64,000 nucleotides of DNA from Sorex araneus. Its lineage: Eukaryota > Chordata > Mammalia > Eulipotyphla > Soricidae. The stretch covers positions 184,121,470-184,185,469 of the forward strand of contig NC_073303.1 of the NCBI RefSeq assembly GCF_027595985.1. The letters run 5' to 3'. Below, one piece after another: positions 1-64,000 of this stretch (its first letter is position 1; every line of letters begins with the position of its first letter). Position numbers and translations under genes: made by a program. The notes beneath the pieces were generated by a model. It made no database searches and was not told the DNA's origin. It saw only the letters and a list, made by a program, of their open reading frames with translations.

Positions 1-103
1 AAATGTGCATGTTTTTCTGGTACATTTCCTTACATAATGTTACACTGTGATCACCATAAGTTGAGTTTCCAATTATCAACAGCTGAACTCTTGTGTCTGT
101 TTT

Positions 104-295
104 TTTTTTTTTCTTAACTTCTTCTTTTTTCTTTTTGGGTCACACCTAGCAATGCTCAGTTGTTACTTCTGGCTCTATACACGAGAATTACTCCTTGTAG
201 TGTTCCGGGGACCATATGAGATGCTGGGAATCGAACCTGGTTCCACCAATTGCAAGGCAAATGCCCTACCCACTGTGCTATTGCTCCAGCGCTGG
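104..295 (-). mobile_element. Shrew-type SINE, poly(A)-tailed class
   Basis: The minus strand reads a tRNA-like head (right end), a body that includes the 'atggtcccc' stretch, and a 'gggtgtgaccc'-type end followed by an A-rich tail, seen here as a T tract. A perfect 16-bp target-site duplication, ctcttgtgtctgtttt, lies at 88-103 and 296-311, so both ends are defined. An A-rich tail plus TSD is the hallmark of L1-assisted retroposition. Confidence 0.93.
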
Positions 296-311
296 CTCTT
301 GTGTCTGTTTT

Positions 312-689
312 AACCAATCTTTACTCCATTTCCCCACTAATTAACTTTCTTGTTATTGTCAGAATCAAAGTTTATTTATGTTTTATTTTGCTTTTTGTTT
401 TCTGGAAATTTTAACTATCAACACTCCTCTGTTCTTTGTCTGATTAGAAGGCAGCTAATCCGGTTCTCCTTTATTCCTGCTTCCTAACTGGTCATTCCTG
501 AGATACTTACTATAATGATCCTTGTATCTGTTTTATTCTGTGTTGGTGATTGCTTTGCAGAATCCAACTAATACACTCTATATCTACTCTCCTTACCCCA
601 CTGGCCTCAATCACAAATTATTTCCAGCCATTCCTTGCACTTTAAGGTCTTTATGTCCTATTAATTTATTTTTGTCAGGATTCTTTTTC
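312..689. other. Unclassified AT-rich sequence
   Basis: I see no repeat, open frame or regulatory motif that I can support here. It lies just beyond the 3' end of the PCBP-like pseudogene, and no clear poly(A) tract marks that boundary. Confidence 0.6.
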
Positions 690-2125
690 TGCTACTAAGA
701 AAGGAATGAAAATCTTTCATTAAATATCAAGGGTGGGTGATTACGTTTGTAAAAACTGAAAATTTGCACACTATCAGGAATCACTGACTGTTCAGAAACT
801 ATGAAGATATATCATGTGCGTTGTTAAACAGCACGAGTTATGGATGAGTCTGCATTGTTCTAGGTTGTGCATGACACTCGCCTCCAAGGAAAGCTGACCT
901 TGACTAGATAGGTAGTGAGCCAGGCTAATGCTGGCAGCAGATCCAGTGATGGTAACTTTTCTCTAAGTAGATCCTTCCTCTGGATTCATAATTTTGATTT
1001 GTGCCCCAGAGATCTAAGAGATCTCATTGATTTTGGTGCCTTGATGCCCAATTAAGGCACCAAACCGTAGCACTGTAGCACTGTATCACTGTCGCCCCTG
1101 TTGTTCATCGATTTGCTCGAGCAGACACCAGTAATGTCTTCATTGTGAGACTTGTTACTGTTTTTGGCATATTGAATATGCCACAGGTAGCTTGCCAGGC
1201 TCTGCCAAGGATACTCTCAGTATACTCTCAGGATACTCTCAGTAGCTTGCCGGAATCTCTGAGAGAGTTGGGGGAATCAAACCTGGTCGGCCATGTGCAA
1301 GGCAAACAAACTCCCTACCTGCTGTGCTATCGCTCTAGCCTGATTGTACAGTCAATCAAATCATTCTGAATGCCAAATTCATGAGAAATAGTCTGAGCAG
1401 ATGCATCCAAATCTGCACAATAGCGTTTCACCTTTGGTGAGCTGTATTAAATGTGTCTGCACCCTGCGTTGCTATGCATTATGGGAAACTGAGATGGTTA
1501 CATTGCCGACTGGTGGAGCTTGGTTGAATCTGGCTGTGGAATGGCATGTTATCCTTGAATGATACAGGCCTCTAGAAGTGGTTCCTCCAGGTCATGGTTG
1601 AGGTACAAGAATGGGGTGGTGTAGGATTGTTGTGGAACCTGACCTGACCCTCTGCAAAGATGAGTGGAAAACTGGACAATTTGGGTGGGTGTGAGATGGT
1701 CACGCCCTTTGAGGGGACTCAGACAGGATCACCAACATGACTGTGCAAATACGTTTCACATACTCAATGATAAATGGAGGAATGCCAGCAGTAGTGATGA
1801 CCAGCTCAGTTGAATTGGGAGCATATTGTCCATCACTTTGACCTGGGCACTCCTATTTCCTTATTTTGCAAAGCTTTTCCCAGTGAGAGACCCACAGTGA
1901 GGAGTGGGACTCACCAGCCTCAGGTGACTATGCATCTGCCCGCAGCTGCACTATTGGTTATAGAGCTGCTAATGCTCTGTCCACTTTGTCAATGATCATA
2001 GCAAAGGCTATGAAGATGACGTAAATCGGTCCAGCCAAGTGATTTTTTTTTTTACCCCCAGGATAATTCCCTTCTGAGATGTGCCACTCCCTTCCCTCTT
2101 CCTCTTCATAGAAAAGGCCATAGGT
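690..2125 (-). pseudogene. PCBP2: Processed pseudogene of poly(rC)-binding protein 2 (PCBP2-like)
   Basis: Read on the minus strand, conceptual translation in shifting frames gives a PCBP/hnRNP-E order without introns. The end of KH1 (ISEGNYPG..., then AFAMIIDK) lies around 2000-2100. The KH2 end (AGIPPFIIEYVKRIC) lies around 1750-1810. The proline-rich linker (HAIPQPDSTKLHQ) lies near 1540. KH3 (LDASAQTISHEF, NDLID, then AQIKIMNPEEGST and VTITGSAASISLAHYL) lies at about 890-1420. LDASAQT and EGST fit PCBP2 better than PCBP1 or PCBP3 from memory. Sequence below about 890 resembles the PCBP2 3' UTR. The functional protein binds C-rich RNA through three KH domains. This copy has many stops and frameshifts, lacks the start, and is interrupted in KH3 by the SINE at 1067-1341, so it is dead. 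A retrocopied mRNA is the simplest origin. Confidence 0.87.
1067..1341 (-). mobile_element. SINE with RTE-type tail, inserted in the PCBP2 pseudogene
   Basis: The left end shows the tail repeats (minus strand, acagtgct-type). It is followed by the complement of the RTE-like 3' segment (tgttcatcgatttgctcgag) and then the gatatgcc body and the tRNA-like head at the right end. Inside the body the ggatactctcag unit is locally expanded at about 1208-1243. The element splits the KH3 region of the pseudogene, so it is younger than that retrocopy. Confidence 0.92.
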
Positions 2126-2240
2126 GGAAGATTAGCACCCTGCCCTCCCACATCCCACCTCCAAAAGTGGGCAGGGGAAGTGGAAGAGGAAGAGAGGTGG
2201 AAGAAGAAGAGAAAAAAAAGGAGGAAATATGCAGAAATAT

Positions 2241-2495
2241 GCACTGTAGCACTATCGTCCATTTGTTCATGGATTTGCTCTAGTGGCACCAGTAACATCT
2301 CCATTGTGAGAATTGTTGTTACTGTTTTTTACATATCAAATACACCACAGGTAGCTTGCCAGGCTCTGCTGTGTGGGTGGGATACTCTTGGTAGCTTGCC
2401 AGGCTTTACGAAAAGGATGGAGGAATCAAAGCCTTGTTGGGTTGGCCACGTGCAAGGCAAACACCCCACCCACTGTGCTATTGCTCCAGTCAAGA
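2241..2495 (-). mobile_element. SINE with RTE-type tail
   Basis: This is a full-length-looking copy on the minus strand. The tail (gcactgtagcac) is at the left and the tRNA-like head (ctattgctccag) at the right. A 9-bp duplication, cagaaatat, at 2232-2240 and 2496-2504 probably marks the target site. Confidence 0.92.
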
Positions 2496-2542
2496 CAGAA
2501 ATATAAATATACTAATGGGTATATCACTTGGAGTATGAGAAA

Positions 2543-2715
2543 TTTTGCTTTGTTTTGTTTGGCGGCCATACTCAGGGGTGCTGAGAGTTTTTCCCTGGCT
2601 CTGGGCTCAGGGATGTCTCCTGTCACTGCTCACTGGACCACATGGCATGACAAGGATCAAACCAGGGCTGGCTGGCCAACAAGCTCCTAACCTGGTGTAC
2701 TTTTGCTCTGGCCCC
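2543..2715 (-). mobile_element. Diverged SINE, poly(A)-tailed class
   Basis: The order T-rich tract, 'ggcggccat', 'ctcaggg', 'ggaccacatggcatgac' and 'gctctggccc' follows the poly(A)-class consensus in reverse, with many substitutions. An older copy. Confidence 0.75.
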
Positions 2716-2792
2716 AGGGCATGGATATTTTTCTCTGAATGAGTATGAATGACTTTTTGAGGAGGGGCTATTGATAAAAGAAATAGAATTTG

Positions 2793-2950
2793 CATTTGTT
2801 TGTTTGGGGGCCACACAGTATTATGCTAAGTGATTATTCCTCTCTCTGTGTCTAGGGATTACTCTGACTGACCTCATGGGGTCCCAAGGGTTGAGCCTTG
2901 TTTAGATGCATGTGAGACAAGTGTCCTGGACTGTTCTATCTCTCCAATCT
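2793..2950 (-). mobile_element. Old diverged SINE, poly(A)-tailed class
   Basis: A T-rich start, 'gggggccacac', 'gattactctg' and an end like 'ctatctctccaatc' mark a decayed reverse-strand copy directly next to another SINE. Confidence 0.65.
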
Positions 2951-4585
2951 CAAGAGTGGTTTTCTTTTAGTTTTTAAACTGTTGAAACATAATTTGAACT
3001 CGGCAAAAATCCATTGAGAGAGGAGAGACTACAAAGATGAAATCATAATACCACAGTGAGAGGTTGGCCCATGTCTACTAATCTTATGTGGACAAGTTAA
3101 AAAAGAAAAATGCAACAAGTCTATTCACATCAGTAGAATATTAATGAAGAAGGAAAAGGGAATGACAATTGAGGAAACCCTAAAGTTCTATTTGACCCAA
3201 AAAGTTCCTGGAACTGTTGTCTTTAAAGACTGAGAAATGTTCCCAGAATTCTCTAGAGGGGTTTTTGAGAGATGATCAAAGGACAATATTGTCACCTAAA
3301 TTATTGAATTTTAAAAAGACAGTATATGCGTGTAAACAAACATACATGCATTATTTATTTTATGAGGATCTTATTATATAGGGTACATGGAAATTCTGTT
3401 AGGGTTTTTAGTATGTTGACAAGACAAGGCAATACGATTAAAACAGGTAGTGGAAAAAATGTCATCAATATATAGAGCTGTGATATTATTTTGCAGAAAT
3501 TTTTTTTCATAATTTTTGAAATAAGTTCATATACAACATTAAAATGTTTGTCCATATATATAAAATAAAATATCCTGCAGACTTACATTTTTCACATATT
3601 TTAGATCTCAAGTTGGCAATTGCCCTGGGATTCCTGGAAAATCAAAGTTTAATACTCAACATCATTGATATGACCTTGTGTTCCTGATAAATGGAAGCAT
3701 TAGGGCTCTACCCAACAGGGTTGCATTTCCCACCTGCATTTTGACCAGTTTCCTTAATGACCTTGCCAGCTGATATAAATTGCTTTTGGAGGGAGCTCAG
3801 AGAAGTGTTAGAAAGCTTAAAGATTTTGCTTCAGGTTACAGTAGATGGCTTTTAATAGCAAAGAAAAAAAAGTGGCAATTTCTGACACATAAAAATACCT
3901 CTTTTGATTTTGACAGTAGATAACAAGCACTTCCCTTTTTTAATAGCAAGGAGAGGTGTTATTTATAAACTTACTAAATAAAATATGCTAACACAAATGA
4001 TATCTGTTCTTTTGTGTGTTCCTTGTGACCTCTGTCTTGTCATTCTTACTTAGACTACTTCAACGTGTTGTCTGTTAATTTAAATATAGACTCAGTTCAG
4101 TTTACTTATGTCAAAAAAATTCTCAGCTTTACATATACCTATGTAAAAATATCACTTCTTTCTGTGAACATCATCAAAGGCAAAAAATTAAGTTCATTTT
4201 TTCTTAGATTTATAAATATACAAAATTCTATGATATTGCAAAGATATCCCATATTTTGTTGGGTAGTCTATTACCTTAAGTTTGAAAATATATAGTCAAT
4301 TAAGTGAAAAAAATAAAAACATCCTCAGAAACAAAATGAAGTTCATTTGGAATTAACATCTTATGTTAATAACTGTATTTTATATTCACCAGAGCTAACA
4401 TAATTAGCACAATCTGAAGCTGCTTCAGGTTTGTTTAATGTAGGACTGCATGAATTAATAAATATACACACTAAAGACATAAAATAATGCATAATTTTGT
4501 AAGTGTAGACTTCTCAGACATGTACACACACAAACCACTCATGCGAGGACTATTAATGTACTTGACAATGTGTGTCTTAGAGTTT
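2951..4585. other. Unclassified AT-rich sequence
   Basis: No repeat family, coding signal or structured element that I can support. Reading frames here are short, AT-rich and without recognisable domains. Confidence 0.55.
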
Positions 4586-4819
4586 TTCTGGTCTACACTG
4601 GGCGTTTGCCTTGCACTCGGCTGACCTGGGTTTCATTTCTCCATCCCTGTCGGAGAGCCCAGCAAGCTACCGAGAGTATCCAGCTTGCACGTCAGATCCT
4701 GGAAAGCTATTGAGAGCAAGCTACCCATGGCGTATTTGATATGCCAAAAACAGTTAACAACAAGTCTTACAATGGAGACATTACTGGTGCCTGCTCAAGA
4801 CACAGAGTGCTATACAGAC
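4586..4819 (+). mobile_element. SINE with RTE-type tail
   Basis: The plus strand carries the lower half of the tRNA-like head (gggcgtttgccttgcac), the 'agcaagctaccgagagtatcc' type body, 'gatatgccaaaaacag', and 'ggagacattactggtgcctgctc', followed by a decayed tail. The first part of the head is eroded. Confidence 0.88.
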
Positions 4820-6588
4820 ATTATTTGCTTAATAAGCATACATACTCCAGATATCATATATACTCTCTGATATGCTTTTTTTATTTTTAAATACTTTCTA
4901 TATTTGAAAATGTCTGTTTTTACCACACTTACTTGCCAATATATTAATAATTTCTTACCCTTACTCTATCAATATTTAATCTCAAGAAAACTAAAGATGT
5001 GAAAACAAAAGCAACAGACTATAGTACTTAACTTGGATAACTGTGCATTTGTATTTAAAACAATTGGAAGAGCGAGCTAAAATATACAAAAACTATACTA
5101 ACATTCACACATGCAACAATCAGACTATTAAGAATCATTTGGGAAACATCAGGAGTAATTTTAAGTTGAAGAAAACAGTTGCAACAACAAATTGCTTTTG
5201 GGAGCAGTTCAGGAAAATTTACCTTATTCTAGTCTAACATGTCATCTGGCAAAATGCTTCCCTTTGGAATTTCCTGGCACACTTTTATTTCATGCTGATT
5301 CTGTAAGGATATTCTAACACTCAACTCAAACAAGTTTGGAACATATAATTATGTTGAATTTTTTTTCTATCCAAAGCATACAAAGTATCACTAAGGAACA
5401 TCAAGTTGAGGCATCAATATAAAATTCTGTTCACTCAAACTCCAATTGGTCGATACATTCATTTCTGTTTCTAGACCTAAACAGACTGAGACTTTTGCAG
5501 TAAAAATTCAATTTTACCTATCAATCATTGTGGCAAAGGCTATGACCAAAATTATGGCTCCAGAAACCACTTTCAATGTAAGTCAAATATTTGGTTGCTA
5601 TGACTAAGATATAATATAGCTAGAAAATTATAAATGGCTTTTGTTTGTATGATGCATGAACAGGTAGGCAGTATCATAAAACTGTCTATGTCAGATGTTT
5701 ATATATTTCTGTTTCTACAAACATTAATTCACACTTCCTCAAAAAGTTTTGCTAACAGAAAAATAACTGATGAAAGGACTGATTTTGTCATAACTTTTTT
5801 CCTTACCCCTTCTGTTAGAACACAAATGTGGGTTGATATTTCTACCTTTTCCAAACCTGTGATTTGTGTAAAAATACTTGCAAAAGATAGACCAAACATT
5901 ATAAGGAAGATGCCTTAATGAATTGGAGCATAATTTTGATAGATAATTTATACCAAATCGTTTGATATTCACGTACAAATTTTATTATTAAATTACACTA
6001 TAAGTAAGTCAAAGTATGTATTGGGAAGGGTGTTTTCAAGACTGCTGGAGATCATTTATCTTATTTTATAGTTTCACAGAAATGCAACCTTACTCATTAG
6101 GTGTAACCTACTTCAGAAACATGGTCTAGATTAATATTTCAAAATTAATATTTCAACATATTGAACTATAAACCTGCATTCTTATCATTCTTCTGTCCTT
6201 TACATCAAGATTCCTTTCCAATGAGAGCTTGGTTTTGCAATGATCACTTCAACAAAATTGCATGAAAAAAAAATGTGTATTTTTCATGCTATATTGACTC
6301 AGGATCAAAACACTTCCATCTAACCATGCCATTAAAAAATCAATTCACTTGCCAATATTTGGCCAATTTTTGATCATTCTTCAGCAATGATGAGACAGAT
6401 ATTTCTAACTCCATTTAGTCAGAGAAAAAAAGTTCAATAATAATAATAATGTTGTATAGAGGGGTGTCAGAGCTGTTGCCATTGATATATTTATATGGCA
6501 ATATCAAAAGAACCATATGTTCCTCTTTGTCAGTGATCAGACCAATTCTTCCCAGTTTAGTACTTCTTGTATCTTCACTAAAAAGAAA
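4820..6588. other. Unclassified AT-rich sequence
   Basis: No supported repeat or gene. A short (AAT)n run lies near 6438-6450. Reading frames of up to 94 codons here look like chance frames in AT-rich DNA. Confidence 0.5.
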
Positions 6589-7020
6589 TTATGAAGGGGC
6601 CACGCATGTTGGTTCTCTCTCTCTCTCTCCTGCCGCCTGCATTCGGTAGTCTCATACCACTTCCCGCACCCAGGGGAGGTAGATGGTGATAGGCAGGTGA
6701 AGGAAGGAACGAGTACCAGACTTGTTGGAGTCAGTTGCAGTTTATCCTATTTCCATTTTCATTCCCCTTTGATTCTCCTCCTGCTTCTTTCTCTCACCTC
6801 TGGATTCCCCACCTCACTCTTACAGCCTAATTAAATCTCAAATCATGAGCAGTTGGGACTTACACATAGGTGTGGTCACAATCAATAGGGGTAAAGTCTT
6901 TCCCTCAGGGGATGTTTCTTCTAGGACAGGTACTCATTCAGCAGGACCACTCCCAAGACTGAAATTCCAACTATGGGTGTATTCCTTTTCTCCTTAGTCC
7001 AACTAGCATATAAACATTCA
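6589..7020. other. GC-richer unidentified segment
   Basis: This stretch contrasts with its AT-rich surroundings. It has a (CT)n run at about 6616-6630, pyrimidine-rich blocks and few homopolymers. It could be a remnant of an LTR or other old transposon, or a retained non-coding element. I recognise no coding frame or defined termini. Confidence 0.4.
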
Positions 7021-7087
7021 CAATAATAATCATTTTGTATAGATAAGTAAGAGCTACATTAAGCTTATAGAATTGCATTCTAGTGTC

Positions 7088-7333
7088 AGGCTGGAGCTAT
7101 AGCACAGTGGGTAGGGCATTTACCTTACACATGGTTGACCCGGGTTTGATTCCTCCATCCCTCTCGGAAAGCCTGGCAAGCTACTGAGAGTATCCCGCCT
7201 GCACAGCAGAGCCTGGCAAGCTACCTGTGGCCTATTGATTTGCTAAAATCAATAACAAGTCTCACAATGGAGACATTACTGGTGCCTGCTCGAGTGAATC
7301 GATGAACAACAGGAGGACAGTGCTACAGTGCTG
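7088..7333 (+). mobile_element. SINE with RTE-type tail
   Basis: A full plus-strand copy: head with box-A-like tagcacagtgg and box-B-like ggtttgattcc, RTE-like body, RTE-like 3' segment (cctgctcgagtgaatcgatg) and tail gtgctacagtgct. Confidence 0.94.
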
Positions 7334-8509
7334 CATTATTTTTCTATTCTGTTATAATATAGTTGTACTTTTCACTTCTTTATACTTATGAAAATAATTA
7401 CATTGGATTGTACCTAAATAAGGTATGTACAAATTGCGGTAAGTCCACTTCAAATATATATGTGACTACACATAAAATGTAAAGCATTCACATCAAGAGA
7501 AGTTTATTGAGTACTTAATATTTCTAGGAACTTTTTGATTTGAAGAAGATGTTAAGCGGACCCTACCTTCTAGAAAAAGAGAAGCAGTGACTTACTGTAA
7601 TGGTGAAACATCAAGTCACATCTTAGGGTAGAAGAAAGGATAAGCTACACCTGCTTTCCTGAAGAAATGCTATTTCAGATGGCATCTCCAGGATAGGAAG
7701 TAACTTACAACAACTAAATGAGAAACTTGAAGAACTGAGAATAACATAAGAGAGGGTAGTAGGAAACTTTGTAGCTAAATTGAGAGCATACAATAGAATA
7801 AGAACAAAGTTTAACTTGCTCAAAAAGAAATAAAAAGAAAATGCAAGTTTTAGCATAGGATGCTGGCTTCTCATCAAAGCATGCTTATTTCTCTCCAAAG
7901 ACATACATTATGATTATATACCCAATCTGCCTTATAATTTATGTGTGGTCATGTCATCCAGTACTATCTAGTGGAAATTGAAATGGATTCCCAAATCACT
8001 CATTGTATAGAATGTATACAAATTTTCTAAGCTAGATTCTGACTTTTGATTATCTCCCATTTTCCCCCATTTTATAGGAAGGTTTTTATAAATATGAATA
8101 TTGGGATTAAAAATTCAAATGGCTACAGTTATTCTCTATTGCACCCCATTTTTAAGGCTACTTGAAGTTTACAATGTCTGTATTTCAAAATTAATTTACA
8201 CTTTCTACTCATAATACTGGTGTTAATTTATTAGAAATCTATCTTTCTTATTAGATCATAAACTCTGTGGGAAGATATTGTGACTTTTTCTTGATTATTT
8301 TATACCATTTAATTTTCTTCTACCTAGTGAGTGGTATACATATATCTATAGATATTTCATTATTCTAAACTATTTAATAAACTAGCCAATTGAAAATATT
8401 ATTGCTCATAAGATTATGTGAAACTTTACATATTCACTTAGATACTTACCTTTAGTTTCATACTTAAATCTTTATTTAAATAGGTGCGCTATATGTATTT
8501 AATAGGTAG
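7334..8509. other. Unclassified AT-rich sequence
   Basis: No supported gene or repeat. The 93-codon minus frame at about 7623-7904 is low-complexity (Phe/Leu/Ser-rich) and unsupported. Confidence 0.5.
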
Positions 8510-8881
8510 ATATCACTATATCACTGCATCACTGTCATCCTGTTTTTCATGGATTTTCTCAAGCAGGCACCAGTAATGTCTCCATTCGTCCTAGCCCTGA
8601 GATTTTAGCAGCCTCTCTTTACTTGTCCTTCCTAACGGTGCCGGATTGGAGGCTCTTTCAGGGTCAACGGAATGAGACCCATCTTTGTTACTGTTTTTGG
8701 CATACCAAATGTGCCACGGGGAGCTTGCCAGGCTTTGCTGTGCAGGCAGGATACTCTCGGTAGCTTGTCGAGTTTTCTGAGAGGAAGAACTAGATAGTAA
8801 GAGGTCACTCGGCCAAGAATGTGGCCACATTCTTCCTGGAGCATTGTTTTATAGTCTCTGGATCTTGGCTGTTGATTGGAT
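8510..8881 (-). mobile_element. RTE LINE internal-deletion derivative (5'UTR joined to 3' end)
   Basis: Read on the minus strand, this starts with a segment also present at about 40590-40625 (ccaagatccagagact, then tctcagaaaactcg). It continues through 'gatgggtctcattcc', 'ctgaaagagcctcc' and 'agagaggctgctaaaatctc', also seen in the RTE 5' region at 14640-14760. It then jumps at 'ggacgaatgg' to the RTE 3' end and finishes in atagtgata-type tail repeats. No tRNA-like head is present, so it is not an ordinary SINE but a non-autonomous RTE derivative. Confidence 0.8.
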
Positions 8882-8887
8882 ATAATT

Positions 8888-8950
8888 AGATACATATTTA
8901 TTTAGATACATATTTATTTAGATACATTTTATTTAGACACATATTTATTT
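8888..8950. repeat. Four-copy 15-16 bp minisatellite
   Basis: The unit agatacatatttattt is repeated four times with small changes (one copy is 15 bp, one has agacac). It abuts the start of the RTE derivative. Confidence 0.85.
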
Positions 8951-9351
8951 AAATATATTATTTAAATATGTAGTTTAGAAGCAGTACATATGCCATTTTG
9001 AAAAATATCCTGAAACAGTTTTAATTGTACATAAAATTATTTTCCCTTGAAGTTTATTATTCTCTTACTGGCACAATTATTCCAAAATGTTAATCAAAAG
9101 CAGATTACGATTAACCAGGAATCTACACAAAGTTGTGTGTGTAGAATATAAGAAAATAGTTGAAGTATGAAACAAAAATTAAACTAAATTCTGGGTAAGA
9201 ACAATCGGTAATTCATTAAACTTTGCTGTCATTTAGTATCTATGTTTATGAAATACTCAGCTGGGTTCTGCTATATTTGTAATGTATTTGATAAAATAAT
9301 ACTCTGAAATTGTTTCATAAACCTAAAAATATTATTCAAATACCTTATCAT

Positions 9352-9602
9352 TGGACTGGTGCGATAGCACAGTGGGTAGGCATTTGCCTTGCATGCATCT
9401 GACCAGGTTTTGATTCCTCCATCCCTCTCAGAGAGCCTGGCAAGCTACAGAGAGCATCCCACCCACACAGCAGAGCCTGGCAAGCTACCCGTGGCGTATT
9501 CGATATGCCAAAAACAGTAACAACAACAAGTCTCACAATGGAGATGTTACTGGTGCCCCCTTGTGCAAATTGATAAGCAAAGGGAAAACAGTGCTACAGT
9601 GC
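9352..9602 (+). mobile_element. SINE with RTE-type tail
   Basis: A complete plus-strand copy with head, RTE-like body (gtggcgtattcgatatgcc) and tail acagtgctacagtgc. The 9-bp target duplication taccttatc is at 9342-9350 (approximate) and 9603-9611. Confidence 0.94.
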
Positions 9603-11718
9603 TACCTTATCGTTAATTATATTTAGGCATGCAAAAAGTTTTGTGATATTATTTTTAAATCAGCTTTTGTTCTTAAAAGTAAGTCTAAGAGGGAAAATAC
9701 TCAGATCATTAATTAAAATCTGAATTAATATAACAATCAATTGTGTTGAATGAAATCTTTTATTAGTCCTTTTTTAAAAAATTGCATTTTAGACTTTTGT
9801 TTCCTCTTGTTATAGTCTTACACAGTCTCATATATTTTTCCCTTAGACCTAACATCTAATTGTCATTTTTATTCTCTACTTTATAATACCTGTCATTGGA
9901 TAATGGAAGAATCAATCAAATGCTTTCTTTCCCCCCTTCATGTCCCTGCAGCAACAGAACTTTATTATTTTTACTCCAGTGACACTGAGAAGCTTGAATC
10001 AATATTGACAAAACATCAGGCCTTTTTGAAAAACCTAGCTATGATAGTACTCAAAGCTTAACCATTTCAGATCTTTTATGGACAGGGAAACTCAAAATTT
10101 ATTTTCCTCACAAACACATGAAATTTAATCCTTTGGAAGATCGTTCATTTGTATTTGAAATGCTGTCATGATAATTGACTTCTAAGGCTTGAATTTTTCT
10201 CCATATATGAGAGAAAACCAAAACCTAAGTAAGGAAAATTTATATAATTATGTTTTGAAGATCTCTATTTCTTGTAAAGGGAAAACAGAGTGTAGGAGCA
10301 ATATGATATTGTTCCTTCTAGTGATAGAAAAATTGAGCTCCTAATTGAAATACTAGAAAAAAAATCCTTGCAGATAAATGTATACTTAAACAATTCAATA
10401 AGTAGTTTAAATAAATAATAAATAAATACTTTGTTTTGGTTTATCATAGATTTGATCATTAGAAAAGTATTTCATATAGTCATATCAAACTCTTCCTATT
10501 GATATAGTTCTAATATTATTCTTCCTGTTATAAACGTTTAAGTAATATGACAGATAATTAAATGCCCTCTCTTATGTAGACCTTGCATTGTTTATTGTAG
10601 AATATCATGTATAGGTTTCTATATATTTTTCTATAATTTCAATAGAATTCCTCAATTTTCTGCTTTGGGGTAGGTGGATATGATGTAGGCAGGTAGACAG
10701 GTAAGGGCCCTCATGGGAATGGAATTCTTAGGGAGTAGTAAAGCTAATTAGTCCTAAGGCCATTAGAATCCACTTGTGAGCACAGGAACTAAGGCCTGAT
10801 AAGAGTATTAGAGTATTCTATCTATATTAATTTCTGTAGAAATAAACTAGACATCCTCCTCTCAAAATGAATTCACTGAAATAAATTTGCATCTATACCA
10901 TTATTAGCTTGAATTTTGCTTAGGAGAAACTTTGCATAAAAAATAAGCAAAACAATTCAATCACATGGTATGATAAGTTTCTACAATTCATATTATTTTG
11001 AACTCAGTTTATAATATTTACGCAACAGAAAGTGTGTGGAAGTAAAATGGATCAGAGGTTATTTTTTTTCAAAAAGCTCAATAGTACTAGAAAATAATAA
11101 ATGTATAAAACCTCCATACTCCATCTAGAACAATGAAACTTTCTGAATGGAAAAACAGATTTATGTTTTTAAAATTAATAAAAGGCAAAAACTAAGTTTT
11201 CACAGTTTTCATATACCTGAACTATGGGTAGAAAATGTTTATAAAAATATGGAATATTTAATCAAATCTACTGTGATTATCAGTAGCATATATCTTTTTG
11301 GAAACAGATAATATTTTGAAATCATGATTGATTTATGAAAACCATAGAAATAAAATAACATGTTGGACTTTGTTGTCAAGCAGTTCATTTAGGAAAACAA
11401 TAATTTCATGAGGAATTACAATTTATGAAATTGAGAATGTTTAAAAAATATACATGAAATCAATAATTATGTTGAATATAAAATGGATATCTTTAAGGAT
11501 TTGCTTTTGCATTTAATTCCTGCTCTTCTAGTGCACTTTCTTTATGTTCATCTTCTGACCTGATTAGCATCATTGTAATGACATTTATTTTAAAATGAAA
11601 CAAAAAAAACCCATAAACTTTGTTTTTGAAGCACAAGATGGGGCGATAATTTATTATTAATATTAATATAATTTCATAATTAAACTCCTAAACAAAGATT
11701 GTTTTAACAGTAAACTCT
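9603..11718. other. Unclassified AT-rich sequence
   Basis: No supported gene or repeat. A slightly GC-richer patch at about 10670-10860 has no recognisable ends or frame. Confidence 0.5.
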
Positions 11719-11910
11719 CTAAGAGCTTGAGAGATGATGTAGCATGTTAGGCACTTGCCTTGGATGTGGATGACCACTGTTTAATCCCTTGCACCACATA
11801 TAGTCCCCTGAGTCCTTCCTGAAATAATCGCTGAGCATAGAGCCAGGAGTCAGCTTGAGAATAGCCTATTATTACACAAAACAGCAGCAACAAACAACCC
11901 CCCCAAAACT
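11719..11910 (+). mobile_element. Diverged SINE, poly(A)-tailed class
   Basis: The plus strand shows 'gagcttgagagatgatgtagc', 'cttgcct', 'catatagtcccctgag' and 'agccaggag', with an A/C-rich decayed tail. Confidence 0.8.
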
Positions 11911-13565
11911 ATCTAAAACTTACTTCCAACAAAAAATATAGGATTCAATCATTTATTTTCTGGCATATGTAATAAAGTTAAGATTGATTTTTTAAAACCT
12001 TATTCATATTCAAAAACAGTATTTTACTATACTAGTTTATTGTAGCTATGATGAAAAATAATTATTATTCTAAATATAAATATGTGGTTTATATTTATAA
12101 TTTGTAAAGCTTTAAAGGTCTTATACTATTTTTCATTTAGATAATTTTAAACTATATCTGAAATTTTTTGTCTACTGTTGTCTGAAACATTTGTTTAGAG
12201 AAACTATTAATGCTTTATATCATATCCAAATGGCTTTGCTTATGACCGACAGATTAGTCTTTATAAATTTTGAAGCTGTCATTTCTCATCTCAATTATCT
12301 GCAATCAGTCTGACTTTTCTATTATGTAAAGCTCAAAATAAAATTATCTTAAAACTGATTTACCTTTGTGATGTGCTTTGAACATTTTTATACCAGGAAC
12401 TGCTTTTTTTGAGAAGCAAAATAATAACTTAAAGGATATCAATAAATTATTTCACCAATATATTGAGAAGTTTAATATTGAGGAAATGTGAGCTGAGGCA
12501 TCATAAAATGAAATGAATGGTCATCTATTCTAAAAGTCTGGTTATAAGAATTGCAAACTTTGATCTATTTGAAAATGTGTTTTCATATCCAGTAATCTTA
12601 CAGTTATAAATGATTAAATAAATGCCTTCCATCTCTTCAACTCCAAGATGAAAACTACTGACAATAAAAGGGTCGTTGCAACTTTGGTCCGCTTAAAGCT
12701 GGCTATATTTTTCCAACTGTAGTGAGACACAAATTTAAGATTGGCTCATTTCTCAGAGATAAAAGAGATTTGAACTTAGCTTGTGGCTTTCCCATATCAG
12801 AAACAGAGATTGGAAAACTTTTCAGGGGATAAGGAACATCATGGTGTCATAAGCCCAATTCTAGTTGGACAAAAAAATAGAGGAAAACCCTACCCATTGT
12901 TGCATAGTAGGTAAATAAAAGGGAAGGTGGGAAAATTAATTGTTTGTTGTAAGAATGTATTGGTTTTTCCTTAATAGTAATGTGGAAGAAAAATACAGAT
13001 GTACTTTAAGGATGCCAAAGATGTTTAAAATTGATAATTTTCTGTCTTGATAATTGTCTGAGTTTTGGAAGAGACATAATGAAGCTTATAGTGTCACATT
13101 CAGCTTAGAGACAATGCATACTATGTGGCTTCAGACAATCACCAACCAAGCAATTAAATGATTCTTTGGGAACACACAAGGTTCTGAGAGAGTATGTGAT
13201 TGGTTGGTGTTATTCAAAATCCCAGTTCAAGATTGGGGAAGGGTCACATATGAGCAAAGCAAGTCCAGGGACAAAGTTCATAGTTGTGATGCCGGACAAA
13301 AAACTTCAGCTCTGTCACTACAAGGCTAGAGAAATTTAATTTCATCGTGTATAATTTCAGTGCAGAAATAAATCATGAGCACTTACTAAATTTGTAGGTA
13401 AGACTCATCCATCAGGCTCTTTAAGGCACCAAATCTAGGCAGATAGCCTTGGAGGCAATGAGGAAGTAGAAATGGGGCACATGATTCAGAGCATAAGAAA
13501 TAATTACAAGGAAACATTTTACATAGAAGGAATGTAAATGTGATTACACAGAACTATAAATTCTA
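11911..13565. other. Unclassified AT-rich sequence
   Basis: No repeat or reading frame that I can support. The part around 12200-12340 has mixed composition with no repeat hallmarks and could be unique or conserved non-coding DNA, but the sequence alone cannot show that. Confidence 0.5.
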
Positions 13566-13607
13566 CTCTTCTCCTGAATGAACAACAAAGTTCATTCAGG
13601 AGAAGAG
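13566..13607. repeat. Perfect 18-bp inverted repeat (hairpin)
   Basis: The arm ctcttctcctgaatgaac at 13566-13583 and its exact reverse complement at 13590-13607 are separated by the 6-base loop aacaaa. There are no mismatches. No T-run follows, so a terminator role is not indicated. Confidence 0.95.
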
Positions 13608-13872
13608 CATCTCAGAAAATAATCTTTCTTTACATAATCGCATTGTATTAACACTATCATTTATTATATAGTACAGATATTTGTCCTTGCCTTTGCTGAC
13701 GTAACCACTGCAAACTAATTTAAGATAGCAAAAATTTATATATAGCAATTCTGTATTCAGAGATTTCTTTTGATATTTTCTGTGATTATTTCAAAATAGG
13801 ATTTATCAGGAACACGATTCAGTCCATAACATGTATGTTACTGTAATCAATATAAATACATTTGCATCTTGT

Positions 13873-14634
13873 ACTTTTCACTTGTCACTTGTAGTCCCAT
13901 TGATCTTCAATTTGCTTGAGCGGGTGCCAGTAACATCTCCATTTGTCCTGTCTCAAGCTAGTGTAGCCAATGATACCTGCTCGCTCCAGGAACAGAAAGA
14001 GCCTCAAATCCTTCACTCAGAGATTTGATGAAAAAATCTGACCATCTAGTTGGTGGGCAGCCATGTGGTCTTCTGACATTCCGTGGAATTCAGTCTGTAA
14101 CAGCTCTAATCCAACGGTCATCTTGGAATCGCATTACATGACCGGCCCATCTGATTTTCGATGCCTTGGCAAACGAGACAGCATCCCTGATTTTTGACTG
14201 TTGACGGAGGTCAGAACTCCGGATTTCTTCTCTCACTTGAGTGAGACATGATATTCCCATCATAGCTCTTTCTATTCCTCTTTGGGATACCCTAATAGCA
14301 TTCTCATCCTGCTTGTGTAGGGCCCAGGTCTCTGAGGCATATGTTAGTGCAGGAAGAATGGTGGAATCGAAAAGATGTGCTGGGAGTCAGAGGTTCTTCG
14401 TTCTCTTAACCACATCTTTGACGTTCTTGAAGGCATTTCACGCTGCTCTCTTCCTCCTGCGCAGTTCTGGCACCAAGTCATTCCTCATGTTGATTTCTCA
14501 ACCCAAGTACACATAGCTGCTGCATTTGGAGATGTTCATTCCATTGAGAGCAAATGGAGCTTCAGGGACCAGTTTGTTTTTTATGAATATCTTCTTGTTG
14601 AGATTCAGCTGCAATCCGCCTTTTCCACACTCGT
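13873..14634 (-). mobile_element. RTE-clade LINE, 3' part (C-terminal ORF and 3' end)
   Basis: On the minus strand conceptual translation runs GLQLNLNKKIF, EAPFALNGMNIS, SSYVYLG, INMRNDLVPELRRRKRAA, then FDSTILPALTYASETWAL, KIRWAGHVMRFQDDRW and RPHGCPPTRWSDFF. This is the characteristic C-terminal region downstream of the reverse transcriptase in RTE-clade LINEs. Several stops (for example after YVYLG) make it dead. The 3' end carries the same terminal segment as the RTE-tailed SINEs (ggagatgttactgg, cccgctcaagcaaattg), followed by short tandem tail repeats. The flanking 15-bp near-repeats acatttgcatcttgt (13858-13872) and acatttacatctagt (15109-15123) look like a decayed target-site duplication for the whole 13873-15108 insertion. 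Confidence 0.9.
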
Positions 14635-15108
14635 ATTCGATATGCCAACAATAGTAGCAACAATTGGCCTCATTTACCTGTCACCGAAAGAGCCCCCAAT
14701 ATGGCAGCGTTAAGAAATATGAGCAAAGAGAGGCTGAAAAAATCTTGGGGACGAACTAGACTGCCAAAACAAAAAAAGACTAAGATGATTGTCTTTACTT
14801 TCAACGCGTCAAAAGCATCCATCAAGGACCTGATGGTGCAAGCGCAGAAGATCAAGTACGACATCATTGGTCTGACCGAAACGAGGAGACATCAATCACA
14901 TCACACCATTTTCAACACTGGAGAAGAATTTTTCCTCGGAACATGAGACAACAGAGGCATTGGTGGCATTGGCATCCTTGTCAACACGAACTTGCCATGA
15001 GCATCGATTCATTTGAAGGCCTAACAACCTGGATTGGACGATTACGCTTGAATTAATGTGGCTCACTGCCTGCAGTTTCTATCTTCATCCTCTACGCACC
15101 AACTTCCA
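14635..15108 (+). mobile_element. RTE-clade LINE, inverted 5' part (5'UTR and endonuclease start)
   Basis: This segment lies in the opposite orientation to the adjacent 3' part. It begins in the 5' UTR (attcgatatgcc ... gaaagagcccccaatatgg). Near 14701 it enters a frame reading MAALRNMSKERLKKS and, further on, KIKYDIIGLTETRRH, then EEFFLGT, GGIGILVNTNL and finally ILYAPTSN. This is the N-terminal apurinic/apyrimidinic-type endonuclease domain, including the Glu-containing LTETR motif. Stops follow EEFFLGT and occur later. The reversed orientation, both parts lying inside one target duplication, is the classic product of twin priming. Confidence 0.88.
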
Positions 15109-15167
15109 ACATTTACATCTAGTTAAAAATATTTATATATTTGACTCTTTCAGTACCTTTATATGTT

Positions 15168-15334
15168 TTTTTTTTTTGGTCACACCCAGTGATGCTCAGG
15201 GGTTACTCCTGGTTCTGCACTCAGAAATTACTTCTGGCGGTGCTTGGGGGACCATATGGGATGACAGGGATGGAACCCAGGTCGGTCGCATGCAAGGCAA
15301 ACACCCTACTAGCTGAACTATTGCTCCAGCCTCA
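15168..15334 (-). mobile_element. SINE, poly(A)-tailed class
   Basis: A well-preserved minus-strand copy: T tract, ggtcacacccagtgatgctc, accatatgggatgac and ctattgctccagc. A short duplication, tatatgtt, at 15160-15167 and 15335-15342 is the likely target site. Confidence 0.92.
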
Positions 15335-15599
15335 TATATGTTGATATTTTTACCAATTTTACCTGCAAAAAATAATTTTGGCAAATCTCTTTAACATCTT
15401 TCAGTAAGTTCAAATGCGGTTTCAGAAAGACTCAACCTTAAAGAATATCTCAACAGGAGATATTCTGGAACAAAATCAGCAATAATTTTTCATTTGATAA
15501 ATTCACTGAAAAGTGTTTGCTTTACATTTTTACTTGATCCATACCAAATCCCTAATCCTATTTTATCAAATGAGTATATCCAATCACAAAATCTGTATA

Positions 15600-15867
15600 G
15601 GAACCAGAGTGATAGTATAGCTAGGCGGACGTTTGGCTCATATGTCACCAACTCAGTTCTATCTTTAGCATTCCATAGAGTTCCCGGAACACTTCCAGGA
15701 GTAACTCCTGAGTGTTCCTAAGTGCAGAGACAGAAGTAATCCTTGAGCATTGCCAGGTGTGACCCAAAAAGCCAAAAGCAAAACAAAACAAAAACCCAAA
15801 ACACAAGAAACAAAACAAAACAAAACAAAACAAAAACACAAAAGGAAAAACTCCCACCAAGCCTCCA
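15600..15867 (+). mobile_element. SINE, poly(A)-tailed class, with long (CAAAA)n tail
   Basis: A plus-strand copy with a diverged head (accagagtgatagtatagc), a standard end (gccaggtgtgacccaaaaag) and an expanded A-rich tail of caaaa units to about 15850. The 11-bp target duplication aaatctgtata is at 15589-15599 and 15868-15878. Confidence 0.92.
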
Positions 15868-16054
15868 AATCTGTATATTCTTAAAATCTGCTACTATAGT
15901 TCTTTCATCATTGTAACAATATACTTCCAGGTTGTTGGTGCTTTTCTCAAACCCCTTAGAGTACTCAAGATTCTTCTATTTTATAACTCAGTTCCAGTAC
16001 TCTAATTCTGTTGAAAAGGTGCTCTCGCAGAGTTCTAGAAAAATAAAATAAAAC

Positions 16055-16235
16055 GCTTTGTTTGGAGAGACCCCATCCCTCGCGGTGCTCAGGGCTTACT
16101 CCTGGCTCTGTGCGGAGAGATGACTCCTGGAATCACTTGGCAGACTGACCTTATTGTGGTGTAGGGGATGGAATCCATGTCAGCCATGTGCAAGGCCTGA
16201 GTTTGACGGCTGCACGATCTACTCAGCACCAACGA
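16055..16235 (-). mobile_element. Diverged SINE, poly(A)-tailed class
   Basis: 'ggtgctcagggcttactcctggctctgtg' type sequence followed by 'ccatgtgcaaggc' identifies a reverse-strand copy. The head end beyond about 16195 is scrambled. Confidence 0.78.
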
Positions 16236-16430
16236 AAACATACCTACAATATGAAGTGCATGTGGGAACCCAGAGCTGGCAGTTACACAAAGAGAATCAG
16301 AATAAATTCTCAGCTCCTTGTGACCCTATCTCAATGTTGAAAAGTTAACATCTATGCTTTTATATTTTAAAAATTCTCATTAAATATCAACCGCACTGAA
16401 TACCACTCGGTGAGATCTATACCTGCCGCC

Positions 16431-16458
16431 AAATAAATAAATAAATAAATAAATAAAC
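16431..16458. repeat. (AAAT)n microsatellite
   Basis: Seven tandem aaat/taaa units. It may be the remnant of a retroposon tail. Confidence 0.9.
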
Positions 16459-17716
16459 CTCTGCGAACTCTTTCCCTGTATGCATTAACTAATCCACTGA
16501 AGTGGTGTTGAATCCACTCATACTAATTCGTCAGCACCCTTCCCTTCCTGAATAGGCTACATTTAACTTTACACATAGCTCTGTGATTTCCTTCTTTTTC
16601 ATAATTTTAAAACCTTCTCTTAACTGAAGAGCATATCTCCATGTCTCCATTGCATTCTCTGTTATATTATGCTCTAATTAATTTTATCTGCCTAGTAAAA
16701 GTTGGTGTATATCATGTTGCAGCTAACAAAATGTCCTTAAAATATAGTGGTTGATAAATTATAACTAGAAAAAAGATCTTTTGAGTTTGTATGTTTGTGC
16801 TCTTTCAAAATATACATTTACAGTTCATTGTCTTCTTTTTTAATTGCTTGTTTAAATTGTTTTAAAGTTTAAAACATTTTTGATTAATTTGAACAAATGA
16901 ATATTTGTATGTTATTTGAGCTTCCATGACTAGTTTAAGTGGCATTAAAAGTGATGATAATTTTCAATAAAATTAAGGTGCTATGTCATATTTTTTAAAT
17001 CATTTTTCAAATTATAACTTGTCATTTTCACCTTACATTTTACTTTCACTGCCGCTTAGCTCATGAAAGCCTATCAGTTTTTATTATGTTAGATCTCATT
17101 TTATTTTGGATGCCTGAATAAGCAAGAATTTATTTTATATTATATATTTGTTTAATGATATTTATGCCTTAATAAAATTCTAAACTATATGTGATACACT
17201 GTATTAAAATACTTTTTGGTACCTGCTTATTCTTCCTTCAATTCCATAGGGATATATGTATATGTATATATAAGCATGTTTATTATTTTGAGGCAGTGCG
17301 TTTGACCTCAGAGATTAAGAAATCTTCAAATTAGAGAAGCTGGTAGAGCAACCATTCAATACTTCGGTTATTTTTAGTTCATGAAATTATATTGTTAGTG
17401 GTTTACCTGAGTGGCAATGTCTTCTTGTCTTTTAGTTTCTGACATGAAGTCAGTGTCATGTGATAAGTAGTCCCAAGTACGGGTAAATGGACAACAGAAC
17501 TCTTTATCATAACTGCTAGAAATATAGCTTAGAATATGAGGCTCAGACAGTCCCAATTTGTTTGGTTACTTAAGCAAAGCACTAGGGAAGAACTTCTTGA
17601 GCAGGAAATAATGTAGTAGGTGCTAAGTCAAATCTCATACTTGGGCCACTGTTCTTAACTTAGTCTATAGACAGTACATGCTCTTTATTCTGTTTTTCAT
17701 TTACTATATCTTATAT

Positions 17717-17717
17717 C

Positions 17718-17748
<31 letters not shown>

Positions 17749-17750
17749 TG
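17717..17750. repeat. (TA)n microsatellite
   Basis: An alternating TA tract interrupted by single tg steps. Confidence 0.9.
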
Positions 17751-17825
17751 TCCTCATACAATTTCTAGAGTTTACAAGTTTATTTTTCATATTTTTGACA
17801 GAAAATGGTTGTCTATATTTTCTTA

Positions 17826-17940
17826 AATTTATTTATTTTATTGAATCACCATGTGGAAAGTTACGAAGCTTTAAGGCTTATGCCTCAGTTATACAATGCT
17901 TGAACACCCGTCCCTTCACCAGTGCCCATATTCATTCTCA
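17826..17940 (-). mobile_element. L1-type 3' tail fragment (left arm of an inverted pair)
   Basis: The complement reads gggtgttcaagcattgtataactgaggcataagcc ... ggtgattcaataaaat, which is the terminal segment of the composite/L1 3' tail family. It is matched in opposite orientation at about 18205-18315. Confidence 0.8.
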
Positions 17941-17944
17941 TCAG

Positions 17945-18320
17945 TGAAAACTTATTATCAAATATTTCCTTGTTAATAGAGCTGTATTCTTGGGGGATAA
18001 ATTCCAACAAAAATAGTGAGTCTGTTTTGAAACTCTAACAACAATAGTGAGTTGTGTGTTGAAATCTGGAATGTAATCAAGGTAAAGAGAAAAGGAAGTG
18101 AAATTATCACTCACTCACGGGGTGGGGGGTTGGGGGGTGAGGTGTGGGATGTATACTGTTTTTTTTGTTTGTTTTGTTTTTGTTTTTTGTTTTGTTTTTA
18201 TTGGTGGTGGAATATGGGCACTGGTGAAGGGATGGGTGTTTGAGCATTGTATAACTGAGATATAAGCCTGAGAACTTTGTAACTTTCCACTTGGTGACTC
18301 AATAAAATAAATTTAAAAAA
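17945..18320 (+). mobile_element. Composite L1-tail retroposon fragment (right arm)
   Basis: The plus strand shows 'ccaacaaaaatagtgagt', 'tggaatgtaatcaag', a G-rich block (18117-18150), a T-rich block, 'ggtggtggaatatgggcactgg' and a terminal 'actcaataaaataaa' with an A-rich tail. It belongs to the same family as 39178-39490 and 37069-37596. A partial internal duplication repeats 'aatagtgagt' near 18012 and 18042. Confidence 0.82.
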
Positions 18321-19639
18321 ATACTGTCAACAAGTAGCTCTCATTTATTCCTTCACAACACAGGCATTGGTTCTAGAGACTGAAGTACAAAGATAACCGA
18401 GGTTTGATTTTCATCTTCCCTCCACACCAACAAAAGGTTCAGACTATAAGTATTTTAAGGACTTTGTATGTTATTTATGGAAGTTTGTACATGTTGATTC
18501 TGAATTCTCTAACTCTAGAGACCAGTTATCCAGTTATAAAATATAAGCCTGAAAACATGAATAAAATAATTTATCTTAAAATTAAAAATTATGTTTTCCT
18601 AAATTAAATTGAAGTTTTGTGTTGCATTAGATTACATACAATAAAATGTGGAGTTGTTAATGTATATTTCTTAATTTTACTCACTAATGTACTCAATTAG
18701 TAGCAATCACCTACGACCCCAGAAATAAATTTTCATGTTTTTGTAAAATGACAATTTAATCCAAGGTCAAGAAATTGCTCTACAATTGGTAGCCTTTAAA
18801 TGTTAATTTTAAAAGAATGCTACATCAATTGATTTTCTTAATAATAAAATCTGCATCTACTTATTAAGATATTAGCTATATTCAGTGAATTGAAATTATC
18901 TTCTCCATCTTCTATTTGAATAAATTATCAATTTATTTAAAATATATTCAAAGACCATACCATTGTTCATTCTTAATCTGTGAATATTTCTTACAATTTC
19001 ACTAATTTATTTGATGAATATAACTTTCACTCATGAGTTTTTTAAACAGAAAACCAGTCTAGATTAAAAATATTCCAAAGTATGTTAGTATCTTTTTTTT
19101 AAGTATATAATTTTTGTAAGAAATTTAATTTAGATTCAAATTTTGGAAGGAGTAGATTGCAATTACTGTTAAAATAAAACCATCATCTAGGGAGCCTAGA
19201 AAAAATGAATATAAATGATTTTTAAGTCTAGAAGGAGATATAAAATATCATGAGTAATAGGGAAAGTTTGATAACACATTTCTTAATTTCCACTAGGAAT
19301 TTTTACCTTTCATCTCCATATAAGAACATATACTTGAGTGAGAGAGGTAGTTAATGTATGGAGTCCAGATTTGATTCTTAAAATTACATACTTACCTTAA
19401 AACTCAGGAAGTACTTAAAGAGTAGTTAGCAGGGCGTGCTTAGAGTCTTTGCATTGCTCCTGGCTTTAGTTAAAACACAAAGAGAAAAAAGTACTTATGA
19501 ATTTATTACCACGTTGATTGTAGCAGGTATTGAAACTTAAATATACTCACATATGTGCATTTGTTTATATAGGAAATGCATACTGAAAGTTTTTCTGAGT
19601 TTTTTATATATATACATATATATAGTGACATAATATTAA
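18321..19639. other. Unclassified AT-rich sequence
   Basis: No supported gene or repeat beyond a short (TA)n run near 19600-19624. Confidence 0.5.
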
Positions 19640-19915
19640 ATTTTATTTACTTTTTGTTTTGGGGGCCACAGCCAGTATTTCTCAGGACTTATTCCAGATT
19701 TAAGCTCAGTGATTACTCCTGGTGGGGCTTAAAGAGGACTACATGTTTGATCATTGTGGGATTGTAACCCAAACATGAAAGCTTATAACTATCGCACGAT
19801 GATTCAATAAAATTAAAAAAAAAAAATTAAAAGAGGACTACTGGGGTACCTGCGATTGAACCCAGGTCTGCCGCATGCAGAGCAAGCAGTCTACCTGCTA
19901 TACTGGATCTCAGGC
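19640..19915 (-). mobile_element. SINE, poly(A)-tailed class, interrupted by an 88-bp insertion
   Basis: The reverse-strand SINE is split. Left part: gggggccacagccagtattt to ggcttaaagaggacta. Right part: ctggggtacctgcgattgaaccc to tactggatctcaggcc. The interruption is the separate element at 19742-19829. Confidence 0.85.
19742..19829 (+). mobile_element. Very short L1-tail insertion nested in a SINE
   Basis: Only the last part of the tail family is present (gatcattgtgggattg ... gatgattcaataaaatt plus an A tract). It is flanked by an 11-bp duplication, aaagaggacta, at 19731-19741 and 19830-19840. An extremely 5'-truncated retroposition event. Confidence 0.9.
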
Positions 19916-20300
19916 CTCTTGACAATTCATTTGGTTAGAATTTATTCTTACACTAATTTTTTCAGATACTTCATACATATTTCAACCATTTTCTTCCTAA
20001 AGTGGACTGTTTTAAAAGCAAATCAAACCTGAGCTTAGAAATTAATATCAAGAAAGTACAAGAATTTTTTTTTTTATGAAAAACACATGGATGTGTTCAA
20101 GTTGTATGATATTTTTGTGAAAACTCGTTACAGCATCACGCTAGCTTCTTTCATTACTGTGTGTATTATGTGCAAGTTTTATGTAGAAAATAAACTCTTG
20201 TATGTGGTTTCAGCATGCAAAAGTTTCTTTTAGTATCCACCACGATGTATTGTCCTGTTAGTTTTAAAGCTAGTCACTTTATTACTATTGTATTTTTAAA

Positions 20301-20430
20301 ATTTTTTTTTATTTGTAGCCCTGTCCCAGCAGTGCTTAGGGCTAACTTCTGGATATGTACTCAGGGATCACGTTTCAAGGTTCTCATGCGAACATACAGG
20401 ATGCTTGGTAATGGTTTAGAGTATCGAACG
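20301..20430 (-). mobile_element. Old SINE fragment, poly(A)-tailed class
   Basis: A T-rich start with 'agcagtgcttagggcta' and 'actcagggatcac' preserves part of the reverse-strand consensus. The head is not recognisable. Confidence 0.6.
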
Positions 20431-20470
20431 AAGTCCTAGGAAAGTAACCTGAGATTCTCTGAAAAATTTT

Positions 20471-20545
20471 ACCTGGGGGAGTAAGCACATGCAAGTCCCC
20501 TGAGCACTGCTATGGGCAATCCGAACACTAAACCAAAAGTATATC
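20471..20545 (+). mobile_element. SINE fragment, poly(A)-tailed class
   Basis: 'gcaagtcccctgagcactgc' followed by 'caatccgaacactaaacc' resembles the 3' half of the SINE on the plus strand. Confidence 0.5.
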
Positions 20546-20934
20546 CTAAGCAAAATTAGGTATGTTCCAAAATTCCCCGCAACAACAAAACTATCACCTA
20601 TAATGGTGCCTTTCTTCTCGAAATGCTTCCTCTGAGTCTTATCCCTAGATTTCTATGTTTACATTGTTTTTCTGCTACAAAATATCTTGAAGGAGATGAC
20701 GATCAATAGAAAAGTTTGCTGTTAAATTTCCTCTCAGCTATAGACATGCATTCTAAATCTCTATGTTCTTTAAAATATCAATAACCCTGTTTGTAAATAT
20801 TATTTGAACAGTTTACAGCACATGCCTGCGTCCCTTCACTGCTGTCCCTGGAACCTTTCTCAGGCCCGTCTATCCTCAGTGCTATCACCAGAATTCAAGA
20901 GTTTGTTTTTGTTGGATATTGTCTTTTCACATGC

Positions 20935-21060
20935 TTTGTTTAGTTGCCAAGTCTAAGTGAAATCATCTGGCAAATGTCTTATCTTTCTGACCTATTTTTC
21001 TTAGCATAAACCCCTTGAGTTTCATCTATGTTGTGGCACAATGGAAGATTTCATTTTTTT
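20935..21060 (-). mobile_element. Old L1 3'-end fragment
   Basis: 'tctttctgacctatttttcttagcat' and 'gagtttcatctatgttgtggcac' match, in reverse, the end of L1 ORF2/3' UTR (compare 51365-51480). Highly diverged. Confidence 0.65.
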
Positions 21061-21071
21061 TCACTTCTTTT

Positions 21072-21212
21072 ATAAATTTATTTTTTAAATGGAATCACAG
21101 TGAGATACACAGTTACAAAGTTGTTCTTGATTGGGTTTCAGTCATAGGACATTCCAACACTCATCTTCCTTTCACCATTGTACGTTTCCCACCACCATTG
21201 TTTCACTTTTAT
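21072..21212 (-). mobile_element. L1-type 3' tail fragment
   Basis: 'ggaatcacagtgagatacacagttacaaag', then 'gtttcagtcat' and 'cctttcacc', followed by 'cccaccaccattg', is the reverse complement of the L1/composite terminal segment. Confidence 0.75.
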
Positions 21213-21574
21213 TATAGTGAAATATGTATTCATATATAACCACTATAATATATATATGTATATTGTAATTAAGAGCATAAATAGAAATGATCCACTTTTG
21301 ACATAACTACAAATGTGGGGTCTTGGCGCTGTTTGTAGGCATGTCAAGAACACACACACACACGTGCCAAAAGATGGTTGGCCCCCGTGCTTGCGTTCCT
21401 GCATTCATGTGCACAGTTGTCTGACACAGCCCTCTATTGCCACCACTGTTATTCACAGAGTTCATGCCACTTATTGGCAAGGAGCAATGCACAGAGACTG
21501 AAGAGAGGTTGACAATGAGCCACCTTTGTTTTGCTGAAATATGTCATTAGTCACACTGCACTGCACTGAAGTGA

Positions 21575-21674
21575 CAGAGAGACAGCGAGAGAGAGAGAGA
21601 GACATGGAGAGAGAGAAACAGAGACTATCTGTAGTGCAAACAAACATGACATAACTGTCCATGGCTCCATGGTG

Positions 21675-21707
<33 letters not shown>

Positions 21708-21715
21708 ATTTGCGT
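21575..21715. repeat. (GA)n and (TG)n microsatellites
   Basis: A (GA)n-rich tract (about 21575-21625) and a (TG)n tract (21671-21710) are separated by about 45 bp of mixed sequence. Frames crossing them encode only low-complexity peptide. Confidence 0.92.
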
Positions 21716-21734
21716 GTGAAGTAAAACAGTTGTT

Positions 21735-21905
21735 ATTGCTATTTGGGCCACACTCAGTGGTGCTCTGCACTCAAGAGTCACTCCTGGCTGGCTCAGGGCA
21801 CCCTATGAGACACGGGATGGGACCATATCAGATATGGAGGGTTGAGGCTTGGTTGGCCTTGTGCAGGGACAGCGGTCCAGCCACTGTGCTATCTCTCTAT
21901 CCCAA
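21735..21905 (-). mobile_element. Diverged SINE, poly(A)-tailed class
   Basis: 'gggccacactcagtggtgctc', 'actcctggctgg' and 'cactgtgctatctctctat' give the reverse-strand order. No clear target duplication. Confidence 0.8.
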
Positions 21906-22255
21906 GCCAACTAGTGCTTATTAAAAGCAATTTACGGTGAGAGATGAAAGAGGAGAGAAAGAAAGGAATATGAATTCAAGAGGGAATCAGACTTCTCCAG
22001 ATTAGAAAATGCCAACGGCTCTTTGTATGCTCTTCCAGCTCACCTCAGTCTATGAAAGTCCTCCCTAGATGAGAACCAAGGCCAAGGATCTGGCATAAAA
22101 AGAATTTCTTTATTCACTCATCTGTATATATGTATTATTTTGTTGTGTCAGTGACAATCCAGGACTACAAATAAGTTCATCAGTTACTCCATTTTAAAAC
22201 AAATCCATAGCCCAGAATAATTTATTTAATATTTACTTTTTAAAAATAACAACAT

Positions 22256-22460
22256 GGGGCTGGAGCGATAGCACAGCAGGTAGGGCGTTTGCCTTGCATG
22301 TGGCCAATTCAAGTTCGATTCCCAGCTTCCCATATGGTCCCCTGAGCACTGCCAGGCGTAACTCCTGAGTGCAAAGCCAGGACTAACCCTTGTGCATTGC
22401 CAGGTGTGACCCAAACAGCAAAATAAATAAATAAATAAATAAATAAAAACAAAAAAAAAG
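22256..22460 (+). mobile_element. SINE, poly(A)-tailed class, consensus-like
   Basis: One of the best copies. Head ggggctggagcgatagcac with box-B-like gttcgattcc, body tcccatatggtcccctgag, end gccaggtgtgacccaaac, then an (AAAT)n/A-rich tail. A useful local reference for the poly(A)-tailed class. Confidence 0.96.
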
Positions 22461-22525
22461 TTAACATTTCATATAATTACTATTAGAATCCAATTCTTCT
22501 GGTTGAGTATTTTTCTTATTTTCTT

Positions 22526-22527
22526 GA

Positions 22528-22615
<88 letters not shown>

Positions 22616-22690
22616 AAAGGAAGAAAGAAAGAAAGAAAGAAAGAAAAGGAAGAAAGGAAGAAGAAAAGGAAGGAAGGAAGAAAGGAAGGA
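22526..22690. repeat. (GAAA)n microsatellite with GGAA variants
   Basis: About 22 uninterrupted gaaa units, followed by an interrupted zone with ggaag variants. The Lys/Glu-rich and Phe/Ser-rich reading frames here are artefacts of the repeat. Confidence 0.97.
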
Positions 22691-23036
22691 ACAGAAAATT
22701 TAACAAAAGCTTTTCTGGCTTTCAGGAGCCCTGGAGAAAATTACTCTGATAAACACCAGTGATTGTTGCATTTAGATAGATGGGTGGTTTCAGGAAAGCA
22801 GGCAGAAGTTGCTAGCGAGAGTGCATTGCTCTGTGCAGTGAACTAGTGAACGCTAAAACCTTACTCAAATACATTCCATTAGCCTCATAACATGTATATC
22901 TCTATTGCCATCACTATATTTAACTTATTTTTTTCATTGTAGTTTAAGTGTCCTAGTTACAATAGGGATAATGCTTGTTTTTTTAATGAAGAGAAATAGT
23001 TTTATGTCAAGAGATGTGAGAGGTGGAAAAGGGCTG

Positions 23037-23038
23037 GG

Positions 23039-23096
<58 letters not shown>
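23037..23096. repeat. (GATA)n microsatellite
   Basis: About 15 perfect gata units. Confidence 0.97.
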
Positions 23097-23097
<1 letters not shown>

Positions 23098-23199
23098 GAA
23101 ATATGGGTTTTGAAAGGAAGTCATATACTTTCTCCAGACTATCTTGATGTAGATTTCTATTTAATATAAGTCCAGAGCTTATGAGTACAGCTTATATGA

Positions 23200-23345
23200 G
23201 TACAGCTTATAGGGCGCTTGCCTTGCTCTTGGCTTGCTTATCCATGTTGGATTCTAAGCATCCTGTATGATTCCGAATCTCCACTGCCAGAAGTGATCCC
23301 TGAGCACAGAGCCAGGGATAAGCCAGAAATAAACACCACTAAGTA
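23200..23345 (+). mobile_element. Diverged SINE, poly(A)-tailed class
   Basis: 'gggcgcttgccttgctc', 'catcctgtatgattcc' and 'tccctgagcacagagccaggg' on the plus strand. A local 'gagtacagcttata' duplication lies at its start. Confidence 0.75.
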
Positions 23346-23429
23346 CAGTTCTGAAACATAAAATAAAAACAAAAAGTTACTCTGAGTATTCTTGTCACAA
23401 GGAAAGCATGAACTCTTGACAGCCCTGCT

Positions 23430-23548
23430 ATATCTATATATCTATATCATCTATATCTATATCTATATACACATATGCATATATACATATATACACACAT
23501 ATACATATATGTGTGTATATGTGAATATATATACATATGTGTATATAT
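23430..23548. repeat. Compound (TA)/(TATC)/(TG) microsatellite, left part
   Basis: Alternating pyrimidine-purine repeats. The SINE at 23549 appears to have landed inside this tract, which resumes at 23804. Confidence 0.9.
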
Positions 23549-23802
23549 GGACTGGAGCAATAGCACAGCATGTAGGGCGTTTACCTTGCACATGGCCGAC
23601 CCTGGTTCAATTCCTCTGTCCTTCTCAGAGAGAACCCCGCAAGCTACCGAGAGTATCCCACCCACAGGACAGAGCCTCGCAAGCTACCCATGGCATACTC
23701 GATATGCCAAAAGCAGTAACAAGTCCCACAATGGAGACAATACTAGTTACTGGTGCCTGCTCAGGCAAATCAATGAACAACGGGACGACAGTGCTACAGT
23801 TA
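23549..23802 (+). mobile_element. SINE with RTE-type tail, inside a microsatellite
   Basis: A complete plus-strand copy from ggactggagcaatagcac to gacgacagtgctacag. A short internal duplication (actagttactgg) alters the RTE-like 3' segment. Microsatellite lies on both sides. Confidence 0.93.
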
Positions 23803-23803
23803 A

Positions 23804-23836
<33 letters not shown>

Positions 23837-23838
23837 TG

Positions 23839-23884
<46 letters not shown>
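23804..23884. repeat. (TA)n-(TG)n microsatellite, right part
   Basis: About 14 TA units, mixed steps, then about 20 TG units. Confidence 0.95.
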
Positions 23885-23886
<2 letters not shown>

Positions 23887-24448
23887 ACTTAAGTTCTCCT
23901 GCAATTTCTTTTTGGAAGGAAGGGTCCATCCTTCTCTGGGTGGTGCCTCAATTTCTTCTTTATAATTTTGTTGCAAAGATTTATATATAAATATATATGT
24001 GTGTATATATAATTATTATACTTTCACTATATTTTAAGTAACTTAGACACGAGTTTCTTAATTATCTGTCCCCAAATCATGCCAAATTCTAGGAATTTAT
24101 TGCTCTGAAAAAGTTTTACTTTCCGTCACTAAAATTTTTAAATTTTTAGAAAGAGTTTGAGGGCTTCAATTCACCTTTTATATTGTTGTCATGTTATTTT
24201 CCAATTTTTTTTCACTTAAACACAGAAGAGTCAGAACTTTCCCTAAACCTGTCAGCAAGAGTTTTTACTTCACTGATGCAGCTGTTCCATTTTGACATAA
24301 GACCTATTCAATTTTTGAAAGAGGTGTCACTCTCAGAAGTCAAAAATATAAAGGGAGATTTAACATCCCTGGTGTCATCATGCCAAAGAGTCACACATTC
24401 ATTCTGATCAAGAAAGATATTTTCAGTTTGAAAGCAAAGCTTCCTTTT
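23885..24448. other. Unclassified AT-rich sequence
   Basis: No supported gene or repeat. Confidence 0.5.
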
Positions 24449-24540
24449 ACTGGGAATATGGTTTTGTGGTAGTGAACACACCTCATAGTGTGAGGTCCTG
24501 GGTTTTCTATCTAAGAACCATTAAAAAAAATTAAAAAGCA
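24449..24540 (+). mobile_element. Short tRNA-derived SINE (ID-like)
   Basis: 'tgggaatatggttttgtggtag', 'acacctcatagtgtgaggtc' and 'ctgggttttctat', followed by an A-rich end, resemble a short tRNA-Ala-like SINE distinct from the main shrew family. The copy at 47955-48042 is similar. Confidence 0.6.
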
Positions 24541-25526
24541 ATAACAACTAGAATTAAAATGTCTTATTTTTCAATTAAGATTTTGTGTGATTTTTTTATT
24601 AACTGTAATGTTTTACTATTAATCCAAAGAAAATGTTTCAATGATTATAGCAATAGTTTTCCAAATACATAAAAGACTGAAAAAGTTTTAAAATTGTTTA
24701 CTAAGACGTCTACACTAAATTAAACACACTGGCTTAAGCTACATCTGAGGGAAGAATGAAATGGAATGGAGACTATAAAAATGCAGAAGCCAAGTATATC
24801 ATGAGTGATTAATGATAATGGTGATATAGATAAGACTTTCGGTCATAAACACACAACTGAGCTTAGGAAATACAACAAAGGGTAATTAGATTAAACTGAG
24901 TTATAAACAATGAGCATGTAAAAAAGATACCAAAAATAACAGATTTTGATATGATACTTGTATTGCTGAAAGCATAAATTGTTGCCTAAATGGAAAGACT
25001 GCTATGATTTAAGTACTTTTGAAGCAGAAAACTCATTTAGTTATTTTATGAGATAAAGACACTCATTGTAAATCATCCCTACATTTGTATGAGGGCAAAA
25101 TAAATTGCCATGATAAAATCAGGCTGATTTAAAGTACACTTCTTTAATAGCACTGGAAAAATTTAAAGTGTCTTGTGTCTTAGATCAAGGCTAAACCAAA
25201 ATCTCTTTCACATAACATTATTTGTGCATAAACGCATGCATGGCACATGCGTGACGAGCAAAAACACACACAGACACACACAAACACAGAATTTAAATTT
25301 GAGCTCAAAATTTCTTTAAGTTCTTTGTAAAGAAAATTTGTATAATATATAAAATGTTACACATATTTTCAAATTATAATAAAGCAAATATGCATAAAAA
25401 TGTTTACTGGCTTTGAAATGATTCAAGGACATGATTTTTTACCTGACATAAATATAAACATAACAGTTCCTCCTCAAAATAAAGTTTTCATATCCTTTTC
25501 CATAAACCAGTTTACCTGAGGAAACT
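24541..25526. other. Unclassified AT-rich sequence
   Basis: No supported gene or repeat. A short CA-rich patch lies at about 25265-25290. Confidence 0.5.
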
Positions 25527-25690
25527 TTTTGTTTTGTTCTGGGGTCACACCCCATAGTGCTCAGGGCTTACTCCTGACTTTATGCTCAGGGAACATTTCT
25601 TGCAATGCTCAAGGAATTACACGTGGTACTAGTGATTTGAAGCAAAATTGGCTAATGCAACTGCCTTATCTCCTGTACTGCTTCTCCAGC
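25527..25690 (-). mobile_element. SINE, poly(A)-tailed class
   Basis: 'ggggtcacaccccatagtgctcagggc', 'atgctcaggg' and 'ctgtactgcttctccagc' give the reverse-strand order with moderate divergence. Confidence 0.85.
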
Positions 25691-26971
25691 TTCTACTTTA
25701 GGAAATTTTAACTTAAATTCAGTAGTTAAGTTTGTATTTTAGCAAAATATTTCAAAGTTACAATGACAATTAAAACTATTTTTGAAACTTAAAGATTTAG
25801 AAAATAATCTAGACTTTATACCCATATTTTCTGAAGAATGAAATACTAAAAATCATCTCAGGATATTAGAAAAGTTTATATTTCTAAAATGAGTAATTCA
25901 TTGTTTGAACCCTGCATTTGTAGTGAAATTAACTGTTATAATAGTAGAGTAAAGGTCAGTATAAACTGATTTGCAACAAAGCCTTAGACTAACGAATAAC
26001 ATGACTAGCAAATAAACATTTTTTTCTGAAGCTCGAATAGGACCAACTGTTTTGCCCTACTTTGGAATCATTGAAAAGGTCAAATGAAATGTTACTCAAT
26101 GGAATAAATCTATGTTCTGTATTTATATATAAACCATTTCACATTTTATATTTTATCACAGCATATATTTTCTACTACTTTAGGTTAAATATATAAAATC
26201 GATTCATTTTTCTATGTATCTATAGGCACATATATATATATATATGCAATTGCATGAGTCATTTCATGTGCATTTTTATCAGTTCATCAACAGTCATAAT
26301 TTGGTTTTGAACTTTGATATTCTGATAAAATTCAGGTTTTATAACATTATAATTTTCAATCATTGCACATGATTATATTTCTCAAAATTTAAATAAGTAG
26401 GGTTATATGTAATTTCACTTTATCAGAAGCTTCTATGCCTTTGAATTACTCTTTATCCTTAATCATCTCTTTTCCAACACCCAAGTGCACGGGCTTTGAA
26501 GGTTTGCATGTAAGCATTGCCTGTATCCCTGCCGTCCTGAGGGGGGTTGTGACAGCAGGACACCGAGGACAGCCCAGATGTTTCCTCCATTTCTGTTCTG
26601 TCTCAAGAGACAGTTCAGATACAGACTTTATATCCTTTAAATCTGTTCTAGCCAAATAAACTCACCTGCACACAACATCTGGTTGGTTATCTTGGTCTCT
26701 GAGGTCCCTCTAGTGCCATCTTTTCCATTCCTCCTTTTGCAATCCATGGGTTTGGAACAATTTCTAGTACTCGTTTTGCTTTACATTTTGAACTTATGTG
26801 ACATCTCAGCATTTTCTATATGGTTTAATAATATGTTTCATTATGTTTACTGCACACATAGACTTCCAGGTTTTCCAGTTTTTTTTTTTTTCTTCTCAGA
26901 CTATCAGAACTCTCTCCTTGTCACATACAAAGTATTAACAGAGCCAATTTGGTTTAACTGAATAGAATGCT
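25691..26971. other. Unclassified sequence, GC-richer at 26480-26720
   Basis: Overlapping frames of 74 codons (plus, from about 26435) and 69 codons (minus) lie in a slightly GC-richer patch. Neither shows a recognisable domain, and both are compatible with chance. No repeat hallmarks seen. Confidence 0.45.
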
Positions 26972-27166
26972 AAGGGTTCTTTTTTTTCTGTTTTGTTTTT
27001 TGATTTTTTTGAGTCACACCCGATTATGCTCAGGGATTACTCCTGGCTCTACATTCAGGAATTACTGCTGGTGGTGCTCGAAGGACCACACGGGATACTG
27101 GGGATTGAACCCGGGTTGACTGCATGCAAGGCAAATGCCTACACGCTGGACTATAGCTCCAGTCCC
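26972..27166 (-). mobile_element. SINE, poly(A)-tailed class
   Basis: T tract, gagtcacacccgattatgctc, ggattgaacccgggttgac and ctatagctccag. The 9-bp target duplication tagaatgct is at 26963-26971 and 27167-27175. Confidence 0.93.
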
Positions 27167-27489
27167 TAGAATGCTGGTTTACACAAACATTGTTAAACAA
27201 ACTTATGTAAAAATTACGATGCATAGTTTTATAATACAATGAAATAATGACACATATATGTCATTAACTGATATACTGTGAGTTTTTTTATTGTATCAAT
27301 GAACATGATTTTAAGTGTAGTCATATAAGTTGCACTCTTTTTATTTAATTTCTTTTGATGCCCTGTTTCTTGATCAACCGGACTAGTAATTCAATACAAG
27401 AGCCCAAATGTCTTGACATTCAGGGTCTGTGGTACCAGAGATAACACAGGACAGTCTGGTATTTCTCAAGTAAGAGAATATAAGGTGTC

Positions 27490-27545
27490 AGTAATTGAGG
27501 CCACTTACATGCAAAGGAAGTAATTTAACCCTGTACTCTCTCCCT
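27490..27545 (-). mobile_element. SINE head fragment
   Basis: 'cttacatgcaaaggaag' followed by 'ctgtactctctccctgacccc' resembles the complement of the tRNA-like head. Low confidence. Confidence 0.45.
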
Positions 27546-27559
27546 GACCCCTAAACTTG

Positions 27560-28420
27560 CATTTAGAGGGTCATCTTCTACAGTGTTTCTTTTATAATTT
27601 ATATTTTGTAAATTTTATTTTCTTGAGAAATAAAGTGTGTAACTTTGAAAACTACACCTTCACATATATAATTGTAATAGTTACATAAGAAAAATAGCAC
27701 ATTGGGCTACAGAGTGCCAGGGATCAAAAATATTATTCAATAGTATCACTATATAATATTTAATACATGCATTAATCACTCCGTGCATTTAAAGTATCTT
27801 TTGTGCCTGTTATGGTAGAGTCTGGTAAGTTAAAATGTATATTGATTTGTACGCATAAAACACTATGCATATTTTCAGACTGAATTTGTATTAGAGAACT
27901 TGTTCACGGGGAATGCATTGCATTCTAGTTCTGCTATATTTGGATGGATGCATCTCTTCATTAATATCCAATAGGAAAATAAAAACACACTGCTACCACA
28001 CAATAAGGTAATGAACAGCATAAATAGTTTATATAACTTCTGCTGTGCATCATCTAACCAATAACTATCCACAGAATATATGAAAATGTAATATTGCAGT
28101 TTTTAAAATAAATGTTTATATGAAGGCAATTATTTTCTGCTCTCATGTATTATGTGAATTTTTAGTGCTGTCATATTTCATTTTTGCTTGCTTTAATATT
28201 CAATAATAATTTTTTGGATTATTATTATTCCTTTTAACCATGACTTTTCTTGGTTGCTGCTTATTTTCATAGTGTGCTATAACCTTATTTGGAATTGTTA
28301 TACTATTGGAAACCTTTTCATTTTTGAAATTAATTTTTATTGCTTTGGATACAATACTCATTATGTTATATTCTAAACAAACTGTGTTTAAAAGTTTTCA
28401 TCAGTAACTCTACCAAAAAT
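27560..28420. other. Unclassified AT-rich sequence
   Basis: No supported gene or repeat. Confidence 0.5.
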
Positions 28421-28586
28421 AGCACTGTCATAGTACTGTCATCGTGTTCTTCATCAATTTGCTTGAGCGGGCACCAGTAACTTTTCCATTGTGAGACTTT
28501 TTGTTACTGTTTTTGTCACAAAAAATTATATTGAATATGCCACGAGGAGCTTTCCAGGCTCTGCAGAGGAGCTTGCCAGGCTCTGC
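28421..28586 (-). mobile_element. SINE with RTE-type tail, 5'-truncated
   Basis: The tail and RTE-like 3' segment are present at the left (agcactgtcatagtactgtc, tttgcttgagcgggcacc). The right side ends in a duplicated 'gaggagctt.ccaggctctgc' unit, and the tRNA-like head is missing. Confidence 0.88.
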
Positions 28587-29302
28587 TGAAAAATATCAGT
28601 AAAAAAAATCTTGTTTTTCTTGATTCTTCTTAATTTTCTCTAAAAAGCAATTAAAGACAAAATGTTTGCTCCTTCCTAAATGGAAATGAGTTAGGTAAAT
28701 GACCAATCCAAGTATAAAAAAACTATCTAAGTTATTAAAATATAGCAAGTAAACTTCCTTGTCGATATAAGTTAATATGTTCATTATTCAAAAGAGTTAC
28801 TATGTTAAGATATGCTCAAAACAGTTCAAATATGTCCAAAAAAGTTAATATGTGAAATCCTTTAAAAGAAATGAGTAATGAAAAGGGAAACTCTTTGGAA
28901 TCTAAAACTAACTGGAGTCATGAAAATCTAAGATGGAGAGCCACTGAGTGATGACTCCTAGCTCCATTATTCACTCACTCATTATCATACTTTTCACACC
29001 AAAATCTTACTCTCCTACACCATGACAGGTTACCTCTGCAATGGCAATACCCAGAAGTCACCAAGTATGGTCAAACTCTGATGGTTCATTGGCTCTTCAG
29101 AATCTCTACCTCAGAGATATCTTCCTTGAAATACCATCAACAGTCCACCTTTGTTTATTTATACTATCTAAATTTTGATAGAACATGAAAAATTTGTAAG
29201 TGGCAGTGTTTCCAACACTGAGTGTGCTTGCCATCTGATTCTTGAGTGTGTACTCTTTTTTTAATAAACATTTTGCTGTCTTTGACTCTTGCTTGAATTC
29301 CT
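28587..29302. other. Unclassified AT-rich sequence
   Basis: No supported gene or repeat. Local near-repeats such as 'aaagttaatatgt' occur around 28790-28855. Confidence 0.5.
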
Positions 29303-29484
29303 TTATTTTTTTTGGTTGTTGTTTATTTTGTTTTGTTTTAAGTCATGCCCAGTGATACATAGACTTACTCCTGGCTCTGTGCTCAGGGATAACATCTATT
29401 AGGACATGAGGGTTCATATGGGTACAGGAGATCAAACCTGAATTGGCTATGTGAACCATCCCCACTGTGCTATCTCTCCAGTCC
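29303..29484 (-). mobile_element. SINE, poly(A)-tailed class
   Basis: T-rich start, 'agtcatgcccagtgatacatag', 'tcctggctctgtgctcaggg' and 'gtgctatctctccagtcc'. Confidence 0.88.
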
Positions 29485-29592
29485 AATTATGATTCAATGC
29501 CTAATGTAGCATATGAATCAATGCTTGATAATGTAGTGTGGCCCCAACGGGATTCTTTCTGCTATAGTAATATGTGCTGAGGAAATTTATGG

Positions 29593-29837
29593 GCTGGAGT
29601 GATAGTACAGCAGTAAGGCGTTTGCCTTGCATGCGGCCAACCTGGGTTTGATTCCTCCACTGCTCTCGGAGACCCTAGCAAGCTACCAAGAGTATCTCAC
29701 TCACATGGCAGAGCCTGGCAAGCTACCTGTGGCATATTCGATATGCCAAAAACAGTAACAACAAGTCTCACAATGGGGATGCTACTGGTGCCTGCTTGAG
29801 CAAACCGATGAGCAACAGGATGATAGTGACAGTGACA
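29593..29837 (+). mobile_element. SINE with RTE-type tail
   Basis: A complete plus-strand copy ending in gatagtgacagtgaca. The perfect 14-bp target duplication gaggaaatttatgg is at 29579-29592 and 29838-29851. Its agtgac tail repeats differ from the acagtgct type seen in other copies. Confidence 0.96.
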
Positions 29838-30399
29838 GAGGAAATTTATGGTTAATTCTTCTTTTAAGAATTCATGTAATATTTCCATCAAAAAATTGGT
29901 GAAAAATACTTTTTTTCTTGCTATTTTTTTTCTTTCTTGCTTGCTTTCCTCCATTGACTTTACCACCTTCTGGAAACAATATCTCCTTGATTTTCCTTCT
30001 TTATAAATTTGCAATTACATGCTAACTATACTAAGATGATTTTTTATATCAACTTTTAAAAAGTTAATAATTTGGTTGTATCCAAAATGTTTTATTTTCT
30101 TTCCTTAAAAATAATCTTCTACCACAATCCACAAAGTACTGAGAGGAAAACAATGCAGAATGTTCCAAGATTTGGACTTAATGGTATTTTCAATGATGTT
30201 TCCCTGATAAACATGGTAGAAACAAGAATCCAGAATTGTAACAATATTAAATTAAATATATTCTGCTTAGCTAAAGAAAGTTGGCTAAAATTAAAGGGAA
30301 TACAATTGAATTGGAAAATACTAGCATCCAATACCTCATATAAACAGTACATCCAAACACAGAAAACATTAGTGAAGATGAAAACAGTAAACCCAATAA

Positions 30400-31190
30400 C
30401 CATATACAAATTTTGGGAAAAATTAAGTACACACTTCTCTGGAGGATGCAGACAAATGGTGATCAGTTGGCATATGAAAAAGTGTGTGTCATCATGTCTT
30501 TTAGTCTCAGAAAAATTTAAATTAATATGTTAATGAAAGATCACCAAACACCAGAGACAAAAGCACATAATCAAAAAGCTAGCCCTACATGAATTGGAGG
30601 AAATGTGGAGCAAAGGGAATTTACATGCACTTTGTAGGAAATATTGTCTTGTCTGGTTTGGAAAATATGGAGATTTCTCAAAAAAATGAAGGATAGATTT
30701 TCCCATATGATCCTACAATGCCTCTGCTTGGTGTCTAGCCTGAGATCATAGATTAAACAGATCATTTAAAATATATGTACACCCAAAGCAATTAACATAA
30801 CAGACAGGATACCAAAATTATTCAATTCAATGAAAGAAGAGTGTGTAATGATGTTATATTGTGATATATTTGCACAATGGAATACTATAAAGCCACAATA
30901 AATGATGCAATCATGCAATTTGTTTTGATATGCATGGAACCAAAAGAATTATGTTTGTTGAAGTAAGCCAGAAGGAATACCATATTTTCACTAATATTTA
31001 ATAAATATTAACTAATAAATATTAACTAATAAACAAATACCATATTTTTTCACTAATATTTAATAAATAGAATAATATGCCTGAGTAATGGAAGTTATCT
31101 AACATAGGTAAAACATAGGTTCTTGAAGATGGGCCAGGGAGAGAAATGGAGTGGGAAAATGAGCTAAGGTACTTTGGAAGTAAAGGAAGT
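30400..31190 (+). mobile_element. Old L1, ORF2 end and 3' UTR
   Basis: The plus strand carries the mammalian L1 order: 'acttctctggaggatgcagaca', 'ggcatatgaaaaagtg', 'tcccatatgatcctacaatgcc', 'gcacaatggaatactataaag', 'aatcatgcaatttg' and 'aagccagaaggaataccat'. Stops and indels are dense. A local duplication of the 'cactaatatttaataaata' unit lies at about 30990-31070. The 153-codon frame starting near 30072 overlaps its beginning; only its last third looks L1-derived. Confidence 0.85.
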
Positions 31191-31225
31191 GTAAGAATTG
31201 TAAGTAAATTGTAAAGTGAGTGTAA

Positions 31226-31263
31226 GACTTATTGTTACTGTTTTTGGCATATCCAATATGCAT
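31226..31263 (-). mobile_element. Fragment of an RTE-tailed SINE body
   Basis: 'gacttattgttactgttttt' plus 'ggcatatccaatatgcat' is identical to the body of the copy at 32637. No head or tail is present. Confidence 0.7.
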
Positions 31264-32603
31264 GTTTGGGGCTCTCTATATAACAGAACAACTGGACGCA
31301 ACACTGCTACCCATGTGGGAATCAAAATGCAATAATAACACTTAGGAGACATATTGGGGGATGGAGGGAGAACTTGGAGAGTCAATATTAAGAGGGTTGA
31401 AGTCACTGATGGTGTGACTGGAAATTGAAATTGTATATCTGAAACTCATTATCAACAAGTATAGAAATCATAGTCTAAGTTATAAAAAAGAAATTAGAAA
31501 GAAATAAAATGATCTAATCTTTTCAAAAGGTTGTATGTTGATTTCATTCTAATTGCTCACCTGCTCCCAAACATTCATACTCAGCAACTTTAGTGTTTCT
31601 CTCATACCACACACTACCCCTTGAGAGATGAGGTTTAATCTGAACATTGTAGCCTTCAGATAATTTCCATTAACTGGCTTTTGCTTTTCTTTCTCATGTT
31701 AATTACTACTAATGTTCTTCCTACAGAATAGTCACTTTGGCTAAACTCTTCTTCATGGTGTTTTCTTGATTCTGACAGCTGCAACTTCACTGTTGATCTT
31801 TGTTCACAGGTTTCCACTAGAGAAATTGGGAGAGATAAAAGTGAGGAAAAACATCAAAAGAATGGAGCATCAATAGGTGAAGGAGAAATGCTATTGCCAG
31901 GCAGAAAACTTTCTACTGAACAAACATTCTTATTTGAAATCACATATAAATTGACTATTTATTTCTGTGGGGAAAGTTCTTAAATTCAGATACTTCCTAA
32001 AATTTTACTCCCGTTAATTGTCTGTAAAAAAGTGTAAGTTATTGTGACAAACTACATTTTCACGTAGCAATTCTCAGGAAAAACACAATGCCTAAATAGA
32101 AGTAGTTTCTTGGACTCTGAGATTGGAGATAAAAAGGTGATATCCTAAGAAGTTATCAAGTCATATAACCAAACAACAGTAGATTGACTTCAATTATATT
32201 GATAGGAGCAAGCATTTGTAATCAGAAATTTTAGAGGTGATTAGAGAATGTAGGCATGAACTCAGCACCAAATAGATCTTGCTAAATGTGAAAGCTCAAA
32301 ATGGCAACTGTAATATTTCTTTTCCTATTTGACTTATAAGATGGAATTCCAGATATTCCTTCCATAAAGCTTTGGATGTGATTTCTAAATAAATATTGAA
32401 AGCACATACAGTTTTTAGTACACCAAACTATTAGACAACAAAGGAGGATCACAAATATCAATTTTATTTTACACTTATTACCTTAGATTTCTTGAACACA
32501 TTTAGTGTAATAATTACAGAATATTAGAAAATTCTTATGGATAATTCATTTTTTCATATGGACATATGTGATTTAAACCTATTTTAAAATCATGAAGTCA
32601 TAT
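31264..32603. other. Unclassified AT-rich sequence
   Basis: The first part (31264-31500) may be the decayed L1 3' UTR ('attgggggatggagggag', 'ctgaaactcattatcaac'). The rest shows nothing that I can support. Confidence 0.5.
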
Positions 32604-32801
32604 TCGAGCAGGCACCAGTAACATCTCTCATTGAGAGACTTATTGTTACTGTTTTTGGCATATCCAATATGCACGGGTAGCTTGCCAGGCTCTGCTGCAT
32701 GGGCTCGATACTCTCGGTAGCTTGCCAGGCTCTCAAAGAGGGGTGGAGGAATCGAACTCGGGTTGGCTGCATGAAAGGCAAACGCCTAACTGCTGTGCTC
32801 A
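32604..32801 (-). mobile_element. SINE with RTE-type body, tail end missing
   Basis: The head and body are well preserved (gaatcgaactcgggttggctg at the right; ggcatatccaatatgcacgg inside). The left end stops at 'cgagcaggcacc' without the usual final segment and tail repeats. Confidence 0.9.
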
Positions 32802-32864
32802 AAAATTCATAAAATCAAGAGTTATCCAAGATTACATTATATACTTTGCCATAGCAATAGCATA

Positions 32865-34193
32865 TATATGTACACACACACACACACACATATATATATA
32901 CATATATATATAATTATTATTGAATCACCGTTAGAACTGTTACTAAGCTTTCAGGTTTAAGTCTCAATCATACAATGATCAAACACCCATCCCTTCACCA
33001 GTGCACATGTTCCATCACCAAGAACCCCAGTATACCTCCCATTCCACCCCCACCCTGCCTGTGTGGCAGATAATTTTCACTTTACTCTCTCTTTACTTTG
33101 ATTGCATTCAATTTTTGACAGAAGCCCCACTATTATTATTTGGAATTTTCCCCCAACAATCAGACCTGCCAAAAAGGCATTTGTTTTCCATTGCTGATAA
33201 TGAAAAGCATATGATGTCACACGGCTGCGCGGTTGTGGAATTCTGGTATTTTAGTAATTTAGTCCAGAGCTATTACTGCCAGCACCCACTGTGTTCCAAG
33301 ATTGGTTTGTGTGCCTCTGGGATCAGGAGTGGAGGAACTGTTCATGGGCAGCTGCTCAGGGTCTCGTCTGGGTGGATAGGAGGGCCAGTTCTGCCCCCTC
33401 ATCACAAGATTTCCCACGCACCCCATCACCGAAAACTCGTACCTCTCTGTCCAATTGTCTTAGAAAGGTGTCAGTCCCCATGCTGCCGCAAAGGGGAAAA
33501 GGCTGAGGGACAAAACCCCTTCCCCTCCCGGGGTGGCACGGTGCAGTAGCTTAGTTCATAGTCCAGGAGCATTACTGCCAGCAGCTGCTGCATTCCGAGA
33601 TTGGTTTGTGTGCCTCTGGGATCATGGCCATTCAGAGGCAGAGGAGCCATTCTTGAGCATTTTGTTTTGTTTTGTTTTGTTTTTTGTATATCTGGAAAGG
33701 TCTTACACAGCTGAATGGTTTGGAGAAATAGTCCTGGTCCCCACATACTGCAGCCATGTTTATAGAAGCTCATGTCCTCTGAGATTCCATCTGGAGAAAG
33801 CAGATGCACCTGCTCTATCTGGGGCACCCCGGTATTATCGGCTTGGTTTGGGGTCTGGAGCATTCTCTGGTGTTGTGATGCCCACCAGCTAGGATTCTTC
33901 ACTGCTGAGTGTGGCAAGATGGCGCCGAGGGTGAGTTGAGGGCGTGACTTCCAGGGTCAGCAGCGGGCTGGAAGCTGGGAAGGATCTGCTCGGTTCCAAT
34001 ACCCCCATGAGGTTTGGATAAATAGTCTTGGTCCATACATACTGGAGCCATGGTTACCAGGATTCCATCTGAAGAAGGTGGGGAGACTGTACTTGCTCTC
34101 TCTGGGGCACCCCAGTGTTATTGGCATGGTTTGGGGTCCAGAGCATTCTCTGGTGTTGTGGCGCCCGCTGGCCAGGATTCTTCACTGCTGAGT
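32865..34193 (-). mobile_element. Composite L1-tail retroposon, long form with tandem 5' units
   Basis: This insertion is bounded by an 11-bp duplication, gcaatagcata, at 32854-32864 and 34194-34204. Read on the minus strand it starts with two tandem units of about 285 bp (each with ctcagcagtgaagaatcct and gagaatgctc, plus the 'agtatgt..ggacca' block). Two related segments about 300 bp apart follow (gatcccagaggcacacaaac at about 33632 and 33332). A 3' part shared with 37069-37596 and 57183-57805 comes next (gattgttgggggaaaattcc), ending in an L1-like terminus (ggtgattcaata). The A-rich tail has become a (TA)n/(TG)n microsatellite (32870-32915). The long frames inside (for example about 33001-33549) show no domain. 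No reverse transcriptase is present, so it is non-autonomous; L1 is the likely driver. Confidence 0.82.
32870..32915. repeat. (CA)n/(TA)n microsatellite at a retroposon tail
   Basis: Lies exactly between the target duplication and the retroposon 3' end. It probably grew from the poly(A) tail. Confidence 0.9.
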
Positions 34194-34234
34194 GCAATAG
34201 CATAGTTTTGACAAGTATTAATTGCAACATAAAA

Positions 34235-34472
34235 GTAGCACTATAGCACTGTCGTCCTGTTGTTCATCGATTTGCTTGAGCGGCACCAGTAACGTCTCCA
34301 TTGTGAAGCTTGTTACTGTTTTTGACATATCAAATACAACTTGGGTAGCTTGCTGTGTGGGTGGGATACTCTTGGTAGCTTGCCGAACTCTCCGAGAGGG
34401 GCAGAAGAATCGAACCCGGGTCAGCTGCATGCTAGGCAAACACCCTACCTGCTATGCTATCGCTCCAGTCCG
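34235..34472 (-). mobile_element. SINE with RTE-type tail
   Basis: A complete reverse-strand copy (gtagcactatagcactgtcg at left, ctatcgctccagtcc at right) flanked by acataaaa at 34227-34234 and 34473-34480. It lacks about 14 bp in the middle of the body. Confidence 0.94.
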
Positions 34473-34524
34473 ACATAAAATTAAAAAAATATTATTTATC
34501 CCTATTCTTGTCTAATTTTTTGGG

Positions 34525-34650
34525 GGGGAGATATATTGAAGCTCCCACCTCAAGGATCGCTTCCAGAAATCCTCAGGGGTCACACATTGCCGAGGATAAA
34601 TTTGAGCATCTTCATACATAGCATGCACTCCAGCTCATTTGATTGGACAC
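34525..34650 (-). mobile_element. Possible old SINE remnant
   Basis: 'cctcaaggatcgcttccagaaatcctcagggg' and 'gcactccagctc' loosely follow the reverse-strand order. The identification is weak. Confidence 0.35.
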
Positions 34651-35461
34651 CCAGACTGTTTTCCTTTTGTAGAAACAGCAATATTTTTAACTTCTTACTA
34701 ATTGTAGATGGATAGGAAAAACACTTGATCTAGCAGGTCATCAGAGTATATAAATACTGAGATAATGCAAGAAGTGGTGAAAGTTAAATTTTAAAAAGAC
34801 CACTGGAAACATAGGCAAACTTAGTGAAACCTCACTCACATTTCTGATATCAAAGAAATAATTGGCTATTTATGTCAAGTTCCAAGTTTCTCCCTTGAAG
34901 AAAATCATCTGTTTATATAGCTACTTCTCATCATAAGAGAGCCATTCTAGGTTATAGGACAGATTGTGTAAAGAAATAAATGCCCTCTTGGTGGAAGAAA
35001 GTTATTGCATTTCTTCATTAGTAGACTGCAGCAACTAAATCAAAGGCAATAAGAGGAGAAAACTGATTATGACCTATATTTCCCATGTGGAATTAAGGAT
35101 TGGAAAGTTGTGTGCATTATTTTGTCACTATTATCAAAACCATTTTTTTTGTTTCATTTCATTTTCAGACTTGAGGTATGACTTTTCTTCTTTGATACAC
35201 AAGCCCTGCATGATACATCTGTAGAAAGAAAATCCCACTTCAATAATAAGCTGTTGGCATCCTAATACTTAGACAACCTTGTAATAATGGATGTGAGAAA
35301 ACTTCGAGAGAACTTTTGAGATGTACAGAGAACTTTTCCAGAAGTGTTTTGAAAAGGGCAGAGTTGGTTTAGTTTATCTTGGTTCAATAAATTGTTTTAC
35401 TCTCAAGAAAGAAATATCAGAATCTTTACCCAATATCTCTTATTTTGTAGTTTCTGTTCTG
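34651..35461. other. Unclassified AT-rich sequence
   Basis: No supported gene or repeat. Confidence 0.5.
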
Positions 35462-35606
35462 TTTTGTTTCAGGGCTATACCAGGTGGTACTCAGAGGTCA
35501 ATCTTGACAGTGCTTTTGAAGCAAAGGTGGCACTGGGAATTGAATCTACACTGACTGTATCCAAAGCAAATGGTCAACACCCCACAGTTTTTCTCTCGGC
35601 CCCTAA
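35462..35606 (-). mobile_element. Diverged SINE, poly(A)-tailed class
   Basis: 'agggctataccaggtggtactcagagg', 'gggaattgaatctacactgac' and 'ttttctctcggcccc' preserve the reverse-strand order. Confidence 0.7.
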
Positions 35607-35964
35607 TACATAGTTTGAGGAGTACTTGGAAGAAAAGTGATTCTATAAGAAAGAAATCCAAACCTAGAGTAACAGCTGCCAATTAAAAAGAGTTTTATGA
35701 ACCTGGGAATCACTTAGTACATGGAACATCCAGCACTCCAGTCCTATAGTCCTATAGGACATAAAACCATATGATATAGCAGATGACAAAATCACTAGCA
35801 AGCAGCATTTTGGTTACCTGGGAAGACCTGGAAGCTGCCATATTGGATCTGCAATTTCTACTAGTAGAGCCTGAAGTCAAGATCCTGAGATGAATAGCAC
35901 CATGCAAGCCAAAAAGTAAGCTAGCACTGGCTGAGATACATTGTTTCAGCCTTGCAGAAACATT

Positions 35965-36155
35965 AAGCCAGAGTGATAGTAAAATGGGTAGTGTGCTTTC
36001 TTTGCATGCGGCAGACCCAAGTTCAGCTGCACGCACTGCATACAGTATGCTGAGGTTGCCATGAGTGATCAATTGTGGAAGAGAAAGAGATAATCAGAAT
36101 TTAAGAAGGTAGTTGGATATCTCTTGGTGTAGCCCAAACCAAACATACAAAGCAA
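35965..36155 (+). mobile_element. Old SINE, poly(A)-tailed class
   Basis: 'agccagagtgatagtaaaatggg' and 'tttgcatgcggcagaccc' mark the head. The rest is decayed but ends in 'tgtagcccaaaccaaac'. Confidence 0.68.
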
Positions 36156-36221
36156 ATGAAATGACATATTATTCATGAATATTCTAATATGTTATTCTGA
36201 GGTAAATATTAAAAGTAAATA

Positions 36222-36350
36222 TAGCCAGATAGATAGAACAGATTGTAAGGCATTTACCTTGCCTATGGCTGATCCTGGTTTCATCCACAGCCCCGGATAC
36301 AGTCCTGAGAACAATGCCCAAAGTGATCCTGAGCACAGACAGATCTAGGA
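36222..36350 (+). mobile_element. Old SINE, poly(A)-tailed class
   Basis: 'agatagatagaacagattgtaagg', 'ttaccttgcctatggctgatcc' and 'gatcctgagcacagac'. Short and diverged. Confidence 0.7.
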
Positions 36351-36359
36351 ACAAAGTTA

Positions 36360-36425
36360 ATAAGATAATATAAATATATTTATATATATTTATAATATAA
36401 TATAATATAAATATAATATAAACAT
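36360..36425. repeat. AT-only low-complexity tract
   Basis: Composed of tataa/aatat steps. It may have grown from the adjacent SINE tail. Confidence 0.85.
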
Positions 36426-36692
36426 AAGCATTTACAACAAGTAACTAGTTTATGAAATTGTAAAGGTGTAGAGTTATGCTTAGCCTAATAATTAAAATAT
36501 AAAAGTTGTAAAAATAATTTCATGATAATTGTAAGGAAAGCCATCAATTGTAAAGAAAGTGTCATTTAAAATAATATCTTATAAATATGCATCTTATTAA
36601 ATTAAACAACTAAAATAGAACTGAATAAGGTTAGCTTTCATTTGGGGTGGAAAAGCAAATGTAGCTATTCATTTTGCAAGGCAAACTTTTCT

Positions 36693-36870
36693 TCTTTTTT
36701 TTTTTTCCTTTTCTGAGCCACACCCTTTGATGCTCACAGGTTACTCCTAGCTCTACACTCAGGAGCTACTCCTGGCAGTGCTCAAGGGGCTATATATGAT
36801 CCGGGATGATACTGTTGGTTCAGCCTAGTTCAAGCAAACGTCTTACCCAGTGTACTATCACTTTGGCCCA
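36693..36870 (-). mobile_element. SINE, poly(A)-tailed class
   Basis: T tract, gagccacaccctttgatgctc, actcaggagctactcctggc and ctatcactttggccc. Confidence 0.88.
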
Positions 36871-37068
36871 TAGCTATGCAGTTTGTTTGGATATTTTCAT
36901 CCATGTCTCTGGTGAATTTTCCCTTTCTAAATGAGCCCTAATAGATTCTGTTATTTAAGTTTTAGCTCATTTCAACATTTTATAGACTTGAATAATTTTT
37001 CTTAGAATTATAGAAGAATTTTTATCATCACAAATCTTTTCTGTCATATATTTAAACAGTACTTTCTC

Positions 37069-37596
37069 GGATGAACCGGAGCTGCGGCACGAGAAGCAGA
37101 CCCTCCGCGCCTATTCACTGTGATCCTGAGGTCTCCTAACCCATTTTGGCACCAGAGCTGATTATTGCAGCCATCCATTTTGACTGTGAACTGAGCTAAA
37201 ATATTAGAAACCCAAAACCGCGCGGCTGCGATAGCAGCTGCGAGGACTCGAAGTCTTCACTCTTAGCAATGAAGAGAAATTATTAGATGATGCTTATTCA
37301 GCAGGCCTGATTGTTGGGGAAAATTTCCAATCAATAATAGTGAGTTCTGTATGGAAATATGGAATGTACTCAATATATATAGAGAATAATGGGAATATCA
37401 TTAGCTACTTAGATGGGGGGTGGGGTGGGAGGGGGGTGTATTGGGGTTCTTGGTGGTGGAACGGGTGCACTGGTGAAGGGATTGTGGTTTAATCAGTATT
37501 TGACTGTGACTTAAACCTGAAAGCTTTGTATTTTTTTTTCTTTTTTTCACGGTGGTTCAATAAAATATTTCTTTTAAAAAATAAAATTAAAAAAAA
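37069..37596 (+). mobile_element. Composite L1-tail retroposon
   Basis: This complete 528-bp insertion is flanked by a perfect 16-bp duplication, taaacagtactttctc, at 37053-37068 and 37597-37612. It begins with a GC-rich part (ggatgaaccggagctgcggc), then 'ccgcgcggctgcgatagcagc', 'gattgttggggaaaat', a G-rich run (37413-37436), 'ggtggtggaacgggtgcactgg' and a terminal 'ggttcaataaaat' with an A-rich tail. The last ~200 bp resembles the 3' UTR end of the L1 at 50885. The GC-rich front is shared with 57183-57805. Confidence 0.93.
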
Positions 37597-37612
37597 TAAA
37601 CAGTACTTTCTC

Positions 37613-38858
37613 ATTAATCTATACATTCTTCTTGCAACATTTTGCCATTTTTATCTCTGATATTACTATTAATATATATTTTTTCTTCATCAGTTTCCAG
37701 AGGTTTCTCTTCAGATTTCTGAAATTTATTTAGATTTGTGGAGGAAGAAAGTGGTGATCCATCCAATAACTGAAAGCTGTCTCATTTTAAATCTCCATTC
37801 CCATTTCAATTATTTCTGCTTTTACCTTTATTCTTTTATTCCTTCTACTTTCCTTCTTCACACATTGGTGTCTTATTGTTAAGCATATTTTATTAATTTC
37901 ACACCTTATTTTCCCTTAAGCCAAAGTGTTTATGAAAATATCTCACAAATTTTATATAGCATTTAACTATATCAATATATATTTATATTTATAAGCAAGT
38001 ACACATAGAGAAAACTATAAGTAGTTAAATAGATATTTGAGTGCATGAACAAGACTCAGGATTCATACAGATGGATTCAGATTGTAATAAATTAATAAAT
38101 TTTATGGAACAAATTGAATACCTTCCATTTTATGAATATGATAATATAAGCATAGCTATTACTTATTATTTTGATACTGTTGACATTAAATCAATATATA
38201 TAAGCTAATGTTGATTGACAGTTGCATAGAAAGGATGTTTTAATTATTTTGTTGTACAACCAAACATCCAAATGAATATCCTAAAAGAACTCAAAATAAG
38301 CATTTTCAGGTTGTCAAAAAGTAATCAAAATACATTCAAATAACTTAATTTCATAGTTTCAGAATGGAAATTAACATGAAAACCGCCTTGTATATAAGAT
38401 CAGATCAGTTTCTCTGACAACATATCCAAGCAGTGTTCAATGTATTACTTATTCACCACGGCTAAAAATATCAGAAGTTAATAAAAATGTATCCAAAAAC
38501 ATGTCCATCAAATAAAGATGGAGCATATTTGGGATGGATCATCAAGTAGATTCATCCTTAAGAAATAAGATGTAGTAAATCATGTTTCAGGCTTGAATCA
38601 TTATTAAAACAAAATGAAATGTGTCATTTTGTAATTCATTTTTTAAATTCAATATTTACATTTTTATCAAGCAACAGGGATTGGTAGATATATAAATGTA
38701 TTGCTTATATTTTGTAATTATATTTTTCTGGGCATAGAAAAGTCAGATTTTAATTATTTTCTGATATGTAATATTGTAATTATGAATAGTGAGATATAAA
38801 GATTTTAATTGAACAAAGGGAATATTAAATATCTTATCTAATTTACACCATTGTTAAT
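37613..38858. other. Unclassified AT-rich sequence
   Basis: No supported gene or repeat. Confidence 0.5.
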
Positions 38859-39116
38859 AGTAGCACGGTAGCACTATAGCACTGTCATCCCATTGTTCAT
38901 TTATTTGCTCAAGTGGGCCCCAGTAACATCTCCATTGTGAGACTTATTGTTACTGTTTTTGGCATATTGAATATGCCACGGGTAGTTTGCCAGGCTCTGC
39001 TGTGTGGGTGGGATACTCTCGGTAGCTTGCCTGGATCTCTGAAAGGGATGGAGGAATCAAACTCGGGTCAGCCTCGTGCAAAGCAAGCACCCTACCCACT
39101 GTGCTGTTGCTCCAGT
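38859..39116 (-). mobile_element. SINE with RTE-type tail
   Basis: A complete reverse-strand copy with three tail units (agtagcacggtagcac). The 11-bp target duplication ccattgttaat is at 38848-38858 and 39117-39127. Confidence 0.96.
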
Positions 39117-39177
39117 CCATTGTTAATGGTACTCTAATTTAGTAATATCAGGAAGCTTCTTTCAAGATTTAATGACA

Positions 39178-39490
39178 TTGCTATTGTGGCCACATGACCT
39201 CATATCTCTTCATTCTCAGCAATGGAAAACAAATTATCAAATGCTTCCTTTTCAGCAGGTCCAAACAATGATAGTGAGTTTTTTGTTAAAATATTGAATG
39301 TAATCAAAGTAAAGAGAAAGTAAAATGAAATTTATCAGCTACACAAGCATGGTGGGGTGCTGTCATATTATGATTCTTGGTGGTGGAATATGTGCACTGG
39401 TGAAGGGATGAGTGTTTGAGCATTGTATTACTGAGACTTAAGCCTGAAACCTTGTAACTTTCTACATGGTTATTCAATAAAAGAAAAAAA
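39178..39490 (+). mobile_element. Composite L1-tail retroposon, short (5'-truncated)
   Basis: A 313-bp insertion with the same 3' part as 37069-37596 (aatagtgag-type block, ggtggtggaatatgtgcactgg, attcaataaaag plus A tail). It is flanked by a perfect 14-bp duplication, aagatttaatgaca, at 39164-39177 and 39491-39504. The front ends at 'ttgctattgtggccacatgacctc'. Confidence 0.94.
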
Positions 39491-39639
39491 AAGATTTAAT
39501 GACAACCATCCATGTGGTATTTAACTGATATTTGCTTAGGTAAACAAATGTTTCCTAGAATATTATGAAAGTGCTAGCATATTCTTTACAATTAATTTTT
39601 AAGAATTAAGAACAAATTTAAAGTACTAGAACAGAAGAT

Positions 39640-39740
39640 GGAGTATGTGTGTGGGTGTATGTATGTGTGTATATGAGAGAAAGATAGGAGGGAGAGGGAA
39701 AGTTAGAGGGAGAGGGAGAGGAGAGAGAGAGAGAGGGATC
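39640..39740. repeat. (GA)n-rich/(TG) purine tract
   Basis: tgtgtg steps followed by gaga and gggaga units, with strong strand asymmetry of purines. Confidence 0.88.
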
Positions 39741-39774
39741 ATAAAGATAGAAGATTCAAATATTGCCTAGGGTA

Positions 39775-39955
39775 AGGGCTGATGTGACAGCATGGAAGTT
39801 AGGGTGCTTGCATTGCTTAAAGCAGACCTAGATTCAACTACGAACACTTCATGTGCTTCATGTGTTCTTCAGACTTTTGTCAGGAGTGATCATTAAGCCC
39901 AGAGCCAGAACTAAAACATGAGCACAGCTGGATGTGACCTGAAATAAATGTAATA
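39775..39955 (+). mobile_element. Diverged SINE, poly(A)-tailed class
   Basis: 'gggctgatgtgacagcatgg', 'caggagtgatcattaagcccagagcc' and 'tggatgtgacctgaaat'. A (TTTA)n stretch follows at about 39963-39987. Confidence 0.78.
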
Positions 39956-40231
39956 TTCAAAATATATATTTATTTATTTATTTAAGAAAATATTATGAGT
40001 CGTTCAGTAGACATCAACCAAAAGGCAGTCACTATGAACACTGAAATGAGTAAAGAATTAGAATAATCTATTAAAAGGGAAATTATTGAAAAAAACTTAT
40101 TTTCAATAATAGATACACATAAAATTGATGTGAATGTTGATTATCATGTGTCACATTCCAAAATCTTAATAGCATAAAGAAATAGTTTTATAATTCTGTA
40201 GTCTTTTACTATAGAATAAACAAAGCTCCCA

Positions 40232-40907
40232 GAAGAGAGCTATGCAGAGTTCTGGCCCCGAGTCTGGCTATCTGTCTTCACCAGGGTCACTTGGAGAGGC
40301 ATGGTTTGCATTTCCCTTCCTACCACAAGCAGAGCCCAGGCAGCCGAAAACCTCTGGAACCCATCCACAGCCATGCTCAAGGCCACTCTCCACATGCTTG
40401 GATGAGCCTCACATGTGAAGGAACCGGCAGAGGAACCCAGGTGTGCAGGACCCTCGGCTGAGATCTCCAAGCCTGCTAAGATTGGGACTGGGCTTCCTCC
40501 ACCCAGACTCCCCCATTTTCCAGTAGCTAGGCAGCCACATCCACAAACCGCCCCCAGCTCAGTGTAATCCCATCAATGGCCAAGATCCAGAGACTGTAAA
40601 ACAAAGCTCTCGGAAGCAATCTCTTATTGTATAGTTCTCCCTCTCGGAAAACCCGGTAAGCTACCAAGAGCATCCTTCCTGTACAGCAGCGTCTGGCAAG
40701 CTCCCCGTGGCATATTGGATATTCCAAAAACAGTAACAATGATGGGACTCATTCTTCTTACCCTTAAAGAGCCTCCAATGTGGCGCTGCTGGGAAGAACG
40801 AGTAGAGAGGCTGCTAAAATTTCAGGGCTGGGATGAATGGAGACGCTACTGGCACCCTGCTTGAGCAAATCAAACAATTGGATGACAGTGATACAGTGAT
40901 ATAGTGA
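40232..40907 (+). mobile_element. RTE internal-deletion derivative with long 5' UTR
   Basis: The plus strand carries about 400 bp of GC-richer sequence (40232-40625), then 'ctctcggaaaacccggtaagctacc', 'ggcatattggatattcc', 'ctcattcttcttacccttaaagagcctcc' and 'agagaggctgctaaaatttcag', joining at 'gggatgaatggagacg' to the RTE 3' segment and an acagtgatatagtgata tail. It shares its core and the same kind of junction with 8510-8881, and its middle with the RTE 5' region at 14640-14760. The 'aaacaaagctc' motif is repeated at 40219 and 40598. There is no ORF, so it would depend on an active RTE. The exact left end is uncertain. Confidence 0.78.
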
Positions 40908-40909
40908 TA

Positions 40910-40978
40910 GCCCAGAGCCAGATGTTCTTTGTCCTCTTAACCACTTCTTCGATGTTCTTGAAATATGGAACGCCTTTG
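40910..40978 (-). mobile_element. Small RTE C-terminal ORF fragment
   Basis: Minus-strand translation gives FKNIEEVVKRTKNIWLWA, which corresponds to the segment at about 14370-14440 of the RTE at 13873. It abuts the tail of the derivative at 40232-40907 in opposite orientation. Confidence 0.78.
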
Positions 40979-40983
40979 CCTTC

Positions 40984-41072
40984 AACACACACAACATATA
41001 TATGTTGTGTGTGTATATGTATGTATATATATGTATGTGTATATACATGCATATATGTGCATGTATATAGGC
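40984..41072. repeat. (CA)/(TA)/(TG) compound microsatellite
   Basis: acac, then alternating atat/tgtg steps. Frames across it are low-complexity. Confidence 0.9.
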
Positions 41073-41170
41073 CATTTGATATATTATGCTAGGCCCTACA
41101 TCCATCATAATTATTTAAAGCAAAAGCAAATAGATATGTATACAGTTATATCAGAAAAGACAAGTTTTAA

Positions 41171-41347
41171 ATCTTTTCTTGCCGGGGCTGGGTTAGACAC
41201 CTAGCATTGCTCCGGGGTTACTCCTGGCTCTGGACTCATGAATTATTCCTTGTGCTGCTCAGGGGACCATATGGGATGACTGAGATTGAACCCAGGTCAG
41301 CCACATGCAAGGCAAATGTTCTACCCACTGAGATATCTGGCCAGTCC
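41171..41347 (-). mobile_element. SINE, poly(A)-tailed class, with decayed target duplication
   Basis: Reverse-strand copy (tagcattgctccggggttac to gatatctggccag). The flanks cagaaaagacaagttttaa (from 41152) and cagaaaagtcaggtttcaa (from 41348) differ at three positions, indicating an old insertion. Confidence 0.88.
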
Positions 41348-41365
41348 CAGAAAAGTCAGGTTTCA

Positions 41366-42296
41366 ATTAAAGCTTTCTGAATTCACAAGACAAGATTCTA
41401 ACCCAGAATAGTTTTGAAATCTCTTTCATCTGCTATGTCCAGGAATATAAGGATCTCAGAAGTGGAAATCCCAAACACAAATTGGACACCCAGAACCTTG
41501 TTAGAGGTTTGGGAAACACAAAACAGGTGTCTGCCCTATAACTCTCAACACCTTTAAAATTCAATGTATTCACTTGAATTTATGTGAGAACTATAAACTA
41601 ACACAAATGTCACGAGCACCTCTCATACTAGCAGTGAAAGCAAATTGCTTAGTTTCTAGAACATGATGCTCATTTTCACCTTCAAATCTCAGTCACATAT
41701 ATATGTTTCACAGTATGTTATGTTGCTTGCAAAAAGATCTTGAGATATTCTGAAAATAGAGTATTTAGCCTTCAAAATAAATTAACTTTAAAGAAAACTG
41801 CAGGAGTTTTGAAAAGTTAGGTAACATATGTTTTACTGCCTCAGTCCTCCACAATCATAAAGAACCCATTTGCATTAACATTTCAAATCTGCAAGAATGG
41901 CAATAACCCTTCAAATAAGGTAATGTGGCTATGCTTCTACAATGAATGCAACTGTACTCTTAATAATTAAGCAATGCATAGTTCTTTCCCTGAAAAGAAT
42001 AATGATTAGTCAGAGAAACTATTCTGGATTATACTTATTTCTATTCTATCTCAGTCTAATATTCTACAGAACAGTAATAAAGCATTGTCCTACATTAGAC
42101 TAGCAGTAAGCCTCAGATAAAATTGAGGGAAGAATATTGTGTATATGTAGTGCACATAGATATATATTTGTTATGGATATTTAATGAGTTTTCTAGATAA
42201 TATTAATTGAAATGTAGGTCTTGTACCGAAAAGAAGTAAATGTTCATTTTATCTATAACAATTTCATAACTTTCATTTGTTAAGATTTTGGAGTTT
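41366..42296. other. Unclassified AT-rich sequence
   Basis: No supported gene or repeat. Confidence 0.5.
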
Positions 42297-42465
42297 TTGT
42301 GCTTTGGCTGACAACTAGCTCTGCTCAGGTCTTACTCCTGGCTCTTTGCTCAGGGATCACTCCTGGCAGGACCAAAAATGAAACCACGTGAGAAGCCAGA
42401 GATGCGATCTGGATTAGCCACCTGCAAGGCAAGTGTTCTACTTCCTGTACTTTGTTACCAGCCTC
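42297..42465 (-). mobile_element. Diverged SINE, poly(A)-tailed class
   Basis: 'agctctgctcaggtcttactcctggc', 'gattagccacctgcaaggc' and 'gtactttgttaccagcc'. Confidence 0.78.
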
Positions 42466-42515
42466 ATGGTTACTCATCCTGTCAAGAAAGCAGAGATATT
42501 CAAAAACTTTTTGTG

Positions 42516-42700
42516 GGGGCTGGAGTGATAGCACAGCAGGTAGGGCGTTTGTCTTGCACGCAGAGACCTGGTTTTGATTCCTAGCATTCCATATGGTCCC
42601 CTGAGGACCACCAGGGGTAATTCCTGAGTGCAGAGCAAGGACTGACTCCTTTGCATCGCCGGATGTGACCCAAAAAGCAAAATAAATAAATAAATAGAAT
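42516..42700 (+). mobile_element. SINE, poly(A)-tailed class, consensus-like
   Basis: Head gggggctggagtgatagcac, body ttccatatggtcccctgag, end gccggatgtgacccaaaaag, (AAAT)n tail. The flanks aaaaactttttgtg and aaaaacattttgtg form a 14-bp duplication with one mismatch. Confidence 0.95.
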
Positions 42701-42714
42701 AAAAACATTTTGTG

Positions 42715-43489
42715 TCATTGATTTATTATCTCCCTACTCTCTGTCATAACCTTCATTTCTCATTTTCCTTGTATAGATGATAATATTTTTGAACGGGTAG
42801 ACTGTTTTCAAGGTAATAGCATGAGGATATTATGTAATTATCTATTATATTTGTTCCTTATAATGCTAGTATGACACATGTAGGAAAAGCCCCTGCATTT
42901 TAGAAATAATCTTCATACCAATACAGTTTATTATCATTTATGTACTCCATTGACAAGCACAGAATCCCAAAACATGTATGCTTCAATAAACTACCATTTT
43001 GATGAAAAAAGGATTGCAACAAGTATTAAAAAATATTGACTATTTACATAGTAATAACATCTGAGCTACAATACATAGGTATAAAATACCATTAGTTTCA
43101 CACTCACAAACTAGAACTGGTAGTTGTCTGCTATAGCTTTTTTAGTTAAGCAAAACTTTCAAAAAGAAATAAGTAGGCAGAATCATAGCCTCTGATTAGT
43201 TTTTGTTTGTTTGGTTTTTCTTTTGGATCTGTGCTTTACAAATACCACAATGTGTATTTATTAGAGAAAGTTACTGGGAAATGTAACCCTAAGTGATTCA
43301 TACACTGAACATTGAATAGACTCATTACTGAGGGTTTAAAAAGAAAACAAGGCATGTTATGAGTATCAAGAAGCAATGTCTTAATTTGTGAGAGAGTAGA
43401 GAAAACCAAAATGCCAAAAGAACTTTAAACGGTAAATTTCATGGTGAAAACTATTTCAAATGAATTTAAATCGTTAATGTTCACCCAGT
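42715..43489. other. Unclassified AT-rich sequence
   Basis: No supported gene or repeat. Confidence 0.5.
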
Positions 43490-44527
43490 ATCCTTTGGTT
43501 CATCTGTATTTTATCATGGGATTGGATGTTTTCTTCTTGTAGATTTCAACCAGTGCCTTATATATCCTTGATATCAACCACTTATCAGATGGGTATTGGG
43601 TGAATATTCTTTCCCTTCTGTAGGTTGTCTTTGTATTTTGGTCATTGTATCTTTTGTGGTGGTGCAGAAGCTTCTCAGTTTAATATAGTCCGTTTGTTTA
43701 TCTCTGCTTCCAGTTGGTTGGTCAGTGTCGTGTCATCTTTGAAGATAATGTTATCCTCGATATCGTGGAGAGTTTTGTCGTCCTTGTCTTCAATGTACAT
43801 TATGTATTGTGTTCTGATGTTGAGGTCTTTAATCCATTTTGATCTGATTTTTGTGCATGGTGTTAGGTCGAGGTCTAAGCCCATTTTTTTGCATATGGTT
43901 GTCCAGTTATGCCAGCAACATTTGTTAAAGAGACTTTCTTTGCTCCAATTCACATTTCTTGCTCCTTTATCAATGTTTAGATGTTCATACATTTGAGATT
44001 GTGTGTAGGGATATTCCATCCTGTTCCATTGGTCTGCGGCTCTGTCTTTGTTCCAGTATCAGGCTGTTTTAATTGTTACTGCTTTGTAGTAGAGTTTGAG
44101 GTTGGAGAGGGCGATGCAACCTATTGTCTTTTTTCCCCAATAATTGCTTTAGCTATTAGTGGGCACTTGTTGTTCCATATGAATTTCAGGAGTGCTTGAT
44201 CCATTTCTCAAAAGAATTACATGGGTATCCTTATGGGGATCACATTGAATCTGTATAGTGCTTTGGGGAGTATTGCCATTTTGACAATGTTAATTCTTCC
44301 TATCCAGGAGCAGGGGATATATTTATATTTCCTCATGTCCTCTAATATTTTGTGGAGTAGCATTTTATAGTTTTATTTTGTAGAGGTCCTTTACCTGTTT
44401 AGTTAGGCTGATTCCGAGGTACTTGAATTTCTGGGGCACGATTGTGAATGGGATTGCTTCTTTCATGTCATTTTCCTTTGTTTCATTATTTGCGTATAGG
44501 AAGGCCATGGATTTGGGGGTATTGGTT
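43490..44527 (-). mobile_element. Rearranged L1, ORF2 C-terminal half
   Basis: Minus-strand sequence colinear with about 51940-52970 of the L1 at 50885-56835. A frame near 43675-44019 reads EYPYTQSQMYEHLNIDKGARNV and [21 protein letters not shown], matching the equivalent segment there. It stops short of the ORF2 C-terminal end and of the 3' UTR, so the 3' end is missing. That is unusual for L1, which normally loses its 5' end. It is separated from the other half of this L1 by the composite element at 44528-44936. Confidence 0.9.
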
Positions 44528-44936
44528 TTATTTATTTCTTTAATTTTTTAATTTTTTTATTTTTTGCTGTTTGATTGAGTCATCTTAGAACAGTTACAGG
44601 GCTTTCAGGATCAAGTCTCAGTCATACAATGATCAAACACCCATCCCTTCACCAGTGCACATGTTCCTCCATCAAGAACTCAAGCAGAACTCCCCCTCCC
44701 CCTCTGCCTGTATGGCAGATGATTTTCATTTTACTCTCTCATTACTTTGACAACATTCAATTTTTGACAGAAAACTCACTATCATTATTTGGAGTTTTCC
44801 CCCCAACAGTCAGATCTGTCAGAATGCCATCATTAGATCATATGTTTTCTATTTTTGATAACAAAGAGCATATGACGTTGCACGATCCTGAAAGTGACTG
44901 CCCAGTTTTGGGATTCTGGTATTAAGTCCAGAGGTA
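44528..44936 (-). mobile_element. Composite L1-tail retroposon lying inside an L1
   Basis: Complement of the composite 3' part: T-rich tail, gattgagtcatcttagaacag, cccatcccttcaccagtgcac, the complement of 'gattgttggggggaaaact', then 'gggattctggtattaagtccagag', as at 33238-33275. No clean target duplication. About 2.1 kb of ORF2, the reverse transcriptase core, is missing from the host L1 at this point. Confidence 0.85.
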
Positions 44937-46300
44937 TGAAATCTATGTTTTTGGATACTAGTATGGCCATCCCAACTTTTTTGAGGAAGTTGTTTGCTTG
45001 CAAGATTGTTTTCCATCCTTTAACATTGAGTCTGTGTTTGTTCTGATTGTTCAAATGTGTTTCTTGTAGGCATCAGAATGTTGGTTCCAGTTTCTGTATC
45101 CATTTTGTCTTTTGATTGGTGCATTTAGACCATTGACATTGAGAGAGATTATTGTCATGGGGTTTTGTGCCATCTTTCTCTAAGGGTTTGTTTTGCTTAT
45201 GGGTGTTTCCTTTCTCTTCTTATAGGAGCCCTTTTAGTCCTTCTTTTAAGTTTGGTTTTGAGTCTATGAAGTTCTTGAGCTGTTATTTATCTATAAAATA
45301 GTGTATCGTTCCTTTGAGTTTGAGTGAGAGTTTATCTGGTTAAATCATTCTTTGTGAAGCATTTATTTCATTGAGTATTTTCACTATATCCTACCATTGT
45401 CTTCGGGCTTGGAGGGTTTCCTCTGATAGGTCTGCTGTAAATCTAAGGGGTGCTCCTTTGTATGTGATTTCCTTCTTTGACCTTGCTGCTTGCAGTATTG
45501 TGTCTCTATCCATGGCATCCAACATTTTGACTATGCCTTTGATTTATGCCTTGGAGTGTTTTTATTAAGATTTCTTTTAGCTGGCACCTTTCTGGCTCCT
45601 TGGGTCTGGATACCTGCATTTTCTAACTCTGGGATCTTTTCAGCAATGATTTCTTTAACTGTGGCCTTTTCAGTGAGGGTGCCTCTCTGTTCTTCTGGTA
45701 CTTCGATGTTTCTAATGTTGTTCCTCTTGGAGTCATCTTCTAGATCTCTGATTAGCCTTAGACTATTTTGAGGTCTTTTCCCATAGTTTGTTGTTGCCTG
45801 TATGATTTCTGCTGCTCATCATTAAGTTTACTGATTCTGTCTTCACTTGTAGACATTCTACTGTTGAGGGCATCCACTGAGTTTTTAATTTCATATCCCG
45901 AATTCTTCATTTGTGACATTTCTTTTTATAGCTTTTTTATTTCTGCTCTCATTTCTTCCAGTATTTTCTTGGCTATCGGTTCAACTGTTTCTTTCATTTC
46001 TTCATTTAGGTTTTTTTTTTTTGATGTCTGCTCCGTTAATTCTTTGAGATCCTTGAACATCCTCAGCATTTTATCTCGGAATTCTTTGTTGGAGAGATCA
46101 TATTTGTGGGTAACCCCTGTTGAGGATTCAGGACTCTTTTCTTTGTCCTCTCTGGTAATGGAGACTTGCACTGTTTCTTCATGCTGTTGTGGTTGTATAG
46201 AGGTAAAACCTTCAAGTTAACTAGCACTGCAGTTTCCCTCTTATTGCAGGAAAGTATTCTGAATAAGCTCAGCCAATGGTGGTCAACCTTTTCCCCTTCT
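44937..46300 (-). mobile_element. Rearranged L1, ORF2 start and ORF1
   Basis: Minus-strand L1 continues with the ORF2 endonuclease region (about 44937-45190, equivalent to 55068-55310 of the fuller L1). ORF1 then follows: the C-terminal RNA-binding region lies at about 45290-45600 and the N-terminal coiled-coil region at 45926-46171. The latter reads STGVTHKYDLSNKEFRDKM, then LTEQTSKKKNLNEEMKETV and ILEEMRAEIKKL. ORF1p is the trimeric RNA-chaperone partner of L1 ORF2p. Stops and frameshifts make both ORFs dead. Confidence 0.9.
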
Positions 46301-46425
46301 AATGTACATCCTTCCTCTCAGACATTATTTTGTGCCTTATAATAGGCATTTAGTGAAGCATTGGAGGAGTCATTCTTTTATATTAGGCTTTGTACAGCTT
46401 CTTGTGTACACTGGTCTGTTGAGAA

Positions 46426-46511
46426 GAGTGGCGGGTAGTTGGGCAGGTGCCAACTACCTGTGGAACTACCAGTGGAAGTTCCAACTACCAGTGGAAGTTG
46501 AGGCAGGTGCC
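46426..46511. repeat. Local direct and inverted repeat cluster
   Basis: Within 86 bp: ggcaggtgcc twice (about 46442 and 46502), ccagtggaagtt twice (19 bp apart), and an 8-bp perfect stem (gtagttgg / ccaactac). It lies just upstream of the rearranged L1. Confidence 0.8.
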
Positions 46512-46519
46512 TAGAATGT

Positions 46520-47836
46520 TCCTTTTGAGACAGCTCTACATCCCTCATTTCAAGACACTATATACCTTCTAAAAGGAATATGCAGCCAGAAAAACACACA
46601 TTGGTCAATGGTTAAAAAAATAAAGAAACACTCTATTATTCTAAGAACAAATTTGGCCTCTCATGCTTCTCACTTCTAAATATGTTGGATCAAAATTTAA
46701 AAAATTGACTTAGATAGGGTAATTTGGATAAAGACAACTAGGTGATATATTTGAAGAGAAAAAAATATACAGATCAGTTCTATGTGCAACCTAATGGAAC
46801 AGAGCCAACAGACATAGTAAATTTGTATAATTTTAATAAATATTATTCATATCACAGTTAGTTCTCTCTAAGCCTCTGCCCATATCCCTAACACTCCCTT
46901 CTTTGTCTCACTCTCTCAAAGAACTTGCTCTTTTATGCTGTTGAGTGACCATGATCAGTATGCTGATAAATCTCATGTTGATAATATCATAATAATTAAT
47001 GAAGTACATGTCAAAACTATTCTAAATATATATGTATATATACATATATATGATTTTAATGCTCATACCAGAATTGTTTTTGCCAAATATATTATTGTGC
47101 ATCAATAGATGATAAAAAAGTAGCACAGTGGGTCAGTATTATATTTTAAAAGACATATATGAAGATATCCACAATATACCTTTCTCCAAATTATTTTATT
47201 GCTATTTTTTCACTATATAGTAGTACTATAAACCACTATTGTGCAATGTCAATTTTCAATTCTATAATTAAAGTTATAATTCCAGACTTATAATGTTCTA
47301 AATGGTTCACAATACCTGTGAATAAATGAATTGTGAGCATCTGTTTTTCAGGCATAGGAACAAGGTATTATTTGTTTATTTTTAATATAGTTAGCATTTT
47401 TTTAACTATCAGTAGTTTAAAGCCCAGATCATGTATTATTTTATTTTATTTTTATGACAACTCTCTTACAAAAGACATTTATTTCCACTTAGAATGCTTA
47501 GAAGAGTGAGGCTATTTTAATACGATTTCAGACAGTTGGAATCTCGAGCATAAACTCCTGCCTGTTAAGTTTTATTGCCTCACTTCATAAGGCAACTTTA
47601 TTAATTAAGCAGCAGAAAAGTCAGGCGCTGTAGGATCATTTACATTAAGTCCGTGACTTTCAGTGAGCAGAATGAAGAATCGGAAATTAAATTCTCCTCA
47701 TGCTTTTTACAGAGAAATGCACTGAACTTATTTAACCAGCTTTGGTCAAAAAATGCGATTAGTTTCCTAAGTTTTTCCTTTTTTCTCTCCCAAACTAATC
47801 TTCTATATAATTTACACTTTAGAGTTATTTTTCATG
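46520..47836. other. Unclassified AT-rich sequence
   Basis: A (TA)n patch lies at about 47028-47052. No supported gene or repeat otherwise. Confidence 0.5.
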
Positions 47837-47895
47837 CTCTTTCTCTCTCTGTCTCTCTGTCTTTCTCTCTCTGTCTCTGTCTGTCTCTGTCTCTG

Positions 47896-47949
<54 letters not shown>
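47837..47949. repeat. (CTCTGT)n/(CT)n microsatellite
   Basis: ctctgt units grade into about 15 pure CT units. Leu/Ser-rich frames across it are artefacts. Confidence 0.96.
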
Positions 47950-47951
<2 letters not shown>

Positions 47952-47954
47952 TTT

Positions 47955-48042
47955 TTAAAGTGCCAGGGCTTGAACCCAGGGCCTCACATGCAAGCTTTAC
48001 TGCTCACATGCAGCTCTACTGCTGAGTTACAAGACCAGGCCT
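47955..48042 (-). mobile_element. Short tRNA-derived SINE (ID-like)
   Basis: The complement reads a tRNA-Ala-like head (taactcagcagtagagctgc ... gaggccctgggttcaagccc) ending in an A-rich stretch. The internal 'ctgctcacatgcagctctact' repeats part of the head. Distinct from the main shrew SINE. Confidence 0.72.
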
Positions 48043-48045
48043 TGA

Positions 48046-48444
48046 TTACTTCTATTCCTTAAATAACATGCTTTAAAGAGCTGCCATGCTCCTGTCAAAG
48101 AAACTGGTGAAAATTCTGAAGAAAGGTTGAGGGAAGCGGGTGGGAGGGTAAAAATACTTGTCACAGTAAGAAATATATTTGCATTGCAATAAATTATTTT
48201 TAGCTCTATTTTGATATTTTGTTCTATACCCCACTCTTCTATTTTTCTTGCCAACAACACAGCAATGCCAAATTATTATAAGTTGTACCACATCCTCATT
48301 TAACTTTTTGTAAAAACTGCATGCTAATACATGCAAAAATAGTCTGAAGTATTTTAAAGTCATCACATTTTTAGAAGTTTAAGTAACTTGGTAAATAACT
48401 AAGATATACATTTAATAACTGGTATAGTATGGCCCAGAAGTATA
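48046..48444. other. Unclassified AT-rich sequence
   Basis: No supported gene or repeat. Confidence 0.5.
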
Positions 48445-48594
48445 ATGACTGCCATACCCAGTGATCCTCAGGGCTTACTCCTGAGTCTGCATCAGATGTC
48501 ACTTCATTCAGTGCTCAGGGGACCATATACTGTGCTGAGGATCAAAAAGAGGTCAGCTGCTTACAAGCTGACTATTGTACTATCTTTTAAGCCC
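48445..48594 (-). mobile_element. Diverged SINE, poly(A)-tailed class
   Basis: 'gccatacccagtgatcctcagggc', 'ctcaggggaccatatactgtgc' and 'actatcttttaagcccc'. Confidence 0.82.
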
Positions 48595-48789
48595 CAAATG
48601 TTGACTATTCAGTGATGACGTAGTGTATGTTTTTATAAAGTTACCAAGTACTGATTGAAAATTAATATTTATATAAAAATGTATGCTTTCTATCTTAATC
48701 TTGTCTCTAAAATTGTAGTAGTCTCCTATCATATTTAAAACTATACCAGTATATATTCGTTTGTTGATTTCTATGTTTTTTTTCTTATG

Positions 48790-48945
48790 TGTTTGTTTTT
48801 TAGGCGCCACAGCAGCTATATTTGGGGCTTACTCTTCCCTCTGCATTCTGCATTCTGCATTCTGCATTCAGTAGTCACTCGTGGCAGTGACATATGGATT
48901 GTCCGGGGTTCAACAAGGTCAGCTGCTTGCAAGGCAAATATCAAA
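48790..48945 (-). mobile_element. SINE, poly(A)-tailed class, with internal heptamer expansion
   Basis: Reverse-strand copy (aggcgccacagcagctat to agctgcttgcaaggc). At about 48840-48868 a 7-bp unit, ctgcatt, is repeated four times, where other copies have a single 'ctctgcactcag'. Confidence 0.82.
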
Positions 48946-49019
48946 TAAATATTATTTTTGTTGAAAGAATAAAGCACCCATATGTTTACAGAGTATAAAA
49001 CTTTTATTGCAAAAATAAT

Positions 49020-49100
49020 ATATAGTAGTGGGACACATATTTTGCATTCATGAACTAGGCACTAGGTTTGATTCCATTGCCATCTGGAGTCTGAAGCACA
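49020..49100 (+). mobile_element. Possible old SINE fragment
   Basis: 'ttttgcattcatgaactaggcac' and 'ggtttgattccattgccatctgg' loosely match the head and early body. Confidence 0.4.
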
Positions 49101-49289
49101 GCTGATAGGGTTCTGGTACTCTAAGGTACCCAAGTTCTCTAAGGGACTATCTCTATCAATACTATGTAAGAGCACATTTATTTATGTGTGATGTATTTAA
49201 GATCACATTGCATAAAACCTCTCATCATGGTTAGAGGGTGAGGTAAGGGATAAAATAATGAGAGTATGATTTAAGCTCATGAAATTAAT

Positions 49290-49355
49290 AATACACTGTA
49301 TATTATTATTATATTATTATTATATTATAGTATTATTATTATAGTATAGTATATT
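49290..49355. repeat. (ATT)n/(AT) low-complexity tract
   Basis: Irregular tatt and tatag steps. Confidence 0.88.
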
Positions 49356-49500
49356 TTAGAAATATATTCTTGCACACTTCCTATGCTGCAACATCTCTAT
49401 CTCTGTGGACAAATGACCCCTTTCTGTGTTGCCAGAGGTCTTCAATATGAGAATTTCTGCAGATGCCTGTTGTGCTTTGGAGCTTTTGATGGGATTATCT

Positions 49501-49720
49501 AAAAAAAAAAAAAAAAAAAAGAAAGAAAGAAACCCAGTAAGTAGCTGGTGTGATAGTCCAATGGGGAAGGCATTTGCCTTGCAAACTAGACCTGGTTTCA
49601 ATCCTCGGCATCTATATGGTTCCCTGATCATTCTAGTGAGTAATTTTTGAGTGTAGAGCCAGGAGTAACACAGGTGTGGCCCTCAAGGTACCCCCCCCAA
49701 AAAAAAAGCAAAAGAAAATT
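49501..49720 (+). mobile_element. SINE, poly(A)-tailed class, preceded by an A tract
   Basis: A 20-A run plus gaaa units (49501-49531) precedes a plus-strand copy from 'gtagctggtgtgatagtcc' to 'gccctcaaggtacccccccc' and an A-rich tail. The leading A tract may be the tail of an older retroposon that served as target. Confidence 0.85.
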
Positions 49721-50032
49721 CAATAAGGAGTTGGAGTTATCTAAGATTTTCATTCTTGTAATGAGGTTGCTTTGGAACAATTGATTAAAAATTAAAAATA
49801 CTTGAAAGTGAATTTTATTTATGCATTATTTATTTGCTCTTTTATTATGAATTCTCGTTTATTTATGTGGTTGCTATTGTGTTAAAGTTCATGGTATTGA
49901 TATATACGTGTACTGTACCTATAACACTACCAAAGTACATGCCCTTCACCACTGTCTCTTTAGATCGTGATTATCATATGAATCACCAGAAAATATGATT
50001 TGATTCCCCATGATAAATACATCACTTATTCT

Positions 50033-50217
50033 TTTACTTATTTATTTATTTTGCTTTTTGCGTCACACCCAGCGATTGTGCTCAGGGGTTACTCCTGGCT
50101 CTGCACTCAGGAATTACTCCTGTTGGTGTTCAAGGAACCATATGGGATGCTGGGAATCAAACCCTAGTCGGCCGTTTGCAAGGCAAATGCCCTACCCACT
50201 GTGCTATCACTCCATCC
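50033..50217 (-). mobile_element. SINE, poly(A)-tailed class
   Basis: (TTTA)n tail complement, gcgtcacacccagcgattg, accatatgggatgctggg and ctatcactccatcccc. Well preserved. Confidence 0.94.
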
Positions 50218-50390
50218 CCTGTCATCAATGCATTTAGAAGCAAAGAATCTAATATTGAAGGAAAGAATATAAAATAGAAAACACTGAGAATGAATTTACA
50301 CAAATCAGATGTTAAAAGTGAGCACTAGGGATACTGTACTTCATGCATTTATTATTCATAAATTTGTCTAACATATACATTAATATTTAA

Positions 50391-50562
50391 GGGGCCAAGG
50401 AGACAGTATAGCTGTAGGACACTAGCCTTATATATCCCAGCCTGATCCATGCTTGATCCCTGGCATCTCATATGGGTATGTTCACCACATACCATCAGGA
50501 ATGTTTCCTGAGTGCAAAGCTAGGAGTAACCCCTGAGCATTGTCAAGTGTGGCCCACAGTTT
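50391..50562 (+). mobile_element. Diverged SINE, poly(A)-tailed class
   Basis: 'ggggccaaggagacagtatagc', 'catctcatatgggtatg', 'ctaggagtaacccctgagc' and 'tcaagtgtggcccac'. Confidence 0.85.
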
Positions 50563-50576
50563 TTTAAGGCTACTAT

Positions 50577-50832
50577 GGACTAGAGTGATAGCACAGGGGT
50601 AGCGCATTTGCCTTGCACACAACCATCCTGGGTTCAATTTCTCTGTCCCTCTCACAGAGCCCCTGAAAGCTACGAAGAGTATTCTGCCCTCACAGCAGAG
50701 CCTGTCAAGCTATCCATGGCATACTCGATATGCCAAAAACAGTAACAAAGCTTCACAATGGAGACATTACTGGTGCCCACTCAAGCAAATTGATGAACAA
50801 AGGGGACAACAGTGCTATAGTGCTACAGTGCA
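50577..50832 (+). mobile_element. SINE with RTE-type tail
   Basis: A complete plus-strand copy (tggactagagtgatagcac to gtgctatagtgctacagtgc), placed 14 bp after another SINE. Confidence 0.94.
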
Positions 50833-50884
50833 ATTTAAATAAAAAATGAATAAATGTAACATTCTCTGTGAAGACATAATAAAT

Positions 50885-51337
50885 TTTTTTATTTATTTTT
50901 TTATTAGTGAATCACTGTGAGGGTACAGTTACAGATTTATACATTTTTGTGTTCATGTTTCCCCCAAACAAAGTTCAAGAACCCATCCCTTCACCAGTGC
51001 CCATTCTCCACCACCAGTAAACCCAGCATCCCTCCCACCCTCCCCAGTCCTGTCTCCCCCCACCTCACCCTGCCACTATGGCAGGGTATTCCCTTTTGTT
51101 CTCTCTCTCTAATTAGGTGTTGTGGTTTGCAATAAAGGTGTTGAGTGGCCATTGTGTTCAGTCTCTAGTCTACATTCCGCACACATCACCCTTCCCCTGT
51201 ATGACCTCCGGCCACATTTTACTTGGTGTTCCCTTCTCTGAGTTGCCCAGAATGGGAGACCAGCCTCCAAGCCATGGAGACTATCTCCTGGTACTTATTT
51301 CTACTATTCTTGGGTGTTAGTTTTATAGTCTATTATT
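50885..51337 (-). other. L1 3' UTR
   Basis: A G-rich polypurine stretch (complement of about 51000-51075) and a terminal segment shared with the composite retroposons. This sharing is the basis for calling those elements L1-tailed. Confidence 0.88.
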
Positions 51338-53290
51338 CTATATTCCACAGATGAGTGCAATCTTTCTATGTCTGTCTTTCTCTTTCTGACTCATTTCACG
51401 TAGCATGATACTTTCCAAGCTGATCCACTTATATGCAAACTTCATGACCTCATTTTTTCTAACAGCTGCATAGTATTCCATTGTATAGATGTACCAAAGT
51501 TTCTTCAGCCAGTCATCTGTTCTAGGGCACTCAGGTTTTTTCCAGATTCTGGCTATTGTAAACAGTGTTGCGATGAACATTTAAGTGCAGATGTCATTTC
51601 AACTATACATTTTTGCTCCTCTGGTATATATTCCCAGCAGTGGTATTGCTGGGTCAAATGGGAGCTCAACCTCTAGTTTTTTGAGTATCGTCCATATTGT
51701 TTTCCAAAAGGGCTGAACTAGTCGGCATTCCCACCAGCAGTGTAAAAGAGTCTCTTTCTCCCCACATCCTCTCCAACAGTGGTTGCTTTTGTTCTTTTGG
51801 ATGTGTGCTAGTCTCTGTGGTGTGAGGTGGTTTCTCATGGTTGTTTTGATCTGCATCTCCCTGATGATTAGTGATGTAGAACACTTTTTCATGTGCCTTT
51901 TGGCCACTCGTATCTCTTCCTTGGGAAACTTTCTGTTCATTTCTTCGCCCCATTTTCTGATGGGGTTGGATGTTTTATCCTTGTAGAGTTCAACCAGTGC
52001 TTTGTATTCCCTTGATATCAACCCCTTATCTGATGGGTATTGTGTAAATATCCTTTCCCATTCTGTAGATAGTCTTTGTATTTTGGTCACTGTATCTTTT
52101 GCGGTGCAGAAGCTTTTTAGTTTAATGTAGTCCATTTGTTGATCTCTGTTTTTACTAGATTGCTTAGTTCTGTGTCATCTTTGAAGATACCTATATCTTC
52201 AATATCGTGGAGGGTTTTGCCGACCTTGTCTTCAATGTACCTTATGGTTTGTGGTCTGATGTTGAGGTCTTTAATCCATTTTGATCTGACTTTTGTGCAT
52301 GGTGTCAGGTCAAGGTCTATGCCCATTCTTTTGCATGTGGTTTTCCAGTTGTGCCAGCACCATTTGTTAAAGAGGCTTTCCTTGCTCCACTTCACATCTC
52401 TTGCTCCCTTATCAAAGATTAGATAATCGTATACTTGGGGTTGTGTGTAGGGATATTCCACCCTGTTCCATTGGTCTGCAGGTCTGCCTTTGTTCCAGTA
52501 CCATGCTGTTTTAATTGTTACCGCTTTGTAGTAAAGTTTGAGGTTGGGGAGGGTGATGCCTCCCATAATCCTTTTCCCAAGAATTGTTTTAGCTATCTGT
52601 GGGCGTTTGTTGTTCCATATGAATTTTAGGATTGCTTGATCCGTTTCTTTGAAGAATGTCATGGGTATCCTTATAGGGATCGCGTTAAATCTGTATAATG
52701 CTTTGGGGAGTATTGCCATTTTGAAAACATTGATTCTCCCTATCCATGAGCAAAGTATATGTTTCCATTTCCTCATGTCTTCTTTTATTTCATGGACTAG
52801 TGTTTTATAGTTTTCTTTATAGAGGTCTTTTACTTCCTTGGTTAGGCTGATTCCGAGGTATATGACTTTCTGGGGCACGATTGTGAATGGGATTGCTTTT
52901 TTCATGTCCCTTTTCTCTGCCTCATTGTTTGTATATAGGAAGGCCATGGATTTTTGGGTATTGATTTTGTAGCCTGCAACTTTACTGTATAAGTCTATTG
53001 TTTCTAAGAGTTTCTTAGTAAAGGCTTTAGGCTTCTCTAGATATAGTATCATGTCATCTGCAAATAATGAGAGTTTGATTTCTTCCTTCCCTATCTGGAT
53101 GCCCTTAATCTCTTTTTCTTGTCTAACAGCTATTGCAAGTACTTCCAGTACTATATTGAAGAGAAGTGGTGAGAGTGGGCATCCTTGTCTTGTGCCTGAT
53201 CTCAGAGGAAAGGCCCTTAGTTTTTATCCATTGTGGATAATGCTTGCCGTAGGCTTGTGGTAGATGACTTCGAATATCTTGAGGAACTTG

Positions 53291-53433
53291 ATGAGTGGGT
53301 TAGGAAGGAAATCAAAGAAGAAATAAAAAAAATACTTAGAAATAAATGAAAATGAGGACACGAGTTATCAAAACCTATGGGACGCAGCTAAAGCCGTGTT
53401 AAGGGGAAAATTTATAGCTCTCCAAGCATTCCT
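53291..53433. repeat. 143-bp perfect inverted self-duplication inside L1 ORF2
   Basis: Bases 53291-53433 are the exact reverse complement of 54393-54535, with constant coordinate sum 107826 and no mismatch or gap seen. The copy interrupts ORF2 between the RT entry region and the FADD motif. It is bracketed by a 9-bp inverted repeat, gaggaactt (53281-53289) and aagttcctc (53436-53444). Confidence 0.95.
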
Positions 53434-54392
53434 TGAAGTTCCTCCAAAACCCATTTTGGTGAGAGTTTTCATCATGAACAGATGTTGGATCTTGTCAAAT
53501 GCTTTCTCTGAATCTATTGATATGATCATATGGTTTTATCTTTACCTTTGTTGATATGGTGGATTATGTTGATTGATTTCCAGATGTTAAACCATCCCTG
53601 CATCCCTGGGATGAATCCCACTTGGTCATGGTGTATGATCTTCTTGATGAGTTGTTGGATCATATTTGCTAGTATTTTGTTGAGGATCTTCGCATTGGTG
53701 TTCATCAGGGATATTGGTCTATAGTTTTCTTTGTTAGTGGTGTCTTTGTTTGCTTTTGGTATTAGGGAGATGTGTGCTTCATAGAAACTGTTTGGGAGTG
53801 TTCCTGTTTTTTCAATTTCCTGGAAAAGCTTGAGGAAAACTGGCAACAGGTCTTCTTTGAATGTTTGAAAGAATTCGACAGTGAATCCATCTGGGCCTGG
53901 GCTTTTATTTTTTGGGAGATTTTTGATTACAGTTTCAATTTCCTTAACATTAATGGGTCTATTCAAGTATTCCAAGTCTTCTTTGTTCAGACTTGGGAGA
54001 TTGTAGGAGTCAAGGAATTCATCCATTTCTTTTAGGTTCTCTTGTTTTGTGGCGTATAGACCTTTAAAGTAGTCTCTGATGATTTTTTGAATCTCACTGG
54101 TTTCTGTTATGATTTCCCCGTTTTCATTTCTGATTCGATTTATTAGGGTTCTCTCTCTTTCTTTCTTTGTGTGTCTTGCTAGCGGTTTATCAATCTTATT
54201 TATTTTCTCGAAGAACCAGCTCTTTGTTTCATTGATCTTTCGGAATTTTTTTTTGTTTCGATGTCATTAATTTCTGCTCTAATTATTATGATTTCTTTCC
54301 TTCGTTCTGTTTTGGGTTCCTTTTTCTGGTCCTTTTCTCAGGTCTTGAGCCGTGAAGTCAAGTTCTCTATGTGGGCCCTTTCTTCCTTCCTG

Positions 54393-54535
54393 AGGAATGC
54401 TTGGAGAGCTATAAATTTTCCCCTTAACACGGCTTTAGCTGCGTCCCATAGGTTTTGATAACTCGTGTCCTCATTTTCATTTATTTCTAAGTATTTTTTT
54501 TATTTCTTCTTTGATTTCCTTCCTAACCCACTCAT
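54393..54535. repeat. Source arm of the 143-bp inverted duplication
   Basis: This copy lies in the correct L1 context (ORF2 region between endonuclease and RT), so it is the parent of the inverted copy at 53291-53433. Confidence 0.93.
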
Positions 54536-55356
54536 TGTTCAACATTGAGTTGTTTAGTTTCCAGGTGTTTGATTTGGTTCTCCGTATCAGTGTGTGGTTA
54601 GCTTCTATCTTCAGCGCTTTGTGGTCTGAAAATACGGTTGATACTATTTCTATTTTTCTGATTCTATTGAGGTATGTTCTGGGGCCCAGTACATGGTCTA
54701 TTTTGGAAAATGTTCCGTGTGCACTGGAAAAGAATGTGTATTCTTTCTTTTTTGGGTGTAAAGCCCTGTATAGGTCTATTAGGCCTCTCTCTTCCATTTC
54801 TTCTTTCAGCGTCAGTAATTCCTTGCTGAGTTTTGTTCTTGTTGATCTATCCAGAGGTGATAAGGGGGTATTGAAGTCTCCAACTACTATTGTGCTGTTA
54901 GTGATATCCTCTTGAGGTCTGTTAGGAGTTGTTTTTAGTATTTAGCCGGTCGTTCATTGGGTGTGTATACGTTTTAGAGTGTGATTTCCTCCTGTGGTAC
55001 ATATCCCTTGATGAATAGAAAGTGGCCTTCACTGTCCCTTTTAATCTTTTTCAACCTGAAATCTATATTGTCTCTATATTGTCGGATACTAGGATGGCCA
55101 CTACAGCTTTTTTAAGAGAGTTGTTTGCTTGCAGGATTATTTTCCATCCTCTGACTTTGAGTCTGTGTTTACTCTGTTTGTTCAGGTGTGTTTCTTGCAA
55201 ACAGCAGAATGTTGGGTTTAATTTCCAGATCCATTTTGCCACTCTATGTCTCTTGATAGGTGCATTTAGGCCATTGACATTTAGAGAGATTATTGTGATG
55301 GGGTTTTGTGTAATCTTTCTGTGGGGTTCGTTGTTCTTATGGGGTTCCTCCTTAGC

Positions 55357-56306
55357 TTACAGTAGCCCCTTTAGACCCTCTTTTAAGTTTGGTTTTGAGT
55401 CTATGAAGTTCCTGAGCTGTTGTTTATCCGAGAAATAGTGTATGGTTCCTTTGAGTGTGAGTGAGAGTTTAGCCGGATAAAGAATTCTTGGTGAAGCATT
55501 CATTTCGTTGAGTTTTTTCACTATGTCCCACCATTGTCTTCGGGCTCGGAGAGTTTCCTCTGACAGGTCTACTGTAAATCAGAGGGGTGCTCCTTTGTAT
55601 GTGATTTCTTTCTTTGACCTTGCTGCTTGTAGAATTGTGTCTCTATCCACAGCATCTGCCATTCTGACTATGATATGCCTCACAGTCTTTTTATTCGGGT
55701 CTCTTTTTGCTGGCACTCTTCTGACTCCTTGTATCTGGATGCCTGCCTTCTCCAGCTCTGGGAATTTCTTAGCAATGATGTCTTTGACTGTGTTTTTTCA
55801 TTGGGGTTACTTCCCTGTGGTTCTGGTACTCCAATGGTTCTTATGTTCTTACATTTGAAGTCATCCCCAAGGGCTCTGATTCGCTCTATAGCCATTTTGA
55901 GGTCTTTGGCCATTATTTGTTGTTGTCTGTAAGCTTTCTGCAGCTCATCCTCTAGGTCGCTGATTCTGTCTTCGGCTGTAGTCATTCTACTATTGAGGGC
56001 ATCTACTGAGATTTTTAATTCATCTACCGATTCCTTAATTTGTGTGACTTCCATTCGTAGGTTTGAAAGTTCTGCTCTCATTTCTTCCTGCATTTTTTTG
56101 GTAGAACGTTCCAGTGATTCATTCATCTCCTCCCTTAATTTATTGGACGTCTGTTCCATAGTTGCTTGGAGTAGGTCGATTCTCCTCCAAATTTCCTCTC
56201 TGAATTGTTTATCTGAGAGTTCGTAGATGTGGGTAGCCCCTTTCGAGGTTTCTGGTATCTTTTCTTCTCCCTCTCTTCGTGGAGGGAATTTTCGCTGCCT
56301 CTTCAT
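55357..56306 (-). pseudogene. L1 ORF1 (RNA-binding chaperone), frameshifted
   Basis: The first 208 codons (56306-55680) are open. They begin MKRQRKFPPRREGEEKIPE and continue as a heptad-rich coiled coil (from about residue 30 to 150: MEQTSNKLREEMNESLE, AELSNLRMEVTQIKESV, DRISDLEDELQKAYRQQ). A frameshift then leads into the RNA-binding and C-terminal regions (DRDTILQAARSKKEITYKG, LRARRQWW, YPAKLSLTLKG, YFSDKQQLRNFIDSKPNL) and a stop at 55357-55359. About 317 codons in total, usual for L1 ORF1p, which trimerises and coats L1 RNA. Confidence 0.92.
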
Positions 56307-56309
56307 ATT

Positions 56310-56835
56310 GTTATGGAAGTATAGAATTGGAACTTTGTAGTTGTTTATTACTACTCCCTCTTGCTGAGAGAAAGAGAAGCTCTGGTTATGCTATTGCTGA
56401 TGGCAGCTTTGTTCCTATTCTAGAGTTCTTCCTTATACTCAGGCGTTTCTTCCTGATTGATGATGGGGTGTTTAATGAAGACTTAAGGCTAAGTTTTCTT
56501 TACAAAGGTTTTGCTAAGCTTCTCTTATTCACTGATAATTTTTCTAGAGTTGAAGTAAGCTAATGGGCTAGTTCACATAAGTGATTGAGATGGGTTAAAA
56601 CAATTTTCAAAGCATGAACACTATACCTAATGTGCTAAGGTAGGAAAGAATAACTGTGGCCGCATTAGCGGCTGCTGCAGGGGCAGGAACCCACGCCCCC
56701 TTTTAGGCCATGCCCCTGAGATACAGGCCACGCCCGGGAGGCGTGGCTGGGAGTGGCCTGATTACCTGCAAAACGGCCGGTTAGATGGAGCCGGACGGGA
56801 AAGGCTGGGCCGGTGGGACACGGAAAGGGGCAGTT
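56310..56835 (-). promoter_or_regulatory. Probable L1 5' UTR with GC-rich end
   Basis: Upstream of ORF1 the sequence is first AT-rich, then at 56660-56830 sharply GC- and CpG-rich (for example gccacgcccgggaggcgtgg on the plus strand). L1 5' UTRs hold an internal RNA polymerase II promoter, so this is where one would sit. No specific factor sites are claimed. Confidence 0.6.
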
Positions 56836-57182
56836 GTGAATACAGAAAATTATGTGTAATAAAACATTAAACAAAGCATTTTTCTTGCATAAGCAGTGAT
56901 ATCTCAAAACATGAAATTTTAGATTGGATAGACTACAATATAAATATTGCAAAGAAATGTATACACATCTATTACCACACGTAATGAAATAGAATGCATA
57001 TATTAGAGGCATACTGAATTCATAAGGAATAGTTTTCTCATACAAACAGTTAACACTGGATAATATCATTCACAACTTTAAATGTAAACTAGTACCTGGT
57101 TTAAACTAGTACATATCTCTTTAAAATGTGCCAGAACATAAAGTAGCATGTAAAGAAATTTTAACTTGAAGTCAGTATTTTA

Positions 57183-57805
57183 TTTTATTTTTTACTATTT
57201 ATTTATTTTTTTAAGTTTTTATTTTATTGAATCACTGTGAAAAAAATTACAAAGCTTTCAGGTTTAAGTCTCAGTCATATACTGATTAAACCCCAATCCT
57301 TTCACCAGTGCACATGTTCCACCACCAAGAACCCCAACATACCCCCCCTCCCACCCACCTAAGTAGCTAATGATCTTCACTTTATTCTCTCTATACTTTG
57401 AATACATTCAATATTTTAATAGAGAACTCACTATTATTGTTTGGAATTTTCCCCCAACAATCAGGCCTGCTGAAAAGGCATCATTTAATAATTTCTTTTC
57501 ATTGCTGAGAGTGAAGACTCTATGAGCTCGCACAGCTGTGACAGCAGCCACGCGCTTGTGGATTTCTGATATTTTAGCTCAGTTCGCAGTCTAGATGCAT
57601 TTCTGCAAGAAGCCGCTCTGGGTGCCAAAATGGGTTAGAAGACCTCTCGGTCATATTCTTTAGGAGCAGAGGGTCTGTTTCTCGAGGCACAGCTCCGGAT
57701 CTTATCTGGGCGGAAGGTATGCCGGTAATGCCCGCCCCCCCCCAGGACTACCTACAGGCTACATCACTAAAAACTCCTACCTCTGGGTTGGGGGTCTTAG
57801 AGGGA
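57183..57805 (-). mobile_element. Composite L1-tail retroposon
   Basis: A complete 623-bp insertion with a perfect 14-bp duplication, aagtcagtatttta, at 57169-57182 and 57806-57819. The minus strand has a GC-rich front (ggagctgtgcctcgagaaac, then 'cacaagcgcgtggctgctg'), 'gattgttgggggaaaattcc', 'ggtggtggaacatgtgcactgg' and a 'gattcaataaaataaa' end. Colinear with 37069-37596 but extends further at the front. Confidence 0.94.
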
Positions 57806-57819
57806 AAGTCAGTATTTTA

Positions 57820-57895
57820 ATTTATTTTTATTTTATTTAATTTTATTGAATCACCATGAGATAGTTACAAACTTTTATGTTTGGGTTACTGTAAA
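57820..57895 (-). mobile_element. Older L1-type tail used as insertion target
   Basis: T-rich tract plus 'gaatcaccatgagatagttac' is another copy of the terminal segment. The composite element at 57183-57805 inserted at its A-rich end. Confidence 0.72.
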
Positions 57896-58281
57896 ATCTC
57901 TGGGCAGCCATGGAAGCCCCTGGTGGCTATCCCCATTGCATTGCATCCTCGGTTTGGAGGGGTCTCGGGCCTCTACCCCAAGTAGAGTGCCCAATGCCAT
58001 GGGGCAGACAGAGAGGAAATGAGGGCCAAGCCGATTGTTGATCTGTTGCTGTTCATTCAATCTCTCCTCTCTCCCATTTCACACACTCTTCCTTCCTATC
58101 CCTTCATTCCTCCATCCCAGCTCTCCAGATTCTCTCTCTGACTCCGACCTCTGGAATATGACTCTGACTGCTTCTTCTCCAACAACTCCCTCACTCCTTT
58201 TCTGCCTCTTCCCACTCATCTCTCCAACCCTCACCTAGGTCTGGGCCCATGCTACACCAAGTCTGGGAGCAAAATCAACAT
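57896..58281. other. Unidentified GC-richer, pyrimidine-rich segment (left part)
   Basis: It contains 'ctctgggcagccatggaagcccc', a C/T-rich block (58060-58220) and no recognisable frame. It continues at 59203 once the inserted element at 58298-59186 is removed. It could be an old LTR or part of a longer retroposon. Unidentified. Confidence 0.4.
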
Positions 58282-58297
58282 AAGAAAGCCCTTCCTG

Positions 58298-59186
58298 GAT
58301 AGACATAGGAAGATTGCACTCATTTGTGCAATATAAAGTAACAAAATGGGAGACTAACACCCAAAGATAGTACAGACAAGGAACAGAATTTTTTCCATGA
58401 CTTAGACACTGGCCTCACATGTTAGGGGAAAAGGCAGTTCAGATATGGAAGGAACCACCAACTAACGGGTGCTTGGAAGACCGCTCAGGATGGAGATGTG
58501 CACTGAAAGTAGACTATCAACCAAACATGATGGCCTCTTAATACCTGCATTACGGACCACAACACCCCAAAGGAGAGAAAGAGTGAAGGGGAATGCCCTG
58601 CCACAGAGGTGGGAGTGGGGGTGGTGGGATGCGTGCTGGGAACATTGGTGGTAGAGAATGGGCACTGGTGGAGGGATGGTTACTCGATCATTGTATGACT
58701 GAAATGTGAGCACAAAAGTTTGTAAGTCTGTAACTGTATCTCAGGGTGATTCATTTAAATAAAAAATTAAAAATAATTAAAAATTTTCTGCAGAAAAAAC
58801 ATAAAGCACATGAATTTGTAATGATAGTGAATTAAAATGCTACATCAAGATTAAAGGAAAATTTTCAGTAGACAATTTTAATAGCAGGTAAAAAGAATTC
58901 AGTGAGGAAAATTTGTGAAGTGAAAGGATGTTTCAATGTTTAGGGAAATGATAGATGAAGACACAGTATCATAAATAAACACAACTACTGTTGTAAGTCA
59001 GAGTATTATAAAGAATCTTAAAATTATTTTAACAGAAAATCCAGGTTAATATAATTGCATATTTTATTTGTATTATTAATATATGACTCATTAGTATGTG
59101 TTATTTAATATATACTAGAAATAAAAATAAAAATATGAAATATGAATAGAAATAAAAATAAAAACATGAAAAAAAAAAAAAAAAAA
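58298..59186 (+). mobile_element. 5'-truncated L1 with probable 3' transduction
   Basis: The insertion is flanked by a perfect 16-bp duplication, aagaaagcccttcctg, at 58282-58297 and 59187-59202. The first ~480 bp (58298-58775) is L1 3' UTR, colinear with the complement of 51360-50890 (tgcactcatttgtg, actaacacccaaagatagtac, ggtggtagagaatgggcactgg). A weak A-rich stretch (58758-58790) follows, then about 375 bp of AT-rich non-L1 sequence (58791-59165), AATAAA-type motifs and a 20-A run. One duplication enclosing both parts implies a single event in which transcription ran past the L1 poly(A) site. Confidence 0.88.
58791..59165 (+). other. Candidate 3'-transduced segment
   Basis: AT-rich sequence unrelated to L1, trapped between the L1 tail and the terminal poly(A). 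If the transduction reading is right, an identical flank exists downstream of the source L1 elsewhere in the genome. Confidence 0.75.
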
Positions 59187-59202
59187 AAGAAAGCCCTTCC
59201 TG

Positions 59203-59884
59203 ACTGCTCATCAGGCTCAAGGGCAGAAACAACACCCAGGGGTCTTCTGCTAGCATCTTAATTAGCATCTTAATACATTATTTTTGTATGGGCAAAATAA
59301 AAGATACATTGAGGTGTATAGGGCAGCTCTCCTGGGAACATCTCACCACAGACTCAGACTACAGTTCTCAGGCCAGATTAATCATTCCTAACCCTAGCAG
59401 GTTCTGAATATAGTTATTTCTTTTTGGATCATGACAATTTGTCCATGACCAAGTTCCTAACTAGTAGTTAAGCATTAGGCACTTGGCCAGGCCCATCTCA
59501 ATGCCAGGATAGCACACAACTCATCGCTTGCCCTGTGTCTATCCAATCCCTTGTTGGGCTCCTGGTTTTGGGGGCTTAGGAAGTAAGGGAAACTGAGGCT
59601 TAAGTTGAGAGAACAGATACCCAGGAGGTAAATATCACTGAGAGTCAATTAAGTCCCACATTATAAAAATGTAGCCTTTACTGTCTTCCTGTGCCCATAT
59701 AAAAAGCACATTGCTCTAAACAAATTATGAAAAGGACTTAAGGAGAAGAGGAAAACAATATTTACAAGTCAACAGAGCACAAAGAAAGAAGTTACAAATA
59801 AATACAGAAGAATGGGAGCACTGTGATGGGAGAAACCCAAATAAATCTAAGCTCTCCGCAGCAAGGCAGAAAAGACAAATCAAT
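59203..59884. other. Unidentified segment (right part)
   Basis: Continues 57896-58281. It includes a 12-bp tandem (agcatcttaatt, near 59250) and a TATA-like 'cccatataaaaagc' at about 59693. No coding frame recognised. An LTR origin is possible but unproven. Confidence 0.4.
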
Positions 59885-60814
59885 ATTATCCTACAGGTTA
59901 CAATCACACAATTATCAAACACCCATTCCTCCACCAGTGACATTCCCCAGCACCAAAATTTTTGGCATACTCCCCCGTTTCCCAACCTCCCCCTGCCTCC
60001 ATGCCAGACAATATTCCCTATACTTTCTCCACTTTGGGGCATTATGATTTGCAATACAGACACTGAGAGATCATTATGTTTGGTCCATTATCTAATTTCG
60101 GCACACATCTCCCATCCTGACCGATTCTTCCAGCCATTATTTTCTTAGTGATCCCTTCTCTATTCCATCTGCCTTTTCCCCTCCGCTGATGAGCAGGTTT
60201 CCAGCTATGGAGCCATCTTCCTGGCCCTTCTATCTACTATCCTTGGGTGTCAGTCCCATGTGATGTTATTTTATACTCCACAAATGAGGGCAGTCCTTCT
60301 ATGTCTGTTCCTCTCTTTCTGACTCAGTTCACTTAGCATGACACTCTCCATGTCTATCATAAGCAAATTTCATGACTTCATCTCTCCTAGTGGCTGCATA
60401 GTACTTCATTGTGGAGATGTACCAAAGTTTCTTTAACCAGTAATCTGTTCTAGGACACTTGGGTTGTTCCCAGATTTGGGATATTGTGAACAGTTTTGCA
60501 GTGAACATATAGGTACAGATGTCATTTCTACTGTGTTTTTTTGCATCCTCGGGATATATTCCCAGAAGTGGTATCGCGGGGTCATATGGAAGCTCAATTT
60601 CTAGTTTCTAAAGGACTGTTCATATTGCTTTCCAGAAAGGCTGGACCAGTCGGCATTCCCACCAACAGTGAAAGAGTGTCCCTTTTTCCCCACATCCACC
60701 TCAGCACTGGTTGCTTTTGTTCTTTTGAATGCGTACCAGTCTCTGTGATGTGAGATGATATCTCTCTTTTGTTTTGATTGGCATCTCCCTGATGACTAGC
60801 AATGTGGAGCATTT
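59885..60814 (-). mobile_element. L1 3' part (3' UTR and ORF2 end)
   Basis: Minus-strand L1 equivalent to about 50950-51880 of the fuller copy. The ORF2 C-terminal Cys region is visible (WMWGKRDTLSLLVGMPTGPAF in a shifted frame, near 60650). Poly(A) is not evident at the low end. Confidence 0.9.
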
Positions 60815-61233
60815 TTATACCCGCCTTCTACAGAAAAGCTCTTAGAAACAATAAGTCGGTGTGGTAAAGCAACAGGCCGCAAAACCAACACACAAAATCC
60901 ATAGCTTTCTTATATACAAATAACAAAAGAGAAGCGACATTAAAAAAAAATCCCATTCACAATAGTACCTCAGAAAATCAAGCACCTTGGAATTAGCTTA
61001 ACCAAAGAAGTGAAGGACCTATACAAGGAAAATTACAAAACACTACTTCAAGAAATAAAAGATGACACTAGGAAATGGGACATATCCCCTGCTTATGGAT
61101 AGGAAGGATTAATATTATCAAAATGGCAATATGGCCCAAAACACTATACAAACTTAATGAGGTCCCTATTAGGATACCTGTGACATTTTTCAAAGAAATA
61201 GATAAAACACTCCTGAAATTCATATGGAACTTT
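60815..61233 (+). mobile_element. Inverted 5' part of the same L1 (ORF2 reverse transcriptase end)
   Basis: Plus-strand ORF2 sequence equivalent to about 53025-52610 of the fuller L1. The frame from 61075 reads [19 protein letters not shown] and [22 protein letters not shown]. It lies head-to-head with the 3' part and some 700 bp of ORF2 is missing between them. This is the pattern expected from twin priming. Confidence 0.88.
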
Positions 61234-61522
61234 AATTATTTTCATCATAAAATTGATTTTGTTTTATGCATATGGTGCCACTACACAATGTCTACCTTTA
61301 CAGAGCCTGGATATCTCCACTATTCTCCCAAGATTTTCACCTCCATCTCTCCCCCAGCACCCTTGAATCAAAGTGAAGAAGATGTTTCTTGCAACACTCA
61401 AGTCAGGTACAACTCTGAAATTTTACCTATCAAAGAGGGGCTGCCAGTTTTATCTGTGGATAAAGGACTAAGAAGGATTTTCCTAAGAAAACCTAACATG
61501 CTTAATTTAATATTTTTTTTCT
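61234..61522. other. Unclassified sequence
   Basis: The 209-codon frame starting in the L1 piece at 61075 runs on through here and into the next SINE. Beyond the L1 part it shows no recognisable domain, so it is treated as a chance continuation. Confidence 0.5.
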
Positions 61523-61536
61523 TATTTCTGACTGTG

Positions 61537-61785
61537 GACTGGAGTGATAGCACGGTGGGTAGGGCGTTTGCCTTGCATGCGATCGACCCAGGTTCTATTC
61601 CACCAACCCTCTCAGAGAGCCTGGGAAGCTACCAAGAGTATCCTGCCCACACAGCAGCGCCTGGGAAGCTACCTGTAACATATTTGATATGCCAAAACCA
61701 GTAACAACAAGTCTCACAACTGAGACATTACTGGTGCTTGCATGAGTAAATTGATGAACAACGGGACAACAATGCAGTGCAGTGC
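61537..61785 (+). mobile_element. SINE with RTE-type tail
   Basis: A complete plus-strand copy (gactggagtgatagcacgg to aatgcagtgcagtgc) with a perfect 14-bp duplication, tatttctgactgtg, at 61523-61536 and 61786-61799. Confidence 0.96.
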
Positions 61786-61799
61786 TATTTCTGACTGTG

Positions 61800-62930
61800 A
61801 TGAACCTTTCCATGGGGTTGTATGAAAAAGACTTAACAAATCAGTAACTACTGCATGCCTAAATTGTCCTTTTCTTGACTTTAATCATACTATACTCCAA
61901 TTAACCCTGTGTATTTGCTGAAGGAAAACTTCGTTTTTGAATACATTGGAAAATAATTCTGTTTTATGAATACTGTGCTTTAATGGGAGAATTGAGTAAG
62001 AACTAAAATACTGAATAGTTCTATTGATGGGAAAAATGTTGGCATAAGTTATTGATCTAGTGGGAAAGGTGACCCAGTTTCTTCTTGGACAAATTGTTAA
62101 TAAAATATATGTAAATGGATCTGTTCCAAATACAAGCCTAGACCATGCCAAATTCATGTTATTTTCTCTTCTACATGATTAATGAAGGAAAGCAAGGCAA
62201 CTTTAGAAGTTTTCTATAGACACCAGTAAACAAATAAGACCTATGGAACCAAGTTATCTAAATCATAGCTAGACATGATTCTGATACACTCTTTATATAT
62301 AAGCGAGAAACATCTCAATATTCTGGGATCATATTTAAGTAAGGTACAAAACATTTTAATTTTTAATTTAAAAAGTGCCTGGATAACTAAAAACACATGT
62401 GTCTTCAAAATCAACATTAGGAAATTCAGGTAAAAACTATGATGTAATATCCTGCATATGCATTGAATGGCAAAACAAATCTATTATGATAAGATTAAAT
62501 GGTGGTAAGAATGTAAAGAAACAGTATATTCTACATATTTAGTTCTTATGAACTGTTAGTTATAATTTGGACATGTCTCAAGCACATTTTATGATATTAT
62601 CCCAAAAGATAATATCAGTTAGTTCACACAAACTGTCCATAAATGCTCTTAGTACTTTTATTATAGCTCATAAGGAAAAGAACACAAATAAGAATACAAG
62701 AGATAGCACAGAACTAAATATGATTGTTTTGCATGCAAACTACACCATTTCAATCACTGATAATTAGTATGCTCCCTCAGTATCACCAGGAAAGATATCC
62801 GAGCACCAAAATATATGACCACCCTCCCCTCAAAAAAAAAAAAGCTCAAGTATTCTTCAATAGTGAATTTTTCTGCATACGAACAATTATATATTCCTTA
62901 TCTGTGAAAATAAAAATAACATTTATGTAC
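61800..62930. other. Unclassified AT-rich sequence
   Basis: No supported gene or repeat. Confidence 0.5.
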
Positions 62931-62941
62931 AACTTGAATAA

Positions 62942-63118
62942 TTTTTTTTTTTTGGTTTTTGGGTCACACCTGGCGATGCACAGGGATTACTCCTGGCTCT
63001 GCACTCAGGAATTACTCCTGGCAGTGCTCAGGGGACCATATGGGATGCTGGAATTTGAACCCGGGTCGGCCTCGTGCAAGGCAAACGCCCTATCTGCTAT
63101 GCTATCACTCCAGCCCCT
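62942..63118 (-). mobile_element. SINE, poly(A)-tailed class, consensus-like
   Basis: T tract, gggtcacacctggcgatgc, accatatgggatgctgg and ctatcactccagcccc. The 11-bp duplication aacttgaataa is at 62931-62941 and 63119-63129. A young-looking copy. Confidence 0.96.
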
Positions 63119-63434
63119 AACTTGAATAAATCTTAAATGAATTATGGGAAAATAAAAATACTCAATTTTATTTTGTATGCCTTCATTAAAGAAAATTACA
63201 AATGGCAAAAAATAGAGAGCAGATGAGACATTGGCTAAAGTGGAGGAAAGTCAGAAGGGAGGTTGCTAAAAAGATGCTAATATCCAGGTGTGGCATGGCA
63301 CGCTTTATCATGAATATGTTGAAAATTATAAATATATAAGTGATAAAATGGCATATAGTCACAAATAAATCTTAATAAAATTTGACAAAGTCCTGTAGTC
63401 TAGTAAATCATATAATGCCTATTACTATTTTCTG

Positions 63435-63677
63435 GGCTGGAGTGATAACACAGCAGTAGGGCATCGCCTTTCACACGGCCGACCTGTGTTCGATTCCTCC
63501 ACCCCTCTCAGAGAGCCTGGCGAGCTACCGAGAGTTTCTCGCCTGCACGGCAGAGCCTGGCAAGCTACCCGTGGCGTATTGGACAGGCCCAAAACAGTAA
63601 CAACAAGTTTGACAATGAGAGACATTACTGGTGCCCGCTTGAACAAATCGATGAGCAACAGGATGACAGTGACAGTG
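63435..63677 (+). mobile_element. SINE with RTE-type tail
   Basis: A complete plus-strand copy ending in gatgacagtgacagtg. The 11-bp duplication actattttctg is at 63424-63434 and 63678-63688. Confidence 0.96.
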
Positions 63678-63810
63678 ACTATTTTCTGATTTTCATAATG
63701 TGTAGTTAGGGGTAAGACCAGAACACCTTGGGGGAAGCTGAGAGATGAAAATGATTCTGCTATGGAGTAGAATGATACCTATTTATTCTACATGTGCAGC
63801 ATATTTACTG

Positions 63811-64000
63811 TATCACTCTATCACTGTCATCCCATTGTTCATCGATTTGCTTGAGGGGTGCCAGTAACATCTTCATTCATCCCTGTCGCCTACTAGTGTA
63901 GCCCAATGGCATATTGGGAGCTCTTTCAGGGTCAGAGAATGAGGACCTCCTTTGTGACTGTTTTTGGCATACCGAGTATGCCACAGCTAACTTGCCAGGC
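63811..64000 (-). mobile_element. RTE internal-deletion derivative, second junction type (cut by window end)
   Basis: The minus strand holds 'ggcatactcggtatgcc', 'ctgaaagagctcccaatatgcc', 'attgggctacactagtagg', 'gatgaatgaagatg' and the RTE 3' tail. Compared with 8510-8881 it keeps about 30 bp more of the RTE 3' region (the gggctacactag segment, as at 13945-13970) and lacks the 'agagaggctgctaaaatc' segment. Its deletion endpoints therefore differ. Confidence 0.8.

Follow-up and report, generated by a model that had tools for sequence, protein, structure and literature searches.

How a short interspersed element comes to carry two separate pieces of one LINE is the question raised by the copy at positions 9352-9602 of the window, by which we mean the whole 64,000-nucleotide stretch of Sorex araneus DNA that was analysed. 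The copy consists of a tRNA-Ala-like head, a body that corresponds to a 5' UTR segment from an RTE LINE, and a tail that corresponds to the 3' end of the RTE; in the SINE copies these parts measure approximately 65, 110 and 64 bp. The comparisons described below make it very probable that the SINE was put together from a Sor-type head, an RTE 5' UTR segment and about 64 bp of RTE 3' end; it would be transcribed by RNA polymerase III and mobilised by the RTE. The coordinates of all features are given in Table 1.

Table 1. Coordinates of the SINE copies, the RTE LINE and its internally deleted derivatives in the window.
Feature	Position	Strand	Remarks
Left target-site duplication TACCTTATC	9341-9349	.	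flanks SINE copy 9352-9602
Right target-site duplication TACCTTATC	9603-9611	.	flanks SINE copy 9352-9602
SINE head, tRNA-Ala-like, common to the A-tailed Sor-type SINE	9354-9417	+	consensus versus consensus 58/63
SINE body, RTE 5' UTR segment directly upstream of the ORF	9416-9526	+	84% to RTE probe 389-499
SINE tail, RTE 3' end plus terminal ACAGTGCT-type repeats	9537-9602	+	9537-9598 79% to RTE probe 3393-3455
Full SINE copy	29592-29834	+	14-nt TSD
Full SINE copy	38872-39117	-	15-nt TSD, 1 mismatch
Full SINE copy	61537-61779	+	14-nt TSD
Full SINE copy	63435-63677	+	11-nt TSD
RTE LINE, 3' part (probe 2712-3460)	13878-14633	-	90% identity
Same RTE copy, inverted 5' part (probe 468-948): 32 bp of body region and ORF start	14632-15109	+	
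Derivative A: own 5' UTR, body, ORF start, then jump to the LINE 3' end; about 655 bp	40244-40897	+	
Second derivative A copy; no match to the 5' part of A	8523-8881	-	81%
Derivative B: another internally deleted RTE family; 3' part begins near RTE probe 3362	63815-64000	-	at window end

The five SINE copies named in the initial annotation proved to be real, as judged by nhmmer and by their target-site duplications (TSDs); the one given there as 38859-39116 lies on the minus strand. With an nhmmer model built from these five, the window yielded 14 copies (E ≤ 3e-31), of which 11 cover essentially the whole model and three are partial; all 14 retain at least part of the RTE tail. A 32-base SINE junction pattern had 137,809 matches in the genome and none in the reversed control, which excludes chance; junction patterns of this kind tolerate at most three mismatches, so that older copies are missed. 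The SINE is very abundant in the shrew genome. TSDs above the 95% null were observed in 19 of 30 SINE rows (17 of 28 without two duplicate rows), a few of which sit in simple repeats, for example at window 23550, and no TSD above the null was observed in the other 11. The 30 rows end in ACAGTG/ACAGTGCT repeats of the LINE type, not in poly(A).

The head of the SINE consensus is identical at 58 of 63 positions to that of the A-tailed SINE consensus, which was made from 14 window copies, and the likeness ends at base 65 of 245. ARAGORN with default settings called a tRNA-Ala in the A-tailed consensus head and no tRNA in the SINE consensus head, where the relaxed setting alone drew a tRNA-Ala(TGC). 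A- and B-box-like sequences are present in the SINE head, and by its sequence the head is of the RNA polymerase III promoter type. The A-tailed SINE of the window is presumably Sor. Sor has an A-rich tail and is not known to contain the RTE body or the RTE tail. Its tRNA-like head is matched by the SINE at 9352-9602, from which the A-rich 3' tail and the body of Sor are absent. A Sor SINE from the shrew genome was used in the work reported in PMC11240701.

The tail had been said to match the 3' end of the RTE, and it does so in the copy at 9352-9602 (Table 1) as well as in the consensus, which agrees at 55 of 64 positions with the RTE and at 59 of 64 with derivative A. The LINE end in the window lies at 13878-13947 on the minus strand. 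Read in frame, the 3' end of the LINE is ...DKWRCYWRPLEQIEDQRDYK-stop in a consensus of 10 copies, so the SINE tail comprises the last ~18 codons, the stop codon and a very short 3' UTR bearing the repeats. The terminal repeat of the young RTE, which is ATACAAGTG-like, differs slightly from that of the SINE. Around the rearranged RTE copy (13878-15109), no TSD of at least 8 exact bases was found. In Pfam searches, one LINE ORF piece contained the reverse transcriptase domain RVT_1 (E 1.2e-17); in a second piece no endonuclease domain was found, the only match being a sub-threshold one to an FAD-binding domain. A scan of viral contigs returned no relatives of the RTE ORF piece.

The body had likewise been assigned to the RTE 5' UTR, and this assignment stands for 9416-9526 (Table 1), with the supporting segments in need of correction. 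In the stretch 14636-14700, taken as RTE 5' UTR, the match is genuine at 14632-14663, and it covers only 32 bp of the body because this RTE copy is broken by an inversion. The stretch 40630-40760, taken as LINE 5' UTR, does contain the body (40638-40739), though within the non-autonomous derivative A and with no full LINE around it.

Derivative A is one of several internally deleted RTE elements in this genome. The copy at 40244-40897 is 87% identical to a consensus of 20 copies, itself included. With a 501-base query, 40 genome places were scored, its own included, over nearly the whole query, and the others had 82-86% identity. The 32-base junction of derivative A occurs at 26,488 genome places (reversed control 0), and TSDs above the 95% null were found in 9 of 14 full-length rows; on this evidence derivative A is a dispersed non-autonomous family. 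It agrees with the young RTE consensus at 146 of 187 positions around the body and the ORF start and only weakly further upstream (45/61), which points to a different RTE subfamily as its source. For derivative B, 40 genome places were also scored, its own included; its junction occurs at 2,791 places (control 0), and its 5' ends vary among the four relatives that were read. One copy, in locus L020, is joined at yet another point and retains only the second half of the body. The tails begin near RTE probe position 3393 in the SINE, 3388 in derivative A, 3381 in the L020 copy and 3362 in derivative B.

The direction in which the body was transferred can be read from 30 RTE loci, namely those fetched out of the 40 genome matches that were scored for the RTE ORF start, one of them being the window's own copy. 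In 28 of the 30 the ORF is immediately preceded by body sequence, of which the window's copy has the 32 bp mentioned above, and in none does the SINE head lie ahead of that body. The two exceptions, L035 and L053, both begin at probe 510 beside an inversion. Among the 12 longer loci, the body is in its normal position in 11 and in an inverted segment in L067; the LINE's own tail follows ~2.8 kb downstream of the body in 10, while L061 has no tail match and L070 has one only inside a derivative fragment. According to the initial annotation, the converse case would be that full-length RTE copies lack the body and that a SINE inserted beside the RTE produced the match. The body would then have been a SINE sequence first, seen in RTE copies through SINE insertion beside or into the LINE 5' UTR; the rearranged copy, with its short match at 14632-14663, could indeed have given this look. 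We regard this as extremely unlikely. The body occupies the same place in nearly all loci, the RTE consensus and derivative A remain homologous past the body and on into the ORF start, and none of the 11 longer loci with a normally placed body has a SINE tail match separating it from the ORF; the head or tail that a SINE insertion would leave is not seen. These 30 loci, with the body in 28 and the SINE head in none, indicate that the body is LINE sequence acquired by the SINE.

Which RTE donated the pieces is a further matter. The median non-CpG distance to consensus was 7.0% for the SINE (28 copies), 7.0% for derivative A (20) and 2.9% for the RTE 5' region (12), values that may be biased low for the RTE and derivative copies and for SINE loci L002-L008, which are best matches to window copies. 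Given 2.9% versus 7.0%, the RTE sampled is probably younger than the donor of the SINE. No LINE subfamily was found that could have donated both body and tail, since the states of the two point in opposite directions, and a search for an intact LINE whose ORF start resembles that of derivative A gave 0 matches with a partly guessed, and hence weak, pattern. Instead of arising straight from RTE RNA, the SINE could have descended from a non-autonomous element of the derivative A kind, in which further interior sequence was deleted before a tRNA head was added. The tails of the two begin only a few bases apart, 6 states of the SINE tail agree with derivative A and not with the RTE and 2 with the RTE and not with derivative A, and both families stand about 7% from their own consensus. 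The body speaks for the young RTE, which it matches at 103 of 113 positions versus 96 of 113 for derivative A, with 14 states found in the young RTE and not in A, and 7 found in A and not in the young RTE; in the AACAAC stretch, moreover, derivative B appears by eye to be nearer to the SINE than A is. On balance, descent through such an element is possible and somewhat unlikely. The A-tailed Sor-type SINE is mobilised by L1. As the head is common to both SINEs and the window contains open frames that look L1-like by eye, L1 might also have mobilised the tripartite SINE, with its RTE pieces as passive passengers. The LINE-type repeats at the ends of the 30 rows, in place of poly(A), and the retention of RTE tail sequence in all 14 window copies make this very improbable.

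The fusion of a tRNA head with an internal-deletion derivative of the RTE, which had been proposed for this locus from the outset, is the best reading, with the body resident in the RTE 5' UTR and free-standing derivatives in existence. It is directly supported by the three homologies, the presence of the body in the LINE, the SINE TSDs, the LINE-type 3' repeats without poly(A) and the parallel derivatives. We infer the transcription and recognition of the element and the order of the switches as follows. An RTE transcript would have been shortened by internal deletion or by a template jump, as seems to have happened at least twice more in the shrew genome. In the course of reverse transcription, the enzyme would have switched from the RTE 5' UTR to the RNA of a Sor-type SINE just past the B box, and this switch would have supplied the promoter. 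The joint between head and body, ...GATTCC/TCC..., overlaps by eye the CCTCC of the LINE, and such an overlap is compatible with template switching at short homology. RNA polymerase III would then transcribe the SINE from the head, and the RTE protein would recognise the common 3' end and copy the SINE by target-primed reverse transcription.

There are 18 RTE tail matches in the window, and 17 of them have the 5'-UTR core at most 200 bp away on the same strand; the 18th (13880-13947) belongs to the LINE itself, whose 5' UTR sits in the inverted half. The LINE parts common to the derivative classes seen are about probe 443-499 and 3393-3454, a result that rests on few independent derivative events and, outside the window, on derivatives recognised by having both parts. 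This pattern suggests that the RTE machinery needs the 5'-UTR core. The core (probe 443-499, including the GGCRTATTCGATATGCC hairpin) might be a second RNA signal required by that machinery, a proposal that we put forward tentatively and consider rather doubtful. It would explain why the core is kept beside the 3' end in the SINE, in derivatives A and B and in the L020 variant, and also the 5' piece in AviRTE SINEs and, reportedly, in Bov-B SINEs; under this proposal both template ends would be recognised by the RTE protein, and the SINE would amount to a minimal template with two signals. Both-sided changes in the GGCRTATTCGATATGCC hairpin were not seen by eye among about four independent family consensuses. 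The parallel deletion derivatives in one genome make the retention of a 5' piece by RTE SINEs testable with a compact set of elements.

Bov-B SINEs with a bipartite 5' and 3' structure were reportedly described by Gogolevsky et al. in 2008. The shrew SINE differs from these in its partner LINE, which is unlikely to be Bov-B: our literature searches found a single shrew RTE in print, RTE1_Sar, which we infer to be very probably the partner, and this element is said to stand nearer to insect and nematode RTEs (PMC6542046). According to the same source, RTE1_Sar is abundant in Sorex araneus, was undetected in reads of hedgehog, solenodon and mole, and is shared by the common shrew with strongylid nematodes through horizontal transfer; the word 'sine' has 0 occurrences in the main text of that paper. 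The shrew SINE has the make-up of a bipartite-tail SINE, with a pol III-type head (recognised from sequence), a 5' UTR middle, a LINE 3' end with terminal repeats, and TSDs. The initial annotation implied that a shared 3' tail alone is known for such partnerships, which is not the case, as a bipartite tail has been published for AviRTE SINEs. According to the account of these elements in Suh et al. 2016 (PMC4844689), where they are compared with BovB-mobilised SINEs, all AviRTE-mobilised SINEs have a bipartite tail of 5' and 3' UTR fragments behind differing heads. ManaSINE1, GymnSINE, MeloSINE and others thus have the same kind of tail as the shrew SINE, with a different RTE, host and heads; the shrew head is that of the resident A-tailed SINE. 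The hitch-hiker design of a SINE with both LINE ends is therefore not new, having been found in birds and, reportedly, in cattle and other mammals.

Similar combinations are tabulated by Ohshima (PMC3747384, Table 1), with Bov-tA, Ped-1, Ped-2 and AfroSINE as SINE/LINE pairs having Bov-B or RTE tails. The head of Ped-2 was taken from another SINE, ID; the head of the shrew SINE, too, is that of another SINE, the A-tailed one. In the promoter column of the same table, MAR4, RTESINE1, RTE1-N1_LA and Bov-A2 carry the entry '5'-end of RTE' or '5'-end of BovB', and by this description derivatives A and B appear to be of the same type. A tRNA-RTE repeat class is tabulated at low copy number in a hedgehog genome (PMC12026660). 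No paper describing the shrew SINE or the RTE derivatives was found in the literature searched; the subscription literature, Repbase or Dfam may already have them. With the shrew elements, the RTE lineages that have spawned SINEs with both LINE ends gain one more, which is probably the nematode-related RTE1_Sar. Two aspects are mildly new, namely this probable partner and the occurrence of several RTE deletion derivatives in one genome.

Several minor observations were made on these elements and their surroundings. The L020 derivative (L020:167-720), in which half of the body is gone, has by eye an apparent 11-nt TSD, AAGTATAGTAT. An A-tailed SINE head is present at window 15258-15331, ~150-220 bp past the end of the rearranged RTE copy. 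At window 51599-56390 on the minus strand, long open frames resemble by eye pieces of L1 ORF2 and ORF1, so that an L1 seems to accompany the RTE system. An inverted RTE segment abuts the 5' part in 18 of 30 RTE loci (loci L029-L058 and window 13878-15109), a share that may be inflated because the loci were selected for the ORF start. For some of these inversions the two breakpoints are only a few bases apart along the RTE (1430/1432 in L047, 1839/1836 in L043), the outcome expected of twin priming. RTE 5' starts that recur near probe 281 were considered as a transcription start and rejected, the probe copy being without the GC-rich stretch there. The RTE 5' UTR contains a tandem repeat, made up of one unit of ~244 bp and, behind it, ~45 bp of another, which are identical in consensus (L030, L031, L036, L042 and others), and ATAAATA was seen by eye ~30 bp ahead of the unit start. 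This tandem repeat resembles the promoter monomers of mouse L1. In derivative A, a partial upstream unit with a TATAAAA stretch is present in L019, L028 and L059.
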